NCBI GenBank assembly: GCA_021773835.1
Contig: JAJFJQ010000028.1
Span: 434,001-498,000, forward strand
Length of the DNA stretch: 64,000 bases
Source: Gammaproteobacteria bacterium
GTDB lineage: Bacteria; Pseudomonadota; Gammaproteobacteria; Ga0077536
Reading direction: 5' to 3'
Positions 1 through 64,000 of this stretch are shown here, in pieces (the first letter of the stretch is position 1; every line of letters begins with the position of its first letter). The position numbers were made by a program, and so were the translations under genes. The notes under the pieces were generated by a model that worked only from the letters and a program-made list of their open reading frames with translations, had not been told where the DNA came from and did not search any database.

Positions 1-1000
1 ATTCCGGTGCCGGCTTCTGCAGAGTAAAGCATTCGTGTAAGCCTTTTTCCTCAAGCCAATCGATGACCTCGCTGTGATCGTTCGGTGCAAGTTGCCCGAT
101 GTGTGCAATCACCATTTGTCGAGACCGTTCTGGGTAGGGGCGACAAAGATAGCTAACCGGTTCGCCGTAGGTATCTGCCACGAACGCCTTATCGCCGTTG
201 GCGAGCGCTGCCTGATTCCCGAGAACAAACGGTTTGTATGCATCACGGGCGAGTTTAAGCATGGTTTGCGCAAATGGCGTGCTGTCAGGAAAGCTTGCCC
301 ACTCGCCACGGGATCCGTTATCGGTCGAGACAGGCTCATTCCATTCTAATACCTTAGAGAATGCGCTCAGATCAGGGATGGGGTCTCGGTTCGTATGGCC
401 TTGCAGGCCACCGATTAGCGCGGCGTCAACGGCACACGGGCGATCACCAAGACTGTACGCCGTATTGTTTAGTTGGCCGTTAAGTGCGTCGAGCAGGTTG
501 ACGTATTCGCGCTCGGCGGCGACTTGCTGCGATGGATCCTCAGTACCGGTTGCGCGGCATGCTCGCGGTCCCCATTGCGCTAACGGATATTGCCGGGCCT
601 CTTCGATCGAGACCTCTCGCTCCAGCAGTTCACTCACCACCGCCTGGGTGTTCTCATCGTAGTGCCAGCGGTAGTGAACCATCACCCGGGCCACCCATTC
701 GTCTAGTACTTCTTCAACGATATGTACCAGCACGCCGAGTGGTCCCGGTGGAAACAGGCGCCGGTGCGTAAAGCGTGAATCCAGAAGCATCATTATTGGT
801 GTGGTATCTGCCAACATCCAATTCTCTGGCGTTCGGAGAACCGGTATTTGGTGCGTTCCAGCCCGTTGTTCGATCGTCTCACGGTTCTCGTCGCGCTTGC
901 GCTCGATAGAAAAATCGGCGCCATAGAACTGCATCGCGGCCTCGAGCTTGCGCGTGAATAGACTGATAGGACTACCAAATATCGTGTAGTCAAATTCCAT
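1..1000 (-). CDS. Glutathione S-transferase family protein, C-terminus cut by the window edge
   Basis: Reading leftward from an ATG at 998-1000, the frame stays open to the window edge (333 codons), so the gene is partial at its 3' end. The N-terminal 80 residues form a thioredoxin-like GST domain: an FGSPIS start, then GTHQIPVL at residues 48-55 with the family's cis-proline, then ADTTPI at 64-69 in the glutathione gamma-glutamyl binding position. The rest (EEVLDEWVARVMVHYRWHY near 96-114) fits an all-helical C-terminal domain. GSTs conjugate glutathione to electrophiles or act as thiol-dependent reductases; the substrate cannot be told. Its length is already above the usual 200-230 residues, so this is a long-form GST. 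Shorter open frames on both strands here are shadows. Confidence 0.85.
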   Translation of the reverse strand, partial: MEFDYTIFGSPISLFTRKLEAAMQFYGADFSIERKRDENRETIEQRAGTHQIPVLRTPENWMLADTTPIMMLLDSRFTHRRLFPPGPLGVLVHIVEEVLDEWVARVMVHYRWHYDENTQAVVSELLEREVSIEEARQYPLAQWGPRACRATGTEDPSQQVAAEREYVNLLDALNGQLNNTAYSLGDRPCAVDAALIGGLQGHTNRDPIPDLSAFSKVLEWNEPVSTDNGSRGEWASFPDSTPFAQTMLKLARDAYKPFVLGNQAALANGDKAFVADTYGEPVSYLCRPYPERSRQMVIAHIGQLAPNDHSEVIDWLEEKGLHECFTLQKPAPE

Positions 1001-1042
1001 TATCAATATCGATCCCGCCAGCTGTCGCTATATTGAAGCCGG

Positions 1043-2155
1043 TTATTTAAAAGGGTAGACAAGTTGTTTGGTAAAGCCATCGGGCGGTGGCGAATCGAAC
1101 ACGCCGTAGCTTGTCGGCCACATCGTGGATGGCAGTTTAAACGTCCCTAGTAGCATATCGATCACGGGCAGGTGGACGGCGTAGTTAGTATTCGCATACT
1201 GCGGGTCGTCACTATGGTGCCAGTGATGATATTGCGGTGTGACGATCAAATACTTCAAAAACCCAAAGTCCCAATTTACATTGGCGTGCACGAACACCGC
1301 TTGCACCCCGATGATTACGACGTATACGTTTAAAGCCTCGACTGAAAAACCGACCAAGTACAAAGGTACGACGACCGCAGTGCGCGTCAGTAATGATTCG
1401 ACAAAGTGCGTCCGTGATCCTGCGAGCCAATCTAAATGCTCGCTTGAATGGTGAATAGCGTGAAATTTCCACAACCAGGACACTTCGTGATACCACTTAT
1501 GCGTGACGGCCTGAAAAAAATCTGCAACAAGTACACAACAAAATATCTGTACAACGGTCGGCAACGCTTTGGCGAATTGCTGGACGGATTGAATCTGCGC
1601 CCACCCCAGAAGGTCCTGGTGTATATAGTTAGTGAATAGCAAATAGAACTGAATTAGCAGGTGACTGATGAAAAAGTACACGAGATCAGTGCGCCAATGC
1701 GGTCTTAGCACCTGCAATGGCTTTTGTGCGAAGGCCTTTTCGAGGGGAATGAAAATCAGCATCGAAAATATCAACGCGAGAACAAACCAATCCACGCCAA
1801 ACGATATATGAGTTGGATTAACCGCGCGTTCTTGTACCTGGAAGGCGCCTAGCAACACCGCAATAAATGCGCTCGTGACCCCGGCCAAGGCGAGCTTTTT
1901 TTCTGGGTTTAAGATGTAGCTGACGATGCCAAGCAGAAATGCAACGAATATGGCGCCCCACAGAAGGTTGCGAACAAACTCGAACGAATAAAGGTTCGCG
2001 CGCATTTCCGCTGTCGTTAGATATTCGGGATAGCGGAAACATAAGACGCCGAGCAGGGCACTAACGCCAAGTAGGGTCGCAATGTAGCCACTGATCCGGC
2101 CTTCGCCGAATATGAAATACCGCCCGGCGTTAGATTCTGGAAGGTTGTTATTCAT
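1043..2155 (-). CDS. Sterol desaturase / fatty acid hydroxylase superfamily membrane di-iron protein
   Basis: A 370-residue integral membrane protein with several hydrophobic segments before and between its histidine clusters. The clusters match the fatty-acid-hydroxylase superfamily: HKWYH at residues 219-223, HAIHH at 232-236, a lone His at 250, and HHWHH at 310-314, with N325 and H328 after it. In characterised members these histidines bind a non-haem di-iron centre that hydroxylates or desaturates lipids in the membrane. The substrate (sterol, carotenoid, fatty acid or alkylglycerol) cannot be inferred. It lies 42 bases downstream of the GST gene start on the same strand, so the two may share a transcript. 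Confidence 0.88.
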   Translation of the reverse strand: MNNNLPESNAGRYFIFGEGRISGYIATLLGVSALLGVLCFRYPEYLTTAEMRANLYSFEFVRNLLWGAIFVAFLLGIVSYILNPEKKLALAGVTSAFIAVLLGAFQVQERAVNPTHISFGVDWFVLALIFSMLIFIPLEKAFAQKPLQVLRPHWRTDLVYFFISHLLIQFYLLFTNYIHQDLLGWAQIQSVQQFAKALPTVVQIFCCVLVADFFQAVTHKWYHEVSWLWKFHAIHHSSEHLDWLAGSRTHFVESLLTRTAVVVPLYLVGFSVEALNVYVVIIGVQAVFVHANVNWDFGFLKYLIVTPQYHHWHHSDDPQYANTNYAVHLPVIDMLLGTFKLPSTMWPTSYGVFDSPPPDGFTKQLVYPFK

Positions 2156-2364
2156 TTCTCTTTAATCCCCTTGGCGCCAGATTTTCACGGTAAATAAGCA
2201 AGGCAAGGACGGTCGTGCAATGTGCTTACGTATCAAATCAGATGTAGTCGTCATTCGGCGTCGGCGGTATCAAGCCGGGCGCTTCGAGTTACCGTAGAGG
2301 ATTGTAGAAGATACCAAAGATTATTGCGGGCGTATTGCCAGTGATGGCATTGGAGCGACATACA

Positions 2365-2394
2365 ACTTCGCCCCCACGAACTTGGGCGCGAAGT
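2365..2394. terminator. Possible hairpin terminator downstream of the glycine-zipper gene
   Basis: A 30-base inverted repeat: outer 7-bp arms ACTTCGC/GCGAAGT, one C-C mismatch, inner 4-bp arms CCCA/TGGG and a 6-base loop. It lies 47 bases beyond the stop of the leftward gene at 2441-2791. There is no T-run on either side, so intrinsic termination is doubtful. The rest of the 2156-2440 gap shows nothing recognisable. Confidence 0.3.
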
Positions 2395-2440
2395 CGTATT
2401 CTTCGGGATACTTGGATAGGTTAATAGAGGAGATACCCGC

Positions 2441-2791
2441 TCAGCACCGGCCTTTCTTAGCCTGTCCGGGCGGACAAAAACGTTTGCCGTGAGGATGTGC
2501 GGGGCCGTCGTTTGAGTAATCACGATGCTCATGGTGGTCGTCATGCCGATCGCGATCACGATGGTGCTTGCCGTCGTCACTGTCACGCGTATTGATTGCC
2601 GCGCCAGTCGCTGCCCCTAATCCAGCACCGACGATGGCACCATCGCGCCCGCCGAGTTCGGCGCCGATAGCACCGCCGACGGCGCCGCCAACTGCGCCAC
2701 CGACAGCGGCGTCCAAGGTTAAGTCCTCCGCCAGCACAGGTCCGGCGCACAGCGTGGCAATGGTAAGAAGGGTTATCTGGATCGCTTTCAT
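2441..2791 (-). CDS. Secreted glycine-zipper protein with His/Asp-rich linker
   Basis: A 116-residue protein. I start it at the ATG at 2789-2791 because it opens directly with a signal peptide (MKAIQITLLTIATLCAGPVLA, cleavage near residue 21); an upstream extension would put soluble sequence before it. Residues 27-65 are a glycine zipper (repeated GGAVGGAVGG and GAGLGAATG), a packing motif of small envelope proteins. It is followed by a His/Asp/Arg-rich stretch that could bind metal, and a C-terminal tail with two cysteines (RFCPPGQAKKGRC). The role is probably in the outer membrane or periplasm; the function is unknown. It lies about 215 bases downstream of the PhyH gene, with room for its own promoter. 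Confidence 0.75.
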   Translation of the reverse strand: MKAIQITLLTIATLCAGPVLAEDLTLDAAVGGAVGGAVGGAIGAELGGRDGAIVGAGLGAATGAAINTRDSDDGKHHRDRDRHDDHHEHRDYSNDGPAHPHGKRFCPPGQAKKGRC

Positions 2792-3006
2792 GAGAGTCGT
2801 CCTGTTTTCCAATATTTGTGACAGCTTAGAACAGATTGAATGTCGGTACACGGTCGCTAGTTTGCGCTGTGACTCGGGCCACACTCTTCCTCTAATCGCT
2901 CCTTATCGCCGGTTCCTGAATGTTTCCTGAATGGGGCAATCGCCGCCACGCCTGGTTAACTACTTTGCGTTAAGATTTTCTCGACCGGTAGATGACGTGG
3001 CCTAGC

Positions 3007-3879
3007 TTAGGAGCCGCCCCAACCTATTTCACGGTTTGTATATCGATCAAGATACGGTGAACGATAACCGTCGTCGCGCCACAAAATGGGGAAAAAGGAT
3101 TCGTCCATTACCTCGTCACCAAAGCGCTTGTAGCGACTATATATGGGTCCAGTGTTACTCGGGTGATACTGCGCTTGTGAGGACATGCAATGGGCGACAA
3201 TAGAGCGTCGTGATTTCGATCCGCTGTTTACCTGGGATCCATGCCAAGTCCACCCATGGTGGAGCGCACCACCGCCAGCGGGAACGATGAGCTCGACCCG
3301 CTCGGGCTGCTCGATGCCGGCGCGCTTGGCCGCAGCAAGCATCTCTTTTAGTGGCTCAAGTGGCGCATGGAAATTGTCGGACATTGCGCTCTCACCCCAA
3401 CGATGTGAGCCGCGAATGTATTCAACCGATCCGCCGTTGGCTGTTGTATCGTCAAGCGCGATCCAGCAACTAACCATCTCCGATGGGACCACCCACTGTT
3501 CGTAGGCGGAGTCTTGATGAAATCCCACCGCGGAGCCGCCAGGGGGTTTCCAAAATAGATTGTCTTGATTGATGCGAGCGCCGGGCCAACCAGCGAGTGT
3601 CGCGCACGCTCGACCGATTTCGCTGTGTAAAATAACTTCTGCAACATAACGATCGCCTTTCCATGCGTTGCAAATTTGTCGGGTTACATCGGAACGATCG
3701 CGACCTTGGCGCCAATTCACCTCATCCGGATCAAGGCCCGATTCGAAAACCCCGGCGAAGAGTAAATCGTAACGCTCGCGCAGTAGACTAACGGTGTCTT
3801 CGTCGATGATGCGGTCCAGTACAAGGAATCCGTCTTCATGAAACCGTTCGATCGCTTCTGGTGACAGGTCAATTCGCAT
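3007..3879 (-). CDS. Phytanoyl-CoA dioxygenase (PhyH) family protein
   Basis: A 290-residue Fe(II)/2-oxoglutarate-dependent oxygenase. The iron-binding triad is visible as H121-x-D123 (GFHQDSAYEQW) and a distal His in GWTWHGS (about H213). The arginines in SKSRRS (about 224-225) are placed to hold the 2-oxoglutarate carboxylate. The NGGSVEYIRGSHRWG stretch (148-162) is typical of PhyH-like enzymes. Such proteins hydroxylate acyl-CoAs, ectoine precursors, phosphonates or secondary metabolites; nothing nearby fixes the substrate. Its start faces the GFA gene across a 24-base gap, so the two are divergent. Confidence 0.88.
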   Translation of the reverse strand: MRIDLSPEAIERFHEDGFLVLDRIIDEDTVSLLRERYDLLFAGVFESGLDPDEVNWRQGRDRSDVTRQICNAWKGDRYVAEVILHSEIGRACATLAGWPGARINQDNLFWKPPGGSAVGFHQDSAYEQWVVPSEMVSCWIALDDTTANGGSVEYIRGSHRWGESAMSDNFHAPLEPLKEMLAAAKRAGIEQPERVELIVPAGGGALHHGWTWHGSQVNSGSKSRRSIVAHCMSSQAQYHPSNTGPIYSRYKRFGDEVMDESFFPILWRDDGYRSPYLDRYTNREIGWGGS

Positions 3880-3903
3880 TGACCTATAGTAACGAACCGA
3901 CCA

Positions 3904-4344
3904 ATGAGCGCCAATGTCATGGAGAACACGGCAGCATTAGAGTTTCGACCAGTAGAATTCACCGGTAGTTGTCTGTGTGGCGGCGTCCGTTTCAATGGTC
4001 GAGGACTACGCGATGTGGTCTATTGTCATTGTCGCCAATGTCGCGCCGGCCATGGTGCGATCGCTGCATACGCCGCCACACAATCATCCAGTTTTATACT
4101 GACACAGCAAGATTCGTTGAATTGGTATAGCGCATCTGCGGGGATCCGCCGAGGGTTTTGCGCCAAGTGCGGCAGCAATCTATTTTGGCAACGGCTGGAG
4201 GGGGCAACAATCAGCATTGCCGCCGGGGCTATCCAACAAAAAACAAAATTGCATGCCGCAAGACATATCTATGTGGCGGACAAGGCCCCCTACGACGAGA
4301 TCAGCGATGACTTGCCGCAATTTGAAGGCAGCATGTATGTCTGA
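3904..4344 (+). CDS. GFA-family (glutathione-dependent formaldehyde-activating-like / CENP-V) zinc protein
   Basis: A 146-residue beta-tent fold protein with the cysteine pattern of the GFA family: GSCLCGGVRF (C23, C25), CHCRQC (C41, C43, C46) and CAKCGS (C86, C89). In the family these bind two zincs, and one member (Gfa) was proposed to speed the condensation of formaldehyde with glutathione. Most members are uncharacterised, so a role in formaldehyde handling is only suggestive, although the N-methylglutamate pathway in this window releases formaldehyde-level C1 units. An ATG at 3919 is an alternative start. Its stop lies inside the start of the next gene. Confidence 0.85.
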   Translation: MSANVMENTAALEFRPVEFTGSCLCGGVRFNGRGLRDVVYCHCRQCRAGHGAIAAYAATQSSSFILTQQDSLNWYSASAGIRRGFCAKCGSNLFWQRLEGATISIAAGAIQQKTKLHAARHIYVADKAPYDEISDDLPQFEGSMYV

Positions 4345-4918
4345 GGTCGGAAACAAGGGCGCCACGATCGACCAACTGGATGACATCGGCGTCGGATTTC
4401 TTGGGTGGCAATGCCGGCTCCGTCAACATGTCGTACGTCGTGGTGACGGAAGACCATGTGCCGGCATGTGTCCAGAAGTCGAGTTACCCGACGGACAACG
4501 ACTCGGATCTATCGTGACGGTTCTGATTAAAGCCGACCCGTCGCACGTGACAGCCCAGTTTAAACAAATCGTAAAACGAACCCACGATCCGCTTGAACGT
4601 TACGAAGTGGCAATCGCGATGTTGCAAACGGTCTACTACCAATACCCACGTGAATTTTCCGACGCATTGACCGCATTGTTTAATAGCGAGGCGCCAACGG
4701 CTGCTGCGTTGTTGGCCGTCGGTCGCTGCACGCTCGACTACCGCCAGGCGAATCAGCGCTTCGTGATCCCTTGCGCCGTGGAGCGGCTCTCAGTCGAGGA
4801 TCCATTTTATCAAGCGACGTACTGGCACAATGCCATGTTCAATCCAAAATTGAGCGGGCCGAGCTGGGTATTGAAGTTCGCTCCACAATGGCCCAGCGCA
4901 CATGCCGAAACGAACTAG
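4337..4918 (+). CDS. Conserved hypothetical protein overlapping the GFA gene
   Basis: A 193-residue protein of unknown function. I chose the ATG at 4337 because it overlaps the end of the GFA gene by 8 bases, as in translationally coupled pairs; the frame is open further upstream but only within GFA coding sequence. There is no signal peptide and no membrane segment. The N-terminus has a compact Cys/Arg-rich section (GWQCRLRQHVVRRGDG and GMCPEV); the middle is helical (DPLERYEVAIAMLQTVYYQYP); the end is aromatic-rich (FYQATYWHNAMFN). I do not recognise a domain. Coupling implies expression with the GFA protein. Confidence 0.7.
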   Translation: MSEVGNKGATIDQLDDIGVGFLGWQCRLRQHVVRRGDGRPCAGMCPEVELPDGQRLGSIVTVLIKADPSHVTAQFKQIVKRTHDPLERYEVAIAMLQTVYYQYPREFSDALTALFNSEAPTAAALLAVGRCTLDYRQANQRFVIPCAVERLSVEDPFYQATYWHNAMFNPKLSGPSWVLKFAPQWPSAHAETN

Positions 4919-5070
4919 TCAACGATAATTTCCCGCGTACACTTTGCCCCCTAGCAAGATAAGATTGCTTACTTGACAGCGCCGCTCGGGGAACGGCAGT
5001 CTGTGTTGGCGAACAAAATAATAACGGCAGTTGGTTGGCGACAGGTTTACGACCGACTGGGGGGATCGAA

Positions 5071-6474
5071 ATGGAAAGCCAACTTGAAGCGCTCACCATT
5101 ATTTTCACCGAGGTCTACTATTGGATCACGGTTGTTCTGATGTTTCTCATTCATGTTGGTTTTTGCATCTATGAGGTTGGAGCTTCACGCAAGAAACATA
5201 TGCTGCACACTTTGATGAAGAACACCATGCTGATCCCCTTGGTGACAGTCACGTTCTATTATTTTGGCTGGTGGATCTATTGGGCTTTTCAAAGTGGACC
5301 CGGCATCACCGGTGGACTGATCAGCGCGCCATGGGCAACTCCGTGGAGTGAGTTAATGGGGACGCACATGGGTGGCGCGCCCGTGCAAGCAGGGTTAAGC
5401 GGCGATGACACTATGGCTTGGGCACGTATTAACGGCGTTTTCTGGGCGGCTTTTCTCTTGTTTTCATGGACGGCAGCGTCGATCGTGTCGGGTGCCGTGA
5501 TCGAACGGATCCGTTCTGGTGCGTTTTGGATCCTCGCGATCCTGATAGGGTCGTTTTGTTGGATCCTCGACGCTGCCTGGGGATGGTCCGAGAACGGCTG
5601 GATGGTGCAGAAGCTTGGCTACCACGATGCCTACGCATCCGGTGTTATTCACGCGATCGCGGGCGGCTTTGCACTCGGTGTGCTGTGCCACCTCGGCGCG
5701 CGCATTGGAAAATTTGCAGCTGACGGTACGCCACGCACAATTCGACCGCACAACCCGTGGTTGGTTACGGTTGGTTTATTTTTGATCTACACAGGTTTTT
5801 GGGGCTTCTATGTGGCGTGCAACATTCCGATCCTCGATATCGGTGAAGCGGCCGGCATGGACGGCTCCTTTTTCTCGACGACGAACATCTATCTGACCCC
5901 AACCTCGACCTCGGCGATCACCTTTAATTTCTTGATGTCGTTGTCTGGCGGGCTAATGGTCGGCTACCTCGTTTCCAAAGGCGATCCATTTTGGACCTAC
6001 TCGCTTGGACTCGCCGGGGTGATCGGTGCCTCGGCTGGTAACGATCTCTACCACCCGATCCAAGCCATGTTGATCGGCGGCGGTGCCGCCGTGGTTGCCT
6101 ACAAAATGCACCATTGGGTCGAACGACGCTTTCGTATCGACGATGCAGTTGGTGCGGTTGCAGTACACGGCTACGCCGGATTCTACGGCGTTGTGATTGC
6201 GGGATTTATGTTGTGGGGTTATCCCTCTTCGATGCATGCCGATTACGCCGTGATCACCCCATGGGGACAATTCCTTGGCGCCGTGATCATGTTTTTTGTT
6301 CTCGGATTTATTCCGGGATACGTCGCGGCCGGGATCTTACAGGCCATGGGGCGTTTGCGTGTTCCGATGGAGGTCGAACTTGCCGGCCTTGATATCGGTG
6401 AGAACGATGAGATGGCGCGCGACGTCGCCGCCGTTGTCGCGGCAGAACGCGAAGCGGCAAAACAGTACAGCTAG
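5071..6474 (+). CDS. amt: Amt/Mep/Rh-family ammonium (methylammonium) transporter
   Basis: A 467-residue polytopic membrane protein of about 11 segments. Start chosen at the ATG at 5071, preceded by a G-rich ribosome site; an in-frame upstream extension has no site. Family hallmarks: VSGAVIERIR (139-148), W170, D186 in HDAYASGVIH, the pore histidines H194 and H366 (AVAVHGYAG), and GFWGF (242-246). The twin-histidine pore and the aspartate expected at eight residues before the first histidine are kept, so a working channel is likely. By hand alignment one outer phenylalanine of the E. coli AmtB gate is an alanine and the recruitment-site serine appears as cysteine. Amt proteins also carry methylammonium, which would suit the methylamine cluster 7 kb downstream. 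Confidence 0.9.
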   Translation: MESQLEALTIIFTEVYYWITVVLMFLIHVGFCIYEVGASRKKHMLHTLMKNTMLIPLVTVTFYYFGWWIYWAFQSGPGITGGLISAPWATPWSELMGTHMGGAPVQAGLSGDDTMAWARINGVFWAAFLLFSWTAASIVSGAVIERIRSGAFWILAILIGSFCWILDAAWGWSENGWMVQKLGYHDAYASGVIHAIAGGFALGVLCHLGARIGKFAADGTPRTIRPHNPWLVTVGLFLIYTGFWGFYVACNIPILDIGEAAGMDGSFFSTTNIYLTPTSTSAITFNFLMSLSGGLMVGYLVSKGDPFWTYSLGLAGVIGASAGNDLYHPIQAMLIGGGAAVVAYKMHHWVERRFRIDDAVGAVAVHGYAGFYGVVIAGFMLWGYPSSMHADYAVITPWGQFLGAVIMFFVLGFIPGYVAAGILQAMGRLRVPMEVELAGLDIGENDEMARDVAAVVAAEREAAKQYS

Positions 6475-6484
6475 GAGTAAGACT

Positions 6485-6706
6485 ATGACTACAGGCATCG
6501 AGTCCTGGAACGTTGATCTGATGAGCATCGGCCCAATGTATCCCTTGGTCGGCAGCGAGCTATTGCTCGCGATATTGGGCGTGCTGAGCTGGCTCGTTTG
6601 GCACGTGATTCAAGCTAGGGCTGAGAACAAGGAAGTAGCGGCGGAACAGGCGGAATACGCTAAACCGGGAGCATTGGCCAAGGCTCTTGAGCGCGACCAG
6701 GCGTGA
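6485..6706 (+). CDS. Small single-span membrane protein in the amt operon
   Basis: A 73-residue protein starting 10 bases after the amt stop, with an AGGAG ribosome site. It has one hydrophobic segment at about residues 20-42 (YPLVGSELLLAILGVLSWLV) followed by a charged, helical, glutamate/alanine-rich tail (RAENKEVAAEQAEYAKPG). The spacing means it is co-transcribed with amt and could be a regulatory or assembly partner of the channel. No known family is recognised. It is not a GlnK/PII protein: it is too short and lacks the T-loop. Confidence 0.72.
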   Translation: MTTGIESWNVDLMSIGPMYPLVGSELLLAILGVLSWLVWHVIQARAENKEVAAEQAEYAKPGALAKALERDQA

Positions 6707-6709
6707 ACC

Positions 6710-6745
6710 ATGTGGTGGCAGTGGATTAAACGGAGCAGCGCATGA
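6710..6745 (+). CDS. Possible 11-codon tryptophan-rich leader ORF overlapping the CoA-transferase start
   Basis: ATG at 6710-6712 opens an 11-residue frame (MWWQWIKRSSA) whose stop TGA at 6743-6745 overlaps the ATG of the CaiB-family gene at 6742. Three of the first five residues are Trp. The ATGA overlap would allow termination-reinitiation coupling, and a GGAG lies inside the frame ahead of that start. It may simply be spacer sequence. Confidence 0.25.
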   Translation: MWWQWIKRSSA

Positions 6746-7944
6746 TCTTAGACGGCGTACGCGTACTCGACTTCACCCAATATTTGGCGGGCCCCGTAGT
6801 TACCCGATTAATGGCGGAGATGGGCGCAGAGATAATTAAAGTTGAGCAAGGCCCAAACGGTGATCCGACCCGCATCTTACCGATCATCAAGAACGGCCGT
6901 AGCGCCTACTTCGTGCAACAAAGCTTGGGTAAGAAAAGTCTCTGTCTCGATCTGTCACAACCAGAGTCACAATCCATAATCGACAGCCTTGTCGCAGAAT
7001 GTGATGTTGTGGTCGAGAACTTCAGCAAGCGCGTTGCCGATAAGCGTAAACTCGACTACGCCTCTTTGTCGAAGATCAATCCCCGAATAATCGTCGCTTC
7101 GGTCTCGGCCTTTGGGCGGGATAGCCCATACGCGAATAAAACCGGCTACGACTGGATCGCGCAGGGCTTCACCGGCGTGATGCACATGACCGGACCAAAA
7201 GACGGCAAGCCACACCCGGTCGGTATCGGGATCGCGGATTCAAATGCTGGCGTACATGCGTTCTCGGCGATCGGCTATGCGCTTTACTATCGTGAGAAGA
7301 CCGGCAAGGGGCAGTACCTCGATATCTCGATGGTCGACGCGCTCTACCATATGAACGAGATCACGGTCCAAGGATACCAAGCGTCCGATGGCGCTTATGT
7401 GCCAATGCGCGCCGGCGAACATCACGCTTTGGTGTGCCCATGTGGCGTCTATAAATCCGCAGAAAGCTACATGGTGTTGTTAGTGCTGCAGAACCAGTGG
7501 CCCGGATTGTGTGAGGCGATGGGACGGACAGATTTAATTGATGACGTTCGCTTTGCCGACCAAGACGTACGTGCGAAAAATCAGGCCGAACTGATCCCGA
7601 TCATCGAGACGTGGCTGCAAACGTTTGCCTCGGACGCCGAAGCCTGGGAATGCTTAGAAGAACATCGCGTTCCCAGTGGTCCGGTGTTGAGCCCGCAAGA
7701 TACCATCGATCATGAGTATTATCGCGGACGTGGCGCGATCCGCACGGTGCACGATCCGGTCGTTGGCCAGTTGGAACTGCCGGGGTTCCCGTTGAGGTTT
7801 TCGGAACAACCCGAGTACGAGCCAGGAGCAGTGCCGGATCTCGGAGAACATAACGCAGAAATACTTGGCAACGTTTTGGGCTACGACGAGACCCGCATCG
7901 CGACATTGACCGATCAAGGTGTGTTGTTGAGTAAAAAAGATTGA
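6742..7944 (+). CDS. CaiB/BaiF-type (class III) CoA-transferase
   Basis: A 400-residue family III CoA-transferase. It opens with LDGVRVLDFTQYLAGPVVT, typical of the Rossmann-like N-terminal domain. GPNGDPTR follows at 38-44. The catalytic aspartate is best placed at D166 (GIGIADSNAG), where these enzymes form an acyl-CoA-linked aspartyl anhydride, and GQYLDISMVDA lies at 190-200. Members move CoA between organic acids (oxalate, carnitine, succinate/malate derivatives, mesaconate); the pair cannot be named. It follows the amt operon by 36 bases on the same strand and faces the AGCS transporter gene tail to tail. Confidence 0.9.
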   Translation: MILDGVRVLDFTQYLAGPVVTRLMAEMGAEIIKVEQGPNGDPTRILPIIKNGRSAYFVQQSLGKKSLCLDLSQPESQSIIDSLVAECDVVVENFSKRVADKRKLDYASLSKINPRIIVASVSAFGRDSPYANKTGYDWIAQGFTGVMHMTGPKDGKPHPVGIGIADSNAGVHAFSAIGYALYYREKTGKGQYLDISMVDALYHMNEITVQGYQASDGAYVPMRAGEHHALVCPCGVYKSAESYMVLLVLQNQWPGLCEAMGRTDLIDDVRFADQDVRAKNQAELIPIIETWLQTFASDAEAWECLEEHRVPSGPVLSPQDTIDHEYYRGRGAIRTVHDPVVGQLELPGFPLRFSEQPEYEPGAVPDLGEHNAEILGNVLGYDETRIATLTDQGVLLSKKD

Positions 7945-8009
7945 GTATTTAACTCGTAAGTTAATCCGACGTCGGAGCCTCCACCGTGATTCCGATGCAG
8001 GCGTCCGTC

Positions 8010-9338
8010 TCACCCGTACCGTCGAAAGTAATCCCCGGTTGCCGCCAACACTTTCGGCGCCAGGTAGACGCAAGCAATCAAATTCGGGATCACCATCAGT
8101 GCGAAGGCGGAATCGATAATATTTATCGTCGTCGTCGGATGCCAGACCGCACCGCACGGCAACAATGCCAAATAGACATAGATGAAATGGCCGCCGTAGC
8201 GTTTTCCAAACAAATAGCGCGCGCATTTTTGCGAATAATACGCATAACTAATCATTGTCGTGAGTGCGAATAAGGTAAACACCAAAGTCAGCACGCTAGC
8301 GCCAACACCTGGCATGCTGGTCTCGAAGGCGAGCGCCGTCATAACGACACCAGCATCGTGTGGCGCGACGCCGCTGGTCAGGATGACCAGTGCAGTGAGT
8401 GTGCAAACAAGGTGGGTATCGATGAACGGGCCGATCATCGCAACCAAGCCTTCGCGCACCGGTTCGGTGGTACGTGCCGCACCATGGGCTAAGGCGGCAG
8501 TGCCAACCCCAGCTTCGTTTGAGAATACCGCACGCTTAACCCCTGTAACCAAAATCTCCTTGAACGCAATCCCGGCACCACCGCCGATCAATGCTGTGGG
8601 GTCGAACGCACCAAACACGATCGCATAGAGTACACGCGGTATCTGCTCTGCATGATCGATGACGACGACGAGACTGCCGACGAGGTATAGAAAACACATC
8701 GTCGGTACAACATAGCCGGTCACTCGGGCAATGCGGCCGACACCGCCGATTACAACCCCCCCAACGATGATCATCGCAACAAGGCCAGTAAGCACGTGCG
8801 TGATCGACCATTGGTTCGACATCAAATGCGCCAACTGGTTGGCCTGGAAAATACTAAGGCACCCAACCATGCCAGATAACGCAAACATAATTGCTAGCGG
8901 TTTGAATCGTGGTCCCATGCCGAGTTCGATGTAATACATCGGACCGCCTTGCCACACGCCGTCTTCGTCACGCCTGCGATACAGGCACGATAGGGTGCAG
9001 CTGAAATACTTTGTTGCCATGCCGAATGCACCGGCAACCCACATCCAAAATACCGCACCGGAACCACCCATGGTGATCGCGACCGCGACCCCCGCAATAT
9101 TGCCCATCCCGATCGTGGCCGACAGCGCGGTGCTTAGCGCTTGAAAGTGGGTTATCTCACCGGGGTCACTGGTCTTATCGTAACGTCCAGTCAAAATCGC
9201 AAAGGCCTGACCAGCTTGTCTTAGCGGCAGCGCGCGGCTAATGATTGTGAAATAGGCGCCGGCAGCGCCAAGCATCAACACCAAAGGTAGACCCCAAAGG
9301 AATCCAACCGTGCTCGCCCAAAAGGCGTCGAAACTCAC
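8010..9338 (-). CDS. Sodium:amino-acid (alanine/glycine) symporter, AGCS family
   Basis: A 442-residue inner-membrane transporter with about 11 spans. The AGCS signatures are clear: the LSATIGMGNIAGVAVAITMGG segment near the N-terminal third and VKRAVFSNEAGVGTAALAHG in the middle. It would import alanine, glycine or a related small amino acid with sodium. Translation starts at GTG 9338. It lies 18 bases downstream of the flavoenzyme gene on the same strand, so transporter and oxidase form an operon, suggesting uptake and oxidation of an amino or hydroxy acid. Confidence 0.92.
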   Translation of the reverse strand: MSFDAFWASTVGFLWGLPLVLMLGAAGAYFTIISRALPLRQAGQAFAILTGRYDKTSDPGEITHFQALSTALSATIGMGNIAGVAVAITMGGSGAVFWMWVAGAFGMATKYFSCTLSCLYRRRDEDGVWQGGPMYYIELGMGPRFKPLAIMFALSGMVGCLSIFQANQLAHLMSNQWSITHVLTGLVAMIIVGGVVIGGVGRIARVTGYVVPTMCFLYLVGSLVVVIDHAEQIPRVLYAIVFGAFDPTALIGGGAGIAFKEILVTGVKRAVFSNEAGVGTAALAHGAARTTEPVREGLVAMIGPFIDTHLVCTLTALVILTSGVAPHDAGVVMTALAFETSMPGVGASVLTLVFTLFALTTMISYAYYSQKCARYLFGKRYGGHFIYVYLALLPCGAVWHPTTTINIIDSAFALMVIPNLIACVYLAPKVLAATGDYFRRYG

Positions 9339-9356
9339 GGATCTAGTGGGACAAAT

Positions 9357-10949
9357 TTAGCGTAAGCCGAGCGACCCCGGATTCATCGTGCGCTTCGGAT
9401 CGAGTGCGTCCTTAACGTCATTGAGGAGTTGTTTCAGCGGTTCATTCGCCATCATTTCCTGGAAGGGGTAATACTTTCCAAGTTGTAGATGACAGCAACC
9501 GTGGCTGTCGTAGAGGTCGCGCATCTCATCGCGCATCTGCAAGGCGACTTTACGAATCTCGGGCTCAGCCTCGAAACCCTTCCATTTTTCTTGGAACTCT
9601 TCTTCGATAAGGCTTAGGCGAAAGTCGCCTAGCTCATCGCGCCAATAGATACTGGGTTCGATCACAAACTCGGTACCTGAAAAGCAGGTTAGGTACGAGC
9701 TTTTGATCCCGTGTTGTTCCATAAGTTCGCGCCGTTCGGCAAAAAATGCCTCGGTCGCATTGCCAACTTCCACTGCCTTCGATAACGGCATGAAACCATG
9801 TACCGGGAGCCAAACTTCGCCGTCTTTCCCGAGTAACACAGTGCGCACACCGCCGAACGGGTGTGCCCTAAATACCGTTGGCAGGGTATTGTCGACTTCA
9901 TAGCCGCCGTTGTCCTGGCACACGGCGCGTGCGGTCTCGAGTGCGCGATAGGCAACATCCTTGTCATAGCTATCGAAGGTCATATGCAGCGAGTAGTTCA
10001 CTTCGCGCAGAAACGTTTTGCCTGCGGCGGCTACTTTGAATGAACTCCAAAGGCCCTTGATGCCGCCCTCACTAGTGGCGACGTCTTTCAATACCGCCAG
10101 ACCTTCTCCAAAAGTGAACCCCTGGTTTTCAAAACTTTTGTTGTAATACGGATCGAAGCCATAGCATTCCGCGCAGATACGTTTGCGCGCGAGGATCGTT
10201 TGGGTGTGCAGCATCGCCTCGAGACTGTCGAATCCGAAGGACATAAACAGTGTCACTGCGGGCGCCTCGATCAAGCGCAAGGTCGCCTCTGCTTTGATTC
10301 CAAAGGCGCCGGTATCAGCCGTGAAAATCCCGGTCAAATCGGGACCGAAATGACGATAGAACGGTTGCCCATTCTTATGCGCGGCGGATCCGGTTTGTAG
10401 GATGGCGCCATCGGCGAGAATGACTTTGAGGCCGAGCGCGCTCTCGGCCGTGGTGTTGTAAAGGCCCGAGCCGAGAAACAAACTGTTTTGCGACAAGGCA
10501 CCACCAACTGTCGCGTACATGCCAGACAACGGTCCAAAATAAGGGGTGCGCACGTCGTGCTCAAGCAGCGTTTCGTAGAGTTTCTTCCACGTACAGCCGG
10601 TTTGCACAGTGACATACATATCTTCAGTGTTGACTTCGAGCACTTGGTCCATACGCAGCATGTCGACCAAGAGACTACCTGGAAGCTCCGGTTGATAGCC
10701 CTGCGTGTAAGACATGCCGCCCCCGCGCGCTACAACCGGCATACCGACGCTTGCCGCAATTGCGACACATGCCGACAACTCCTTGGAATCCGCTGGGCTC
10801 ACCACCACGTCAGCGATCTCACCCGGTTTGAAGCTAAGGTCGGTCGACAGCATCTTCCGCGCAACCTCATCGATAACGACATTGGCGGAGCCGACCGCAT
10901 TAATGAGTTGTTCGATGATTTCGTTGGTAGTGGATGCTGGGCTGCTCAT
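9357..10949 (-). CDS. FAD-linked oxidase of the VAO/GlcD type
   Basis: A 530-residue flavoprotein with an N-terminal FAD_binding_4 domain (VVSPADSKELSACVAIAAS and MPVVARGGGMSYTQGY carry the nucleotide-binding loop) and a C-terminal FAD-oxidase domain ending in KDALDPKRTMNPGSLGL, the family's terminal signature. I use the ATG at 10947-10949, with GGAG 6 bases upstream, rather than an in-frame TTG four codons earlier. The family includes D-lactate, glycolate and D-2-hydroxyglutarate dehydrogenases and alkyl-DHAP synthase. The upstream promoter region is shared with the divergent DadA-like gene. Confidence 0.85.
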   Translation of the reverse strand: MSSPASTTNEIIEQLINAVGSANVVIDEVARKMLSTDLSFKPGEIADVVVSPADSKELSACVAIAASVGMPVVARGGGMSYTQGYQPELPGSLLVDMLRMDQVLEVNTEDMYVTVQTGCTWKKLYETLLEHDVRTPYFGPLSGMYATVGGALSQNSLFLGSGLYNTTAESALGLKVILADGAILQTGSAAHKNGQPFYRHFGPDLTGIFTADTGAFGIKAEATLRLIEAPAVTLFMSFGFDSLEAMLHTQTILARKRICAECYGFDPYYNKSFENQGFTFGEGLAVLKDVATSEGGIKGLWSSFKVAAAGKTFLREVNYSLHMTFDSYDKDVAYRALETARAVCQDNGGYEVDNTLPTVFRAHPFGGVRTVLLGKDGEVWLPVHGFMPLSKAVEVGNATEAFFAERRELMEQHGIKSSYLTCFSGTEFVIEPSIYWRDELGDFRLSLIEEEFQEKWKGFEAEPEIRKVALQMRDEMRDLYDSHGCCHLQLGKYYPFQEMMANEPLKQLLNDVKDALDPKRTMNPGSLGLR

Positions 10950-11088
10950 GGAAGTCTCCAAGTATTAGGTGTCGTCACCGCTGTGCAATGCGGTTGGTGT
11001 TCAAAAGGCGGGTGCCAGCATAACGAAAAGGACCGTATCGGCAAACCGGAGTAAGATAAACGTTGAGCCACCGGGGGGAGCTACGGCT

Positions 11089-12345
11089 TTGGGGGCTAGG
11101 CAAAAAACAATCGGTATTATCGGTGCTGGGATCATCGGCGTGGCGCTGGCGCGCGCGTTGCAACGCCGAGGCCGGCAGGTAACGCTGTTCGACGAACGCG
11201 AACCGGGAACTGCCACGTCGTTTGGCAACGCCGGCTACATCGCAACCGAAGCGATATTTCCGCTGGCGCATGGGGCGGTATTACGTTCCTTGCCGCGCAT
11301 GTTACTCAACCCCTTAGGCCCGCTTGCGATGCGCTGGCAAGAATTTCCACGCCTGCTTCCCTGGTACCTTAAATACGCAAACGCGTGCTCGCATCGCCGG
11401 GCGGCGGATAGCATTCACGCTTTGGCCACGATCCAAGGCGAGGCCGGAAGCGCATGGGAGACATTCAAAACCGCAGAACGACTGCAGGACTTAGTCGTCG
11501 CAAATGGCGCGATGATGATCTACGAGTCCGACCGAGGTTTCAAAGAAACTAGTATCCGGCGCGAGGTGCAGCGCCACTACGGCATAGAGTCGCAGGTCTT
11601 ATCCGGCGATGAAGCCAGGGGCGAGATCCCGGAATTGTCGAACCGAATTAAGCATGCCGTTATTTATCCCGACGGCAAACATGTGGTTAATCCGTATTCT
11701 GTTACAACAGCTATCTTTGATCGGTTTGTCGGCGATGGCGGCAATTTCTCCAAGCAGCGGATTGACGCGATCGAAACCAAGGACGGTCATGTACGTAACA
11801 TTCGTGCAGCTGGGGAGACACAAAATTTTGACTTTGTCGTGGTGAGCGCGGGTCACTTATCAGGGCGGCTATTAAAACCGCTCGGCTATAAGGTGCCGAT
11901 TGTCGCCGAGCGTGGCTATCACCTAGAGATGAGCCACCGCGAGACCCGACTCAACAGGCCGGTTGGGGCATACGAGCGCGGATTTCATATTACGCCGATG
12001 TCCTCTGGTCTGCGCCTTGCGGGCACAGTCGAGTTTTCTTCGGCGGATCACGACGAGGCGCCAAACTGGGGTCGGGCTGATATCCTCAAGCGCCATATCG
12101 GCGAGATCATGCCCGACTTAGCGGAGACGGAGACCGGTCGCTGGATGGGGCAACGACCGACGATGCCAGACTTTCTACCCGTACTGGGAAACGCGCCGGG
12201 CCTTGAAAATCTGTACCTTGCCTTCGGCCATCACCATCTCGGTTTGACCTTAGCACCAGTAACGGCGGCCATCATGGGTGATCTTATTGTTACCGGGACG
12301 CCGTCGATTGATATCGAGCCCTTTAATTTAAGACGCTTTAGTTGA
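11089..12345 (+). CDS. DadA-like FAD-dependent amino-acid/amine dehydrogenase
   Basis: A DAO-fold flavoenzyme. KTIGIIGAGIIGVALARAL gives the FAD-binding GxGxxG directly at the N-terminus, and the C-terminal WMGQRPTMPDFLPVLG and FGHHHLGLTLAP are typical of D-amino-acid dehydrogenase relatives. The frame is open from a GTG at 10969, but that extension has no domain. A TTG at 11089, 8 bases after GGGGGGAG, gives 418 residues, close to E. coli DadA, so I use it. It probably oxidises a D-amino acid or N-substituted amino acid and passes electrons to quinone. It is divergent from the flavoenzyme/AGCS operon, which may supply its substrate. Confidence 0.82.
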   Translation: MGARQKTIGIIGAGIIGVALARALQRRGRQVTLFDEREPGTATSFGNAGYIATEAIFPLAHGAVLRSLPRMLLNPLGPLAMRWQEFPRLLPWYLKYANACSHRRAADSIHALATIQGEAGSAWETFKTAERLQDLVVANGAMMIYESDRGFKETSIRREVQRHYGIESQVLSGDEARGEIPELSNRIKHAVIYPDGKHVVNPYSVTTAIFDRFVGDGGNFSKQRIDAIETKDGHVRNIRAAGETQNFDFVVVSAGHLSGRLLKPLGYKVPIVAERGYHLEMSHRETRLNRPVGAYERGFHITPMSSGLRLAGTVEFSSADHDEAPNWGRADILKRHIGEIMPDLAETETGRWMGQRPTMPDFLPVLGNAPGLENLYLAFGHHHLGLTLAPVTAAIMGDLIVTGTPSIDIEPFNLRRFS

Positions 12346-12503
12346 CGCAAATTAATTTCTTCGCGCTTCGGTGGTGGTGACTTTTACAAGCTTCACTTTA
12401 TCGATATCGCGCGCTAGTCTGTGCTTCAGACCACCAGCGGGAAATTCCACGGAGTACGGCTATCTCGACACGACTGACACTATTACTGATCCTCACATCG
12501 TCA

Positions 12504-12905
12504 ATGACACTGTGGGTAGCTAGACCCGATACAGCTCATGCCCGTACACCGGACGTCGTGCCGGCGATCGACATGAATGCCGCTGTTTCGCTCAGCGAAA
12601 TAAAGGTCGGTACGGATGGGACCATAGAAGGAACCTTGCGCAATAACACAGGACGGAAAGTCGGTGATGTGGAAGTGCTCGTCGAATACGCATGGATCTG
12701 GGTGAACGACTTCAATCCTGGTGATGGCGACCCTGGCTATTCGACCAAACACACCTTGCCGGTAGAGTTGGCGCCAGGCGCCTCGATGCCCGTGAACATT
12801 ACGCCTTTGCATCCCTTGGTCGAGCGCGATGACGGCCGTTATCTTATCTCCGCAAAGGTCGTGGGTTACACGCGTTTTCGCTGGGTTACGCCATACGATC
12901 AATAA
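12504..12905 (+). CDS. Small exported protein of unknown function; true start probably upstream and non-canonical
   Basis: From the first ATG this is a 133-residue protein with a beta-rich core resembling an extracellular FxLYD-like fold (IEGTLRNNTGRKVGDVEVLVEY, LAPGASMPVNITPLHPL). The frame continues open upstream, and codons from about 12468 encode TRLTLLLILTSS, which joins MTLWVARPDTAHA to make a convincing signal peptide with a cleavage site after AHA. No ATG, GTG or TTG precedes that stretch in frame; GGAG at 12451-12454 stands ahead of possible ATC or CTG starts at 12462 and 12474. Function unknown; likely periplasmic. Confidence 0.6.
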   Translation: MTLWVARPDTAHARTPDVVPAIDMNAAVSLSEIKVGTDGTIEGTLRNNTGRKVGDVEVLVEYAWIWVNDFNPGDGDPGYSTKHTLPVELAPGASMPVNITPLHPLVERDDGRYLISAKVVGYTRFRWVTPYDQ

Positions 12906-12978
12906 CGCCATCTTAGATAGATAATTTAAGGGTCCGTAGATAGACTCAAAGGCACAACCACAACGAGGAGGGGAAGAA

Positions 12979-13317
12979 ATGGAAGGGGGACAAGAGATAG
13001 GGATTATTGGCTTTCTATTCGGCATCGCGATATTTGTATTCTTTAGCTACTGTCTGAAGCTGATTTGCGACAAGGCAAAGGTCGACCCGGGTATCATGAT
13101 CTGGATCCCAATCGTTCAGATGATCCCGATGGCAACCGTTGCGGGGATCAATCCATTTCTTTTATTGTTGTACTTCGTACCTTTGGTGAACCTCGTATTT
13201 ATGTTTTACCACTGGGCTAAGGTGTGTATCGCAATCGATAAGTCACCCTGGTTGGTGATAATGATGATCATCCCGGTGGTTAACCTTGCCTTTTTACCGT
13301 TGCTGGCCTTTAGCTGA
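12979..13317 (+). CDS. Small polytopic membrane protein, DUF5684-like
   Basis: A 112-residue protein with three or four hydrophobic segments and a strong ribosome site (GAGGAGGGG before the ATG). The arrangement resembles DUF5684 membrane proteins: an N-terminal span, the CDKAKVDPG turn, an amphipathic WIPIVQMIPM stretch and a C-terminal double span containing IPVVNLAF. Function unknown. It follows the exported protein by 73 bases and precedes the methylamine cluster by 200 bases, so it is probably not part of that operon. Confidence 0.72.
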   Translation: MEGGQEIGIIGFLFGIAIFVFFSYCLKLICDKAKVDPGIMIWIPIVQMIPMATVAGINPFLLLLYFVPLVNLVFMFYHWAKVCIAIDKSPWLVIMMIIPVVNLAFLPLLAFS

Positions 13318-13518
13318 TAGATTTCGCCGGCGCCGGGCGACGAAGGCCAACGCTAGCCGGCGCGATATTCGAGAAAACGCCTTGACCGGCTTAGGATCAG
13401 GTTGTACCTTATGAAATAAAGATTCATCTGATGCAACTTCCTTCGGCCCAACGGAAGCGCGCTTCCAGCGTATCGCTCGAGTTTTCCGCCGCCGACCGCA
13501 GTTGCGGGAGGCCAACGT

Positions 13519-14865
13519 ATGGCGGCATCGACACATACAAAATACCTCGTAGTCGGCGCGGGGGTTCACGGCCTTAGCACGGCCTACCACCTCGCCCTCG
13601 ATCTAGCCGCCAAAGGGCTCGGCAGCGGCGCAGACATCACGGTCATCGACAAAACCAGTGTCGCGGCGGGTGCGTCAGGCATTGCCTGTGGTGTTGTACG
13701 TAACAATTACTTCCAGCCGGCAATGCGCGAATTAATGGCCCATAGCGTCGACGTTTGGGAGAGCGATCCCAAGGCCTATCGTTATCATCCGGTCGGTTAC
13801 ATGCAGATCTCGCCTGAGGTGATGCATGCCGATGTGGCGACGATCGCCGCCCAGCAAAAAGAGATCGGTTATGAGTCCGCTTTTATCGAAGGCGCAGATG
13901 ATTGTATGCGCTACATGCAAGGAATTTTCCACGATTGGCAAGCGCAAAATATCACCTCAGTGCTACACGAAAAGCGCGGCGGCTATGCGAATAACCGACC
14001 TAGCATGATGGGCCTCGCGGCCAAGGCCGAAGCCGAGGGTGTGACAATCCGGTCCGGTATCACGGTTACGGGAATTGAGACTCAGAGCGGCTCAGGTGGC
14101 GCACTACAGCGGGTGTTGACCGACGGTAATCCGATCGAATTTGATTATCTGGTGGTCGCCGTCGGACCGTGGGTGCGCCAGTTTTGGGATTGGCTCGAAT
14201 TACCGATGAATATTACGGTGAAAGACAGCACGGGAACCCTGCATAACGATGTACCAATGTGGCGCTTCCTGTCGCTGCAGGAAGGTACCCTTGGGGTAAA
14301 ACCCGATTATCTCACGACAAACAACGGTCAAATGCCACCGGTCATTCATGTCGACACCGACGCACCACTGCTGTCCGATGCTGACGGTAGTGTGATTACC
14401 GAAGAAATGTGGGGCATCTATTACAAGCCCGATTTCAATTTTGGCGGCGTGCAGGGCGGCGCCGCACCTGATTGGATTGATACCGCGCCGAGTGATGTTG
14501 CAATTGATCCCTATGGTCACGAATCGCCGGACTACGTTATGGGACCGGAGTTTGCGCACACCTGGTGCTCCGCCTTGGCGCACTGTCAGAAGCGTTTCGA
14601 AGGCATGTTGCCACAATACAAAGACGAGCCGTCGGGCGGCATCGGCTGTCTTGCGCCGGACAGCTTTCCGGTATTCGATACGTACAAAGAAAACTGCTAT
14701 GTGATCGCCGATTCGAATCACGGCTACAAAATGATTGGCGTTGGCAAGCTCGTCGCCGAAGAAATATTGGGTACGCAATCAAAGCTTTTACAACCGTTTC
14801 GATTCTCGCGTTTTGCCGAAGGGCGCTTACATCCGGAATCCAACAGCCCGTTTCCATGGAGCTAA
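13519..14865 (+). CDS. FAD-dependent oxidoreductase (DAO/sarcosine-oxidase-beta fold) heading the methylamine cluster
   Basis: A 448-residue flavoprotein with the Rossmann signature at the N-terminus (YLVVGAGVHGLSTAYHLA) and a DAO-type C-terminus (FPVFDTYKENCYVIADSNHGYKMIGVGKL). It has a strong ribosome site (GGGAGG) and leads the same-strand block. It is a distant paralogue of the mgdA product encoded 9 kb downstream but is not interchangeable: it has a long insert (about residues 230-330) and lacks the ARHDAVAWG histidine where sarcosine-oxidase beta subunits carry covalent FMN. It is not part of the standard N-methylglutamate pathway. By context it may oxidise a further N-methylated amino acid or gamma-glutamyl amide. 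Confidence 0.82.
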   Translation: MAASTHTKYLVVGAGVHGLSTAYHLALDLAAKGLGSGADITVIDKTSVAAGASGIACGVVRNNYFQPAMRELMAHSVDVWESDPKAYRYHPVGYMQISPEVMHADVATIAAQQKEIGYESAFIEGADDCMRYMQGIFHDWQAQNITSVLHEKRGGYANNRPSMMGLAAKAEAEGVTIRSGITVTGIETQSGSGGALQRVLTDGNPIEFDYLVVAVGPWVRQFWDWLELPMNITVKDSTGTLHNDVPMWRFLSLQEGTLGVKPDYLTTNNGQMPPVIHVDTDAPLLSDADGSVITEEMWGIYYKPDFNFGGVQGGAAPDWIDTAPSDVAIDPYGHESPDYVMGPEFAHTWCSALAHCQKRFEGMLPQYKDEPSGGIGCLAPDSFPVFDTYKENCYVIADSNHGYKMIGVGKLVAEEILGTQSKLLQPFRFSRFAEGRLHPESNSPFPWS

Positions 14866-14923
14866 TCGACGTGCTTGCACCGACGAGTCTGAGAACACTG
14901 CGACATAACTAGGGGGAGAACTT

Positions 14924-16399
14924 ATGGCCACCGAAACAGATCTAGAACGTTACGTGCACGCACCGGGACGCGATGAATTAGTTAAACAGGTGCGCGCAAA
15001 GATTGATGAGCTTGGGATAAGCTACATCTACTATCAGTTCATTTCTGTCACCGGCCGCATCGTCGGCAAGGGCATCCCGGCGGATCATTGGGAGCGAACT
15101 GCTGAGCGTGGCTTCCAACTTGTGTATGGTTCGACCGCCAACCTGTTCGTCGACCGGCATGGCGATTACATCGGCTACGGTCCAGAAGCGATGGAACTCG
15201 TCGGCATACCAGATCCGGAGACCTTCTGTCAGCTACCTTGGGACAAACGCGTGGCGCGCGTGTTCTGCGTGTGTTTCCGTAACCGTGAAGAGCGAGAAAA
15301 CGCTGGTGCGTTCTTGACCTCTGATTGCCGGGGTAATTTAAAGCGTTTCCATCAAGCGTTTCAGGATAAATACGCGCTCGATTTTCGGGTCGGTATGGAA
15401 CCCGAAATGATGTGGCTGAAGCGCGGTGAGGACGGTAAACCCGATGGCGGTTTCTCCAAACCCTTCTGTTATCACATCGATCAATTTGAATCCTTGCGGC
15501 CGGTATTCATGCAAGTAATCGAATACGCGAATGCCATGGGCCTCGATATGATCCAGGGCGATCATGAAGATGCGCCGGGCCAACTCGAACTCAACTGGAT
15601 GTTCGACGATGCTTTGCGTAGCGCCGATCGCCTCGCGACGTATCGCCAGATTTGCGCTCAAGTGGCTCGCGAAAACAATCTCATCGCCTGCTTTATGACG
15701 AAGCCTTTTATGGGGGTCTCAGCGTCTGGATGCCATACGAATGTTTCCTTGTGGCGCGGTGGTTCGGAAAGTGTAAATACACTGCACAACGATCCCCTGC
15801 CCGCTATGGAGGACGTGTTTACCTACCGAACTGGGGGAGAAAATACCTTCATGCCGGATACGGACGATATCCAGATGCCCGGGAAGATTGGTTTGCAGGC
15901 GGTCGGGGGTATCGTTACCCACCTTGGCGCGCTTACAGCGATCGGGTGTTCCACGGTAAATTCCTATCGCCGTTTATGGGATACCGGGTTTTGGGCGCCG
16001 GTATTTGCCGATTGGGGCTATCAAAATCGTACCACCGGCTTGCGTATCTCCGCGCCGGGTCGTTTCGAATATCGCGCGGTCGACTCTATGGTCAATCCGT
16101 ACCTTATGGGCTCTGCATTACTTAAGGCCTTCGAAGACGGCATCGACAATGACATCGATCCCGGCCAACCAGAGAACCGTAATATCTACGAGGCAATGGA
16201 GGCTGGCAAAGAGGTTAAGCGATTGCCGATGTCACTGGGCGACGCCTTACAGCGCTTGGATGAAGACGAGGTGATCAAATCTTCAATGCCGGATGAAATG
16301 TACAAGGTCTTCAAGTGGTACAAGAACGACGAGTGGGAAAAGTTTATGGCCACCGTCACGGATTGGGATGTCGAGACATACATGGATTGTCTCCCGTAG
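14924..16399 (+). CDS. Glutamine-synthetase-fold ligase, second paralogue in the cluster
   Basis: A 491-residue protein of the glutamine synthetase family, with an AGGGGGAGAA ribosome site. Active-site elements are intact: GMEPE (157-161) and GDHEDAPGQLELN (212-224) supply metal-binding glutamates, SGCHTNVSL (268-276) the loop histidine, and R349/R350, NRT (368-370) and FEYRAVDSMVNPYL (381-394) the nucleotide/glutamate-binding end. In the SGCHTN loop the second histidine of GmaS-type NGMHMH loops is an asparagine. It probably joins glutamate to an amine to give a gamma-glutamyl amide. It is longer and clearly diverged from the gmaS product at 27660, so its amine is likely different. It lies 58 bases after the FAD oxidoreductase gene. 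Confidence 0.85.
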   Translation: MATETDLERYVHAPGRDELVKQVRAKIDELGISYIYYQFISVTGRIVGKGIPADHWERTAERGFQLVYGSTANLFVDRHGDYIGYGPEAMELVGIPDPETFCQLPWDKRVARVFCVCFRNREERENAGAFLTSDCRGNLKRFHQAFQDKYALDFRVGMEPEMMWLKRGEDGKPDGGFSKPFCYHIDQFESLRPVFMQVIEYANAMGLDMIQGDHEDAPGQLELNWMFDDALRSADRLATYRQICAQVARENNLIACFMTKPFMGVSASGCHTNVSLWRGGSESVNTLHNDPLPAMEDVFTYRTGGENTFMPDTDDIQMPGKIGLQAVGGIVTHLGALTAIGCSTVNSYRRLWDTGFWAPVFADWGYQNRTTGLRISAPGRFEYRAVDSMVNPYLMGSALLKAFEDGIDNDIDPGQPENRNIYEAMEAGKEVKRLPMSLGDALQRLDEDEVIKSSMPDEMYKVFKWYKNDEWEKFMATVTDWDVETYMDCLP

Positions 16400-16415
16400 T
16401 CGGCTGATTAAGTCA

Positions 16416-16489
16416 GCCACGCAGAGCACTAAGAACACAGAGCCCAATATTTTTCGTACGCTCCGTGTACTCAGCGCCCTGCGTGGTTC
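16416..16489. repeat. Imperfect inverted repeat of the CCACG...CGTGG type
   Basis: The 154-base gap before mgsA holds arms of about 28 bases. The left arm begins AGCCACGCAGAGCACTAAGA and the right arm ends GCCCTGCGTGGTT; reverse-complemented they match at about 22 of 28 positions, separated by about 18 bases. A related but more degenerate copy is at 36092-36178. Such CCACGGAG...CTCCGTGG palindromes are dispersed intergenic repeats in many environmental proteobacteria. It has no T-run and is not an obvious terminator. Confidence 0.65.
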
Positions 16490-16553
16490 AAAAACGTGGC
16501 GTATCGAACCATTGGTGAACTCTGTGCCGATTCGTCTAAATGAGGAATAGAAC

Positions 16554-17492
16554 ATGTGCGGAATAGCAGGACTCATTCATCGCGGCGGCACCGATAACAT
16601 CGGTAAGGAAATGACCTCCATGCTGCAGGCGATGAAACATCGAGGACCGGACTCTACGGGATTTGCTTTGTACAGTAAGCCGTTGGGTAAGAAGAAATAC
16701 GTCATGCGGTTTAAGGTCGCAGAGGGCGCGGAAGCCCGTTCCGGCTTCGCCATTCATGAACAAATGGAAGCGCGCAAAGCGGCTGTGGACAAGCGGTTGA
16801 AAGAACTTGATGCCGAGGTAGTAAAGGAAAAAGGAGTTACCGAGTACGCCTACCGTTACGAATTAAAATTCGGCGGTGACCTGCGCGATCTGGCTAGTTA
16901 CATCGAAGATATCGACGATGTGGAGATCCTCTCACTCGGTCACGCGCTGGAACTGGTCAAGGATCTGGGCGATGCAACGGTGGTCTCTGATCAATATGGC
17001 CTAAACAAATTCAACGGTACCCACGCAATAGGCCATACGCGTATGGCGACGGAATCTGACGTCGACATCCGTTCCGCCCACCCGTATTGGGCCTATCCGT
17101 TCTCGGACGTCTCGGTCGTACATAACGGCCAGCTAACGAATTATTGGGGTCAGCGCCGTGAACTCGAACGCCGCGGCCATCGCTTTATGTCGGATTGTGA
17201 TTCCGAATTGATCGCGGTGTATATCGCCGATGCAATCAATGAGGGCGAAGATCTGGAAGCCGCGATGCGTCGTTCGATCGATCAACTCGACGGCGTATTT
17301 ACCTATTTAATTGCGACCTCCGATCAACTTGGCATGGCGAAGGATGTCATGTCTGCTAAGCCAATGGTGCTTTACGAAAGCGAGGAGTTCGTTGGCCTCG
17401 CCTCGGAAGAGGTCGCCATCCGAAGCATTTTTCCGCACGAAATTGACACATTTGACCCTTATGAAGGGGAGGTCCGCGTATGGCAAACCTAA
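16554..17492 (+). CDS. mgsA: N-methylglutamate synthase subunit A (class II glutamine amidotransferase domain)
   Basis: A 312-residue class II (Ntn) amidotransferase. After removal of Met1 the nucleophile Cys2 is exposed (MCGIAGLIHRGG). Other family motifs are AIGHTRMATES (about 158-168) and the oxyanion segment VVHNGQLTNYW (about 188-198). It corresponds to the GlxB/MgsA subunit. In the N-methylglutamate pathway MgsABC makes N-methylglutamate from gamma-glutamylmethylamide (or methylamine plus glutamate) and 2-oxoglutarate, related mechanistically to glutamate synthase. It has a GAGGA ribosome site, and its last 13 bases overlap mgsB. Start fixed by the required N-terminal Met-Cys. Confidence 0.9.
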   Translation: MCGIAGLIHRGGTDNIGKEMTSMLQAMKHRGPDSTGFALYSKPLGKKKYVMRFKVAEGAEARSGFAIHEQMEARKAAVDKRLKELDAEVVKEKGVTEYAYRYELKFGGDLRDLASYIEDIDDVEILSLGHALELVKDLGDATVVSDQYGLNKFNGTHAIGHTRMATESDVDIRSAHPYWAYPFSDVSVVHNGQLTNYWGQRRELERRGHRFMSDCDSELIAVYIADAINEGEDLEAAMRRSIDQLDGVFTYLIATSDQLGMAKDVMSAKPMVLYESEEFVGLASEEVAIRSIFPHEIDTFDPYEGEVRVWQT

Positions 17493-18322
17493 GCGAACAT
17501 ACGTCCCATGATATGGGGATGCATACCGAGCAACTCGAAGGACGTACTCAGCAGGTGTTCTTCTCAGCGACGGAAGAGGAAAACCTCGTCCAACCGTTTA
17601 CCTACGATGTGGATTTCGATCGTGCGACTGAGTTCGACGCACAGGAAATGGCCACTGGCGAGATCAACGCCAAAATTAAGGATCTCATGAAAGATGGCTA
17701 CGGCACGATTACGGTGCGCAATCCGGGCGCCAAACACAGCGTCGCGGTTGGCATCTTAAATCGGCTCAATCTGGTGCTCGACGGTAGTCTTGGCTATTTC
17801 GGCTGCGGTCTGGTTGACGGCCCGAATATTCGGATCACCGGCAGGGTCGGTTGGTCGTGTGCGGAAAATATGATGGCCGGTACCGTTGTGGTTGAGAAAA
17901 ATGCGGGTTCAACATTTGGTGCGGCGATCCGCGGCGGCGACCTCGTGAGTAAGGGCAGTGTCGGCGCGCGTACCGGCATCGACCAAAAAGGCGGGACGAT
18001 TATCGTCGGCGGTGATACCGGAGCCTTCAGTGGTTTCATGATGCAACGCGGTCGCATGGTCGTGCTCGGCAATGCCGGTAAGAATCTCGGCGACTCCATG
18101 TACGACGGCACGATCTATATCGGCGGCAAGATAGCGGATTTGGGTGTCGATGCGGTGGTCGAGGAGATGACGCCGCTCGACTGTGACTGGTTGACCCGAA
18201 AGCTGAGGCTATTCGATCTCGAAGCGCCTAATGGCGTCGAGAACATGACCAAGATTGTGTCCGGCAAGCAGTTATGGAATTACGACAACCTCGAGCCGAG
18301 CGAGAAGAAGCTCATCTTGTAA
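17480..18322 (+). CDS. mgsB: N-methylglutamate synthase subunit B (GXGXG beta-helix domain)
   Basis: A 280-residue protein equal to the GXGXG domain found at the C-terminus of glutamate synthase large subunit, here a separate polypeptide (GlxC/MgsB). The repeated glycine-rich beta-helix turns are visible from residue 96 on: GYFGCGLVDGPNIRITGRVG, AGSTFGAAIRGGDLVSKGSVG, GGTIIVGGDTGAFSGF, MYDGTIYIGGKI. An N-terminal extension of about 60 residues precedes the domain. It starts inside the end of mgsA (13-base overlap, AGGGGAGG ribosome site), as expected for subunits made in equal amounts. A mobile-element-like repeat begins 4 bases after its stop. Confidence 0.9.
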   Translation: MANLSEHTSHDMGMHTEQLEGRTQQVFFSATEEENLVQPFTYDVDFDRATEFDAQEMATGEINAKIKDLMKDGYGTITVRNPGAKHSVAVGILNRLNLVLDGSLGYFGCGLVDGPNIRITGRVGWSCAENMMAGTVVVEKNAGSTFGAAIRGGDLVSKGSVGARTGIDQKGGTIIVGGDTGAFSGFMMQRGRMVVLGNAGKNLGDSMYDGTIYIGGKIADLGVDAVVEEMTPLDCDWLTRKLRLFDLEAPNGVENMTKIVSGKQLWNYDNLEPSEKKLIL

Positions 18323-18325
18323 ATC

Positions 18326-18588
18326 GGGGCTGTTAATCTTTCATATTCGTGCCTGCTGGGCCTATTTTTGCGTTCAGCAAGGCAGAAGGAGTGCAGTGTA
18401 GTTACTCTACATAAGCGACTGATAACGCGGTTGAACGCAAAAATAGACCCAGCCCTTCGGGTGACGCCTGAAAAAGCGTCACTCGGCGTTGCTCGGCACT
18501 TATTTGGAATAACCAAACTTCGCTTCTCGCGCCTTGATTGACGCTTTTTCAGACGACACAGGTACGAATATGAAAGATCAACAGCCCC
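18326..18588. mobile_element. 263-bp MITE-like element with 30-bp terminal inverted repeats, between mgsB and mgsC
   Basis: The left end (18326-18355, GGGGCTGTTAATCTTTCATA...) and right end (18559-18588) are inverted copies matching at 28 of 30 positions. Inside are two further perfect inverted pairs: CTATTTTTGCGTTCA at 18362-18376 with TGAACGCAAAAATAG at 18432-18446, and CTGAAAAAGCGTC at 18468-18480 with GACGCTTTTTCAG at 18540-18552. A small alternative hairpin is GTGACGC/GCGTCAC (18461-18482). The whole could fold as a cloverleaf. It encodes nothing, and no clear target duplication is visible. This is the shape of a non-autonomous transposable element. It starts 4 bases after the mgsB stop and ends 18 bases before the mgsC start, so it lies in the operon transcript. 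Confidence 0.85.
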
Positions 18589-18606
18589 TAGTGCGAGGAA
18601 TGAAAT

Positions 18607-19944
18607 ATGTCTAGCGACGACGATAAATACATCCTGGGTAAGAGTCCGATTTTCACGCCGGAGGTCATCAACGATATTCACGTGAAGTCGGAGCTCGGGC
18701 GCTATCGAATGCGCGGGTTTTCGATGTTCAAAAAGATCCCAAACTGGGACGACTTGACCTTTCTCCCCGGCACCTTGACCCGCTTCGTGATCGAGGGTTA
18801 TCGCGAAAAGTGCGATACAAAAACGATTATCGGGCCGCGCTGTAAGCGACCATTGGTGCTCGACATCCCGGTCTATATTACCGGGATGAGTTTTGGCGCT
18901 TTGTCACATGAGGCGAAAACGGCATTAGCGCGGGGCGCGACGATGGCCGGCACAGCGACTTGCTCAGGTGAAGGCGGCATGATCCCGGACGAGCGTCGGT
19001 ATTCGGAGAAATGGTTCTACCAATGCATCCAGTCGCGCTACGGATTTAATCCGCAACACTTACGACTCGCTGATGCCTGTGAATTTTTCATCGGCCAGGG
19101 TTGCAAGGTTGGTCTTGGCGGCCACCTGATGGGGCAGAAAGTCACCGATCAAGTCGCTGAGATGCGCTCCTTGCCGGCCGGCATCGATCAACGTTCGCCG
19201 GCGCGTCATCCCGATTGGCTTGGGCCCGACGACTTGGCGCTAAAGATTCAGGAGATCCGGGAAGTAACGAATTGGGAGATCCCGATTCAACTCAAACTTG
19301 GCGCCGCGCGGGTCTATGACGATGTGCGCATGGCTGCTAAGACGGATCCCGATGCGATCTATATCGACGGGATGGAAGGCGGGACTGGCGCGGGCCCGCA
19401 CTTGGCCGCCGAAGAAACCGGCGTGCCGGGCATCGCAGCGATCCGGCAGGCGCGACAAGCGCTCGATGATGTTGGTAAATCTGGCGATGTCACACTCATC
19501 TATGCCGGCGGGATCCGCAACGGTGGTGATGTGGCGAAAGCGCTGGCGCTCGGCGCGGATGCAGTGGCCATTGGTCACTCGTCGTTAATGGCGCTGAATT
19601 GCAATAAAGATATTCCGGAGTCGGATTATGAAAAAGAGATCGGCGTGAAAGCAGGCTTTTGCTACCACTGCCACACCGGACGTTGCCCGGTCGGAGTCGC
19701 GACCCAGGATCCGGAATTACGCAAACGCTTGAACCCTGACGAAGCGGCCGAGCGGGTCTACAATTTTCTACATTGCCTCGCGATCGAATGCCAGATGATG
19801 GCTCGGGCCTGCGGCAAGACCAATGTGCATTCATTAGAGCCCGAAGACCTGGCGGCGCTAACGATGGAAGCATCGGCGATGGCCCAGGTACCATTAGCCG
19901 GGTCGCAGCACACGGTCGGCCGACCGGATATGACCCGGTTCTAG
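18607..19944 (+). CDS. mgsC: N-methylglutamate synthase subunit C (FMN-binding glutamate-synthase domain)
   Basis: A 445-residue protein matching the FMN/glutamate-synthase TIM-barrel domain (GlxD/MgsC). Visible are the entry motif ITGMSFGALSHEAKTALARG (about 97-116), the FMN/2-oxoglutarate loop IDGMEGGTGAGPHL (about 255-268), YAGGIRNGGDVAKALALGAD, and the iron-sulphur ligands CYHCHTGRCPVG (about 346-357) for a [3Fe-4S] cluster. It performs the reductive half of N-methylglutamate synthesis with MgsA and MgsB. A GAGGA ribosome site lies just beyond the inserted element, so translation is intact, but its transcript must cross a strongly folding repeat after mgsB. Confidence 0.92.
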   Translation: MSSDDDKYILGKSPIFTPEVINDIHVKSELGRYRMRGFSMFKKIPNWDDLTFLPGTLTRFVIEGYREKCDTKTIIGPRCKRPLVLDIPVYITGMSFGALSHEAKTALARGATMAGTATCSGEGGMIPDERRYSEKWFYQCIQSRYGFNPQHLRLADACEFFIGQGCKVGLGGHLMGQKVTDQVAEMRSLPAGIDQRSPARHPDWLGPDDLALKIQEIREVTNWEIPIQLKLGAARVYDDVRMAAKTDPDAIYIDGMEGGTGAGPHLAAEETGVPGIAAIRQARQALDDVGKSGDVTLIYAGGIRNGGDVAKALALGADAVAIGHSSLMALNCNKDIPESDYEKEIGVKAGFCYHCHTGRCPVGVATQDPELRKRLNPDEAAERVYNFLHCLAIECQMMARACGKTNVHSLEPEDLAALTMEASAMAQVPLAGSQHTVGRPDMTRF

Positions 19945-19980
19945 GATTTACCCGCGAGATTGCTTAAGGAGATCATTTAG

Positions 19981-20373
19981 ATGGCGAATGCAAATGACAT
20001 CGATCACTATCTAACTTCAGATGGTATCGACTCCGATCGGGAGAAAATGATCGGACAAACGATCGGCTACCGCTACGATGTTAATTTAGTGCCGGATTAC
20101 ACGCGGGTCACGCCGTACCTGCAAAAGTACATCGATTATATGGGTTGGCCGGATCTGAACTGGCTCGAAGATGTTCATATGGGCTACGAAGAGGGACGCG
20201 CAGCGGTCTTTGATCGCAATATCAATGGTTGGGTGACGGTGCCTGAAGACATCGACTTACCGGATAACCAGCAAGAACGAGACATGATTGCGCGCGAATT
20301 ATTGGTTAAATTTCAAATGTCGCCGAACCACCCGCTCGTGGAGTTGCGCCGCGCCTATGGGAAGTTCGATTAA
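19981..20373 (+). CDS. Small acidic protein of unknown function within the methylamine operon
   Basis: A 130-residue protein starting 36 bases after mgsC, with AAGGAG upstream. It is rich in Asp, Glu and Tyr, lacks cysteine, and has no signal peptide or membrane segment. Recognisable stretches are an N-terminal helical half with IGYRYDVNLVPDYTRVTPYL, a middle EDVHMGYEEGRAAVF and a basic C-terminus (PNHPLVELRRAYGKFD). I recognise no domain. Its position between mgsC and the amidotransferase-like gene, with short gaps on both sides, argues for a role tied to the pathway, for example as an additional subunit or chaperone. Confidence 0.72.
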   Translation: MANANDIDHYLTSDGIDSDREKMIGQTIGYRYDVNLVPDYTRVTPYLQKYIDYMGWPDLNWLEDVHMGYEEGRAAVFDRNINGWVTVPEDIDLPDNQQERDMIARELLVKFQMSPNHPLVELRRAYGKFD

Positions 20374-20399
20374 CGATAAGCGAAACCCGCGAAACTAGA

Positions 20400-21113
20400 A
20401 TGTACCGGCTTGGTTTGCTCGCATGTGATTTCGTTCCGGACGATCTACGTGACCGTTTCGACGATTACCCGATTATGTTCGATGCCGCGCTCACAAGCGC
20501 AGACGTTAATGTGGAATGGCGTACCTATCGGGTCTATGAACAGGAACTCCCCGGCGCTATCGAAGAGTGCGATGGCTATATTACGACCGGTTCGCGTAGC
20601 GGCGCATACGACAAGGACGCCTGGATCGCGTCACTGGAAGGATTTATCCAGCGACTCGCCGGCAGCGAAACACCATTGGTCGGGATCTGTTTCGGACATC
20701 AAGCGATCGCGCAAGCACTCGGTGGTGTGGTCGAAAAATCGGACAAAGGTTGGGGGATCGGCATCCACCACCACACTATCGGAGACCATATCAGTTGCGC
20801 GTGGATGAACCCGACATTGCCGCAATTTACGATCCCGGTCTGTCACCAAGACCAGGTAATGAGCTTACCCGACGGCGCGCGTCTGTTAGCCAGTAACGGA
20901 CATTGCGAAAATTTCATGGTCCAGTTCAACGACACCATGTTGGGGCTACAAGGTCACCCGGAATTTCACCCCAACTACATCGAGGTGTTACTCGAATTGC
21001 GCCGTGAGATCATAACGGGTCGGGTGCGTGAGGATGCGGTGCACTCGCTTACACGTGAGCACGATAACCCGAGTATCATGAAATGGATTGCGAACTTTCT
21101 AGGTATTAAGTGA
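20400..21113 (+). CDS. Class I glutamine amidotransferase-fold protein (putative gamma-glutamyl amide hydrolase)
   Basis: A 237-residue stand-alone class I amidotransferase/peptidase C26-like protein. The nucleophile elbow is GICFGHQAIAQALGG (about residues 96-110, Cys98), and the His-Glu partners are in GLQGHPEFHPNYI (about 182-194), so the triad is complete. No synthetase domain is attached. Precedents for solo enzymes of this fold include GMP-synthase-like amidases, plant gamma-glutamyl peptidases and the gamma-glutamylanilide hydrolase AtdA2 that works beside a GS-like ligase. Here it may hydrolyse gamma-glutamyl amides made by the two GS-like ligases. Its TGA overlaps the GTG start of the next gene. 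Confidence 0.8.
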   Translation: MYRLGLLACDFVPDDLRDRFDDYPIMFDAALTSADVNVEWRTYRVYEQELPGAIEECDGYITTGSRSGAYDKDAWIASLEGFIQRLAGSETPLVGICFGHQAIAQALGGVVEKSDKGWGIGIHHHTIGDHISCAWMNPTLPQFTIPVCHQDQVMSLPDGARLLASNGHCENFMVQFNDTMLGLQGHPEFHPNYIEVLLELRREIITGRVREDAVHSLTREHDNPSIMKWIANFLGIK

Positions 21114-21856
21114 ACTTAATCGACGACTTTGAACTAACTGTTGACGACCCATTGGTCGAGGCAGGCGTTGTGGTTGGGTTTTTGCTCATCGGCGGCGTGA
21201 AGAATCAAGTCCGCAAGACGCGGGGGTTTGAGTCGTTTCGCGCGGCGCTACTGCGCGACTTGCTTGAAAACAACACCTTGGCCGATCTCGCGGCCCATCC
21301 ATATCTTAGCGGCTATCGCGAACTCCATGACCGTTTCGGTGTCAGTGATCGGTCTCTCATACCATCGCCTGAAAGCTTGTACGCGATCTTGTTTAAGCAT
21401 GGCGATCTACGCCCGATTAACCCTATTGTCGATGTCTACAATTACGTCGCGTTGAAGCACCGTTTGTCTTGCGGCGCGCATGACATCGATAATCTGAGTG
21501 GCGGCATTGCGCTGAGGCGAACAACCGGGGATGAACTGTTCAAACCATTGGGTCGAGGGACGGAGCGCGCAGTGCCGGCCGGGGAATACGTCTACGTGGA
21601 TGGCGCGAACCGTGTGATCTGTCGGCTCGAGTGCAAACAGGCAGAACACAGTGCGGTTTCCGAGGCGACCAGCAACGTTGTCATCATAGTCCAAGGCAAC
21701 GCGTCCATTCCGACACCCGCGATTGAGGACGCGATGACCGAGATCAAATCCTTGTTACAGCGAAGTCTCGGCGAACCCGCCGCGTTGCGTCGAGAGATCA
21801 TCTCGACGTCGGCGACTGCCGTCGAAGTTACGACTGCACCTGGGGCCTACGCATGA
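21110..21856 (+). CDS. Solo B3/B4 domain protein (PheRS-beta editing-domain-like)
   Basis: A 248-residue protein starting at GTG 21110 in a GTGA overlap with the preceding gene. The central part (PSPESLYAILFKHGDLRPINPIVDVYNYVAL, HDIDNLSGGIALRR, AVPAGEYVYVDGANRVICRL) fits the B3/B4 module of phenylalanyl-tRNA synthetase beta, where it hydrolyses mischarged Tyr-tRNA. Free-standing relatives are widespread but largely uncharacterised. Its place between two amidotransferase-fold genes in a methylamine operon is unexpected. It could clear tRNAs charged with pathway amino-acid analogues or bind an amino-acid-like ligand; both are inference. Its end overlaps the next ATG by 4 bases. Confidence 0.75.
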   Translation: MNLIDDFELTVDDPLVEAGVVVGFLLIGGVKNQVRKTRGFESFRAALLRDLLENNTLADLAAHPYLSGYRELHDRFGVSDRSLIPSPESLYAILFKHGDLRPINPIVDVYNYVALKHRLSCGAHDIDNLSGGIALRRTTGDELFKPLGRGTERAVPAGEYVYVDGANRVICRLECKQAEHSAVSEATSNVVIIVQGNASIPTPAIEDAMTEIKSLLQRSLGEPAALRREIISTSATAVEVTTAPGAYA

Positions 21857-22608
21857 GTGAAGGTCCTCGCCTACTTGTATTTCAGCACCTGGATGTGGAA
21901 CATCCCGGCATCTTCCGCGAATTTCTAGCAAGCGACGGCATTCAATGGGATGCAATCGAACTCGATCGTGGTGAGCCAATACCGGATTTAAAAGAGTACG
22001 CTGGGCTGTGGGTGATGGGCGGACCCATGGATGTGTGGGAAGAGACGAGCAATCCGTGGCTCGTCGATGAGAAGCGTGCGATCAAACACGCCGTACAAGA
22101 CCTTAATCTCGGCTACCTTGGCATCTGTCTCGGTCATCAGTTATTAGCCAGCGCCCTAGGTGGGGATGTCGCCAAGGGGATGCCCGAGATTGGCGTATTG
22201 CCGGTTCAACTCAACGCGGCTGGGCAGACAAGCCCTTATTTTTCAGGTCTGCCCGCAACATTGGATTGCTTGCAATGGCATGGCGCAGAAGTTACTCAAA
22301 TCCCTCCAGGCGCGACCGTATTGGCATCCTCAGACAAGTGCGAGGTGCAGGCGATGGCGGTCGGTGAGAAGGCAATGAGCGCGCAATTTCACGTTGAGGT
22401 GACTGCAGATACGGTGCCTGAATGGGGTGCGGTACCGACCTATGCCCAAGCATTAGACGACGCGCTTGGAGCCGGGGCGCTGGCAGGTTTTCAAGCCGAC
22501 GTCGATGTCGCGATGCCCGAGTTCAATCGGTGCGCAAAGGTGCTTTACGATAACTGGATGCGCCGCGTCGGACTAAAAAACGCGCACTCGGAGATGGAGC
22601 AAGCCTAG
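21853..22608 (+). CDS. Second class I glutamine amidotransferase-fold protein
   Basis: A 251-residue stand-alone class I amidotransferase-like protein. Triad elements: GICLGHQLLASALGG (Cys near residue 93), and FHVEVT (His and Glu near 176-178). WVMGGPMDVWEE is the usual oxyanion-strand region. It is only distantly similar to the product at 20400, so the two are not a recent duplication and may act on different gamma-glutamyl substrates. It begins in an ATGA overlap with the B3/B4 gene, and its TAG stop shares one base with the GTG start of mgdA, which places it firmly inside the N-methylglutamate dehydrogenase transcript. Confidence 0.8.
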   Translation: MSEGPRLLVFQHLDVEHPGIFREFLASDGIQWDAIELDRGEPIPDLKEYAGLWVMGGPMDVWEETSNPWLVDEKRAIKHAVQDLNLGYLGICLGHQLLASALGGDVAKGMPEIGVLPVQLNAAGQTSPYFSGLPATLDCLQWHGAEVTQIPPGATVLASSDKCEVQAMAVGEKAMSAQFHVEVTADTVPEWGAVPTYAQALDDALGAGALAGFQADVDVAMPEFNRCAKVLYDNWMRRVGLKNAHSEMEQA

Positions 22609-23849
22609 TGTCAATTCGATTGCTGAAATACGCCTTTATCGAGGACTGGGCCGAGCCGCGGTTCTTCAATACCCCCGATGAGCTGCGCGATTCATACGAT
22701 GTCGTCATCATTGGTGCAGGCGGGCACGGACTAGCGACGGCCTATTATCTCGCGCGTGAGCATGGCATCACCAATGTCGCGGTATTGGATCAAAGCTACA
22801 TCGGTGGCGGCAACACCGGTCGGAATACGACTATCATTCGCTCCAATTACCTGACCGAGGAAGGGGTTAAGTTCTACGACCAAAGCGTCGAATTATTCAA
22901 ATCCTTGTCCGAAGAACTCGACCTCAATATTTTTTATTCGGAGCGTGGGCATTTCACGCTCGCCCACAGTGACGCGACCTTGCGCACGGCGCGTTGGCGC
23001 GCAGAAGTGAACAAACATTATGGCGTCGACAGCGAGGTTGTCGGACCAGACGATATCTTGAAGGCCTGCCCCCAAATCCAGCTCGACTGTGGAGGTAACC
23101 ATGAGATCCTCGGTGCGCTCTACCATGCCCCCGGCGCTGTTGCACGTCACGACGCCGTCGCGTGGGGTTACGCCAAACGTGCCAGCGAAGCAGGTATCGA
23201 GATCCATCAGCATACTGAAGTAACCGGCATCGATGTGGCCGGCGGTCGAGTCGTAGGCGTGACCACGCCGCGCGGGAAGATCCAAGCCGGCGCGGTGGTA
23301 TCCGCAGTCGCAGGATTTACCCCGACCGTATTATCGATGGTCGGTCTAAGCAGTCCGATCGAGATCTTTCCGTTGCAAGCCTGTGTAACCGAGCCGATCA
23401 AACCGTGGCTCGACACAATCATAGTTTCCGGCAGCCTCCATCTGTACGTGAGTCAAAGCTCACGTGGCGAGATGGTGATGGGCGCGTCACTCGATCCGAT
23501 GGAGTTGCACTCTCGCCGATCGACCTTTGAGTTTGTCTCCAACCTTGCTGATCAGTTACTCGACATGTTTCCGTTTCTGAGCCAGGTAAATGTCAATCGG
23601 CAATGGGCTGGTATGGCCGATATGACCCCCGATTTCGCGCCGGTCATGGGTACGACACCCGTCGGTGGTTTTTATGTCGATGCGGGTTGGGGTACGTGGG
23701 GGTTCAAGGCGACCCCGATCAGTGGCAAGACGATGGCGGCAACTGTAGCCAACGCGCGGGACGACGAATTAATCACCGACTTCAATTTGTCGCGCTTCGG
23801 TGACTACGAGTTGGTCGGTGAAAAGGGTGCGGCCGCGGTTGGACATTAG
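22608..23849 (+). CDS. mgdA: N-methylglutamate dehydrogenase subunit A (sarcosine-oxidase beta-like)
   Basis: A 413-residue flavoprotein of the SoxB/MgdA type. DVVIIGAGGHGLATAYYLA carries the FAD-binding glycines (36-41). ARHDAVAWG (179-187) contains H181, in the position where heterotetrameric sarcosine oxidases attach FMN covalently. NRQWAGMADMTPDFAPVMG and the DAGWGTWGFKATP end complete the family pattern. In the pathway MgdABCD oxidises N-methylglutamate, regenerating glutamate and giving C1 as methylene-tetrahydrofolate or formaldehyde. The GTG start overlaps the previous stop by one base. The order mgdABCD followed directly by gmaS favours N-methylglutamate over sarcosine as substrate. 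Confidence 0.9.
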   Translation: MSIRLLKYAFIEDWAEPRFFNTPDELRDSYDVVIIGAGGHGLATAYYLAREHGITNVAVLDQSYIGGGNTGRNTTIIRSNYLTEEGVKFYDQSVELFKSLSEELDLNIFYSERGHFTLAHSDATLRTARWRAEVNKHYGVDSEVVGPDDILKACPQIQLDCGGNHEILGALYHAPGAVARHDAVAWGYAKRASEAGIEIHQHTEVTGIDVAGGRVVGVTTPRGKIQAGAVVSAVAGFTPTVLSMVGLSSPIEIFPLQACVTEPIKPWLDTIIVSGSLHLYVSQSSRGEMVMGASLDPMELHSRRSTFEFVSNLADQLLDMFPFLSQVNVNRQWAGMADMTPDFAPVMGTTPVGGFYVDAGWGTWGFKATPISGKTMAATVANARDDELITDFNLSRFGDYELVGEKGAAAVGH

Positions 23850-23855
23850 ACAACG

Positions 23856-24113
23856 ATGAAATACATAGATTTTCCAACCCTAGGTCGTCGACCTTCGAGC
23901 GAATTTGTCGTCGGCGGGATCATCGATCCGGAGCCGGCGGAACTTGACGGCATCTCTCCCGGTGAGTGGGTCTTCAATCGTGACAGCATCCCGATGCGGC
24001 GCACGGAATGGTGGTACCACACGCCGACGCAATTATGGTTTCTGGTAGAGCGTCACACAGCAACTGACGAAGTCTTTGGCGCAACGTTGGCGGGAGCGGC
24101 GATCGATGGCTAA
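23856..24113 (+). CDS. mgdB: N-methylglutamate dehydrogenase subunit B (sarcosine-oxidase delta-like)
   Basis: An 85-residue SoxD/MgdB-type subunit, 6 bases after mgdA. It keeps the family frame (EFVVGG, a Trp-rich centre EWWYHTPTQLWFLVERHT) but differs from characterised SoxD proteins at zinc ligands: the usual HCPYCG start is DFPTLGRR, and the later HTxGC cysteine is absent. Only the histidine of the WYHTP stretch remains. From memory this loss is common among MgdB-type proteins, so it may mark the N-methylglutamate branch rather than a damaged gene. Its end overlaps the mgdC start by 8 bases. Confidence 0.87.
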   Translation: MKYIDFPTLGRRPSSEFVVGGIIDPEPAELDGISPGEWVFNRDSIPMRRTEWWYHTPTQLWFLVERHTATDEVFGATLAGAAIDG

Positions 24114-27000
24114 ACGGCTTCCGCCACAACCAAACGAATGGATCAAGCGCGATCGGCGCCTCAGTTTTGTGTTCGAGGGTGAGCGCTACGATGGTTTGGA
24201 GGGCGACGTGCTGAGCAGCGCCTTGTTAGCTAACGACGTCGTAGTCCAAGCGCGCAGCTTTAAATATCACAGACCGCGTGGTGTTTTATCGTTTGCTAAT
24301 CACGATGCTAATGTTCTGGTCACCACCGGCGACCGCACCAACGTGCGTGCCGATGTGGAGCAGGTGGCCCAAGGCCGCAGTTATCGGGCAGTCAATACCT
24401 ATGGCGGTCTGCGCTTTGATGTCGCGCGGGTAATCCAGTTATTCGCGCGCGTCCTACCCGTCGGGTTTTATTACAAAGCTTTTTACCGGCCGCGGTTTTT
24501 GTTTCCATTGTGGGAGCGTTTGATCCGGACGATGGCGGGCCTTGGCAAAGTTAATACAACGGCGCCGTGTGTGCGCGTAACGCGCCGTAATAGATTTTGC
24601 GATGTTCTTATTATTGGTGGCGGTGTCGCTGGATTGGCTGCGGCGAAGCAGTGCTTGAGCGAATCTATCGACGTTGTCATTGCGGATGAAAACCCGCGTA
24701 TGGGTGGCTCGTTCGATTACCTGCACGCATACGATGAATCGGCGCAAGCGGTCAAGACGGCGATCCTGGATCTGCTGAATAGCTCGAATTCAGCAGAAGT
24801 GCTGACGCAGCATTTCGCGGCCGGCTTTTACGCCGATAACAGCGTACCGCTGGTCGGCCCGAACGGGATCGTCCATGTGCACGCCAAGGCGGTGATATTT
24901 GCGACGGGCCTCTACGAGCAGCCAGCGGTATTTCGCAACAACGACCTGCCCGGTGTGATGTTGGTGAGCGCTGCGCAGCGGCTCGTGCATCGCTATGCGA
25001 TCGCGCCGTGTGCCAACGCCGTTGTGTTAGCCGGAAATAATGAGGCGTATGCCGCCGCAATCGATCTACAAAAGATCGGGGTCCGCATTGCCGCGATTGT
25101 AGATCTGGCCGAGCCGAACAGCCGTGGTGATTTGGCGGCCACAGCCATGGCTAACGGGATCCAAATTATACCCAACGCGTCGATCGACGAGGCGCGGAGT
25201 CGCAATGGCCGATTGGTGGCTGTCAGCATCCGATCAAACGATGGTAAGCAAGGGCAATCGATTGAGTGTGACGGCGTATTGATGAGTGTGGGTTGGGCGC
25301 CCGCAGGCGGTCTGCTGTACCAGGCCGGCGCGCGCCTCGAATACGACCCGACCTTGGAACAAGTTGTACCCGTGAGCATGCCAGCAGGAACGTATTGCGC
25401 CGGCCGACTCAATGGCGTGTTTGACTATCTGGATCAAATCGACGATGGCGCTGCCGCGGCTGCTGCCGCCCTCGCCGATATAGGTGTACGGAGCGACGCA
25501 GCGGAACGCCCGGCGCGAACCGTTCAGCCACATTCACATCCGTATCCGATTACGCCTCATGCAAAAGGCAAAGAGTTCGTCGACTTCGACGAAGACTTAC
25601 AAGTCAAAGATCTCACGGTTGCTTATCGCGAAGGTTTTGATTCGGTTGAATTGATGAAGCGCTACTCGACCATCGGCATGGGTCCGAGCCAAGGCAAGAC
25701 TGCAAACATGAACGGGGTGCGGATCCTTGGGCAGTTGCAAGACAAGGCGGTTGCGGCCGTTGGTGTGACGACGCCGCGGCCGTTTACCCATCCAGTGCCG
25801 ATGGGCATGCTGGCCGGCCGCAGACTACGCCGCCAATGGTGTACGCCAATGCATGAATATCATCATGCAGAAAACGCCGACTTGCAGGAGGCCGGGACGT
25901 GGCTGAGGCCAATGAGTTACACCCGCGGATCACCTCGAACGGCCATAGAGCGTGAGTACCAGATGGTGCGTGAACAGGTCGGCATCATCGATGTCTCGAC
26001 CTTGGGCAAGATAGAGTTATTTGGTCCCGATGTGATCCCACTGTTGGAGTACGCCTATACCTGCAGCTTCGAGAAATTGAAGCCGCATATGACGCGTTAC
26101 ATATTCATGGTCGACGGGAGCGGCACCTTAGTCGACGATGGTGTTGCGGCGCGTCTAGCTGACGACCATTTTTACATCACCGCGACGAGTTCGCACGCGC
26201 AAGCGGTCGTACGACAACTCCAGCAGTACGCCGATCAGCTCGGGTTTAATGTCGCAATAGTCGACCGCACCTTTCAAGTGGCCGCGCTCAATCTCGCCGG
26301 GCCGCGCTCGGCGGACGTTTTATCGAAGCTCACCGATATCGATCTGTCGTCGGAGAATTTTCCATATTTGGCCTTACGCGAGGGACAGATAGCGGGGGTT
26401 CAAGCACGTGCGTTGCGGGTTGGCTTCGTCGGTGAACTTGGGTATGAGATCCATTTCCCCGCATCGCATGGTGCGGCGGTCTGGCAGGCATTGTTGGAAG
26501 CTGGGGCAGCTGCTGGGATAGGTGCGTTTGGCGTTGAGGCGCAACGCTTGCTGCGGCTCGAAAAAGGCCACTTGATATTCGGCCAAGATACCGATGGCAC
26601 GACCAACCCGTATGAGGTAAATCTAGGTTGGGGCGTACGCTTGTCGAAAGAGCAGTTCGTCGGTAAACATTCTTTGACTAAACTCAAGCCGATGCTCAAA
26701 CGACGCTTGGTCGGATTTGTTACCGATGCCGATCCTGATCGCCTTATCCAAGAATGTCATTTGATAATTGAGCAAGGCGGGATCGCCGGGCGTGTAACGA
26801 GTGTAGCTTATAGTCCGCACCGCAAGGCGGTCATTGGCCTCGCCATGGTTGATAGTAGCCTGACTGAGGCCGGACAAACGCTCTCTGTCCGCGTATCAGA
26901 TGCGACGACGGTCGCTGTTACTGTGGCCGATATGCCATTCTACGATCCTGACAACGAACGCCAGCAGATCAATAGTTCGGATCCGCGGCAGGCAGCCTGA
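24106..27000 (+). CDS. mgdC: N-methylglutamate dehydrogenase subunit C (sarcosine-oxidase alpha-like)
   Basis: A 964-residue multidomain protein. Residues 15-80 are the ferredoxin-like entry domain (FVFEGERYDGLEGDVLSSALL and FKYHRPRGVLSFANHDAN). Then comes a pyridine-nucleotide/FAD domain ([19 protein letters not shown] near 166-184; VIFATGLYEQPAVFRNNDLP), and the C-terminal 400 residues are GcvT-like folate-binding folds (REYQMVREQVGIIDVSTLGK; LRLEKGHLIFGQDTDGTTNP). I start at the ATG at 24106, 9 bases after GGGAG, rather than at an in-frame TTG ten codons earlier. The folate domain implies transfer of the C1 unit to tetrahydrofolate. Confidence 0.92.
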   Translation: MAKRLPPQPNEWIKRDRRLSFVFEGERYDGLEGDVLSSALLANDVVVQARSFKYHRPRGVLSFANHDANVLVTTGDRTNVRADVEQVAQGRSYRAVNTYGGLRFDVARVIQLFARVLPVGFYYKAFYRPRFLFPLWERLIRTMAGLGKVNTTAPCVRVTRRNRFCDVLIIGGGVAGLAAAKQCLSESIDVVIADENPRMGGSFDYLHAYDESAQAVKTAILDLLNSSNSAEVLTQHFAAGFYADNSVPLVGPNGIVHVHAKAVIFATGLYEQPAVFRNNDLPGVMLVSAAQRLVHRYAIAPCANAVVLAGNNEAYAAAIDLQKIGVRIAAIVDLAEPNSRGDLAATAMANGIQIIPNASIDEARSRNGRLVAVSIRSNDGKQGQSIECDGVLMSVGWAPAGGLLYQAGARLEYDPTLEQVVPVSMPAGTYCAGRLNGVFDYLDQIDDGAAAAAAALADIGVRSDAAERPARTVQPHSHPYPITPHAKGKEFVDFDEDLQVKDLTVAYREGFDSVELMKRYSTIGMGPSQGKTANMNGVRILGQLQDKAVAAVGVTTPRPFTHPVPMGMLAGRRLRRQWCTPMHEYHHAENADLQEAGTWLRPMSYTRGSPRTAIEREYQMVREQVGIIDVSTLGKIELFGPDVIPLLEYAYTCSFEKLKPHMTRYIFMVDGSGTLVDDGVAARLADDHFYITATSSHAQAVVRQLQQYADQLGFNVAIVDRTFQVAALNLAGPRSADVLSKLTDIDLSSENFPYLALREGQIAGVQARALRVGFVGELGYEIHFPASHGAAVWQALLEAGAAAGIGAFGVEAQRLLRLEKGHLIFGQDTDGTTNPYEVNLGWGVRLSKEQFVGKHSLTKLKPMLKRRLVGFVTDADPDRLIQECHLIIEQGGIAGRVTSVAYSPHRKAVIGLAMVDSSLTEAGQTLSVRVSDATTVAVTVADMPFYDPDNERQQINSSDPRQAA

Positions 27001-27009
27001 GCCAGCATC

Positions 27010-27663
27010 ATGCAACAAAGTCCACTGCGAGCGCTGTACCCTGAAACTGACTTCGAGTTCGGTGAGATACATGGGATGAGCATCGCCCAGCGCACGAAAA
27101 AGAATGACCTGGGCCCCGACTACATCGCCGACCTGAGCGCAATTAGGCGTCGCTTATTTGTTGGCCACGCAGTACCGGAATGGTTAGCAGCGCATAATAT
27201 TTCCGTGCCGCGGCGCTTACTTGAATATAATCAATTGGACAACGGCGCAGTCATTGTGCGGCTCCATCGACAACAATATCTACTGATCGATAGTGTCCAA
27301 GATTCTACGCACGACGACATTTTCGCGATCGAACAAGGCCGACACGGGGACGTGCTCGTCATCGCCTACGAAGCCGCTGAGATTGCGTGCGGTGGCCCGC
27401 ACGTCGATGAACTGGTAGCCGAGTTGTGTCCAATGGATATTACAAATAATGCGTCCGATAGCTGGATTGCGACTCGATTCGCGCATTGTGAATTGGCGCT
27501 ACGCCGCCTCGACGCACCAGCGCATTACCGCATACTTTGTTCGCCGGCAGACGCAAGATTTGTTTTTGGGATCTTGAGCGAGGCAACCCTAGAGCGCGAT
27601 GGGGTTGTCCTTGGATTTGATGATTATCGCGCGCTACTCAATCGGGGAGATCGAACATCATGA
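27010..27663 (+). CDS. mgdD: N-methylglutamate dehydrogenase subunit D (sarcosine-oxidase gamma-like)
   Basis: A 217-residue SoxG/MgdD-type subunit, 9 bases after mgdC. Similarity is weak, as usual for this fast-evolving subunit, but the GcvT-like C-terminal half is recognisable ([42 protein letters not shown]). It is thought to stabilise the alpha subunit's folate domain. Its TGA at 27661-27663 overlaps the ATG of gmaS at 27660 (ATGA), tying ligase and dehydrogenase production together. Confidence 0.82.
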
Positions 27664-28994
27664 CGCCCAGTGAAGCGAAGGCCTTCTTAAAAGATAACAA
27701 CGTAAATTATATCCTGGCGCAGTTTGTCGATATCCACGGCGTTGCCAAAACGAAATCGGTACCTGCAGAGCACCTCGATATGATCCTCACCGATGGAGCC
27801 GGCTTTGCCGGATTTGCAGCTTGGGGTTTGGGTCAGGGGCCGCAGGACCATGACTTTATGGCGATTGGCGATTTGGACACACTGTGCTTAGTACCATGGC
27901 AGCCGGGTTATGCACGCCTTGTCTGTGACGGTACGGTCGATGGTCAGCCTTGGCCCTTTGATACCCGTGAGGTGATGAAGCGGCAGCTCGCCAAAGCCGC
28001 CGATCGAGGTTGGACGGTTAACACGGGGATCGAGCCCGAGTTCATGCTACTGCAACGGCACGAAGATGGCAGCGTTACCCCAGCGGATCCATCGGATACC
28101 TTGGAGAAACCGTGCTATGACTATAAAGGCTTATCACGCAGCCGTGCGGTAATTGAAGAACTCGTGGAAAGTCTACAGCAGGTCGGCTTCGACGTTTACC
28201 AAATCGACCACGAAGACGGTAATGGGCAGTTCGAGCTAAATTATACCTATACGGATGCACTCACCTCTGCCGATCGTTTCGTGTTTATCCGTATGGCCGC
28301 AGGTGAAATCGCCCATGAACATGGCATGTTATGCACCTTCATGCCGAAGCCGTTCAGCAACCGCACGGGTAACGGCATGCACATGCATGTTTCAATCGCG
28401 GAGCCTGGTAACGGGAATATCTTCCAAGACGATAGCGATAAGAATGGACTAGGGCTATCAAAGATCGCTTATAACTTTCTCGGCGGCCTATTGGCACATG
28501 CCCCGGGTTTGGCAGCGTTGTGCGCGCCGTCGGTAAATTCTTACGCGAGACTCGTCGTCGGACGTTCACTATCCGGCGCTACCTGGGCACCAGCATTTAT
28601 TTCCTATGGCGACAACAATCGCACTTCAATGGTTCGGATCCCCTATGGCCACCTAGAGTTACGCTTGGCCGACTCGTGTTGCAATCCGTATCTCGCAGGG
28701 GCCGCAATGATTGCGGCGGGGCTCGATGGGGTTGACCGTGAACTCGATCCCGGGCCGCCACGAAGCGTTAATTTCTACGAAATGAGCGAGAAAGACTTAC
28801 GCAAGAACAAAATAAAGTTGCTTCCGCAAAATCTCGGAGAGGCGCTCGATGCATTGGCCGCGGACAAATTTTTTGCCGAGGCCTTGGGGCCTGAAATTAT
28901 CGGGGAATTCCTAGAAGTTAAGCGTATGGAGTGGATCGAGTATTCGCGAAATGTCTCCGATTGGGAGGTCGATCGGTATTTGGAATTCTATTGA
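27660..28994 (+). CDS. gmaS: Gamma-glutamylmethylamide synthetase (GS family)
   Basis: A 444-residue GS-fold ligase with the length and signature regions of GmaS/Gln[21 protein letters not shown] at 18-37, [14 protein letters not shown] (48-61), [15 protein letters not shown] (123-137), [14 protein letters not shown] (183-196), [12 protein letters not shown] (234-245) and [17 protein letters not shown] in the nucleotide end. GmaS uses ATP to join methylamine to the gamma-carboxyl of glutamate, the first step of the N-methylglutamate pathway. The alternative, type III glutamine synthetase, cannot be excluded by motif alone, but the ATGA overlap with mgdD and the nearby mgsABC make GmaS far more likely. 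Confidence 0.9.
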
Positions 28995-29032
28995 TATATC
29001 GACGTCGAGATTAACGCGAGAGCTCACTTCGA

Positions 29033-29671
29033 ATGGCCAAGCAAAGCGGTGACCCCCCGGCACTCAAGGTGGTTGAGGATCCTAACGGCGGTGCACAAGA
29101 CTTGTCGGCCTACGTCGGTACCGCGCTTAAGCAGCATCGTTTAAATCAACATCTGACGATCCAGGATGTGTCCGATCTGTCCGATATCAGCCGGGGTATG
29201 CTGAGTCGGATTGAAAATGCCCAGGCGACCCCGTCACTCGATGCTCTACAACGGATCTGCCAAGCACTTGGCGTATCGTTATCGAACCTGTTGAAGGATT
29301 TCGATATTCCCGAAGGCGGGGCGAGGTTCGTTCCCCGAGGCCAAGGCATGGATGTCGCTCGCCGCGGGACGAAACGCGGTCACTCATACGAACTACTGTC
29401 CTATGATCAGGGGCCGAAGAGATTATTCGAGCCATTTTTGATCACGCTTGACGACGAGTCGGAGACGTTCCCGCGTTTCCAGCACGAAGGAACGGAATTC
29501 ATTTACATGTTGGAAGGTAAGATCGAATACCGAATTGGTAAAAATTCCTATGTACTCGAACCCGGCGATTCAATCACATTTGAGGGCAACATCCCGCATG
29601 GACCAGATCGTTTGCTTGAGCTGCCGATAAAATTTCTTTCAACCATGCATTATCAAACCGAATCCATTTGA
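29033..29671 (+). CDS. XRE-family regulator with C-terminal cupin domain, probable regulator of the methylamine cluster
   Basis: A 212-residue repressor/activator. Residues 28-85 form an XRE helix-turn-helix (LKQHRLNQHLTIQDVSDLSD, ISRGMLSRIENAQATPSLDA), and residues 130-205 a small cupin (FPRFQHEGTEFIYMLEGKIE; EPGDSITFEGNIPHGPDR). This layout is that of PuuR-like regulators, which sense an amine or gamma-glutamyl amine and control the glutamylated putrescine pathway. It lies 38 bases after gmaS on the same strand and ends the cluster, so it probably controls it. No operator could be assigned by eye. Confidence 0.88.
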   Translation: MAKQSGDPPALKVVEDPNGGAQDLSAYVGTALKQHRLNQHLTIQDVSDLSDISRGMLSRIENAQATPSLDALQRICQALGVSLSNLLKDFDIPEGGARFVPRGQGMDVARRGTKRGHSYELLSYDQGPKRLFEPFLITLDDESETFPRFQHEGTEFIYMLEGKIEYRIGKNSYVLEPGDSITFEGNIPHGPDRLLELPIKFLSTMHYQTESI

Positions 29672-29684
29672 CCGTTGCAGGACC

Positions 29685-30023
29685 GTGGATATTGTTGAGA
29701 TCGCTTCTAGACTCCGGGACGAGCGAGACGAACTGACCGCACTCCAGGCAGCGAGCCACGATGCGGCACAACCCGTCGAACTCGACCAGTCTCGGGTAGG
29801 CCGCCTTTCGCGCATGGATGCGATGCAAGCCCAGGCGATGTCTTTGGAAACGACGCGTCGCCGTGAGATCCAAATTAGCCGAATAGATTCTGCATTGCAG
29901 CGCTTGGCAGCAGGTGAGTATGGCGACTGCGTTCGTTGCGGCGAACCAATCGATAGCAAACGCTTGGAATTCAATCCATCGGTGTTACTGTGTATCGCGT
30001 GTGCTTCTAACGCGGAGCGCTAA
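29685..30023 (+). CDS. TraR/DksA-type C4 zinc-finger protein
   Basis: A 112-residue protein. An N-terminal coiled-coil-like helix pair (RLRDERDELTALQAASHDAA and TRRREIQISRIDSALQRLAAG) is followed by the DksA zinc finger CVRCGEPIDSKRLEFNPSVL...C-x2-C (about residues 82-107). Such proteins insert the coiled coil into the RNA polymerase secondary channel. It is shorter than DksA (about 150), closer to TraR/YbiI-like relatives. Start is GTG 29685, with AGGA only two bases away, so the exact start is uncertain. It leads a run of three small genes. Confidence 0.85.
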   Translation: MDIVEIASRLRDERDELTALQAASHDAAQPVELDQSRVGRLSRMDAMQAQAMSLETTRRREIQISRIDSALQRLAAGEYGDCVRCGEPIDSKRLEFNPSVLLCIACASNAER

Positions 30024-30035
30024 GCAAGGGTAACA

Positions 30036-30299
30036 ATGAGTAAAGAAAAGATCGGAGAATCGCTCGACCTACTTCGTGCCGAAATTGCGAACCTCAAGGT
30101 CGAAGATGTCGCCTCGCGAGATCGATTGGACGCCTTAGTATCCGAGCTGGAAAATCAGCTGGTTGAGCCAGCGCTAATGGACGCAGCACCTATCGATGAG
30201 TCCGTGAAAGAATTGATCGAGCATTTTGAAGTCGAGCACCCGCGCATCACCGGGATCCTTAATGACCTGATGGTGACCTTGAGCGGGATGGGAATATAA
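30036..30299 (+). CDS. DUF4404 family small helical protein
   Basis: An 87-residue acidic protein predicted to be almost all helix (EKIGESLDLLRAEIANLKVE, RDRLDALVSELENQL), ending VEHPRITGILNDLMVTLSGMGI, the typical end of DUF4404 proteins. The function is not known. It is 12 bases after the DksA-like gene and 21 before arfB, so the three are likely transcribed together. Confidence 0.78.
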   Translation: MSKEKIGESLDLLRAEIANLKVEDVASRDRLDALVSELENQLVEPALMDAAPIDESVKELIEHFEVEHPRITGILNDLMVTLSGMGI

Positions 30300-30320
30300 C
30301 GTGACCTAATATCGGGTTCA

Positions 30321-30740
30321 GTGCTCCGTATTAACGAACACCTGGCGATCCCCGAGGATGAAATTGAAGTCCGGGCGGTCCGTGCACAAGGTCCCGGCGG
30401 ACAGAACGTCAACAAAGTAGCGACCGCAGTGCATTTGCGCTTCGATGTTCCGCGATCATCGTTGCCGCATCATCTGAAGGAGCGGCTACTCGCGCTGCCA
30501 GACCAGCGAATAAGCAAAGATGGGGTCATTAACATCAAGGCACAGCGCTCGCGCAGCCAAGAGCGCAATCGCGAGCTCGCGCGCGCGATCCTCCAAGAGT
30601 TGATTTGCCGTGTTGGCTTCGTCCGCAAGCAGCGCAAAGCGACGAAACCGGGCCCGGCGGCTCGCCGGCGCCGGCTCGATGCAAAAGGGCGACGATCCCG
30701 ACAGAAAGCCTTGCGGGGACGTGTCCGCGACCGCGAATGA
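30321..30740 (+). CDS. arfB: Alternative ribosome-rescue peptidyl-tRNA hydrolase ArfB
   Basis: A 139-residue release-factor-like protein. The catalytic GGQ is in VRAQGPGGQNVNKVATAVHL (about residues 19-38), and the basic C-terminal tail (FVRKQRKATKPGPAARRRRL...GRRSRQKALRGRVRDRE) is the part that enters the empty mRNA channel of stalled ribosomes in YaeJ/ArfB. It hydrolyses peptidyl-tRNA on ribosomes stalled at mRNA ends. Start is GTG 30321. It is about the size of E. coli ArfB (140). Confidence 0.93.
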   Translation: MLRINEHLAIPEDEIEVRAVRAQGPGGQNVNKVATAVHLRFDVPRSSLPHHLKERLLALPDQRISKDGVINIKAQRSRSQERNRELARAILQELICRVGFVRKQRKATKPGPAARRRRLDAKGRRSRQKALRGRVRDRE

Positions 30741-30969
30741 GCTATACGGCGCGCTAGCCTGCTGTTTTTTCGATAAAAGTGCTTTTTTGTGGAATATCAG
30801 CGAAAACTATTTTGCGGTCTTAACTCAATTCCGCTTCAATCCACGGTGGCAGTATTCGATCTCGTAGAATCGGTTGGAAAAGAGCGGTACTATGCGCCCA
30901 GCTGACAATAATATCAGTGCCCGACAACGCCAATGGCTATTGGCAATTTTACATAAGTGAGTGTTTGAT

Positions 30970-31179
30970 ATGGCAGAGCGAGTAACCGGAACCGTTAAAT
31001 GGTTCAGCGATGATAAAGGTTATGGATTCATTGAACAGGAAAACGGCAAGGACGTCTTTGTGCATCACAGCGCAATTAATGGTGAAGGCCGCAAAAGTCT
31101 CCAGGAAGGACAAACCGTGACCATGGAAGTCACGCAGGGTCAAAAAGGCCCGCAAGCCGAGAACGTTACTCCCGCCTAG
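30970..31179 (+). CDS. Cold-shock-domain protein (CspA family)
   Basis: A 69-residue single cold-shock domain. [18 protein letters not shown] holds RNP1 (KGYGFIEQ) and DVFVHHSAI holds RNP2. I start at the ATG at 30970; an in-frame GTG three codons earlier is the alternative. These proteins bind single-stranded RNA/DNA and melt RNA structure. The 229 bases upstream contain no gene and would hold its promoter and a long 5' leader, as cold-shock genes often have. Confidence 0.95.
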
Positions 31180-31365
31180 ATCCACCAACGCTAGACCCTC
31201 CGAAAACACTACGTAATTCGTCGCTCGGCCATGGCCGGCGCATGACGGTTTGCGTGGCAGCCGCGGTGGGAATTCGTCGGCGAAGGCTTGCCTTTACCCG
31301 CGTCGCGCTGGATCGCTTGGAGTACCCCTGCGACCCTTATTGTTCGCAATAATCGGGACGCAGCT

Positions 31366-32226
31366 ATGGCCATCACTCAACACCAAATGGAGTTGGCTGG
31401 TGCCCGCACGCCCGTGCTTGATACGGGCGGATCCGCTTCTAGCGCCGTGCTATTTCTACACGGCAACCCCGGCTGTGGGCGCGACTGGGTTCCGTTGATG
31501 GAACAGGTCGGGTCCTTTTGTCGCGCTATTGCGCCGGACATGCCGGGATTCGGCCAGGCAGCGAAGCCCGATACTTTTAATTACACCGTCGCCGGTTACG
31601 CCGACCACATCACAGCGCTTGTCGATGCGCTCGGTCTGCAACATGTGCACCTCGTATTACACGATTTTGGCGGACCCTGGGGACTTACATGGGCCGCGGC
31701 AAACCCGAGCCGGGTTCGCAGTCTGACCCTATTCAACGTAGGTGTGCTGAGGGGTTACCGCTGGCATTACCTCGCGCGGATCTGGCGCATGCCGATCATC
31801 GGCGAGATATTCCAGGCCACTACGTCTCGTCTCACGTTTCGAGCGGTGCTGCGCCATGGCAATCCTCGCGGCCTCCCTCGAGAGTTCGTCGATGGCATGT
31901 ACGACAACTACGATCGCGGAACCCGTCGAGCGATTCTCCAGCTGTACCGCGCGACGAGCAATCTTGGTGCTGCCGCCGATGCACTGTCCGCGGCACTACG
32001 CCCGCTTGACCTGGATACGCTCGTGCTTTGGGGTCGGGCTGATCCCTATTTACCGCATCGATTCGCAGAGGAGCAACGGGATGTTTTTCCTCGTGCTGAG
32101 GTCATCTATCTCGACGATAGCGGACACTGGCCGTTCATTGATAATCCTGCGGCGGTTGATGCGGCCGTGATTCCGTTTTTACAGAAATGCGTTGCTAAAG
32201 AGGGATCTGCTAATCAAGCCGGTTAG
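31366..32226 (+). CDS. Alpha/beta hydrolase of the haloalkane-dehalogenase/epoxide-hydrolase type
   Basis: A 286-residue alpha/beta hydrolase. Start taken at the ATG 31366; the frame is open from a TTG at 31288, but that part does not look like protein. The nucleophile elbow is LVLHDFGGPWG, an aspartate instead of the serine of esterases, as in haloalkane dehalogenases and epoxide hydrolases. The oxyanion motif FLHGNPGCGRDW has HGNP, as in dehalogenases. The acid is in LWGRADPYLP and the histidine in DDSGHWPF. It would hydrolyse carbon-halogen bonds or epoxides via an alkyl-enzyme intermediate. It overlaps tail to tail with the ThDP enzyme gene by 4 bases. Confidence 0.85.
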   Translation: MAITQHQMELAGARTPVLDTGGSASSAVLFLHGNPGCGRDWVPLMEQVGSFCRAIAPDMPGFGQAAKPDTFNYTVAGYADHITALVDALGLQHVHLVLHDFGGPWGLTWAAANPSRVRSLTLFNVGVLRGYRWHYLARIWRMPIIGEIFQATTSRLTFRAVLRHGNPRGLPREFVDGMYDNYDRGTRRAILQLYRATSNLGAAADALSAALRPLDLDTLVLWGRADPYLPHRFAEEQRDVFPRAEVIYLDDSGHWPFIDNPAAVDAAVIPFLQKCVAKEGSANQAG

Positions 32227-33803
32227 TCGTTGCCTTTGAACAGGCTTGCAATGTCCTGTTCAATCATCGCTTCGATCAGATGCGGTCCGCGGGTGTTAAT
32301 TGCTGCGCCGAATTGCTGGTGAAACTCCTCGGCAGTCGTCGCGCGGCTGGCGTTGACGTTCATCCCGCGGGCGATGTGTTGCCAATCTAGCGAGGGATGT
32401 CCGATATCCAGCATGGATAGCGTTTTTTCATTTGGCGTGCCCGTCTTAAGCCGCGCGAGCTCGATATTTAAAATGGCGTAACTGTCATTATTCAGTAGAA
32501 CGACCACGACGTCAGCGTTCTCACGCGCCATACTCCAGAGGGATTGCAGCGTATATAATCCGCTGCCGTCTGCTTGCAGCGCGACAACCTTACGATCCGG
32601 GCAGGCAATCGCTGCGCCAAAACTCACCGGCAGCCCCTGACCAATTGCGCCACCTGTGATGGTGAGTGCATCGTGTGGCGCAGCGCCGACGGTGCGTGCG
32701 AAAACTTCCGCCGAGCAGGTTATGCCTTCGTCCGAGAGGATCGCATTGTCAGGGAGTAAGGCCGCCAGGGTATCCCCGATCGCGACCGCGGTTAACGGCC
32801 CTGCCGGTGGCTCTGGAACGATGCGCTGTTGTAAGGTTTCGAGCCCCGGCCCAGCCGCGAGGCGGTCCGCCAAGCTTGCTAATGCCGCTGAAGTATTTTG
32901 CACCGGAGAAGCCAAGCTTGTGACTGTTGCGTCGCTTGGGACAAGAACACTCGGTGTATCAGGGTAGGCGAAAAAGGCGACTGGCGTCGCCGCGCCGATC
33001 AAAACAAACTGTTCGTATTCGCCAAGTACCTGAATCGCAAGCTCTGCGAAATACGGTACCCGGGTAATGCTTACTCTGCCCGCGCCCCGCTGATGTCGTG
33101 TGGGGAATGTTTCGCAAAATAGCGGTGCACCGGTCTTCGCGGAGATACGGCTGGCGAGTACAAGTTCGTCATCACGTAGGGCGTGGCCACCGAGCACGAT
33201 CGCCGTTTTCTTCCCGTTCGTGAGCAGGGCGCCCACCTCTTCTATTGTCTGGGCGGCTACTTCCGGTGGTGGCTCGATCGGCAACGCCGGGTACGAATTT
33301 TGCGCCTCCTCCCAGGCATGGTTCGCCGGCGCTATCAGTGTGGCTATCGTGCCAGTACCGTTACGTGATTGTTGGACCGCCACTGCGCCCAAGCGCGCAA
33401 GGTCATCGGCCGATGTGGATGTCTCCACCCATGCCGAGTTGATCGTAGCGTGTGCCGTCACATCGGATGTTAACGGTGCATCATGCGGCAGGTGATAAGG
33501 AGCATGGTCGCCGACAATGTTGACTAGCGCGACTCGTGCCTTTTTAGCGTTATGTAGGTTTGCCATTCCATTGGCGAGCCCCGGCCCAAGATGTAGCAGC
33601 GTCACCGCAGGTCTTCCGGCCATGCGCGCATACCCATCAGCAGCGCCGGTTACCACGCCCTCGAATAGGCACAGTATCGGACGCACGCTATCGGTCTTAC
33701 CGATCGCAGAAACTAGGTGCATCTCCGACGTACCAGGATTGGCAAAACAAATTTCTATCCCGGCATCGACAAGGGTTTTAAGTAGCGCTTCGGCACCATT
33801 CAT
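32223..33803 (-). CDS. Thiamine-diphosphate-dependent enzyme, acetolactate-synthase-like large subunit
   Basis: A 526-residue ThDP enzyme with the usual three domains: Pyr (FANPGTSEMHLVSAIG; catalytic Glu in LCLFEGVVTGAADGYARM), a central domain, and PP (QADGSGLYTLQSLWSMAREN...LLNNDSYAIL, the GDG-to-NN ThDP/Mg site with GDG as ADG). Start set at the ATG 33803, after GAGGA; a TTG ten codons earlier is in frame. It lacks a neighbouring small regulatory subunit, so it is more likely a catabolic decarboxylase or carboligase (benzoylformate-decarboxylase or oxalyl-CoA type) than the biosynthetic IlvB. Confidence 0.85.
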   Translation of the reverse strand: MNGAEALLKTLVDAGIEICFANPGTSEMHLVSAIGKTDSVRPILCLFEGVVTGAADGYARMAGRPAVTLLHLGPGLANGMANLHNAKKARVALVNIVGDHAPYHLPHDAPLTSDVTAHATINSAWVETSTSADDLARLGAVAVQQSRNGTGTIATLIAPANHAWEEAQNSYPALPIEPPPEVAAQTIEEVGALLTNGKKTAIVLGGHALRDDELVLASRISAKTGAPLFCETFPTRHQRGAGRVSITRVPYFAELAIQVLGEYEQFVLIGAATPVAFFAYPDTPSVLVPSDATVTSLASPVQNTSAALASLADRLAAGPGLETLQQRIVPEPPAGPLTAVAIGDTLAALLPDNAILSDEGITCSAEVFARTVGAAPHDALTITGGAIGQGLPVSFGAAIACPDRKVVALQADGSGLYTLQSLWSMARENADVVVVLLNNDSYAILNIELARLKTGTPNEKTLSMLDIGHPSLDWQHIARGMNVNASRATTAEEFHQQFGAAINTRGPHLIEAMIEQDIASLFKGND

Positions 33804-33971
33804 TTCACTAGGGTCCTCGGGTATGCACAACAAGGAACAATTCTAACCTGCGCCGGGCATTAGCGCCGCGCTAGCCGATCGTCGACGTTATTCACAAACC
33901 GTTCAATTCATTTATATCGTGATTGCAGATGCAGTAGTATTGTAATTTAAACATCACTGGAGGAGAGCACG

Positions 33972-34205
33972 ATGGCCCATCGCGATATGTCTGAAGTAAC
34001 CCGGATCGCATTCGTTCGCAGCGAAGTAACCGTTCCGCCGATTGTCTATGAAGCCGCATCTCGGTTTTTCGCCGCCTATATTGCAAATGAAAAAGTGACC
34101 AATGAGAACGAAGCTGCGATGTTTGAGAAGGCCGTGGGTCAGGCCTTGGAACTTGCGATAACGACGGAAAAAATTCTTGCGATATCGGAAAAGCCGGCGA
34201 TTTAA
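33972..34205 (+). CDS. Small hypothetical protein with a strong ribosome site
   Basis: A 77-residue cytoplasmic protein preceded by GGAGGAGAG 5-8 bases before its ATG. It is mostly helical (PPIVYEAASRFFAAYIANEK, NEAAMFEKAVGQALELAI), without cysteine, signal peptide or membrane segment. No family is recognised. The upstream 130 bases, AT-rich near 33890-33950, would hold its promoter and that of the divergent ThDP gene. The excellent ribosome site suggests abundant production. Confidence 0.65.
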   Translation: MAHRDMSEVTRIAFVRSEVTVPPIVYEAASRFFAAYIANEKVTNENEAAMFEKAVGQALELAITTEKILAISEKPAI

Positions 34206-34255
34206 TATTCCAACAACAGGACCAGTGATGTCCGTCTGTGGCCCGGACACGTGAG

Positions 34256-34645
34256 TTAGGGTTTCACGCTCGGTCCCGTGCGTTTTAGCTGCTCTTTCGC
34301 GCGTGCTGCTTCAACCCAAAAAGATTCCAAGGCGACCGCTACAGGGACGGTCCGATTGTTCAAACACCACGCGTCAAGCCATTGCACCATGGAGTGGATG
34401 TTGATGGAGACATCCTTTGCGTGATCACCGACCAGGCCATGCATCATGTTACCGGCGGTGAGATAACCCGAAAGATAGGCATGGATGTAGGAGGTGTTGG
34501 TCACGTCATGGTTGGCTTGATCTTCCCCACGTTTATCGAGGTAGGTTTGACATTCCAGATGCCCGAGCCCATAGGACGAGTAAGCGGTAACCTCCGTTGC
34601 AGCAAACAACATGACAATTGCAGGAAAAACTATTTTATATGTCAT
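34256..34645 (-). CDS. Exported small protein, Rap1a/HdeA-like in outline
   Basis: A 129-residue protein with a signal peptide (MTYKIVFPAIVMLFAATEVTA), then a helical domain with two cysteines (HLECQTYLDKR and WLDAWCLNNRTVP) likely to be disulphide-bonded. The YLSGYLTAGNMMHG centre and the C-terminal VALESFWVEAARAKEQL helix recall Rap1a/Tai-type or HdeA-like periplasmic proteins, but I cannot place it with confidence. Its start overlaps the end of the truncated haemoglobin gene by 11 bases, so the two are coupled. Confidence 0.7.
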   Translation of the reverse strand: MTYKIVFPAIVMLFAATEVTAYSSYGLGHLECQTYLDKRGEDQANHDVTNTSYIHAYLSGYLTAGNMMHGLVGDHAKDVSINIHSMVQWLDAWCLNNRTVPVAVALESFWVEAARAKEQLKRTGPSVKP

Positions 34646-35054
34646 CGGTAACCCGGTTTGCGGGGACCGCGAGTTCGGTTAACAAATAACGCTTGAATGC
34701 TTCGGTATAGGGTTGCTGGGCGAGCGCCCGTTGCATGCAGGTGAGCCAAGCGTCGCGCTCCATTGGGCCGATCTTCAAATGCGCGTGGGCGGCCGGAATA
34801 CTGATTTCGCCATATTTCTCCCGATAACGGTTTGGGCCGTTCATCCAGCCGCAAAGAAAACGCGCCAATTTATCTCGCGACGTTGAAAGATCTTGTGGAT
34901 GCATTGCTCGAATATGGGCAGCGATCGGGGCGCTGTCGACTTCATCGTAAAAAGCGTCGACCAATCGGCGGATTCCTACCTCACCGCCAGCGGCCTGATA
35001 CGATGCGTCGCCCGTACCATAGGGCGCTTCGTTTTCACCTTCCGTTGTGTTCAT
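34635..35054 (-). CDS. Group II truncated haemoglobin
   Basis: A 139-residue globin of the trHb2 class. GDASYQAAGGEVGIRRLVDA is the A/B-helix start. The conserved FLCGWMNGPNRYREKYG leads to the proximal histidine in AHAHLKIGPMERDAW. CMQRAL and YLLTELA close the fold. Trp in DAWLTC matches the group II G8 position. Such globins bind oxygen, nitric oxide or peroxide. Transcription from the 35055-35275 gap would also express the exported protein downstream. Confidence 0.9.
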   Translation of the reverse strand: MNTTEGENEAPYGTGDASYQAAGGEVGIRRLVDAFYDEVDSAPIAAHIRAMHPQDLSTSRDKLARFLCGWMNGPNRYREKYGEISIPAAHAHLKIGPMERDAWLTCMQRALAQQPYTEAFKRYLLTELAVPANRVTDDI

Positions 35055-35275
35055 GGCGGTATTGTCCTCGTTAGCGTTAAAGTCTAATCACCTGAGTATT
35101 TAAAGCGATCCCACGACCAAACAATCATTAACACCCATCGCTTGGATCTCGGGCAACCGGTGGCGTCGGCGAGCAGGTGAAATTAATCTGCTGTGTGAGA
35201 TCAAAATTTCCTCGTCCGCAGTGTACAATTTCTTTACTTTTCGAACGACCAGCGGCGATCTTCAGGGGCTTATCT

Positions 35276-36037
35276 ATGCGGCTCGTGCTAAAAAGTTCCA
35301 TGATTAGGCGTCCGCGCCGAGGCCGTAATCTCCTATCTGTTTGGATACTATCGTTTTGCTTGGTGAGTCCACCGGCGGTGGGAGTTGATACTTTGCATAA
35401 ACGGATGCTCGACGAAATAGCGGACGATTTTCGCAGAACCGCACACTTGACCGGACGGAACCAGATGCAACCGGCAGTCGAGCAGGCGATGATTTCTGTA
35501 CGCCGCCACGAATTTATGCCGACTAACGATACCGCTGCGGCCTATCTAAACCGTCCTGCTTTGATTGGATATGGGCAGACAATCTCGCAACCGTTCATCG
35601 TCGCGATCATGACAGACCTTTTGAATTTGCAGGACGGCTTTCGGGTACTGGAGATCGGTACCGGGTCGGGCTATCAGGCGGCCGTGTTGGCGGAGATCGT
35701 CGACGAGGTGTATTCCATAGAGATTGTCGAGCCGTTAGCGATGGCCGCCGCCGCGCGCCTCAAACGCCTCGGTTACGACCGTATCCGCCTTAAGGTCGGA
35801 GACGGCAACCACGGTTGGCCACAGGCCGCTCCATTCGATGCGATCATCATCACTGCGGGCGGGCGGTTGCCACCCGCCTTGGTTGATCAATTAAAGCCCG
35901 GAGGCCGCATGGTGGTGCCGATCAACCAAAGTGATGGTTCGCAAGCACTGACGGTTTATACGAAAGCACTCGATGGTACGCTCGCCGAGCACGAGGTTCT
36001 GCCGGTACGCTTCGTCCCACTTACGGGTGACAACTAA
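35276..36037 (+). CDS. Protein-L-isoaspartate O-methyltransferase with an export signal
   Basis: A 253-residue PCMT-family protein. Start at ATG 35276 follows AGGGG by 7 bases. The first about 38 residues (RRPRRGRNLLSVWILSFCLV, then SPPAVG) look like a signal peptide, with mature protein from VDTLHKRML. The enzyme core is standard: RHEFMP, NRPALIGYGQTISQPFIVA (substrate loop), VLEIGTGSGYQAAVLAEI (SAM site), FDAIIITAGG, LKPGGRMVVP. It would repair isoaspartyl damage in periplasmic proteins, although SAM supply there is a known puzzle for exported members. Confidence 0.88.
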   Translation: MRLVLKSSMIRRPRRGRNLLSVWILSFCLVSPPAVGVDTLHKRMLDEIADDFRRTAHLTGRNQMQPAVEQAMISVRRHEFMPTNDTAAAYLNRPALIGYGQTISQPFIVAIMTDLLNLQDGFRVLEIGTGSGYQAAVLAEIVDEVYSIEIVEPLAMAAAARLKRLGYDRIRLKVGDGNHGWPQAAPFDAIIITAGGRLPPALVDQLKPGGRMVVPINQSDGSQALTVYTKALDGTLAEHEVLPVRFVPLTGDN

Positions 36038-36091
36038 ATCGGCGATCAGCGAAGCGTGGCGTTCGCGTGATGTGTGACAAAATGTTCCCGA

Positions 36092-36178
36092 TTAACCACG
36101 GAGAAAATTTAGGTCAGCAATTTGCCTCGATTCAGAGTCTCTTAAACGCCTTGTGCTCCGTGTCCTTGGTGGTTTAAG
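36092..36178. repeat. Degenerate CCACGGAG...CTCCGTG...GGTGG inverted repeat
   Basis: Left arm TTAACCACGGAG at 36092-36103; right arm CTCCGTGTCCTTGGTGGTTTAA at about 36156-36177. The ends (TTAACCAC / GGTTTAA) and the CGGAG core pair, with an insert in the right arm. It resembles the repeat at 16416-16489 and fills most of the 136-base gap between two convergent genes. Confidence 0.55.
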
Positions 36179-37439
36179 AAATCTTATAAGGCCGCTCAAG
36201 CCGATACTGCGGTCGCTCGCCTAGATAGGCGGCGATCTTTTCGTCCGATCGAATACTTGCGGCGATGAAATCGACGGCAGTTATTATCCGCTCGATCGGC
36301 TCTGAACAGCTCATACGCAAAAAACCTTGTCCAGCTTCGCCAAAACATTCCCCACCCAAACAGGCAACACCGATTTGATCATCGGCACCCTCGAGCAAAT
36401 ACATGGCGAGCCCGTGCGAGGTGATCTGATTCTCGTTACACACGTCGACAACATTCGGGAACGCATAAAAACTGCCGCCCGGTTGTAGGCACGTAAAGCC
36501 CGGGATACGGTTCAAATGTGCAACTAGCGCCATCACTTTGTCGCGGAATTCATGCATTACTGCATCACGCTCGGCCAGCGCTTCATTAAGCGCGGCGGCG
36601 CCCGCGAACTGCACAAACGGCGGCACGCAGGACAGCAGCGTGTTGGTCAGTTTGCTCAACATCGACGCCATCGGTAGAGAACTAACCGAAAAACCGAGGC
36701 GCCATCCGCTCATAGAAAAAGACTTGCTGAAGGTATACGCAGCGACACACTGGTCGAGCATGCCTGGTTGCGCCAATAGAGAATGATGGGTATCCCCCCA
36801 TGCCATTTGGTCGTATGGCTCGTCGCTAAATACGGCAATGTCACGCCCGCGAACGAGGTCTGCTATCGCGACCAAATCTTCAAGCAAGGCGACGCCACCG
36901 GTCGGATTGTGCGGGCTGTTCAATATGATTGCTTTCGGCGCCGGATCATGCGTTATGAAGTGCGCAATGTCGTCGACGTTTGGTCGAAAGTCGCGTGATT
37001 GCTTGAGCGATGACAGCACCATCCTCGCACCGCGTCGATCGATGCAGGGCGGATAGGTCGGAAAATACGGACTGAATACCAATACCCCGTCACCCGGATT
37101 GAGAACTGCTTCAGCAAATAATGTTTGAAACGTCTTCGCCCCTGGTCCGGCAATGATATTTTCTGCGCTGGTGCTGAGGCCAAATTCGCGGTTGACATAA
37201 TTGCTAGCGGCCGCACGAAACTCCGCGATGCCAGCGGACGGTGCGTAGTGTGAATGGCCCTGCTCGATCGCGCCGATGCCCGCTGCAACGGCTACCGCTG
37301 GCGGTGCATGGGGGCTGTCGCCGATCTCTAGTTCAATGACGTCCTTGCCGGCCGCGAGCAGCGTCTTGGCCAAGGCCAGCACTTCGAACGCACCCTCAGG
37401 CTTTACCTCGCGCGCAAAGTTGCTAAAGGATAAAGACAT
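36174..37439 (-). CDS. PLP-dependent class I/II aminotransferase
   Basis: A 421-residue fold-type I aminotransferase. The PLP lysine is in YTFSKSFSMSGWRLGF. ILNSPHNPTGG and VFSDEPYDQM carry the conserved Asn and Asp-x-x-Tyr contacts; GECFGEAGQGFLRMSCSEP has the substrate-carboxylate arginine. Start at ATG 37439, with AGGAAC upstream. It is aspartate-aminotransferase-like; the specific amino acid is unknown. It is the last gene of a leftward run (padR, cocE-like, hydrolase, aminotransferase). Confidence 0.9.
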   Translation of the reverse strand: MSLSFSNFAREVKPEGAFEVLALAKTLLAAGKDVIELEIGDSPHAPPAVAVAAGIGAIEQGHSHYAPSAGIAEFRAAASNYVNREFGLSTSAENIIAGPGAKTFQTLFAEAVLNPGDGVLVFSPYFPTYPPCIDRRGARMVLSSLKQSRDFRPNVDDIAHFITHDPAPKAIILNSPHNPTGGVALLEDLVAIADLVRGRDIAVFSDEPYDQMAWGDTHHSLLAQPGMLDQCVAAYTFSKSFSMSGWRLGFSVSSLPMASMLSKLTNTLLSCVPPFVQFAGAAALNEALAERDAVMHEFRDKVMALVAHLNRIPGFTCLQPGGSFYAFPNVVDVCNENQITSHGLAMYLLEGADDQIGVACLGGECFGEAGQGFLRMSCSEPIERIITAVDFIAASIRSDEKIAAYLGERPQYRLERPYKIS

Positions 37440-37458
37440 CAACTTGTTCCTTGTCGGC

Positions 37459-38373
37459 TTAAGCTATGCCGTGAAACTTGAGATAGTGATCGGCGGTTTC
37501 GCGTGGGCTTTCTATCATCGGACAATGCCCCATTTGTGGCATCACAATAGCCTGCGCGCCCTTAATAAGCTTGGCGAGGAGTTCGGCGCCGGACGCGTGC
37601 AAGATCCGGTCGTTGTCACCCCATAGGATTTGGGTTTTCGTGACACATTCGGTGAGTTCGGACTCAAGCGACGGCGGCTCGCTGAACATTTCGCTGAAGA
37701 TCTTTTCGTTAAATTCACGCTCGCGCATGTTGCGCTCACACATGCAGCGTTGGAATGATTTTGGGATGTAAGGTGTTTTGTTGAAGCAAAAGCTCATCAA
37801 GCGATTAAAGTCCGATACGTCGCTGATGAGCAACGGATTCTCCCCCCGCTCCAAATATTGAAACAACTCACTGGGCTCGGCCGCCGCGACACCGGCCGGC
37901 GCGAGCAGCCACTGGCTTTTTACATCGGCCGGATAGCGTCCGCTGTACACGGCGGCGAGGTAGCCACCCATTGAATTACCGCCCAAATGCACGGGGTTTA
38001 AATCGAGTGCCTCAATAAACAACCTTAACCGGGAAATCTGTGCGTCCACGTTATAGCTTGCGCTGTGATCGCGAGTCGAGTCTCCGAAGCCCGGTAGGTC
38101 AGGGATGATGAGACGAAAATGCGGAGATAACATCGGTGCTACCTGAATCCAGTTGTCCTTGTTTGCACCGAATCCGTGGATCAAGACCAGTGTTTCACCA
38201 CTGCCGCCATCGAGATAGACCACCTCATGACCGTCGACTTGGATCGCATTCTCCGATAGCCCTGACTTCGCGCGTTGCGCGCGTACGGCCGCATTAAATA
38301 ACGGCCAGCGAAAAAAATGTATCCCGAGGAAGCCGAGAACAACAAGCGACACAATAACGATGAAAGCCGTCAT
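37459..38373 (-). CDS. Membrane-anchored alpha/beta hydrolase (serine type)
   Basis: A 304-residue hydrolase with an N-terminal membrane segment (residues 2-22, TAFIVIVSLVVLGFLGIHFF). Catalytic elements: oxyanion HGFGANKDNW (66-75), nucleophile LGGNSMGGYLAAVYSG (Ser near 134), acid in LWGDNDRIL and histidine in MGHCPMIESP. It resembles lipases/esterases such as the Moraxella LipA-type monoacylglycerol lipases. It is 19 bases before the aminotransferase gene on the same strand. Confidence 0.86.
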   Translation of the reverse strand: MTAFIVIVSLVVLGFLGIHFFRWPLFNAAVRAQRAKSGLSENAIQVDGHEVVYLDGGSGETLVLIHGFGANKDNWIQVAPMLSPHFRLIIPDLPGFGDSTRDHSASYNVDAQISRLRLFIEALDLNPVHLGGNSMGGYLAAVYSGRYPADVKSQWLLAPAGVAAAEPSELFQYLERGENPLLISDVSDFNRLMSFCFNKTPYIPKSFQRCMCERNMREREFNEKIFSEMFSEPPSLESELTECVTKTQILWGDNDRILHASGAELLAKLIKGAQAIVMPQMGHCPMIESPRETADHYLKFHGIA

Positions 38374-38440
38374 TTTATTTACACCAGAAATTCGTGTTTA
38401 GAAAGTACAACCGATAAGTGACGCTGCGATCAACGTGACG

Positions 38441-40168
38441 TTACGTCGCCACCAACGGTAGGAGGATATGAGACGGGTGCTCGTTGTCTAGGTAGATTTT
38501 TTGTAGCGCAGGTTCCAGCCGAGTCGCGGTGTGTGCGAGTTCACCGGTGTTTGGATTGCGATCGTAGCGTGGAAAGTCACTGGATGTGATCAGCACCCGG
38601 ATCCGATGTCCCGCTTTAAATAACATTGCGGTCGACCACAGACTAACTTCATAGCGGATAATCGCCTGCGGTTCCACCAATTGACGCGTATGTCCATCGC
38701 GCATTGACGCCCGCAGCACGCCGTCACAGACACTGTACGTCGTCCCGTCAGGGTGCACATCGCACAGCTTCACGATCCAATCAGTATCGCGGCCGCTCGT
38801 AGCAGCAAATAAGATTGCGGAAACTTGGCCGGTGACTTCTAAGTCTCGATCTAATGGCTCGGATGTGTGGCACAAGACGTCGCGACGGCCCAGAATCGGA
38901 GCTTGGTCGCGCGGACCAGGCGCATATTGCGGTGGCAGCAGAGTACCGCCGCCACAAGTTGGGCATGGGTCGTTAGGGTCGTACACGTAACTTTTCGGCA
39001 GCGAATTTGGGTTCGGCGTTTGCGGCGATAAGCCGTTTTCCTCGTTAAGAAACCACGGGGTATCAATCGCCCGGGTTAGCGGCCAAGCTTGTTCGTCGCG
39101 CCAACGGTTGCTGCCTTGGATAAAGAGTTTCACCGGCGCTTCTTCGTCGATGCCATTGTGCTCGTCCTTAAGCCATCGATCGAACCATCTCAATTGGAGT
39201 TTAGTGAGATCTTCCTTCAGATCGAGAAACATGCCGTTGCTGCGGAAACCAAAATCAACGTCCCCGACCACATGTAGAAAAGAGGCATGCGCCCATGGGC
39301 CAACGATGAGTTTACTATTCGATCGCGCGGACTCGGAGCCACCGTTGTTGCGCATGCCGTCGAAATGTTCGAGGTCTGAGGCAAGCAATAGATCATGCCA
39401 CCCGGCGATGGTCAAACTCGGCACCTTGACCTGCTCGTGACGGTTCGCGAAGAGCATTGATGCCGTCCATTCATCTGGTACAGGGTGTTTTAGAAATTCA
39501 TAGAAGAACGGAAGAAACGCGTCGTCCCCCGGGCGGGTCGGTTCGAACTCGGATAAGGGAAGCGTCTGTAATACCTCACCGAACGCGTCAACGTCGTCGA
39601 TCAGTTTGACTAGCAACGGCACCATTTCGGCGAGGTCGGGCTTAGCTCGGATCAGCGCCGCCGGCCCGATCGCTCGCATCGCCCACATTGCGAGCGTGCC
39701 GATATTGAGCGCGCCGCCGCGCCAGAAATGGTTGCGCCAAAAATCGTTTGGTGCGGTGGTGGGTGAAATCGCACCAAGTGCGCCATGTCCGGATGCCGCG
39801 GCAAGCCATGATGTGCCGCCCATATACGACAAGCCGTAGCAACCGACCTGACCGGACGCATAGTCTTGCGTTGACGACCACTCAATGCTGTCGTAGCCGT
39901 CGTCGAGTTCATCGCGGTAGGGAAAGAACACATCGCCTTCAGATGCCCAGCGTCCTCGCACATCTTGTATCACCACGGCATAACCGGCCGCAGCGGCGCG
40001 AATAGGGTCCAAGGTCATTGCGGTTATCGGCCACAATTCTTTGTTGTATGGGGTGCGTTGAAGCAGCACCGGGTATTTGCCCGCGGCCGACGGGCGGTAA
40101 ATATCGGCGGCGAGCTGGATCCCGTCGCGCATCGGTATCAGGGTGTTTTTTTCGACTAGGACGGTCAT
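38441..40168 (-). CDS. CocE/NonD family acyl hydrolase (X-Pro dipeptidyl-peptidase S15 type)
   Basis: A 575-residue hydrolase. PMRDGIQLAADIYRPSAAGK at 12-31 and VLLQRTPYNK open the S15 domain; the serine nucleophile is in CYGLSYMGGTSWLAA; IVGPWAHASFLHVVGDVDFG contains the catalytic-histidine region, and the C-terminal 200 residues are the jelly-roll XPD domain (PFDY-type end). Family members hydrolyse acyl esters such as cocaine or nonactin; a CPTCGGG insert near residue 400 is also notable. Its ATG overlaps the padR stop by 4 bases, so regulator and hydrolase are co-expressed. Confidence 0.88.
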   Translation of the reverse strand: MTVLVEKNTLIPMRDGIQLAADIYRPSAAGKYPVLLQRTPYNKELWPITAMTLDPIRAAAAGYAVVIQDVRGRWASEGDVFFPYRDELDDGYDSIEWSSTQDYASGQVGCYGLSYMGGTSWLAAASGHGALGAISPTTAPNDFWRNHFWRGGALNIGTLAMWAMRAIGPAALIRAKPDLAEMVPLLVKLIDDVDAFGEVLQTLPLSEFEPTRPGDDAFLPFFYEFLKHPVPDEWTASMLFANRHEQVKVPSLTIAGWHDLLLASDLEHFDGMRNNGGSESARSNSKLIVGPWAHASFLHVVGDVDFGFRSNGMFLDLKEDLTKLQLRWFDRWLKDEHNGIDEEAPVKLFIQGSNRWRDEQAWPLTRAIDTPWFLNEENGLSPQTPNPNSLPKSYVYDPNDPCPTCGGGTLLPPQYAPGPRDQAPILGRRDVLCHTSEPLDRDLEVTGQVSAILFAATSGRDTDWIVKLCDVHPDGTTYSVCDGVLRASMRDGHTRQLVEPQAIIRYEVSLWSTAMLFKAGHRIRVLITSSDFPRYDRNPNTGELAHTATRLEPALQKIYLDNEHPSHILLPLVAT

Positions 40169-40614
40169 TTCACTGTATTTCCGGTAGCAGCGGGTTTTTT
40201 CTTGGTCGGTGACTTTTCGGCCGCTGGTGGAGACTTCGAATCGGCTTTTCCGTCATCGTCACCCACGCACGATGGTGTTGCACCGGCAATCAATTGTTCG
40301 ACCATCGCCTTATGCGTATCCAGGATCTTCAACCAATTCTGCAAAAACAGCGATCCTGCGCTCGTCAGGCTGTACATTCGGCGCGCCGGACCGTTGAGTG
40401 AGGTGTCCCACATGGAAGCGACCAGACCCATGGCTTCCATGTGGCGCAGCGTCCGGTATATCGTGCCCTTGTTATAGTGCCCCAGCCCTGCCTCCTCGAG
40501 CCGCTGCGCGAGGTCATAACCATAGGCGGTCCAGCCCTTTAGCATGGCTAGCAGGTTCGCGGTCAACATATCGCTGGCCGCGTGCGCGCCAGGTTTATTC
40601 GACTGTTTGGCCAC
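40165..40614 (-). CDS. PadR-family transcriptional regulator
   Basis: A 149-residue regulator. The N-terminal winged helix is clear (MLTANLLAMLKGWTAYGYDL, KGTIYRTLRHMEAMGLVAS, RRMYSLTSAG), followed by a dimerisation helix and a Lys/Pro/Ala-rich tail. I start at GTG 40614, which follows GGGAGGG by 6 bases. The frame also has an ATG at 40650, but that lies inside the promoter palindrome and would precede the predicted transcript start. It is divergent from the phasin gene and is the natural candidate to bind the palindrome at 40640-40682, controlling itself, the CocE-like gene and the PHA operon. Confidence 0.87.
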   Translation of the reverse strand: MAKQSNKPGAHAASDMLTANLLAMLKGWTAYGYDLAQRLEEAGLGHYNKGTIYRTLRHMEAMGLVASMWDTSLNGPARRMYSLTSAGSLFLQNWLKILDTHKAMVEQLIAGATPSCVGDDDGKADSKSPPAAEKSPTKKKPAATGNTVK

Positions 40615-40639
40615 AAATTCCCTCCCTGTCGGGACGTTA

Positions 40640-40682
40640 AAGGTTGACATCTAAATGCAAGTTGCATATATATGTCAACCTT
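40640..40682. promoter_or_regulatory. 43-bp nested palindrome with symmetrical divergent promoters (probable PadR operator)
   Basis: Outer arms AAGGTTGACAT (40640-40650) and ATGTCAACCTT (40672-40682) are perfect inverted copies. Inner arms ATGCAA/TTGCAT flank a central G at 40661, with equal 4-base spacers. Rightward, TTGACA (40644-40649), a 17-base gap and TATATA (40667-40672) make a near-ideal sigma-70 promoter for the phasin operon. Leftward, TTGACA (40673-40678 complement), a 17-base gap and TTTAGA (40650-40655 complement) form a matching promoter for padR. Binding here would block both. Confidence 0.85.
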
Positions 40683-40747
40683 GTTTGCACTGCACCATTT
40701 TTTGGGATGGCAATTGGCCGCCCAATTTCTATAAAGGGGACATAACT

Positions 40748-41194
40748 ATGGCAACGAAATCCAAGACAGAGACTAAGGTAGAAGATGCGGTTAACGAGAC
40801 TGCGGAGAAGGTTGGTAAGACAGTCGAAAACGTACTGGATAAGCTGGTCGAGAACCAAGCTCGCTTGACCGAAGCCGCGACCACCGCACGAGACCGCTCA
40901 CGCCGAGTGACCGACGAATATTTGCGCTCGCTGGCCGAAACGCAACGCGATGTGTTGGACTTGAGCAAGAAGCTAGCGTCGAATCCTACCGCCTATAACA
41001 GCAACATCGAGGCATTTCTTGAATCGACGACTGCGACCCAGTCACGGGCGATGGAAATCACCAAACTGTTTTATCGTGAGCAAGCCGACGCGACTGCAGA
41101 ATTCCAGAAGCTCGTCGCCCCGCTGTTCGAATCGACCAAAGGGTTCGCCGATATCAGCAAGAATATGCAGGCGTTCTGGCCGAAATCAGCCTAA
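40748..41194 (+). CDS. Phasin-like polyhydroxyalkanoate granule protein
   Basis: A 148-residue helical protein starting at ATG 40748, with AAGGGGAC upstream. A long amphipathic/coiled-coil region (VEDAVNETAEKVGKTVENVL, ARLTEAATTARDRSRRVTDE, AETQRDVLDLSKKL) is followed by a second helix and a hydrophobic-aromatic end (FADISKNMQAFWPKSA). This is phasin-like in size and composition. It leads the operon with phaC, so it probably coats PHA granules. About 70 bases of leader separate it from its promoter. Confidence 0.8.
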   Translation: MATKSKTETKVEDAVNETAEKVGKTVENVLDKLVENQARLTEAATTARDRSRRVTDEYLRSLAETQRDVLDLSKKLASNPTAYNSNIEAFLESTTATQSRAMEITKLFYREQADATAEFQKLVAPLFESTKGFADISKNMQAFWPKSA

Positions 41195-41266
41195 GGCACA
41201 AGCTCAAGAAATGACGACATCATCTCGGAGTTCGCTTCATCACCAGTCGCTAGCGGACTCGTGCAG

Positions 41267-42076
41267 ATGAATGCCACGTCAATTCCAGATCACGGTGGGG
41301 AGTCTGCAATAGAAGATTTTACCGATCCCTTTGCCCACGACCCATCGGTCGAACAAACCATCACGCCGTTATGGAAAGAGGCAAGGTGGGGAATCGAATG
41401 GGCACGCCTTAGACTTAGCCGGGTCTATTACGGCGTCGGCGTGAAGCGCGGCGATCGGTCCCCTATTGTCCTGGTGCCGGGATTCATGGCGGGGGACGCG
41501 ATGATGCTCGAGCTGCATTGGTGGTTGCGTCGGATCGGCTACCGCTCGTATTTGTCCAACATTGTCTGGAATAACGATTGCCCGGATAAAACAGCGCAGG
41601 CTCTTGCGCGCCGCGTACGCGGCGTACAAGAACGCACTGGGGAAAAGGTTACCTTGGTTGGCCATAGTCTGGGTGGGTTACTGGTAAAGAGCGTTAGCCA
41701 AGATCACCCTGATATCGTCAAGAGCGTGGTCACCATGGGATCGCCGTTTAAAGAAATTGTTAAAGCGCACCCCGCGGTGATCGGGATCTGGGACCGGTTG
41801 AAGATTACGCAAGGTGGATTGATCGGCCGTAATCTCAACCTTTCTTGTGGAACCGGTCACTGTACCTGCGGATTCGTCCGCAACATGATGCAACCACAAG
41901 ACACGGCACCGCCTCAGTTCGCCATATTTTCGAAAGGTGATGGCGTGGTCGACTGGACGAGCTGTATCGAAGATGACGAGCAATGCAACGCCGAAGTACA
42001 CGGCACTCACACCGGAATGGTTTACAACTCGGAAGTCTTCCGAGCACTGGGTAAACGACTAGCAGATGTGAAATGA
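41267..42076 (+). CDS. Alpha/beta hydrolase (lipase-like) in the PHA operon
   Basis: A 269-residue hydrolase. Motifs: PIVLVPGFMAGD oxyanion region, VTLVGHSLGGLLVKSV nucleophile elbow, FSKGDGVVDW acid and VHGTHTGMVYNSE histidine region, as in bacterial lipases/PGAP1-like enzymes; a CGTGHCTCGF cysteine cluster lies in the cap. A GTG at 41261 is an alternative start. Its place between the phasin and synthase genes suggests a role in polymer turnover, such as intracellular depolymerase or oligomer hydrolase, but that is inference. Confidence 0.78.
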   Translation: MNATSIPDHGGESAIEDFTDPFAHDPSVEQTITPLWKEARWGIEWARLRLSRVYYGVGVKRGDRSPIVLVPGFMAGDAMMLELHWWLRRIGYRSYLSNIVWNNDCPDKTAQALARRVRGVQERTGEKVTLVGHSLGGLLVKSVSQDHPDIVKSVVTMGSPFKEIVKAHPAVIGIWDRLKITQGGLIGRNLNLSCGTGHCTCGFVRNMMQPQDTAPPQFAIFSKGDGVVDWTSCIEDDEQCNAEVHGTHTGMVYNSEVFRALGKRLADVK

Positions 42077-42113
42077 CATTTTTCGGCTACCGCAACTAAC
42101 AGGTATACATGGC

Positions 42114-42515
42114 ATGAGCGAAGACGAAATAATCGACCCAATCCGACTTTGGCGGGAATGGATGATCAAATCCGAGAAGCAATGGAGCGACCACCTCACC
42201 GAATTGATGGGTGATGAGCGCTTTTCCAAAGGTATGGGCCGTTACATCCAAGAAGGCCTGCATTCCCATCGTATCTTCAGTGATGGCATGGCGCAGTACC
42301 TATCGAGTCTTAACCTCCCATCACGTGCTGACGTCCTCGACGTCGGCGACCGTTTGGGTCAAATCGAAGATACGCTGGCCGGCTTACAGGTCGAGATCCG
42401 TGAACAGCGAGCGCAACTCACTCGGTTGGCAAATACGGGTGTTGCCCCAGTCGATACCGACCAACCCAAACGACCGAGCCGAACTAAGCAACCGCCGACG
42501 AAAGCAAGTTCATGA
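42114..42515 (+). CDS. Short PhaE-like subunit of class III PHA synthase
   Basis: A 133-residue protein whose ATGA end overlaps the phaC start. It has a Trp-rich helical N-terminus (IRLWREWMIKSEKQWSDHLT), a central FSKGMGRYIQEGLHSHRIFS, then LNLPSRADVLDVGDRLGQIE followed by a coiled coil (DTLAGLQVEIREQRAQL), and a basic disordered tail. LNLPSRADV and the coiled coil resemble the C-terminal part of PhaE. Standard PhaE is about 350 residues and class IV PhaR about 200, so this is a strikingly reduced partner. Confidence 0.7.
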   Translation: MSEDEIIDPIRLWREWMIKSEKQWSDHLTELMGDERFSKGMGRYIQEGLHSHRIFSDGMAQYLSSLNLPSRADVLDVGDRLGQIEDTLAGLQVEIREQRAQLTRLANTGVAPVDTDQPKRPSRTKQPPTKASS

Positions 42516-43612
42516 GTACGTTGGCGCAGACAAGTCGCCAGGCGCCGGTAGACGATACGTTCGAATCGCACGTTGGGCGCACCGTTGAGCGGGCGATCTC
42601 GCGCAATATCCCCGGCCTGCGGATCCCGCAAACGGAATCAGAACTCGACGTCGGTACAACGCCAAAGGACCTGATTTATTCCCGCGACACAGCGCGCCTG
42701 TATCAATATCGGCCGCTGCTCGACGAAATCTACCGTGTGCCGCTGTTAATCGTTATGTCGCCGGTGGCAAAGGGCTATATTCTCGATCTGGCGAAAGGAC
42801 AAAGCTTCGTCGAATACTTTCTGCTGCAGGGCTACGACGTTTACATGATCGACTGGGTCGCGCCGCGTCGCGAGCACGCAGCTCTTGGATTCGATAATTT
42901 CGTCTGCGACGTGGTCGGTGACGCGGTCAACAAAGTGCTCGAGGTTTCAGGCGAGCCGGATCTTACGATGATCGGTTATTGCATGGGCGGCATGTTGGCC
43001 TCGATGTATACGGCGCTAAATCCGGACGGCGCGGTTAAAAATCTGGCGTGCTTTACCACACCGGTCAATGCTGATGGCATGACCCTCTATAAGCGCTGGG
43101 CCGAGGCCAAGAGTTTCGACATCGACCGTCTGGTCGATGAACTCGGGATAATTCCTGGGGACATGGTCAATGCCTCGATTCAGGCGCTGCGACCACTGCA
43201 GAAATCTGCTGGCCAGTTGAATTTGCTCAATAACGTGCACAACGACGCGTTCGTTAAAGCGCAATTAACGTTTGATCGCTGGGCAAGCGACCAGCTCCCG
43301 ATCCCGGGCGAAGTTGCTCGGGGAATGTTCAAAGATTTCTTGATGGACAACAAATTCGCCTTGAATGCGTTTGAACTACGCGGCGAAACGGTCGACCTCG
43401 GTAAGATTACGGTGCCGTTTCTGCATGTTGCCGCTGAATACGACCATATCGTACCGACCGCTGCATCGAAAGATTTGATATCAATGGTCGGCAGCAAAGA
43501 CAAACAAGAGATCGTGGTGAAAGGCGGCCACGTCAGCCTTGTCGCCGGCGGCAATGCCATCTATCGTTTGTGGCCGAAACTCGACGAATGGTTGCGAGAG
43601 CGAGGGACATGA
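42512..43612 (+). CDS. phaC: Polyhydroxyalkanoate synthase, class III type
   Basis: A 366-residue synthase, the short class III/IV length. Catalytic triad: Cys157 in MIGYCMGGMLAS (lipase box with Cys for Ser), Asp311 in AAEYDHIVP and His340 in GGHVSLVAG. YQYRPLLDEIYRVPLLIVMS and YMIDWVAPRREH are conserved PhaC regions. It polymerises hydroxyacyl-CoA into PHA. The ATGA overlap with the PhaE-like gene indicates a two-subunit enzyme. Confidence 0.93.
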   Translation: MSTLAQTSRQAPVDDTFESHVGRTVERAISRNIPGLRIPQTESELDVGTTPKDLIYSRDTARLYQYRPLLDEIYRVPLLIVMSPVAKGYILDLAKGQSFVEYFLLQGYDVYMIDWVAPRREHAALGFDNFVCDVVGDAVNKVLEVSGEPDLTMIGYCMGGMLASMYTALNPDGAVKNLACFTTPVNADGMTLYKRWAEAKSFDIDRLVDELGIIPGDMVNASIQALRPLQKSAGQLNLLNNVHNDAFVKAQLTFDRWASDQLPIPGEVARGMFKDFLMDNKFALNAFELRGETVDLGKITVPFLHVAAEYDHIVPTAASKDLISMVGSKDKQEIVVKGGHVSLVAGGNAIYRLWPKLDEWLRERGT

Positions 43613-43700
43613 CCGGCACGACCTTCGACGTAGGCCACCCTTGCACAACACGGCACCCAAAACGGTGATCCAAAATAGAATAAAAAGCGGAGACAGTAAA

Positions 43701-44300
43701 ATGCCAGAGTTGAGTATTGCCGAAGTGCTTAAAAACTACCCATTGGCGGTCGAATTAAAGGACCGTGCGTTCACGCTGCGTCCAATGGTTGCCGAGGATG
43801 GTCCCGCACTGTTGGCGTTCGCTGGCGAACTACCACCTCATGACATCATGTTTATGCGTCGCGATATCACGAAGCAAGCGGGGATCGACCAATGGGTTCG
43901 CGATCTCGAAAGCGGACATATTCATTCGGTGCTCGCTGAGGACGAGTTTGGCGTCGTCGGTTATTCCACTATTCACTTAAACGATTTGGAATGGTCCGCC
44001 CACGTTGCTGAAATGCGTGTAACGACCGCCGATCGCGCGCGTGGCCTTGGCCTCGGACGTTTATTGACTCGCGAGGCCTTCAACATTGCCCTGTCACTTG
44101 GTATTGAGAAAGTCGTTGCCCGGATGACTACCGATCAGACCGGAGCACGTGCTTTATTTCACGAACTGGGTTTTCAAAACGAAGCCCTACTGAAAGACCA
44201 CGTAAAAGATCGCGATGGCGCGCGCCATGATCTGTTACTCATGGCCTGCGAAGTGCAATCCTTCCTCTCTACTCGAAACGCCTACGGTGTCGTCAACTAG
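43701..44300 (+). CDS. GNAT family N-acetyltransferase
   Basis: A 199-residue acetyltransferase. Start at ATG 43701, 9 bases after GGAG; an upstream open stretch overlaps the phaC end in another frame and is not coding. The acetyl-CoA binding loop is RARGLGLGRLLTREAFNIAL (about 113-132), followed by ARMTTDQTGARALFHELGFQ, the usual motif-B/A end. The N-terminal half is degenerate. Substrate unknown. It lies 88 bases after phaC, possibly still in that operon. Confidence 0.85.
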   Translation: MPELSIAEVLKNYPLAVELKDRAFTLRPMVAEDGPALLAFAGELPPHDIMFMRRDITKQAGIDQWVRDLESGHIHSVLAEDEFGVVGYSTIHLNDLEWSAHVAEMRVTTADRARGLGLGRLLTREAFNIALSLGIEKVVARMTTDQTGARALFHELGFQNEALLKDHVKDRDGARHDLLLMACEVQSFLSTRNAYGVVN

Positions 44301-44434
44301 TAAACTTGGGCTTACTGCGCAACTGGATTAGTGCCATCGCACATGGCTAGTGCCACAGCGCAGCCGACGGAATGCATCCCGAGCGCGTATAATTGCTACT
44401 GTCGGGTCCACCAAAATTAGCTGGGAGCAACGCC

Positions 44435-44887
44435 GTGAGCAAACAAAGCTGGAATATCTATCTGTCAGGCGAAATCCATTCGGATTGGCGCGAGCGCATT
44501 GTCGAGGGCGCGAGCGCTGCTGGATTGCCGGTAAATTTCAGTGCGCCGATCACCGACCACGAAGCGAGTGATATGTGTGGAGTACGTATACTTGGCGACG
44601 AGCAAGATACATTTTGGCGCGACCGAAAGGGTGCGAGCATCAACGCGATCCGAACCAGTTCGTTGATCAGCGGCGCCGATGCCGTCGTCGTACGTTTTGG
44701 CCCGAAATATAAACAATGGAACGCCGCTTTTGATGCCGGCTACGCGGCGGCCTTAAATAAGCCGCTGATCACGCTCCATGATGAAGACCACGACCACGCG
44801 CTAAAGGAAGTCGACGCCGCGGCTAATGCCACTGCGCGCACGCCCGATCAGGTGGTCGAGGTGCTGCGTTACGTAATGGCGGAATGA
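44435..44887 (+). CDS. YtoQ family protein
   Basis: A 150-residue protein recognised from WNIYLSGEIHSDWRERIVEG at the N-terminus, ITDHEASDMCG in the middle, and FDAGYAAALNKPLITLH near the end, a nucleoside-2-deoxyribosyltransferase-like fold in which YtoQ proteins fall. The function is not established. Start chosen at GTG 44435, 7 bases after GGGAG, since the domain begins right there; the frame is open 14 codons further without a ribosome site. Confidence 0.85.
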   Translation: MSKQSWNIYLSGEIHSDWRERIVEGASAAGLPVNFSAPITDHEASDMCGVRILGDEQDTFWRDRKGASINAIRTSSLISGADAVVVRFGPKYKQWNAAFDAGYAAALNKPLITLHDEDHDHALKEVDAAANATARTPDQVVEVLRYVMAE

Positions 44888-44893
44888 ATAACG

Positions 44894-45697
44894 CTAGCTT
44901 GCCGATCGACGGCGCTGAAAGAGCAGACCGATACACGCCCCTAGCATCAAAACGATGCTTGGTGGCAGCGGCACCATGGCAGTGGTCAGTGTTATGTCAC
45001 CAAGCAGGACTTGACTACGGGCACTTGTAGTATTGTCGCCAATGAAAAGATAGTTCGGGATCCCATACACATCGAGCGACGCGACGCCGGAAAGATCACG
45101 CAACGCACCGCTGAGTAGCGGTGCACCATCGGCGAGCAACGAGTACCCGGAACCGAGGATCTGTAATGAGTAGCTGGTCAGTGCGCTGCTGGTATCATAG
45201 GCGGCACCCTCAGCGTGGGTAAATCCCGCTTCTTGTGCCCAAATTTCACCGATTCCAGCACCTGCATCCTGCCAAAACCCAAGCTCAACGCCCAGCAAAT
45301 CGTCCGTGATGACAATTATCGAGAATCCGGAGCGGTTGACGCCGGCATGCTCCTCAAGATTCACCTGTAATTCGAAATCTAAATTAACGCCCGTTGTGCG
45401 GTCGAGAGCGAGCGTCGGCAGCGGTGAAAGCAACGGGATATAATTGGCGTAACCAAGGCGAGGTGTATTTGAAGGGGTGGTATCAAAAACGGCGCCTATT
45501 CCAGCCCCAGCGCTTGTTACCCAGGCCGATTCAGGTCTACCGAGACACAGCACTTCCGCACAGAACAACAATTCGCCCTGACTACCGGGGAGGCTGCCTG
45601 GAGCGGCGTCAAACAGCGTGACTGTAGTGGCGCCTGCCCCCGCGGAGCTTGTAAGCAGCAGTACTGAAATAGCGAGCCATCGCCGGAACCGATCCAT
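44894..45697 (-). CDS. Exported protein with a PEP-CTERM-like sorting tail
   Basis: A 267-residue protein. I start at the ATG 45695-45697, which opens a signal peptide (MDRFRRWLAISVLLLTSS, then AGAGA), rather than at the long upstream open frame. The body is beta-rich and low in charge, and looks lectin- or LamG-like (LNLDFELQVNLEE, GFSIIVITDDL). The C-terminus VPLPPSIVLMLGACIGLLFQ plus RRR is a PEP-CTERM-type tail: motif, membrane helix, basic cluster. These are processed by exosortase; none is encoded in this window. It is convergent with ytoQ, six bases apart. Confidence 0.75.
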   Translation of the reverse strand: MDRFRRWLAISVLLLTSSAGAGATTVTLFDAAPGSLPGSQGELLFCAEVLCLGRPESAWVTSAGAGIGAVFDTTPSNTPRLGYANYIPLLSPLPTLALDRTTGVNLDFELQVNLEEHAGVNRSGFSIIVITDDLLGVELGFWQDAGAGIGEIWAQEAGFTHAEGAAYDTSSALTSYSLQILGSGYSLLADGAPLLSGALRDLSGVASLDVYGIPNYLFIGDNTTSARSQVLLGDITLTTAMVPLPPSIVLMLGACIGLLFQRRRSAS

Positions 45698-45920
45698 TGA
45701 TCCTACCCCAATTATTATTGTACATATGCTATGCGTGGACGCCGGGCACCGTCCGGTAATGGGCCACATTATTTTGCTAGATGTTAGCGATAGGGACTCG
45801 TTAACAGTTGTTTGCATTGTCCGAAGACGTGATACTGCTGCGTGATCGGAGATGGGAGGCCGTTGTCGATTTTCGACTCCGCCATACCCAGAGTTATCAG
45901 TCAAAGTTTAAGAGAACAAC

Positions 45921-46484
45921 GTGAACACACTGCGGGCCGCGATAAAAATTTCAATACTGTTGCTACTAGTAACTCAAAACGCCTACGCCGAGGACTCGAT
46001 CGATACCGCGACGACAATTCGTGCGACCGCAATGCGCGCAGAGCCCACTATGAGGAGCGCGGCGGTGAAGGAGATGGCGAGCGACACATCGGTTGTGGTA
46101 TTTGAACGCCAACGATTATGGGTCCGTGTCGCCACCGCTGACGACACAGAGACAGATGGCTGGCTCCGTTTTACAGAGTTGCGATTTGGAGCAGGCGCGC
46201 CAGCAGTAACTAGTAATGCACCGAGATCTGGGGGCTTTGCCGGCTTTTCACGTTCCGTCAGTGGCTTTTTGAGTAGCTTTCGTGGCGGCGGGTCACGTAC
46301 CGCGCAGAAGACGGCGACGATCGGCATTCGTGGATTGACGGTCGCTGAACTTCAAGCAGCGCAACCGGACGCGAGCGCCTTGGCCGCGATCAGTCGCTAT
46401 GCGATCTCTCCGGCTGAAGCGGAACAGTTTGCCAACGCCGGCGGGCTCTCCGCCCAGGGTGTTGCGGCCGGGGGTGGAAAATGA
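45921..46484 (+). CDS. Exported bacterial SH3-domain protein
   Basis: A 187-residue protein from GTG 45921. It has a signal peptide (MNTLRAAIKISILLLLVTQ, then NAYA), an SH3b domain at about 30-90 (TTIRATAMRAEPTMRSAAVK, DTSVVVFERQRLWVRVA, DGWLRFTELRFG), a Gly/Ser-rich linker, and a C-terminal helical segment with repeated Ala. Such domains bind cell-wall or protein ligands in the periplasm. Its stop overlaps the start of the M48 protease (ATGA), so they form a pair. Confidence 0.78.
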   Translation: MNTLRAAIKISILLLLVTQNAYAEDSIDTATTIRATAMRAEPTMRSAAVKEMASDTSVVVFERQRLWVRVATADDTETDGWLRFTELRFGAGAPAVTSNAPRSGGFAGFSRSVSGFLSSFRGGGSRTAQKTATIGIRGLTVAELQAAQPDASALAAISRYAISPAEAEQFANAGGLSAQGVAAGGGK

Positions 46485-47377
46485 GTCGAGTAACCCAACA
46501 TTGCCAATACCTGGTCTTGGTTGTTTCTCTGAGTTTGCCGTGGGCCGCCGCGACAGCGTTCGATTTCGGTGCACTCACCAACGCGGTTAAGAAACTCGAC
46601 ATCGACAAGGCAGTCGACGTCGGTAAACGGCTTGTTGCCAGCACGACGGAAATGGCGGTTGAGCAGGAGATCGAACTGGGAAACGACCTGACCGCCCGCT
46701 TGCTCGGTGCGATGCGGCCACTCGACGACCCGGTGCTTCAATCATACGTTAACCGTGTCGGGCGTTGGCTGAGCTTACAGACGCAAAGGCCAGATCTACC
46801 GTGGCGTTTTGCGGTCGTGGATACCGACTCGCTCGGCGCATTTGCGGCACCTGGCGGCAACGTTGTAATCACCGCCGGTCTGATGCGCTTGATGCGTGAC
46901 GAAAACGAACTCGCGGGGGTCCTGGCGCACGAGATTGCGCATGTTGTGGAAAAGCACCATGTGAAGGCCATTATGAAACAAGCTCGAGTCTCACTCGCGC
47001 GTGATGTGGCCGCCAATATGGCGAGCGAATATGTCTCTAATAACCCGCTCGTAACCGAGGCTTTATTGGGTGCTGGGATGAAGATCTATTCGACCGGCCT
47101 CGGTCAGGCCGACGAATTTGCAGCCGACAATGGCGGCACACAGCTAGCGGCGCGTGCAGGCTACGATCCGCTCGGCTTGTTGCTGGTGTTGACGACCCTA
47201 GATTCTATCGACGCGGCAGAGCCGCGCAGTTCGCTTATGTTTTCAACCCATCCACCGACCCGCGAGCGCATCGACCGATTGGCCACACTCGCGGATAATA
47301 TGGCCACTGCATCTAGCGGTACGCTGCGTGATACTGCGCGATTTACAGATGTTCAGGCGCGTCTATTTTCGCCGTAG
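46481..47377 (+). CDS. M48-family periplasmic zinc metalloprotease
   Basis: A 298-residue protease with a signal peptide (SRVTQHCQYLVLVVSLSLPW, AAATA). The zinc site is LAHEIAHVVEKHH (about 143-155), with the third ligand in QADEFAAD (about 207-214). DTDSLGAFAAPGGNVVITAG and FSTHPPTRERI are typical of LoiP/BepA-like M48 enzymes, which act in outer-membrane quality control. The SH3 protein made with it is likely a partner or substrate adaptor. Confidence 0.9.
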   Translation: MSRVTQHCQYLVLVVSLSLPWAAATAFDFGALTNAVKKLDIDKAVDVGKRLVASTTEMAVEQEIELGNDLTARLLGAMRPLDDPVLQSYVNRVGRWLSLQTQRPDLPWRFAVVDTDSLGAFAAPGGNVVITAGLMRLMRDENELAGVLAHEIAHVVEKHHVKAIMKQARVSLARDVAANMASEYVSNNPLVTEALLGAGMKIYSTGLGQADEFAADNGGTQLAARAGYDPLGLLLVLTTLDSIDAAEPRSSLMFSTHPPTRERIDRLATLADNMATASSGTLRDTARFTDVQARLFSP

Positions 47378-47459
47378 CACTCGACGCAACCGGGTATACC
47401 CTTTTTGAAAAATCCTAGCGCGTTCGACGCAGCGGATCTTTAACGCCGGAGGGAGTCTA

Positions 47460-47906
47460 ATGAAACCACATATCCAAGAAGAATACGTTCACGTGGAGTC
47501 CACCGCATGGCAGCCATTTCCCGATACGCTGTCCGCGGGCGGTATCCGTTGGAAGCTCCTCCACGTCTCGCCTGAGGTTGGCGCCTGGACGGCAATTTTC
47601 GATTGTCCACAGGGCTCATCATTCAATCGCCATATTCATCTCGGCCCAGGTGAGTACTTACTCACCAAAGGTAAGATGGAGGTCCGCGGCGGTGTCGAGA
47701 AAGGCGGTTCAACCGCAACTGCTACGGGATACGGTTACGAATCCTGCAACGCGCGCCATGATCAAACTTATTTTCCAGAAGCCAGCGAGTTCTATATGAC
47801 CTTCATGGGACCGCTGCAGTTTATTAAAGAAGACGGCTCACCAATCGTCGTTGTGGGGTGGGAGCAGGCGCAAGGTTTGTGGGCCCAACAGACAGGTACC
47901 GCATGA
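47460..47906 (+). CDS. Cupin-domain protein (ChrR/acetylacetone-dioxygenase-like)
   Basis: A 148-residue single cupin with a GGAGGG ribosome site. Metal-binding residues are in SFNRHIHLGPGEYLLTKGKM (about 56-75: His, His, Glu) and a later histidine in NARHDQTYFP. It may be a mononuclear-iron dioxygenase such as those acting on beta-diketones, or an anti-sigma-like sensor domain. It precedes the enoyl-CoA hydratase gene by 45 bases, suggesting a shared catabolic transcript. Confidence 0.8.
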   Translation: MKPHIQEEYVHVESTAWQPFPDTLSAGGIRWKLLHVSPEVGAWTAIFDCPQGSSFNRHIHLGPGEYLLTKGKMEVRGGVEKGGSTATATGYGYESCNARHDQTYFPEASEFYMTFMGPLQFIKEDGSPIVVVGWEQAQGLWAQQTGTA

Positions 47907-47951
47907 TTTACGCTTGCCAACCACAACGCAGCACAACAGGGGGCAACATTC

Positions 47952-48749
47952 GTGTCTGAGGACATCTTGATTGAACGCGACGGCCACGTCTGCGTTATTA
48001 CCATCAACCGCCCGCAGGTAATGAATTCGCTGGATTTTGCAGCCAACGACGAACTCGTTGAGGCGTGGCGGAAGTTTGCGGCGGACCCGGACCTCAGGGT
48101 TGCGCTGATCACCGGCAGCGGCGGCAAAGCGTTTTGCGCCGGCGCCGACCTCAAGACCTATACCATGAACTTTGCGACGACATCGGCACCTGAATTTCAG
48201 CGCAAATACACCAACGGCCCTGGCCTCGGCGGCATCACTCGCAATCTCCATGTGTTCAAGCCGATCGTAGCGGCGATCGATGGTTATGCTATTTCTGGTG
48301 GATTCGAAATTGCCCTTGCTTGTGACATCCGGTTTTGTGCTGACCACGCGAAGTTCGGACTGCAGGACGTAAAGTGGGGCTTCCACGCTTGCGACGGCGC
48401 ATTGATTCGATTGCGAGATATTGTCGGTCGCGGTAACGCGATGGAGATGATCCTATCTGGGGATTTGATCGATGCCGAGCATGCGTATCGGATCGGCTTG
48501 GTCAATCGAGTCTGTCGGTCTGAAAATCTGCTCGAGGAATCGTTGACCTACGCCCACCGCTTGGCAAGCCGTGCGCCGTTAGCGCAGCAACTTGCGAAAG
48601 AGGTCATGGTCCGCGCTGAGGGTTTGACCCTAGACGAAGCCTTGCGGTTAGAGTCGACCTCGTTTCATGGGCTCGGTCAAACTCGCGATCTCGATGAGGG
48701 AACAACCGCATTTCGCGAGAAGCGCGACGCCAAATTTATTGGCGAGTAA
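47952..48749 (+). CDS. Enoyl-CoA hydratase/isomerase (crotonase) family protein
   Basis: A 265-residue crotonase from GTG 47952. ITINRPQVMNSLDFAANDEL, AFCAGADLKTY (oxyanion/CoA site) and AAIDGYAISGGFEIALACDI (with the first catalytic glutamate position kept) are diagnostic. In the second catalytic segment (DVKWGFHACDGALIRL) the usual glutamate region reads HACDG, so hydratase activity is uncertain and an isomerase, dehalogenase or hydrolase activity is possible. Confidence 0.9.
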   Translation: MSEDILIERDGHVCVITINRPQVMNSLDFAANDELVEAWRKFAADPDLRVALITGSGGKAFCAGADLKTYTMNFATTSAPEFQRKYTNGPGLGGITRNLHVFKPIVAAIDGYAISGGFEIALACDIRFCADHAKFGLQDVKWGFHACDGALIRLRDIVGRGNAMEMILSGDLIDAEHAYRIGLVNRVCRSENLLEESLTYAHRLASRAPLAQQLAKEVMVRAEGLTLDEALRLESTSFHGLGQTRDLDEGTTAFREKRDAKFIGE

Positions 48750-48807
48750 TCGCGCACGAGATCCGATCAACTAAATTGGTCGAGTTGACTGACAGCTGGT
48801 GCTTAGC

Positions 48808-49803
48808 TTATGCACCGAAAACCTGTAAGGGTAATTCGTCCAAGGCGGCGTACTGCTCGCGTAAATCTAAGATGTGTTGCTCCCAATAGCGGGGACCGTT
48901 GAACCAAGTAAATGTGCGTGGGAAGGCGGGGTCGTCCCAGCGCGCGGCGAGCCAACCGTTATAGTGCAGCAGCCGTAACGTTCGTAGTGCCTCGATAAGA
49001 TTCAATTCTTGCGGACGGAAATCGTAAAACTCGGCGTAGCCTTCTAGAATTTCGGATAGTTGCGCCGTCTGCCGTTCGCGATTCCCAGACAACAACATCC
49101 AAATGTCCTGCACCGCTGGTGCCATCCGAGCATCGTCAAAGTCGACGAAGTGCGGAGTATCGTCGCGCCACAGGATGTTGCCACTATGGCAATCGCCATG
49201 TACTCGGATCTGGTTGAGGTCTCCTGCTGCAGCAAATATCTCGTCGAGTTTAACCAACAAATCTCTGGCCAGCGATTCGTAGGGCATGGCAAGTTCGTTA
49301 GGGATGAATTCACGGCTGATCAACGCAACCGGATCATGCCCAAAAGTTTGGCAGTCTATTGCGGGCCGGTGCGTAAATGGCCGAGTGGCGCCAATAAGGT
49401 GAATTCGACCCAGCAATCTACCCAAGATCAGCAGGTTGTCCAGGTCGTCAATATCAGGCGTACGGCCACCCTTGCGCGCGTATAGAGCAAAGCGAAAATC
49501 GCCATGGTGAAAAAGACTCAGGCCATCGCCGGTCACAATCGGTGCGACGACCGGCAACTCATTGTTGGCCAGCTCAAAGCAGAATTCGTGTTCTTCTAGG
49601 ATTTGTGCGTCAGACCAACGTTCTGGTCGATAGTACTTTGCGATGATTGGTTCATCATCTTCGATACCAATCTGATAGACGCGATTTTCATAGCTATTTA
49701 AGGCCAATAGCCGGCCATCGGTGATGTAACCCAGGCGCTCAACTGTGCCGAGAATGAAATCTGGGGTCAATGTATCGAACGGATGAGTTGCGGGTTCGGT
49801 CAC
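48808..49803 (-). CDS. srkA: Stress response serine/threonine kinase SrkA (RdoA/YihE)
   Basis: A 331-residue APH/choline-kinase-fold kinase matching SrkA. LNSYENRVYQIGIEDDEPII is the nucleotide loop, AKYYRPERWS carries the lysine, IRVHGDCHSGNILWRDD has the catalytic HGDxHxxN, and FVDFDDARMAPAVQDIWMLL the metal-binding DFDD. SrkA counters envelope and oxidative stress and delays programmed death in E. coli. The GTG start overlaps the stop of a small upstream frame. Confidence 0.92.
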   Translation of the reverse strand: MTEPATHPFDTLTPDFILGTVERLGYITDGRLLALNSYENRVYQIGIEDDEPIIAKYYRPERWSDAQILEEHEFCFELANNELPVVAPIVTGDGLSLFHHGDFRFALYARKGGRTPDIDDLDNLLILGRLLGRIHLIGATRPFTHRPAIDCQTFGHDPVALISREFIPNELAMPYESLARDLLVKLDEIFAAAGDLNQIRVHGDCHSGNILWRDDTPHFVDFDDARMAPAVQDIWMLLSGNRERQTAQLSEILEGYAEFYDFRPQELNLIEALRTLRLLHYNGWLAARWDDPAFPRTFTWFNGPRYWEQHILDLREQYAALDELPLQVFGA

Positions 49804-49985
49804 GGATAACTACCGGTTTTATCGGCTTCCATTCTAACCTCGTTTACTCGTACCAAGGGTCTCCGGTGTGCCGAGGCGGCGGCCAACCAAAGCGTAGTCT
49901 GGGCTTGATTGCACAATTCCCGAATAAAGTCCTCAAGCTCTTGCGCGCGACTGCCGCTACTGTCCATTAATAGGTAGACACTCAT
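49800..49985 (-). CDS. Putative 61-residue protein translationally coupled to srkA
   Basis: An ATG at 49983-49985 opens a 61-codon frame (starting MSVYLLMDSSGSRAQELEDF) whose TGA overlaps the srkA GTG in a GTGA arrangement. AGG lies 7 bases before the ATG. The N-terminal half is helical and acidic (ELEDFIRELCNQAQTTLWLA), the C-terminal half basic. Its ATG shares two bases with the opposite-strand motB-like start (CATG). No homologue is recognised; it may be a leader or a genuine microprotein. Confidence 0.42.
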   Translation of the reverse strand: MSVYLLMDSSGSRAQELEDFIRELCNQAQTTLWLAAASAHRRPLVRVNEVRMEADKTGSYP

Positions 49986-50814
49986 GACCACGCCTGAAGA
50001 CGACAACATTCCCGACACGCCGCCGCAGGAGAGCGTCGAAGAAACGCCGCGCGCGGTCGCGAAGGAGATGGCGACCCCTCGCGAGCGCCGTGACCAGTTG
50101 TTCTCCGAGCATCTTTCGCTGCTAGACGACGATAGTCTCCGCGATGTCTGGTCGATCCCGTGGTCGGACCTAATGATGGCAATGTTCGTGCTGTTCGCCG
50201 CACTATTGGCGGCAAATGCGATGAATCCGAAAATAGAGATCCGCTATAAACCACACCCAATTCCGGAAGTCCATGAGATAGAAAAAGAAACGATCGTCGA
50301 ACAACAAGTGCCGCTACGGCAACCGTCTTTTGAGCCACTCATGCAGATCAACGTGTTTGATCGCAGTCAGGACGCGATCCTTGAAACGCAGATGCATAAT
50401 ATCGACGTCGCCCGACTCGAGGATCAATCGGTAAAGGTCAGTGTACAAGGTCCAATGTTCTTTGAGCGGGGCAAGGTCGACCTACTACCGGACATGATTG
50501 AATTCTTGGATCGGCTCGCGACCGTCATCAAGCAGACGCCGTATCAGGTCCACGTGGTTGGACACACCGATGACAACCCAATCAACACTGCCATATTTCC
50601 GAGTAACTGGGAGTTGTCGTTGCACCGTGCGAGCCAAGTAGCACGGCACCTCATCAGATCAGGCCGAATAGACCCGAAACGCTTCATTGTCATGGGTCGC
50701 GGTCAGTACGACCCGGCGTACCCAAATGACGATGAGGAATTTCGTGCAATGAATCGTCGGGTCGAAATTATCATCACTCGTGAAATCGCCGCAGTTAACA
50801 ACACGGAGCAATGA
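49984..50814 (+). CDS. MotB/OmpA-domain stator protein
   Basis: A 276-residue protein with an acidic cytoplasmic N-terminus, one membrane span (IPWSDLMMAMFVLFAALLAA, about 58-77) containing the Asp of the ion channel, and a C-terminal OmpA peptidoglycan-binding domain (VHVVGHTDDNPINTAIFPSN; ELSLHRASQVARHLIRSG; NRRVEIII). TDDNP and SNWELS are close to MotB/PomB. It anchors a torque-generating or energy-transducing stator. It lies upstream of its MotA partner, the reverse of the usual motA-motB order. Confidence 0.87.
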   Translation: MTTPEDDNIPDTPPQESVEETPRAVAKEMATPRERRDQLFSEHLSLLDDDSLRDVWSIPWSDLMMAMFVLFAALLAANAMNPKIEIRYKPHPIPEVHEIEKETIVEQQVPLRQPSFEPLMQINVFDRSQDAILETQMHNIDVARLEDQSVKVSVQGPMFFERGKVDLLPDMIEFLDRLATVIKQTPYQVHVVGHTDDNPINTAIFPSNWELSLHRASQVARHLIRSGRIDPKRFIVMGRGQYDPAYPNDDEEFRAMNRRVEIIITREIAAVNNTEQ

Positions 50815-50815
50815 G

Positions 50816-51628
50816 ATGACTACATTCAACTGGATGGGCGTCGTGCTATTCACTGGCCTGTACGCCGTTATGTTTGCGTTAACCGAAAACGCGGCGCTGA
50901 TGTTGAATGGGGTCGGCCTTTGTGTGGTGCTATCCGGTACGCTTGGCGCGATATTTTTGAGCTATCCGGTTAGCGATATCCATTCTGCATTGGTGGTGGC
51001 GCGCAACACCTATACCGGAAAAATGATAACGCCAGAAAAAATTATCGCGATCCTGCGCGACCTGGCAGTGCGCACCCGTAGTGACGGTGTCCTCGCACTA
51101 GAAAATTATGGCGAGCAAACCACGGTTGGATTTCTAAAACGTGCACTTACGTTGCTCGTTGATGGTTTCAAAGATGATGAGCTACACGAAATACTGCATA
51201 CAGAGATGTTTTACTTTAAACAACGCCGTATACAGCACGAGCGTGTATTCCGTCATGCGGCACGCTTGGCGCCCGCGTTTGGTGTCGCCGGTAGTGTTAT
51301 TGGTTTGGTCTCAATGCTTGCCGGTATCGGTGAGCCAGAAGTAATTCTTAGGTCGATTCCGATCGCGCTAACGTCCACCTTGTACGGAATCGTGTTAAGT
51401 AACTTTCTCTTAACGCCAATCGCCGAGAGTATTCGCGCGAAGACCGAGCGTGAATTGCTCTTGCAAAAATTAGTCACCGATGGTGTCGTTACTATTCGAC
51501 TTGAGCCTAACCCGATCCGTTTAGCGACCAAACTCGAATCTTTCCTAACACCGTCTGCCCGCCATCATGAGAATCGCACGGTCGGCGAATTGCGCGACCG
51601 TATCCGGGAACTCCATTCGGGAGCTTAA
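50816..51628 (+). CDS. MotA/PomA-like stator protein
   Basis: A 270-residue MotA-family protein starting at ATG 50816, one base after the motB-like stop, with GGAG in the preceding gene end. It has two N-terminal spans, a cytoplasmic loop (LALENYGEQTTVGFLKRALT, TEMFYFKQRR) and two C-terminal spans with LAPAFGVAGSVIGLVSMLAG and ALTSTLYGIVLSNFLLTPIA, the conserved ion-channel-lining segments. It pairs with the product upstream. No flagellar structural gene is nearby. Confidence 0.87.
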   Translation: MTTFNWMGVVLFTGLYAVMFALTENAALMLNGVGLCVVLSGTLGAIFLSYPVSDIHSALVVARNTYTGKMITPEKIIAILRDLAVRTRSDGVLALENYGEQTTVGFLKRALTLLVDGFKDDELHEILHTEMFYFKQRRIQHERVFRHAARLAPAFGVAGSVIGLVSMLAGIGEPEVILRSIPIALTSTLYGIVLSNFLLTPIAESIRAKTERELLLQKLVTDGVVTIRLEPNPIRLATKLESFLTPSARHHENRTVGELRDRIRELHSGA

Positions 51629-51809
51629 ATCAGTCGCCTTTGAGCAGCCGTCGATTAGAGCTGAGATAACTTCGGTAAGGTTTTGATTATGCGCTAGTAG
51701 CAACCAAGGTCACCTCAGCACCAGCCATCGCGCGGGCATTCTCCGCGAATGTCATTTTTCGTGAACTTAGTTATAGTTGGCAAAATGCCGCCGCCGATGG
51801 AGGATGTGA

Positions 51810-52562
51810 ATGCTTGCAGCTGTGCTCGCTGATAATCGCCGTTCCGCGTATCGCGTACGGCCGATAACGACGGACAATCTAGCGCTCGCATTATTGCGCG
51901 ACGATGCGCGCCACGTGCCAGATGAAATCGCGGACGTGACCTGTGGTGGCGCCAGCGTTCGTTTCGCCAAAGCCTCGGCGCCGTCGGTGACCAAGGGCGA
52001 AGAAATCACGGTATCGATTGAATCGCCGAATCTGACTGGTAGTGCGACATTACCGGCTAAAGTAGTATTTACAGGCGACAGCACAACAGAACGGTTAATT
52101 GGATTATCCTTCGACGCCACGGATGAATTCATCGAACGTGGTAGCGAAAGCTTTTTCGAATTATTCAATCGCCGTGTGGCCTACCGCGGCGTCGATGAAC
52201 CGGCGGCTGACGATCTCGCAGCTGCGGTCATGCCGATCGAGACGGCGCATAACAACCAACTGCTTTATCCGGTCACCGTGAGGAACATCTCAGCGACTGG
52301 AATATGCCTCGCAGTGACCAAGGACCCAGATAACTTCATGCGCGAGCGCGCGACCATTCGTTTAGCGCTGCGGCTTCCGGGACACAGGTCGCCCTACGAA
52401 ATCGTTACTCGAGTTTGCTACCGAACCGTTGCCGACGAGAAAATTTACTATGGGTGCCATTTCCATTGGCAGGAGACGCCGGGCGCGATCCCCATCCTCG
52501 AAGACCTGACCGACTACACGCTTGATCGCTTTGACGAGAATATAGCCAGCGCGGGCCACTAG
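51810..52562 (+). CDS. PilZ-domain protein, probable c-di-GMP effector
   Basis: A 250-residue protein with GGAGG before its ATG. The c-di-GMP-binding N-terminal motif RRSAYRV is at 10-16, and DVTCGGASVRF (43-53) is in the place of the DxSxxG motif, partly degenerate. A second PilZ-like barrel may lie in the C-terminal half (YPVTVRNISATGICLAV, with NISATG a better match). Next to motBA genes, it may act like YcgR/FlgZ and brake or steer the stator in response to c-di-GMP. Confidence 0.78.
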   Translation: MLAAVLADNRRSAYRVRPITTDNLALALLRDDARHVPDEIADVTCGGASVRFAKASAPSVTKGEEITVSIESPNLTGSATLPAKVVFTGDSTTERLIGLSFDATDEFIERGSESFFELFNRRVAYRGVDEPAADDLAAAVMPIETAHNNQLLYPVTVRNISATGICLAVTKDPDNFMRERATIRLALRLPGHRSPYEIVTRVCYRTVADEKIYYGCHFHWQETPGAIPILEDLTDYTLDRFDENIASAGH

Positions 52563-52593
52563 CGCGCGACCCGTGCCGCCGCTACTACCTGTA

Positions 52594-53439
52594 CTATGCC
52601 CGCAGCTTATTTGCCAGCGCCGCTACCCGATCCAATTGACGTAGTACCGAATCTTGGTCTTCAGGCGCCACGTTGAAGATCAGCTCACTATAGCCCTCGG
52701 CTATACATTCGTGGGCCTCGGTCTCGTCGAGCGGTGCCATAAACAAGCCCAAGCTTATTTCTGAAAAATCGCGTCCTCGCCGCTCGCATGCCGCTTTTAG
52801 CGCTTCGACATTGCCACCGCCGGGGCGACCGCGGATTGGCATCCAGCCATCCGCGTAATCGGCCACGCGATCCGGAGCCCATTTTGAGTTTGCGCCGATC
52901 CAGATAGGTGGTCCGCCATTTTGAACGGGCTTCGGGTATGACCACATCGGATCGAAGTCAACATACTCGCCATGAAACTCCGGCTCATCTTCACGCCAGA
53001 TAGTTTTCATTGCCATTATACGTTCGCGTAATACCTTCCAGCGTGTATCGAAGCGCGTGCCATGATTTTCCACTTCGGCAACGTTCCATCCAGCTCCGAT
53101 CCCGAAGATCACGCGTCCGTTTGAAATCATATCAAGCGACGCGATCTCCTTCGCGAGCGTGATCGGATCGCGCTGTGTTACCAGGCAGATACCGGTCGCG
53201 AGCGTGATCCGTTTGGTCACGGCGGCACACGCAGCCAGCGCCACGAAAGGGTCATAGGTGCGTTTATAAAACTCGGGTACGACACCGTCCGGCATAAACG
53301 GTGACGTGGAGCTAACCGGGATGTGAGTGTGCTCCGGAAGAAAAAGTGCATCTAGGCCTCTTTCTTCTACAGCTACGGCTAGATCTACCGGTTGTATCGT
53401 TTGATCGGTCGGAAAAAGGAGAACACTACAGCGCACCAT
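52594..53439 (-). CDS. Luciferase-like (LLM class, F420/FMN) oxidoreductase
   Basis: A 281-residue TIM-barrel flavin/F420-type oxidoreductase. LDALFLPEHTHIPVSS, ITLATGICLVTQRDPITLAK and FGIGAGWNVAEVENHG are typical of the TIGR03619-like LLM subgroup; IWIGANSKWAPDRVADYADG completes the barrel. Members reduce or oxidise diverse substrates with F420 or FMN; the cofactor cannot be decided here. It is followed on the same strand by no close partner; the cupin gene 48 bases upstream may share its transcript. Confidence 0.87.
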   Translation of the reverse strand: MVRCSVLLFPTDQTIQPVDLAVAVEERGLDALFLPEHTHIPVSSTSPFMPDGVVPEFYKRTYDPFVALAACAAVTKRITLATGICLVTQRDPITLAKEIASLDMISNGRVIFGIGAGWNVAEVENHGTRFDTRWKVLRERIMAMKTIWREDEPEFHGEYVDFDPMWSYPKPVQNGGPPIWIGANSKWAPDRVADYADGWMPIRGRPGGGNVEALKAACERRGRDFSEISLGLFMAPLDETEAHECIAEGYSELIFNVAPEDQDSVLRQLDRVAALANKLRA

Positions 53440-53487
53440 ATTAATATCGCCTATCGACTGTTTGAATAACGGGATTCTACTGTATGC

Positions 53488-53979
53488 TCAGGTATTGCGG
53501 TTGTCGCCGATGACATTCGGACGCGGCAGCCCAGCTTTTTCACATTCCCGGTGATACAGATCTAGAATCACACCGGCGTCCAACACCGATTCAATCTTGC
53601 CATCGTCGTCTAGATTTAGGTTTGCCCCGGAGATCGCAAAAAAGACATCGGTCGGTCCATCGGTATCGGCTAAGGCGTGTAGGGTGTGTATCGATCCCGC
53701 GGGTTCGAATAGATAAGAACCCGCGGTGTTGATCTCCGGATATTCCAGGTAGCGCCACGCACCGCTCGTCGTGTAGGCATAAACGGTGCCGGTATGCCGA
53801 TGGCGTTGGACGGTAGTACCGGGTTCGAACTTTGTCCGCACCACCCACAATCCCAAATCGATATCGACTTGCATCAACTGAAATGCAACGCCGGGACTTA
53901 ACGAGACGAACGGCATTTCGTCCTCGCCGCGATGCGCAGCCGTCGGGATACCGGGGATCGCTGTAACTTGGGCGCTCAC
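53488..53979 (-). CDS. Cupin protein of the 2,4'-dihydroxyacetophenone dioxygenase type
   Basis: A 163-residue cupin. TVQRHRHTGTVYAYTTSGAW has the first metal motif (two His), EPAGSIHTLHALADTDGPTD the second. The overall sequence and length resemble 2,4'-dihydroxyacetophenone dioxygenase-family proteins, iron enzymes cleaving carbon-carbon bonds next to a ketone. The substrate is unverified. It probably heads a two-gene transcript with the LLM oxidoreductase, a plausible small catabolic unit. Confidence 0.8.
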   Translation of the reverse strand: MSAQVTAIPGIPTAAHRGEDEMPFVSLSPGVAFQLMQVDIDLGLWVVRTKFEPGTTVQRHRHTGTVYAYTTSGAWRYLEYPEINTAGSYLFEPAGSIHTLHALADTDGPTDVFFAISGANLNLDDDGKIESVLDAGVILDLYHRECEKAGLPRPNVIGDNRNT

Positions 53980-54195
53980 AATAAATCTCTCCTTGTTCGG
54001 TCTGTCATTGGTCGAATATCAGTATCGCCGTGCGCTATGCATTCTAATCGATACAAGGGTCACCGCAGCCGGGGTGTAAGCGAACCTAAATCTCTTATAG
54101 CTTGACCTGACTTGTACTTAGTGTAGAGTGTAAAGAAATCATTAAAACTCGTTGATAAATAAGACTAATATTTACACACAGTAGCGACAAAGTTA

Positions 54196-55986
54196 ATGCC
54201 AAATTTAGCCCTAGGCCGTATAGACCCTTTGACCCTTACGCTCGCGCCAAAGTCACAGGGTATCGCGACGCCGTCGATTTCGCCGCTATTAGTAGCAGTC
54301 CTGCAAACGTTTCCGGAACCAGTCTACCTCAAGGATAGAAGTCATCGCTGGGTCATGGTCAACGAGGCCTATTGCGATTACATGGGGCACGAAAGTGAAG
54401 CCTTATTAGGGAAGTGCGAAGGCGATATGCTACCGGAGCGCGAGGCAAGCCTTGCCTGGGAGAACGACGAGGCAGTATTCAAGACGGGCTCCAGTACACT
54501 CAACGAAGCCGTCGCGGCTCGCGACGACAAGACTGCCCGTTTATTGCAAACCCACAAGTCGATATTACGCGATGGTGACGATAACGAATTGCTCCTGTGT
54601 GTGATCCGCGACCTCACCGGCTCGGATGCGGCCAGTGATTTGTTGCAAGGTGGTCCAGCAGGTGATGACAAACCAGCTCTGCGAGGACAAACAAAGATCC
54701 GGCGACTGGGTGAACAATCCGTTCGCTTCGCCTTTTCAGACCCACTGACCCAATTGCCGGACCGCAGAGCGTTTATGAACTTGCTCGATGTGGCGGCCGC
54801 CCGGGTAGCGGCAAGCAGTGCGATCTTTGTGATCAATATTGACCACCTCAAGTTGGTCAACGATCGCTTCGGACATAGTGCAGGGGACACGGTGATACTC
54901 GAAGTTGCGCGTCGATTACGTGCGTCGATCCGCGCCAACGACATCCTAGGTCGGCTCGATAGTGATGAATTTATTGTTTTGGCGGACGCCATCGATTCAA
55001 TGCAAACGGACCGCATCGCCGATCAGATCTTGGCTAACATCGTCGATCCACTTCAATTAGGCCAACACGAATACAGGATATCGGTCAGCGTCGGAATCGC
55101 GATGTTTTCCGGCCATAGACATAACGCGGAAGAACTCGTGCGCAATGCGAGAATGGCGGCGAGCTGGTGTAAACGGCGTAATCGTGGCGGATCTGAGTTT
55201 TACTCCGATGGTGCAAGCGCCGCCGCGGAGCGGATGGCGACAATTGAATTGAAGCTTCCGATAGCGTTAGAGCAAGGAGAGCTCGTCGTTCACTATCAGC
55301 CCATCGTTTCGAGCAGAAAACGTAATGTTTCCGGCTTCGAAGCCCTGGCGCGCTGGAATGACAGCGATCTCGGCGAGCTGTTTCCACAGGAGTTTATTCC
55401 AATCGCCGAGGACATGGGGATTGTGCGGAAATTAGGTCAGATGATCATTGACCGGGCATGCGAATTTACGGCCTCGCTTGCGAACCGTCGATTGTCGGTC
55501 ACGGTGAACGTTTCCGGATCACAATTAATGGACGAGACCTTCCCTATCTTCGTCGCCGAGACCTTGCAAAAATATGATCTCGCGGGCAGTAGGCTGTTCT
55601 TTGAGATCACCGAATCGGTGGCGATGAAAGCCGATGCGTCGGTCTGGCAGGTATTCGAAGAGCTCGCCACAATCGGGGTGCGGCTGGTAATAGATGACTT
55701 CGGAACTGGATTTTCGAATCTCGCGCGTCTCAAAGAATTGCCTTTCGTCGCGATCAAGATCGACCGCGATTTCATTCGTGACCTACCGAACTCTCCGCAG
55801 GATCGCGCAATTTTTCGTGCTATGCATGCAATGGCCAAAGAGCTTAATTTGAAGACCGTTGCGGAAGGTATTGAAAATGCGCTGCAAGAAGAATTTGTCG
55901 CCGGTTTCGGAGTGGATTATTTCCAGGGATATCGGTTCGGTCACCCAATGCCGGCAAATAAACTAAAACGCTATACTAAGTCTTGA
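54196..55986 (+). CDS. PAS-GGDEF-EAL signalling protein, cyclase site degenerate, EAL intact
   Basis: A 596-residue c-di-GMP signalling protein. Residues 30-140 are a PAS domain (FPEPVYLKDRSHRWVMVNEA). The GGDEF domain (180-340) keeps FVINIDHLKLVNDRFGHSAG, but the signature reads DSDEF at 255-259 instead of GGDEF, so cyclase activity is unlikely. The EAL domain (350-590) is complete: EALAR 382-386, NVSGSQL 438-444, EITES 470-474, DDFGTG 500-505, KIDRDF and AEGIE 556-560. It is probably a phosphodiesterase with a regulatory pseudo-cyclase. It starts 2.4 kb after the PilZ gene's start, and no clear ribosome site precedes the ATG. Confidence 0.9.
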   Translation: MPNLALGRIDPLTLTLAPKSQGIATPSISPLLVAVLQTFPEPVYLKDRSHRWVMVNEAYCDYMGHESEALLGKCEGDMLPEREASLAWENDEAVFKTGSSTLNEAVAARDDKTARLLQTHKSILRDGDDNELLLCVIRDLTGSDAASDLLQGGPAGDDKPALRGQTKIRRLGEQSVRFAFSDPLTQLPDRRAFMNLLDVAAARVAASSAIFVINIDHLKLVNDRFGHSAGDTVILEVARRLRASIRANDILGRLDSDEFIVLADAIDSMQTDRIADQILANIVDPLQLGQHEYRISVSVGIAMFSGHRHNAEELVRNARMAASWCKRRNRGGSEFYSDGASAAAERMATIELKLPIALEQGELVVHYQPIVSSRKRNVSGFEALARWNDSDLGELFPQEFIPIAEDMGIVRKLGQMIIDRACEFTASLANRRLSVTVNVSGSQLMDETFPIFVAETLQKYDLAGSRLFFEITESVAMKADASVWQVFEELATIGVRLVIDDFGTGFSNLARLKELPFVAIKIDRDFIRDLPNSPQDRAIFRAMHAMAKELNLKTVAEGIENALQEEFVAGFGVDYFQGYRFGHPMPANKLKRYTKS

Positions 55987-56009
55987 TCTAATCAATTTTG
56001 AGGACCGGC

Positions 56010-56495
56010 ATGACGATCTCCATTAAGCGCCGATTGCTCCTGTTCGCATTTCTGTATAGCTTTATTAATCCCGCTGTTGCGGGTGACGCAACGTTTGTCA
56101 CCATGTTCGGAAGTGACCCCGGTTCACCCCTCGCGCACGGATACAGCTATGGGTTACCGGCCGAATCTGGTGCGACTTATACCTTGCGTATTCCCGCTGC
56201 CGACCGAAAGGTAAGAGAGATTTTCTACGATACTGTTTTGACGATCAGCAACCCAGAGAAAATCGTACAACAGGTCGCGGCATCACGTGCTTTTGATTCA
56301 GTCGAAGCCTGCCACGAGGCTCGTAATGTAATACTGGACAAGCTGGCTGTCGGATTGTCCCAAAGCTACACTGGACAAGATGAACAATGGCACAGGCAAT
56401 CCGAGGACGGTAGCGTGGTTGCTCGAGCGGTCTGCGAAAAGCTTCGACACTATCCGAGACCAGTGTTGCATCTATTGATCTCTATGCGTCCCTAA
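56010..56495 (+). CDS. Exported hypothetical protein
   Basis: A 161-residue protein beginning at ATG 56010, 6 bases after GAGG. It has a signal peptide (MTISIKRRLLLFAFLYSFIN, PAVAG), then a compact domain with two cysteines (EACHEARN and VCEKLRHYP) that may pair. No family is recognised. It is 23 bases after the PAS-GGDEF-EAL gene, so it is likely in its transcript. It is convergent with the acyl-CoA dehydrogenase gene. Confidence 0.7.
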   Translation: MTISIKRRLLLFAFLYSFINPAVAGDATFVTMFGSDPGSPLAHGYSYGLPAESGATYTLRIPAADRKVREIFYDTVLTISNPEKIVQQVAASRAFDSVEACHEARNVILDKLAVGLSQSYTGQDEQWHRQSEDGSVVARAVCEKLRHYPRPVLHLLISMRP

Positions 56496-56508
56496 CACGC
56501 TCTTCGGT

Positions 56509-58863
56509 TTAAGAATCCGGTAGTTTCAAGACGTGTTTAGCGATGATATTACGCTGAATTTCATTGCTACCGCCGTAAATGGTAGCAGGCCTCGCAGTAT
56601 AGAACTGACTTAGTATATTCGCGCTGCCGCTACCAAAAACCAGATCCCCACGCTCCGCACCTATTTCACCCGCTGCCTCAAGCATCAGTTCGCTTAAGCG
56701 CGCAAATGTCTCGGTCGCCCAAATTTTCAATAGCGATACATCGGGACCCAGGGTGCCGCCCTTACGGACTATTTCCGCGAACTGTGCATAGACTGACTCG
56801 AGATCTAAGGTATCGAGCTTTAATTGGGTGAACCGATCCTTGAAACTCGCATCTTCGAATAAGTCTGTGCCGATCGCGATGCTTTGAAGACGCTGTAGAG
56901 CATATTGCGATTGCTTTGGGCTACCCAGGAAAATGCGTTCGAAGCTTAATAGGGCTTTAGCGATCCCCCAGCCGGCGTTCAATTCGCCGACCAGGTTTTC
57001 TACGGGCACGCGGACGTCGTCAAAAAATACCTCGCAGAATTCTTCATCGCCGGCGAGGTTTCTGATAGGTCTAATACTGATCCCGGGAGTCGACAAATCG
57101 AGCAGCAAGAAGCTGATCCCAGCCTGGTGTTTCACGGTCTTGTCGGTTCGCACCAGCAAAAAGATATGCGTAGCGTCTTGCGCGAGCGTCGTCCAGGTTT
57201 TTTGTCCGTTTACGATGAATTCATCGCCGTCTAATATGGCTTCGCATTGCAGGCTAGCGAGATCAGAACCGGCATTGGGCTCAGAGTAACCTTGGCACCA
57301 GACGTTCTCTCCGCTCAATATCTTGGGCAAATACTCGGCCCGCTGTTCAGGATTGCCATGCGCGATGAGTAATGGCCCGATCATGGTGATCCCCATGTCT
57401 GGCGCACGCGCTACGCCCCAGCGCTCCTGTTCCTCTATGAAGATAAGAAACTTCGACGGCGACAAGCCCATTCCGCCGAATTCTACCGGCCAATTCGGAG
57501 CGAGCCATCCTTTGCGCGACAATTTGAGATACCAAGGTTTTATCTCTGGCCAATGAAGGCGCCGTGGTGGGTAACGTAACGCGGCTGGATACTCTTGTTC
57601 GAACCACTTGCGCACCAACTGTCGAAAATCACCGTCGGCCAGATCGTTCCAGTTTCCGCCGGTCACTTCAGTGGTCTGCTCCAAATGCTGTTGCCCATCC
57701 AATTCGTCGACTGCACTGCTGGTGTTCACAAGGTCTCCGAGTTTTCGCAAATGCCAAGCGACATTCCCGCGGCGTGAGCACAGAACCATTGCGGAGTTCA
57801 GGAAATGTCCGATATCGCATTCGTAGGTAAAACCGATGGCACCGTGCATCTGAATGGCAGCACGAGTTATTGTCAACGCGGCATCGGCGGCGCGATATTT
57901 AGCGCGGCTCGCTAATATCGCACGTTCCCGCGGGTCGGTATTTTGCGCGAGGCAGACGAGGGCCTCGCCGACTACGGCAGCGGCCAACTCACGTCGGATA
58001 AATAGATCGACCGATCGATGCTGCAAGGCCTGGAAACTTCCGATCGTACGTCCGAATTGCTTTCTTGTGCGCAAGTACTCGAGCGTCACCTCCAGCGCCT
58101 GTCCCATCAAACCACAGAGGTACGCAGCGGTGAGCACATGGCTATGGTCGATAGCGCAAGCCAACGCTTGTGCAACCGCGTCCCCACGTCCGAGAAGCAG
58201 GTTTTGTGTTAATTGAATGTTCGTATAGCTGGTTTTGGCGTGCGAGGTGTTGTCCGCTAGAAGACGAGACTCAATGTTGAGCCCTTCGCTTTCCGCCGGT
58301 ACCCAGAACAACGCAATCTGAGCATCTAAGAATGCCGGGACTAGAAATCCACTGGCTGAGCGCGCCATTGGAACACAATCATTGCTGCCGTTGAGGATAA
58401 ATCCGGCGGGGCCCGGCTCGGCGTTTGGTAACCCAATACCGTCATACGAGTAGAACTCCGTCGTACAAGCGATTGGTAGGGCTTCGCCTCCCGCCAATTG
58501 CTGGAGCAATTGGGACCGTAGATCGCCGACCGGTAACAGGCGTAACAAAGTCGCAGCTAAGCCCGCGGTCTCTATTAGCGGTTCGGGTGCCACCACGCTA
58601 CCGAGTTCTTCGGCAACGATGGCGGCCGCGCCTATGCCTAGACCAAGGCCGTTACAATCTTCCGGCACAGCAATCGCGGACCAACCCATATCAACCATTG
58701 CACGCCAGATCGACGTGTCAAAATCGACATCGGTTTGCTTTAGATCCTTTAGGCGAGAGATCGCAGCATCGCCGCGACAAAACGCGATGGCGCTGTCGCG
58801 CAACATGACATTTTCTTCTCGGTCTTCAGGGCTCGACAAGTTGTCGGCGGCTCTTATGGTCAT
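56509..58863 (-). CDS. Double acyl-CoA dehydrogenase (two ACAD domains fused)
   Basis: A 784-residue protein made of two acyl-CoA dehydrogenase units. Unit 1 (about 1-375): MGWSAIAVPEDCNGLGLGIG, LEYLRTRKQFGRTIGSFQAL, AAIQMHGAIGFTYECDIGHF. Unit 2 (about 405-784): RKGWLAPNWPVEFGGMGLSP, CQGYSEPNAGSDLASLQCEA, DEFIVNGQKTWTT, TIYGGSNEIQRNIIAKHVLK. Unit 1 lacks the clear flavin-binding SEPxAGSD segment, so FAD contacts are probably shared, as in the alpha2beta2 FadE pairs of steroid side-chain degradation. The end YGGSNEIQ lacks the MCAD-type catalytic Glu, as in those pairs. Substrate: an acyl-CoA, possibly branched or steroid-derived. Confidence 0.88.
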   Translation of the reverse strand: MTIRAADNLSSPEDREENVMLRDSAIAFCRGDAAISRLKDLKQTDVDFDTSIWRAMVDMGWSAIAVPEDCNGLGLGIGAAAIVAEELGSVVAPEPLIETAGLAATLLRLLPVGDLRSQLLQQLAGGEALPIACTTEFYSYDGIGLPNAEPGPAGFILNGSNDCVPMARSASGFLVPAFLDAQIALFWVPAESEGLNIESRLLADNTSHAKTSYTNIQLTQNLLLGRGDAVAQALACAIDHSHVLTAAYLCGLMGQALEVTLEYLRTRKQFGRTIGSFQALQHRSVDLFIRRELAAAVVGEALVCLAQNTDPRERAILASRAKYRAADAALTITRAAIQMHGAIGFTYECDIGHFLNSAMVLCSRRGNVAWHLRKLGDLVNTSSAVDELDGQQHLEQTTEVTGGNWNDLADGDFRQLVRKWFEQEYPAALRYPPRRLHWPEIKPWYLKLSRKGWLAPNWPVEFGGMGLSPSKFLIFIEEQERWGVARAPDMGITMIGPLLIAHGNPEQRAEYLPKILSGENVWCQGYSEPNAGSDLASLQCEAILDGDEFIVNGQKTWTTLAQDATHIFLLVRTDKTVKHQAGISFLLLDLSTPGISIRPIRNLAGDEEFCEVFFDDVRVPVENLVGELNAGWGIAKALLSFERIFLGSPKQSQYALQRLQSIAIGTDLFEDASFKDRFTQLKLDTLDLESVYAQFAEIVRKGGTLGPDVSLLKIWATETFARLSELMLEAAGEIGAERGDLVFGSGSANILSQFYTARPATIYGGSNEIQRNIIAKHVLKLPDS

Positions 58864-58910
58864 TGAATTCTCTCAACGAAGGACCTCGCATTACTGCAAT
58901 GGACGGTAGC

Positions 58911-59336
58911 CTAGGGGCACGGTCCGATATATTTTCCATCCCAACTAACGGCCATATTCATCGTTTGGCCATTGAAAGTCATTGCCATTTCCATACCGCC
59001 TTTAAGGGTTTCGCCGGAGCCGCTGACATTTCCTGCGCCGGTCATTTCTCCGCCCTTGTTCGAACATTGCACCTTCCAACTCATCGAGTGCGCGGTGCTA
59101 TCAAAGTCTGATAATTCGCAACCTTGTTGCATGCCCTTCATCATGACTTCTGGTGTGATGGTCTCGTCTTTGAGACATTGTTTGTCGACGTGATCGCGTG
59201 CGACATTTTGTCCGGGCATCGATGTTTGAGAGCGAAATTCCCATTCCCCGGTTTTAATTTGCATGCCCGCCGCATGCCCCGAACTATGCAACAATAATCC
59301 ACCGAGTAAGACGACAGAAAGTTCCATCAATTTCAT
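58911..59336 (-). CDS. Exported DUF3617 family protein
   Basis: A 141-residue protein with a signal peptide (KLMELSVVLLGGLLLHSSGH, AAG), then a DUF3617 domain: IKTGEWEFRSQTSMPGQ, KQCLKDETITPE, and C-terminal MTFNGQTMNMAVSWDGKYIG PCP. Four cysteines could make two disulphides. The domain is common in the periplasm of proteobacteria; its role is unknown. Confidence 0.82.
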   Translation of the reverse strand: MKLMELSVVLLGGLLLHSSGHAAGMQIKTGEWEFRSQTSMPGQNVARDHVDKQCLKDETITPEVMMKGMQQGCELSDFDSTAHSMSWKVQCSNKGGEMTGAGNVSGSGETLKGGMEMAMTFNGQTMNMAVSWDGKYIGPCP

Positions 59337-59397
59337 AATTCACTCCTTTTTGAATAGCGTTGTCACGTCGAGGGAGATTTCGAGTGCGACCCCGGAC

Positions 59398-59430
59398 AAA
59401 AAAAATCCGGTGCACAATGGGTACCGGATA
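59398..59430 (-). terminator. Rho-independent terminator of the 59566-59961 gene
   Basis: On the minus strand the arms ATCCGGT and ACCGGAT (59430-59424 and 59412-59406) form a 7-bp stem with an 11-base loop, followed by an unbroken run of nine T (59406-59398, written as A on the plus strand). It lies 136 bases beyond the stop of the leftward gene at 59566. The rest of the 59337-59565 gap shows nothing else. Confidence 0.8.
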
Positions 59431-59565
59431 TTTGCATGAGCCGACGCGATCTTGTACTTAATCACGCCGGGCGCGTGGTTCGGGCAAAGCTACCGCAAAC
59501 GCTTGGGTATATCAAATAGCAGGTTGTCTAGATAAATGACGTCGCCGTCCTGCGAACGCAGCGCA

Positions 59566-59961
59566 TTAGTCGTCCATCCAAAGATTAGCAATTTTCGAGC
59601 TTGCCGCAATATTTGCACGTTTCCCTAACATCGTGCCAACGTAGTGTTTCGCTTGTTCGACGTCTAATTCGGTGGACTCCGACTCTAGGTAGGTGATTAA
59701 TTCATGCGTGTGGCATGGAAATACGTAAATGAGAAACGGATCACCGTCGAATAGGAAAATCGCGGACCCCGCCTCAACAAGGTAATGAAAAAATGGTTCG
59801 GTGCGACTCGCCCCGGTGTCGAAATCGTAGACATGCGATTCGTCGCGGCAGGTTTTCGCTTCGCGCGCTAGGTGGCGACTCGACAGGAGTACGCAGCCGT
59901 GATGTTCAAGTAACTGCTGTAATTCTAAATCGAGCTCAGCGACACTGGCGACGATCTTCAT
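59566..59961 (-). CDS. Hypothetical cytoplasmic protein
   Basis: A 131-residue protein of unknown function. It begins MKIVASVAELDLELQQLLEH and has GCVLLSSRHLAREAK, FFHYLVEAGSAIFLFDGDPF and YVFPCHTHELITYLESES. There is no signal peptide or membrane segment; the fold is probably mixed alpha/beta. Its end has a clear terminator. It lies 45 bases downstream of pntB on the same strand and may be the last gene of the pnt transcript. Confidence 0.65.
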   Translation of the reverse strand: MKIVASVAELDLELQQLLEHHGCVLLSSRHLAREAKTCRDESHVYDFDTGASRTEPFFHYLVEAGSAIFLFDGDPFLIYVFPCHTHELITYLESESTELDVEQAKHYVGTMLGKRANIAASSKIANLWMDD

Positions 59962-60006
59962 GCATTACTCGACTACGATTAAGCGTGAGAGCAGCAGTTA
60001 GGATAC

Positions 60007-61395
60007 CTAGCTCAACGACTTGAACACCGCATCGAGGCTTTCTTTGGCATCACCAAATAGCATTTGTGTGTTCGGGCGGAAAAACAACGGGTTATCTACC
60101 CCGGCGTAGCCCGTCGCCATGCTTCGTTTGAGCACAATGGTGTTTTTCGCTTTCCACACTTCTAAGACAGGCATCCCTGCAATCGGACTATTTGGTTCCT
60201 CTTGTGCGGATGGATTGACGATATCGTTGGCGCCGATCACGATAGTGACATCCGTAGAGGGAAAATCATCGTTTATCTCATCCATCTCCATGACGATGTC
60301 GTAGGGCAATCGCGCCTCGGCAAGCAGCACATTCATGTGTCCGGGCATACGTCCGGCGACGGGGTGGATGGCGAAGCGCACATTCTTTCCTTCATTGCGC
60401 AGCGTCGTGGTGAGTTCAGACACAATGTTTTGGGCATGCGCCACCGCCATGCCGTACCCCGGTACGATGATTATCGATTCGGCCTCACGCAATAGATCGG
60501 CTGTTTCATCGGCCGATATCGGTACCGCCTCGCCCTCGAATGCGACCGCTTCCGTTCCACCAGCCGTACCAAACCCCCCGGCAATAACACTGACAAAATT
60601 GCGATTCATCGCGCGGCACATGATGTAGCTCAAAATTGCGCCGCTCGAACCAACCAATGCGCCGGTAACGATGAGTAGATCATTGGACAACATAAATCCG
60701 GTCGCGGCCGCGGCCCAACCCGAATAGCTATTAAGCATTGAGACCACGACCGGCATATCTGCGCCACCGATCGCCATGACCATGTGAACGCCGAAAGCAA
60801 AGGCGATCAAAGTCATGAAGATCAATGCCCACATAGCGCTAGTCGTTGAGGGATTGCCAACAAATACCGCACCCAGCCAGATGCAAGCCAGCGCGATACC
60901 GAGATTGATTAAGTGGCGGGCCGGCAACAGCATCGGTTTACCGTCGATCTTGCCGCGTAGTTTGCCGAAGGCAACGACCGAGCCGGTGAAGGTGACTGCA
61001 CCGATCAAGATCCCTAAATAGATTTCAACCTCATGGATGGTTTTCTCGACCCCGACGAAATGATGCGAGTGATCGAGAAACGTCGCATAGCCAATCAGTA
61101 CCGCAGCTAGGCCCACGAAGCTATGTAGGATCGCGACCAGCTCAGGCATTTCGGTCATTTGTACACGTGAGGCGACCACCATTCCGGCAGCACCACCAAC
61201 GGTCATCATGATCACAAGGACAATATACGAGCTGACCTGCGCACTAAATATCGTGGCGAGTATCGCAATAGTCATGCCGATGATGCCGTAGAGATTGCCT
61301 CTCCGGGCAGTTTCGGGATGGCTCAAGCCGCCGAGGCTCAGGATAAAAAGAATAGTTGCGGCAATGTACGCTGCGGTGAGAGTTCCGGACGCCAT
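60007..61395 (-). CDS. pntB: NAD(P) transhydrogenase subunit beta
   Basis: A 462-residue subunit of proton-pumping transhydrogenase, the usual PntB length. The N-terminal about 260 residues are membrane spans (domain II), and the C-terminal part binds NADP(H): [20 protein letters not shown] (GxGxxA/V), [38 protein letters not shown] and [18 protein letters not shown] are conserved. It works with PntA to make NADPH from NADH using the proton-motive force. Confidence 0.96.
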
Positions 61396-61404
61396 GACGA
61401 TTCC

Positions 61405-62964
61405 TTATTTACGAAACATGCGCAGCATGCGTTGGGAAACCAGGAAACCGCCGGCGATGTTGATCGATGCGATAAGAATGGCGATCCCCGCAAGCAGCGT
61501 GATGAGAAACGAGCTGGTTGAAACCTGCAGTAAGGCGCCGAGGACAATGATCCCACTGATCGCATTCGTCACGCTCATCAGGGGTGTATGTAGTGCGGGA
61601 GTAACATTCCAAATCACTTGATACCCAACGAAACACGCAAGCACAAAGACGGTGAAATGCGACATAAATGCGGCTGGCGCAACGCCGCCTAGGCCCCATA
61701 ACGCTAGACCGCCGGCAATTAGAAAACCGATTGATCCCCAACCACGGCGGGGTTCCTTGGGACTCTGCTCCGGTGCTTGCACCGGCGCGCTGCTTGCGGG
61801 TTTCGCTGGGGCTGCCGAAAGTTTTGGCGCTGGCGGTGGCCAGGTTATCTCGCCGTCTTTAATCACCGTGGTGCCGCGTACGACCTCGTCTTCCATGTCC
61901 ACGACGATTTCGCCGTTTTTGTCGGGACAGAGTTCGGACAGTAAATGGCGCAAATTCGTACCATAGAGCTGGCTCGATTGGGCCGCCAGGCGGCTCGGAA
62001 AATCATCGTAGCCAATGATCGTAACGCCGTGGACCTTAGCTATTTCACCGGGCTTGGTGAGCTCGCAATTGCCGCCTTGCTCGGCCGCCATATCGACGAT
62101 AACCGAACCGTCGCGCATGAGCTCAACCATGTCTGCCAGGATTAATTTTGGCGCGGGCTTGCCAGGTATCAACGCGGTCGTAACGATGATGTCGACTTCG
62201 GCGGCCTGCTCTCGAAACAAAGCCATTTCTGCTTCAATGAACGCGGGGCTCATTTCTTTCGCATAACCACCCGTACCACTGCCTTCTTCTTCGAAGTCGA
62301 GTTCCAAGAATTGTGCACCCATACTCTCGACTTGTTCTTTTACCTCAGGTCGCGTGTCGAACGCACGCACGATTGCGCCGAGACTCATTGCGGTACCGAT
62401 CGCGGCCAGCCCGGCGACGCCACCGCCAATCACTAGGACCTTAGCGGGTGGTACCTTACCGGCTGCGGTGATTTGTCCGGTAAAAAATCGACCGAAGTTG
62501 TTGGCCGCTTCTATAACCGCTCGATAGCCACCGATATTCGCCATCGAGCTCAGTGCGTCGAGCTTCTGCGCCCGCGAGATACGCGGCACGCTATCGAGTG
62601 CCAGCACGGTGACATTTTTCTGCGCAAGCCGATCCATTAGCTCCGGGTTCTGCGCCGGCCAGATAAATGACATTAGCGTTTGGCCATCGCCCAGTAGATC
62701 GGCTTCATGCTTGTTCAGCGCGGGGTGGTGTTCGGGGCTGCGGACTTTAAGTACGATGTCTGCGTTACGCCACAGCGCTTCAGTGTCAGATTCTATGGTC
62801 GCGCCTGCGGTGGTATAACTCGCGTCAGAAAAACTGGCACCAGCCCCGGCGTTTGTCTCCACTATCACCTCGAAACCGAGATCGCGAAGCTTAATCACGA
62901 CGTCCGGCGTTGTGGCGACCCTACATTCCTTTGGATGTACCTCTTTCGGTACAGCAATCTTCAT
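61405..62964 (-). CDS. pntA: NAD(P) transhydrogenase subunit alpha
   Basis: A 519-residue full-length PntA, as in enterobacteria: a soluble NAD(H)-binding domain ([77 protein letters not shown]), a Pro/Ala-rich linker, and four C-terminal membrane spans. In alphaproteobacteria this protein is split in two (PntAA/PntAB), so the fused form supports a gammaproteobacterial source. It lies 9 bases before pntB. Confidence 0.96.
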
Positions 62965-63327
62965 CGTTACCCCTCCTCGCCCATGGCGAGATTGAACGTG
63001 ATTAAGGCGCGGACTGGGTCCACTGATCTCACTTTAATTCGCAAATTCATATGCGCCACCTGATGCGGCCGTGTGCCATCAAATGGTTTGCCAGGCGGTT
63101 GCGTCGTGCGGCGTGAATTAGAATTAGTGGCATTTCGCGTGACGTCTAAACGGTAGTGCCTCTGAGTGTGTTGTCGGCATCTGTTTTTTCGATACCTCTA
63201 CCGAGCATTTATCAACTATTTTATTGCAGCGGGGAAATAGACTAAGGCGCGCATCTTAACGAAAGCCTAGCGATAAGTCAGTCCCCAAGGCGTGTCGCCG
63301 CGAGTGAAATAATCGAGAAAAATCGGT
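62965..63327. other. Gene-free stretch between pntA and the nitroreductase gene
   Basis: This 363-base gap lies between two leftward genes and should carry the pntAB promoter. I see no convincing open frame, hairpin terminator with a T-run or repeat in it. The only local features are a T-run (TTTTTT) near 63184-63189 and a somewhat AT-rich part near 63205-63240. Confidence 0.5.
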
Positions 63328-64000
63328 CTATGGATTAAATGTGTCTCCGTCGAAACGGTCGATCGTAGTGAAGGATTCGACGGGCTTGCGCTTGAGCCGG
63401 GTCAATTGTTTCACCGGTCGCCCGAGCGGTAGCATCGCCGCCACGGCATAGTGATCAGGCAAACCAAGAAGCGCCCGCGCTGCTGGTTCGCCGTTGGCCA
63501 GAAACGTGGTGAGAACGCCGCCGAAACCCTCGTTTCGGGCACCAAGCAGAATATTCCAGGCAAATGGATAGATTGAGGCGCCACTGATCACGCCGATGCG
63601 TGCCTGATTTAGGTCAAACGCCGTGACCACTCGAAGATCGAGCGCAATGACGAGGACCACAGGCACTTTCGTCGGGTCATCAAAATGACCGAGCATCGGG
63701 TAACGAAGCTCGGTTCGATCGGCCTCGGCGGGATCGACCGTTGTCGGGTTTATCGGATTAAACGGTACTTCGCCGGCCGCTTCCTGCGCCCGGTAGTAGC
63801 GGAAGGTGTCGGCACAGATCGACGCGATTGTGCGCCGGATCTCAGGGTCCCGCACCACGATCACCCGCCAGCCTTGCAGATTGGCGCCACTGGAGGCAAA
63901 ACGGGCATTGTCTAAGATACGGTATAGAGTCTCGTCCGGTATCGGCTCATCCGTAAACGCCCGTGCTGAAAACGTTGTACGCATTACTTCGTTTACTTCC
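63328..64000 (-). CDS. Nitroreductase family protein, N-terminus beyond the window
   Basis: An FMN-dependent nitroreductase. RTTFSARAFTDEPIPDETLY is the N-terminal motif with the Arg that contacts FMN, FASSGANLQGWRVIVVRDPE the conserved Ser-Ser-x-Asn region, and FGGVLTTFLANGEPAARALLG and MLPLGRPVKQLTRLKRKPVE the C-terminal motifs. The first ATG in frame gives 218 residues, but codons upstream to the edge (reading EVNEV) continue the family's usual N-terminus (x-x-V-x-E-V-M-R), so the true start lies just outside the window. Confidence 0.87.
   Translation of the reverse strand, partial: EVNEVMRTTFSARAFTDEPIPDETLYRILDNARFASSGANLQGWRVIVVRDPEIRRTIASICADTFRYYRAQEAAGEVPFNPINPTTVDPAEADRTELRYPMLGHFDDPTKVPVVLVIALDLRVVTAFDLNQARIGVISGASIYPFAWNILLGARNEGFGGVLTTFLANGEPAARALLGLPDHYAVAAMLPLGRPVKQLTRLKRKPVESFTTIDRFDGDTFNP

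Follow-up and report, generated by a model that had tools for sequence, protein, structure and literature searches.

A putative PhaQ-type PadR operator and an adjoining candidate PhaR site at a mirror-image divergent promoter of a gammaproteobacterial PHA operon

The closest described counterpart of the locus considered here is PhaQ of Bacillus (Priestia) megaterium, a PadR-type repressor encoded beside a phasin and a PHA synthase of the PhaR-PhaC type; it obstructs RNA polymerase and so represses its own promoter, and it is PHB-responsive (reviewed in PMC9049629). On phaP1 of Ralstonia eutropha and on the phasin genes of Sinorhizobium the regulator is PhaR (PHB_acc, PF07879), a protein different from the synthase subunit of the same name, with a TGCRNYGCA-type site at the phasin start (PMC12849132, PMC12542648); at phaP1 it has sites immediately before the -35 and at the start (PMC12849132). 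Escherichia coli acrA and acrR are read from overlapping divergent promoters, at which an autorepressor acts in both directions and polymerases compete for one site (PMC12825309). The window (the whole 64-kb stretch of gammaproteobacterial DNA analysed here) shares the PadR-phasin-synthase neighbourhood with Priestia and the site at the phasin start with the PhaR systems, and its overlapping divergent promoters may, like those of acrA/acrR, be subject to autorepression in both directions and to competition between polymerases. PhaQ and PhaR are both already known; what is new is their predicted stacking on one symmetric promoter.

Read directly, positions 40640-40682 are AAGGTTGACAT CTAA ATGCAA G TTGCAT ATAT ATGTCAACCTT, with the axis of symmetry at 40661 (Table 1). 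Around this axis 19/21 positions pair, which makes it the top inverted repeat of the window (runner-up, 16 pairs); in 60 simulated windows of equal size, generated as first-order Markov sequences, the best inverted repeat averaged 15.1 pairs and reached 18 at most. The original prediction of a 43-bp palindrome with 11-bp outer and 6-bp inner arms is therefore borne out. The PadR protein probably starts at GTG 40614, with a Shine-Dalgarno sequence AGGGAGGG at 40620-40627, and not at the ATG at 40650 inside the palindrome, so that the palindrome would be non-coding. It is better read as a series of nested elements than as one palindrome.

Table 1. Sequence features of the padR-PHA intergenic region and flanking genes (positions within the window).
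Feature	Position	Strand	Evidence or remark
Outer arms, 11 bp	40640-40650/40672-40682		
Inner arms, 6 bp	40655-40660/40662-40667		
Phasin/PHA promoter, -35 TTGACA	40644-40649	+	Within left outer arm (40640-40650)
Phasin/PHA promoter, -10 TATATA	40667-40672	+	In right half of predicted operator; predicted start ~40679
padR promoter, -35 TTGACA	complement of 40673-40678	-	Within right outer arm (40672-40682)
padR promoter, -10 TTTAGA	complement of 40650-40655	-	In left half of predicted operator; predicted start ~40643
Predicted PhaQ-type PadR operator, core dyad CATCTAAATGCAAGTTGCATATATATG, axis 40661	40648-40674	.	Matrix, R1 model, conservation
Candidate PhaR (PHB_acc) site TGCACTGCA	40686-40694	+	First transcribed bases of phasin mRNA (predicted)
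PhaQ-like PadR regulator, 149 aa, GTG start	40165-40614	-	PF03551, TIGR02719, identity to PhaQ
Phasin-like protein, first PHA-operon gene, ATG 40748	40748-41194	+	Position, synteny
Alpha/beta hydrolase	41261-42076	+	PF00561; conserved in 21/36 family genomes
PHA synthase small subunit, PhaR(Bmeg)/PhaE-like	42114-42515	+	TIGR02132 E 4.7e-9, below cut-off
PHA synthase PhaC	42512-43612	+	TIGR01836 E 9e-86, 288 bits vs cut-off 365; PF07167

Elements of two overlapping divergent promoters are present. That of the phasin direction joins TTGACA to TATATA across a 17-bp spacer (10/12 matches), and that of padR joins TTGACA to TTTAGA across an equal spacer (9/12 overall, the -10 matching at just 3/6 positions; in L004/L007 it is TATAGA). 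The earlier description of TTGACA, a 17-base spacer and a good -10 on each strand thus holds for boxes and spacers but not for the weak -10 on the padR side, and with so poor a -10 the transcription of padR may be weak or may begin elsewhere. Both promoters are missed by a simple promoter scan because it requires A at -10 position 2 and T at position 6. Among the 15 gammaproteobacterial loci that encode PadR, ten carry TTGACA-17-TATA[GTC]A facing the phasin gene at a constant distance from the axis (its TTGACA at -17), a mirror-position TTGACA for padR is found in six (the window, L003, L004, L007, L013 and L060), and both -35 arms occur in three only (the window, L013/L058 and L060), so that full mirror symmetry is not the rule among PadR-encoding relatives. 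Bidirectional promoters of E. coli share a -10, whereas the window has its own -10 and -35 in each direction, fully interleaved, with the predicted operator dyad supplying both -10s. Such complete overlap implies that the two polymerases would exclude each other, an effect that in E. coli bidirectional promoters is of consequence only where one of the two directions is strong (PMC12825309).

Relatives of the PadR protein are encoded in 15 of the 36 family genomes, the window's own included, and, at ~52% identity, on five Dehalococcoidia/Chloroflexota MAG contigs (L066-L070), where padR is divergent from a phasin-like gene and the operator is present. Annotated phaQ-phaP and phaRBC are found on a plasmid of Priestia megaterium, and the best odd-centred dyad of the phaR-phaQ intergenic region there lies across the -10 of a TTGACA-17-TAAATT phaQ promoter. 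This Priestia site is itself predicted: no published PhaQ operator sequence was found in the literature searched, the original PhaQ paper lying outside it, and one may have been published. A symmetrised weight matrix trained only on the Priestia and Dehalococcoidia sites, and so on Bacillota and Chloroflexota (the Dehalococcoidia sites being centred by eye with the gammaproteobacterial sites already seen), ranks 40648-40674 first in the 64 kb at 31.5 bits, with the next site at 5.8 and a background of mean -35 and sd 9.5 bits; the window site thus matches the predicted phaQ operator, leading by ~26 bits. The top site was the corresponding operator in 15/15 PadR-encoding gammaproteobacterial loci tested (8 to 37 bits), and eight loci from genomes lacking PadR gave no site above 5.4 bits. 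Model R1, built from 16 sites and searched over the 36 whole family genomes, returned one site per genome, beside padR, in exactly the 15 genomes that encode PadR, and no site in the 21/21 that lack it. Since some of the sites it found had been used to build it, R1 is less independent than the matrix. On this evidence the operator at 40648-40674 appears tied to this PadR and is predicted to be bound by it.

A search for the palindrome elsewhere in the genome had been proposed as a check; carried out with an IUPAC pattern and with R1, it gave a single site, by padR (21.6 bits with R1), so that the operator would serve a local switch and not a regulon. Near matches inspected as hints of a wider regulon fell in coding sequence or beside unrelated genes, and the loose pattern TNNNTGCANNNTGCANNNA had chance occurrences in many genomes and was uninformative. 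Priestia and the window have a common operator dyad (CATCTAGGTGTAAATTACACATATAG and CATCTAAATGCAAGTTGCATATATAT, respectively) across the -10 of a TTGACA promoter, in an autoregulatory layout. They differ in gene arrangement, phaQ and phaP being co-transcribed in Priestia with phaRBC divergent over a ~390-bp gap, whereas padR and the phasin gene of the window diverge from one symmetric promoter; in the regulator itself, which is 35-41% identical and falls below the TIGR02719 cut-off; and in the predicted PhaR operator stacked alongside in the window.

The window's PadR has the winged-helix PadR domain (PF03551, 59.8 bits against a gathering score of 27) and shares 40.8% identity with P. megaterium PhaQ along 98 residues. 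For it and its relatives alike the best NCBIfam model is TIGR02719 (repress_PhaQ), although its score of 85.4 bits lies below the cut-off of 139.35 (Priestia PhaQ, 283 bits). In a PadR tree it is grouped with PHA-linked PadRs; the PhaQ branch is poorly supported and branches are long. The neighbourhood is of the PhaQ type, a phasin with a PhaR/PhaC-type PHA synthase whose small subunit is closest to the Bacillus PhaR synthase subunit; the phasin is assigned by position only, its ORF matching TIGR01985 weakly (E 0.019) and no Pfam family above cut-off. Operator, gene neighbourhood and family taken together make the regulator most likely PhaQ-like, a label qualified by the TIGR02719 shortfall and by the tree, and PHB or a PHB-linked signal is then the first candidate ligand, ahead of phenolics. 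Two other gammaproteobacterial PadRs (L050/L051, ~60 bits to TIGR02719) were set aside, being without PHA context and without the operator.

Some further features of these neighbourhoods may be recorded. An S15/CocE-type hydrolase gene (window 38441-40168) overlaps the end of padR and is directly divergent to the phasin gene in PadR-less relatives. A GNAT acetyltransferase gene (window 43539-44300) comes after the PHA synthase gene, and similar ones lie by the PHA cluster in L066, L069 and L070 of the Dehalococcoidia. The joint occurrence in L066-L070 of a PhaQ-like PadR, a divergent phasin-like gene and the operator suggests transfer of a PHA cluster between phyla.

The original prediction overlooked a PhaR-type site adjoining the palindrome. 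TGCACTGCA fits the PhaR core YGCRNYGCR published for Sinorhizobium (PMC12542648) and, with two mismatches, the Ralstonia consensus YTKNTGCRNYGCANMAR (PMC12849132). It stands at the phasin promoter of a genome that encodes PhaR (PF07879; C7:64171, 104.9 bits) and in which a PhaR-like site is also found before the thiolase gene phaA that precedes phaR. All 14 PadR-encoding gammaproteobacterial loci whose sequence reaches far enough have a PhaR-type site between +25 and +34, counted from the axis; the regulator is present in 32/36 family genomes, and a search of the five Dehalococcoidia genomes did not find it. In genus g9, which has the same operon without PadR, five of the six loci examined (L072, L074, L080, L084 and L085) carry a pair of PhaR-like sites, one at -27 and one at +26, and the sixth (L086) has that at +26 only. 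The site at -27 sits directly upstream of the -35, and g9 is mostly like R. eutropha phaP1 in this respect, whereas the window has the start-proximal site only, its core promoter being taken by the putative PhaQ-type operator. An extra PhaR-like site was seen on the padR side, at -36/-37 from the operator axis, in L005, L014, L016 and L017, where PhaR may control padR.

The g9 loci also help to separate the two parts of the palindrome. In L074 the outer arms retain 10/11 pairs and the inner arms 1/6, in L080 the figures are 9/11 and 0/6, and both keep the phasin -10; in the remaining g9 loci the outer symmetry is weaker as well. Loss of the inner arms and retention of the outer arms in genomes without PadR argue for the inner dyad as PadR operator and for the outer arms as -35 boxes, and because the half-operator TGCATATAGA doubles as a -10, operator and promoters can be accommodated in one palindrome. 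The original proposal of one PadR operator over two divergent promoters, linking padR to phasin and PhaC, is thus favoured by conservation across phyla and by co-occurrence (15/15 versus 0/21 genomes), but its extension to the whole 43 bp is not, the repressor site being most likely the inner ~27 bp. That PadR contacts the outer TTGACAT arms too, with two dimers or one extended site, would suit the near perfect 43-bp symmetry of the window and the strong symmetry of L013/L058 and L060; we nevertheless judge it improbable, as most PadR-encoding relatives retain one TTGACA arm only, L074 and L080 keep the symmetry of the arms that this reading adds and not that of the core, and the -35 of Priestia and Dehalococcoidia is ~10 bp more distant from a core that is unchanged. 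It is very improbable that the site is simply a symmetric bidirectional promoter that has no dedicated repressor and owes its symmetry to facing -10 and -35 elements: in E. coli promoters of this kind are frequent and show pseudo-symmetry (PMC12825309), and outer symmetry does survive without PadR in two relatives, yet the inner TGCA-N3-TGCA half-sites are no promoter element, are conserved in three phyla and follow the presence of PadR (15/15 versus 0/21 genomes). Origin by chance, without function, is close to inconceivable, given a symmetry unmatched in the 60 simulated windows and a conserved core that already contradicts it; no points in its favour were found.

We hold with good confidence that 40648-40674 is a PhaQ-like PadR operator across two overlapping promoters, through which padR and the PHA operon would be repressed until PHB brings relief, with PhaR gating the PHA side. 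From the elements observed, their conservation and the co-occurrence of operator and regulator, we infer binding, repression, PHB sensing and polymerase exclusion in the following form. A PadR dimer on the inner dyad would cover both -10 elements and the spacers, blocking RNA polymerase in both directions and so repressing padR and the phasin-hydrolase-PhaR/E-PhaC operon. Accumulating PHB would, by analogy with PhaQ, release the repressor from the operator; the freed phasin-side promoter, being the stronger, would capture most polymerase and thereby limit padR transcription further, while PhaR at the start of the phasin transcript would form a second PHB-responsive block on the PHA side only. 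A rather unlikely alternative keeps PadR on the inner operator and gives it a non-PHB ligand (hydroxyacyl-CoA, a phenolic or a lipid) or an activating role in one direction. Ligands differ across the PadR family, and the window's PadR falls under the PhaQ equivalog cut-off; however, the content of the cluster (phasin-like gene, PhaR/E-type subunit and PhaC) and the operator match the PHB-responsive PhaQ system, and the overlap of this operator with the promoter core speaks for repression.

Opinion is evenly balanced on a broader reading of this PHB-relieved switch, according to which two unrelated PHB-sensing repressors, PhaQ/PadR of the Bacillus type and PhaR of the proteobacteria, stacked inside 50 bp of a single mirror-image promoter, would together gate PHA granule synthesis and give AND-type release, with a tendency across the family for the PhaQ operator to swap with the PhaR site upstream according to the presence or absence of PadR. 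PhaQ-type control of bioplastic storage would be widened beyond Bacillus to include Gammaproteobacteria and Dehalococcoidia, with an operator of ~27 bp that can be tested, and PhaQ and PhaR, as a rule reported from separate bacteria, apparently share one promoter. The PadR-less sister genera separate operator from promoter within one palindrome, which would make the locus a compact setting in which to test how granule status is sensed by two regulators, and the palindrome site is a possible part for engineered PHA production.
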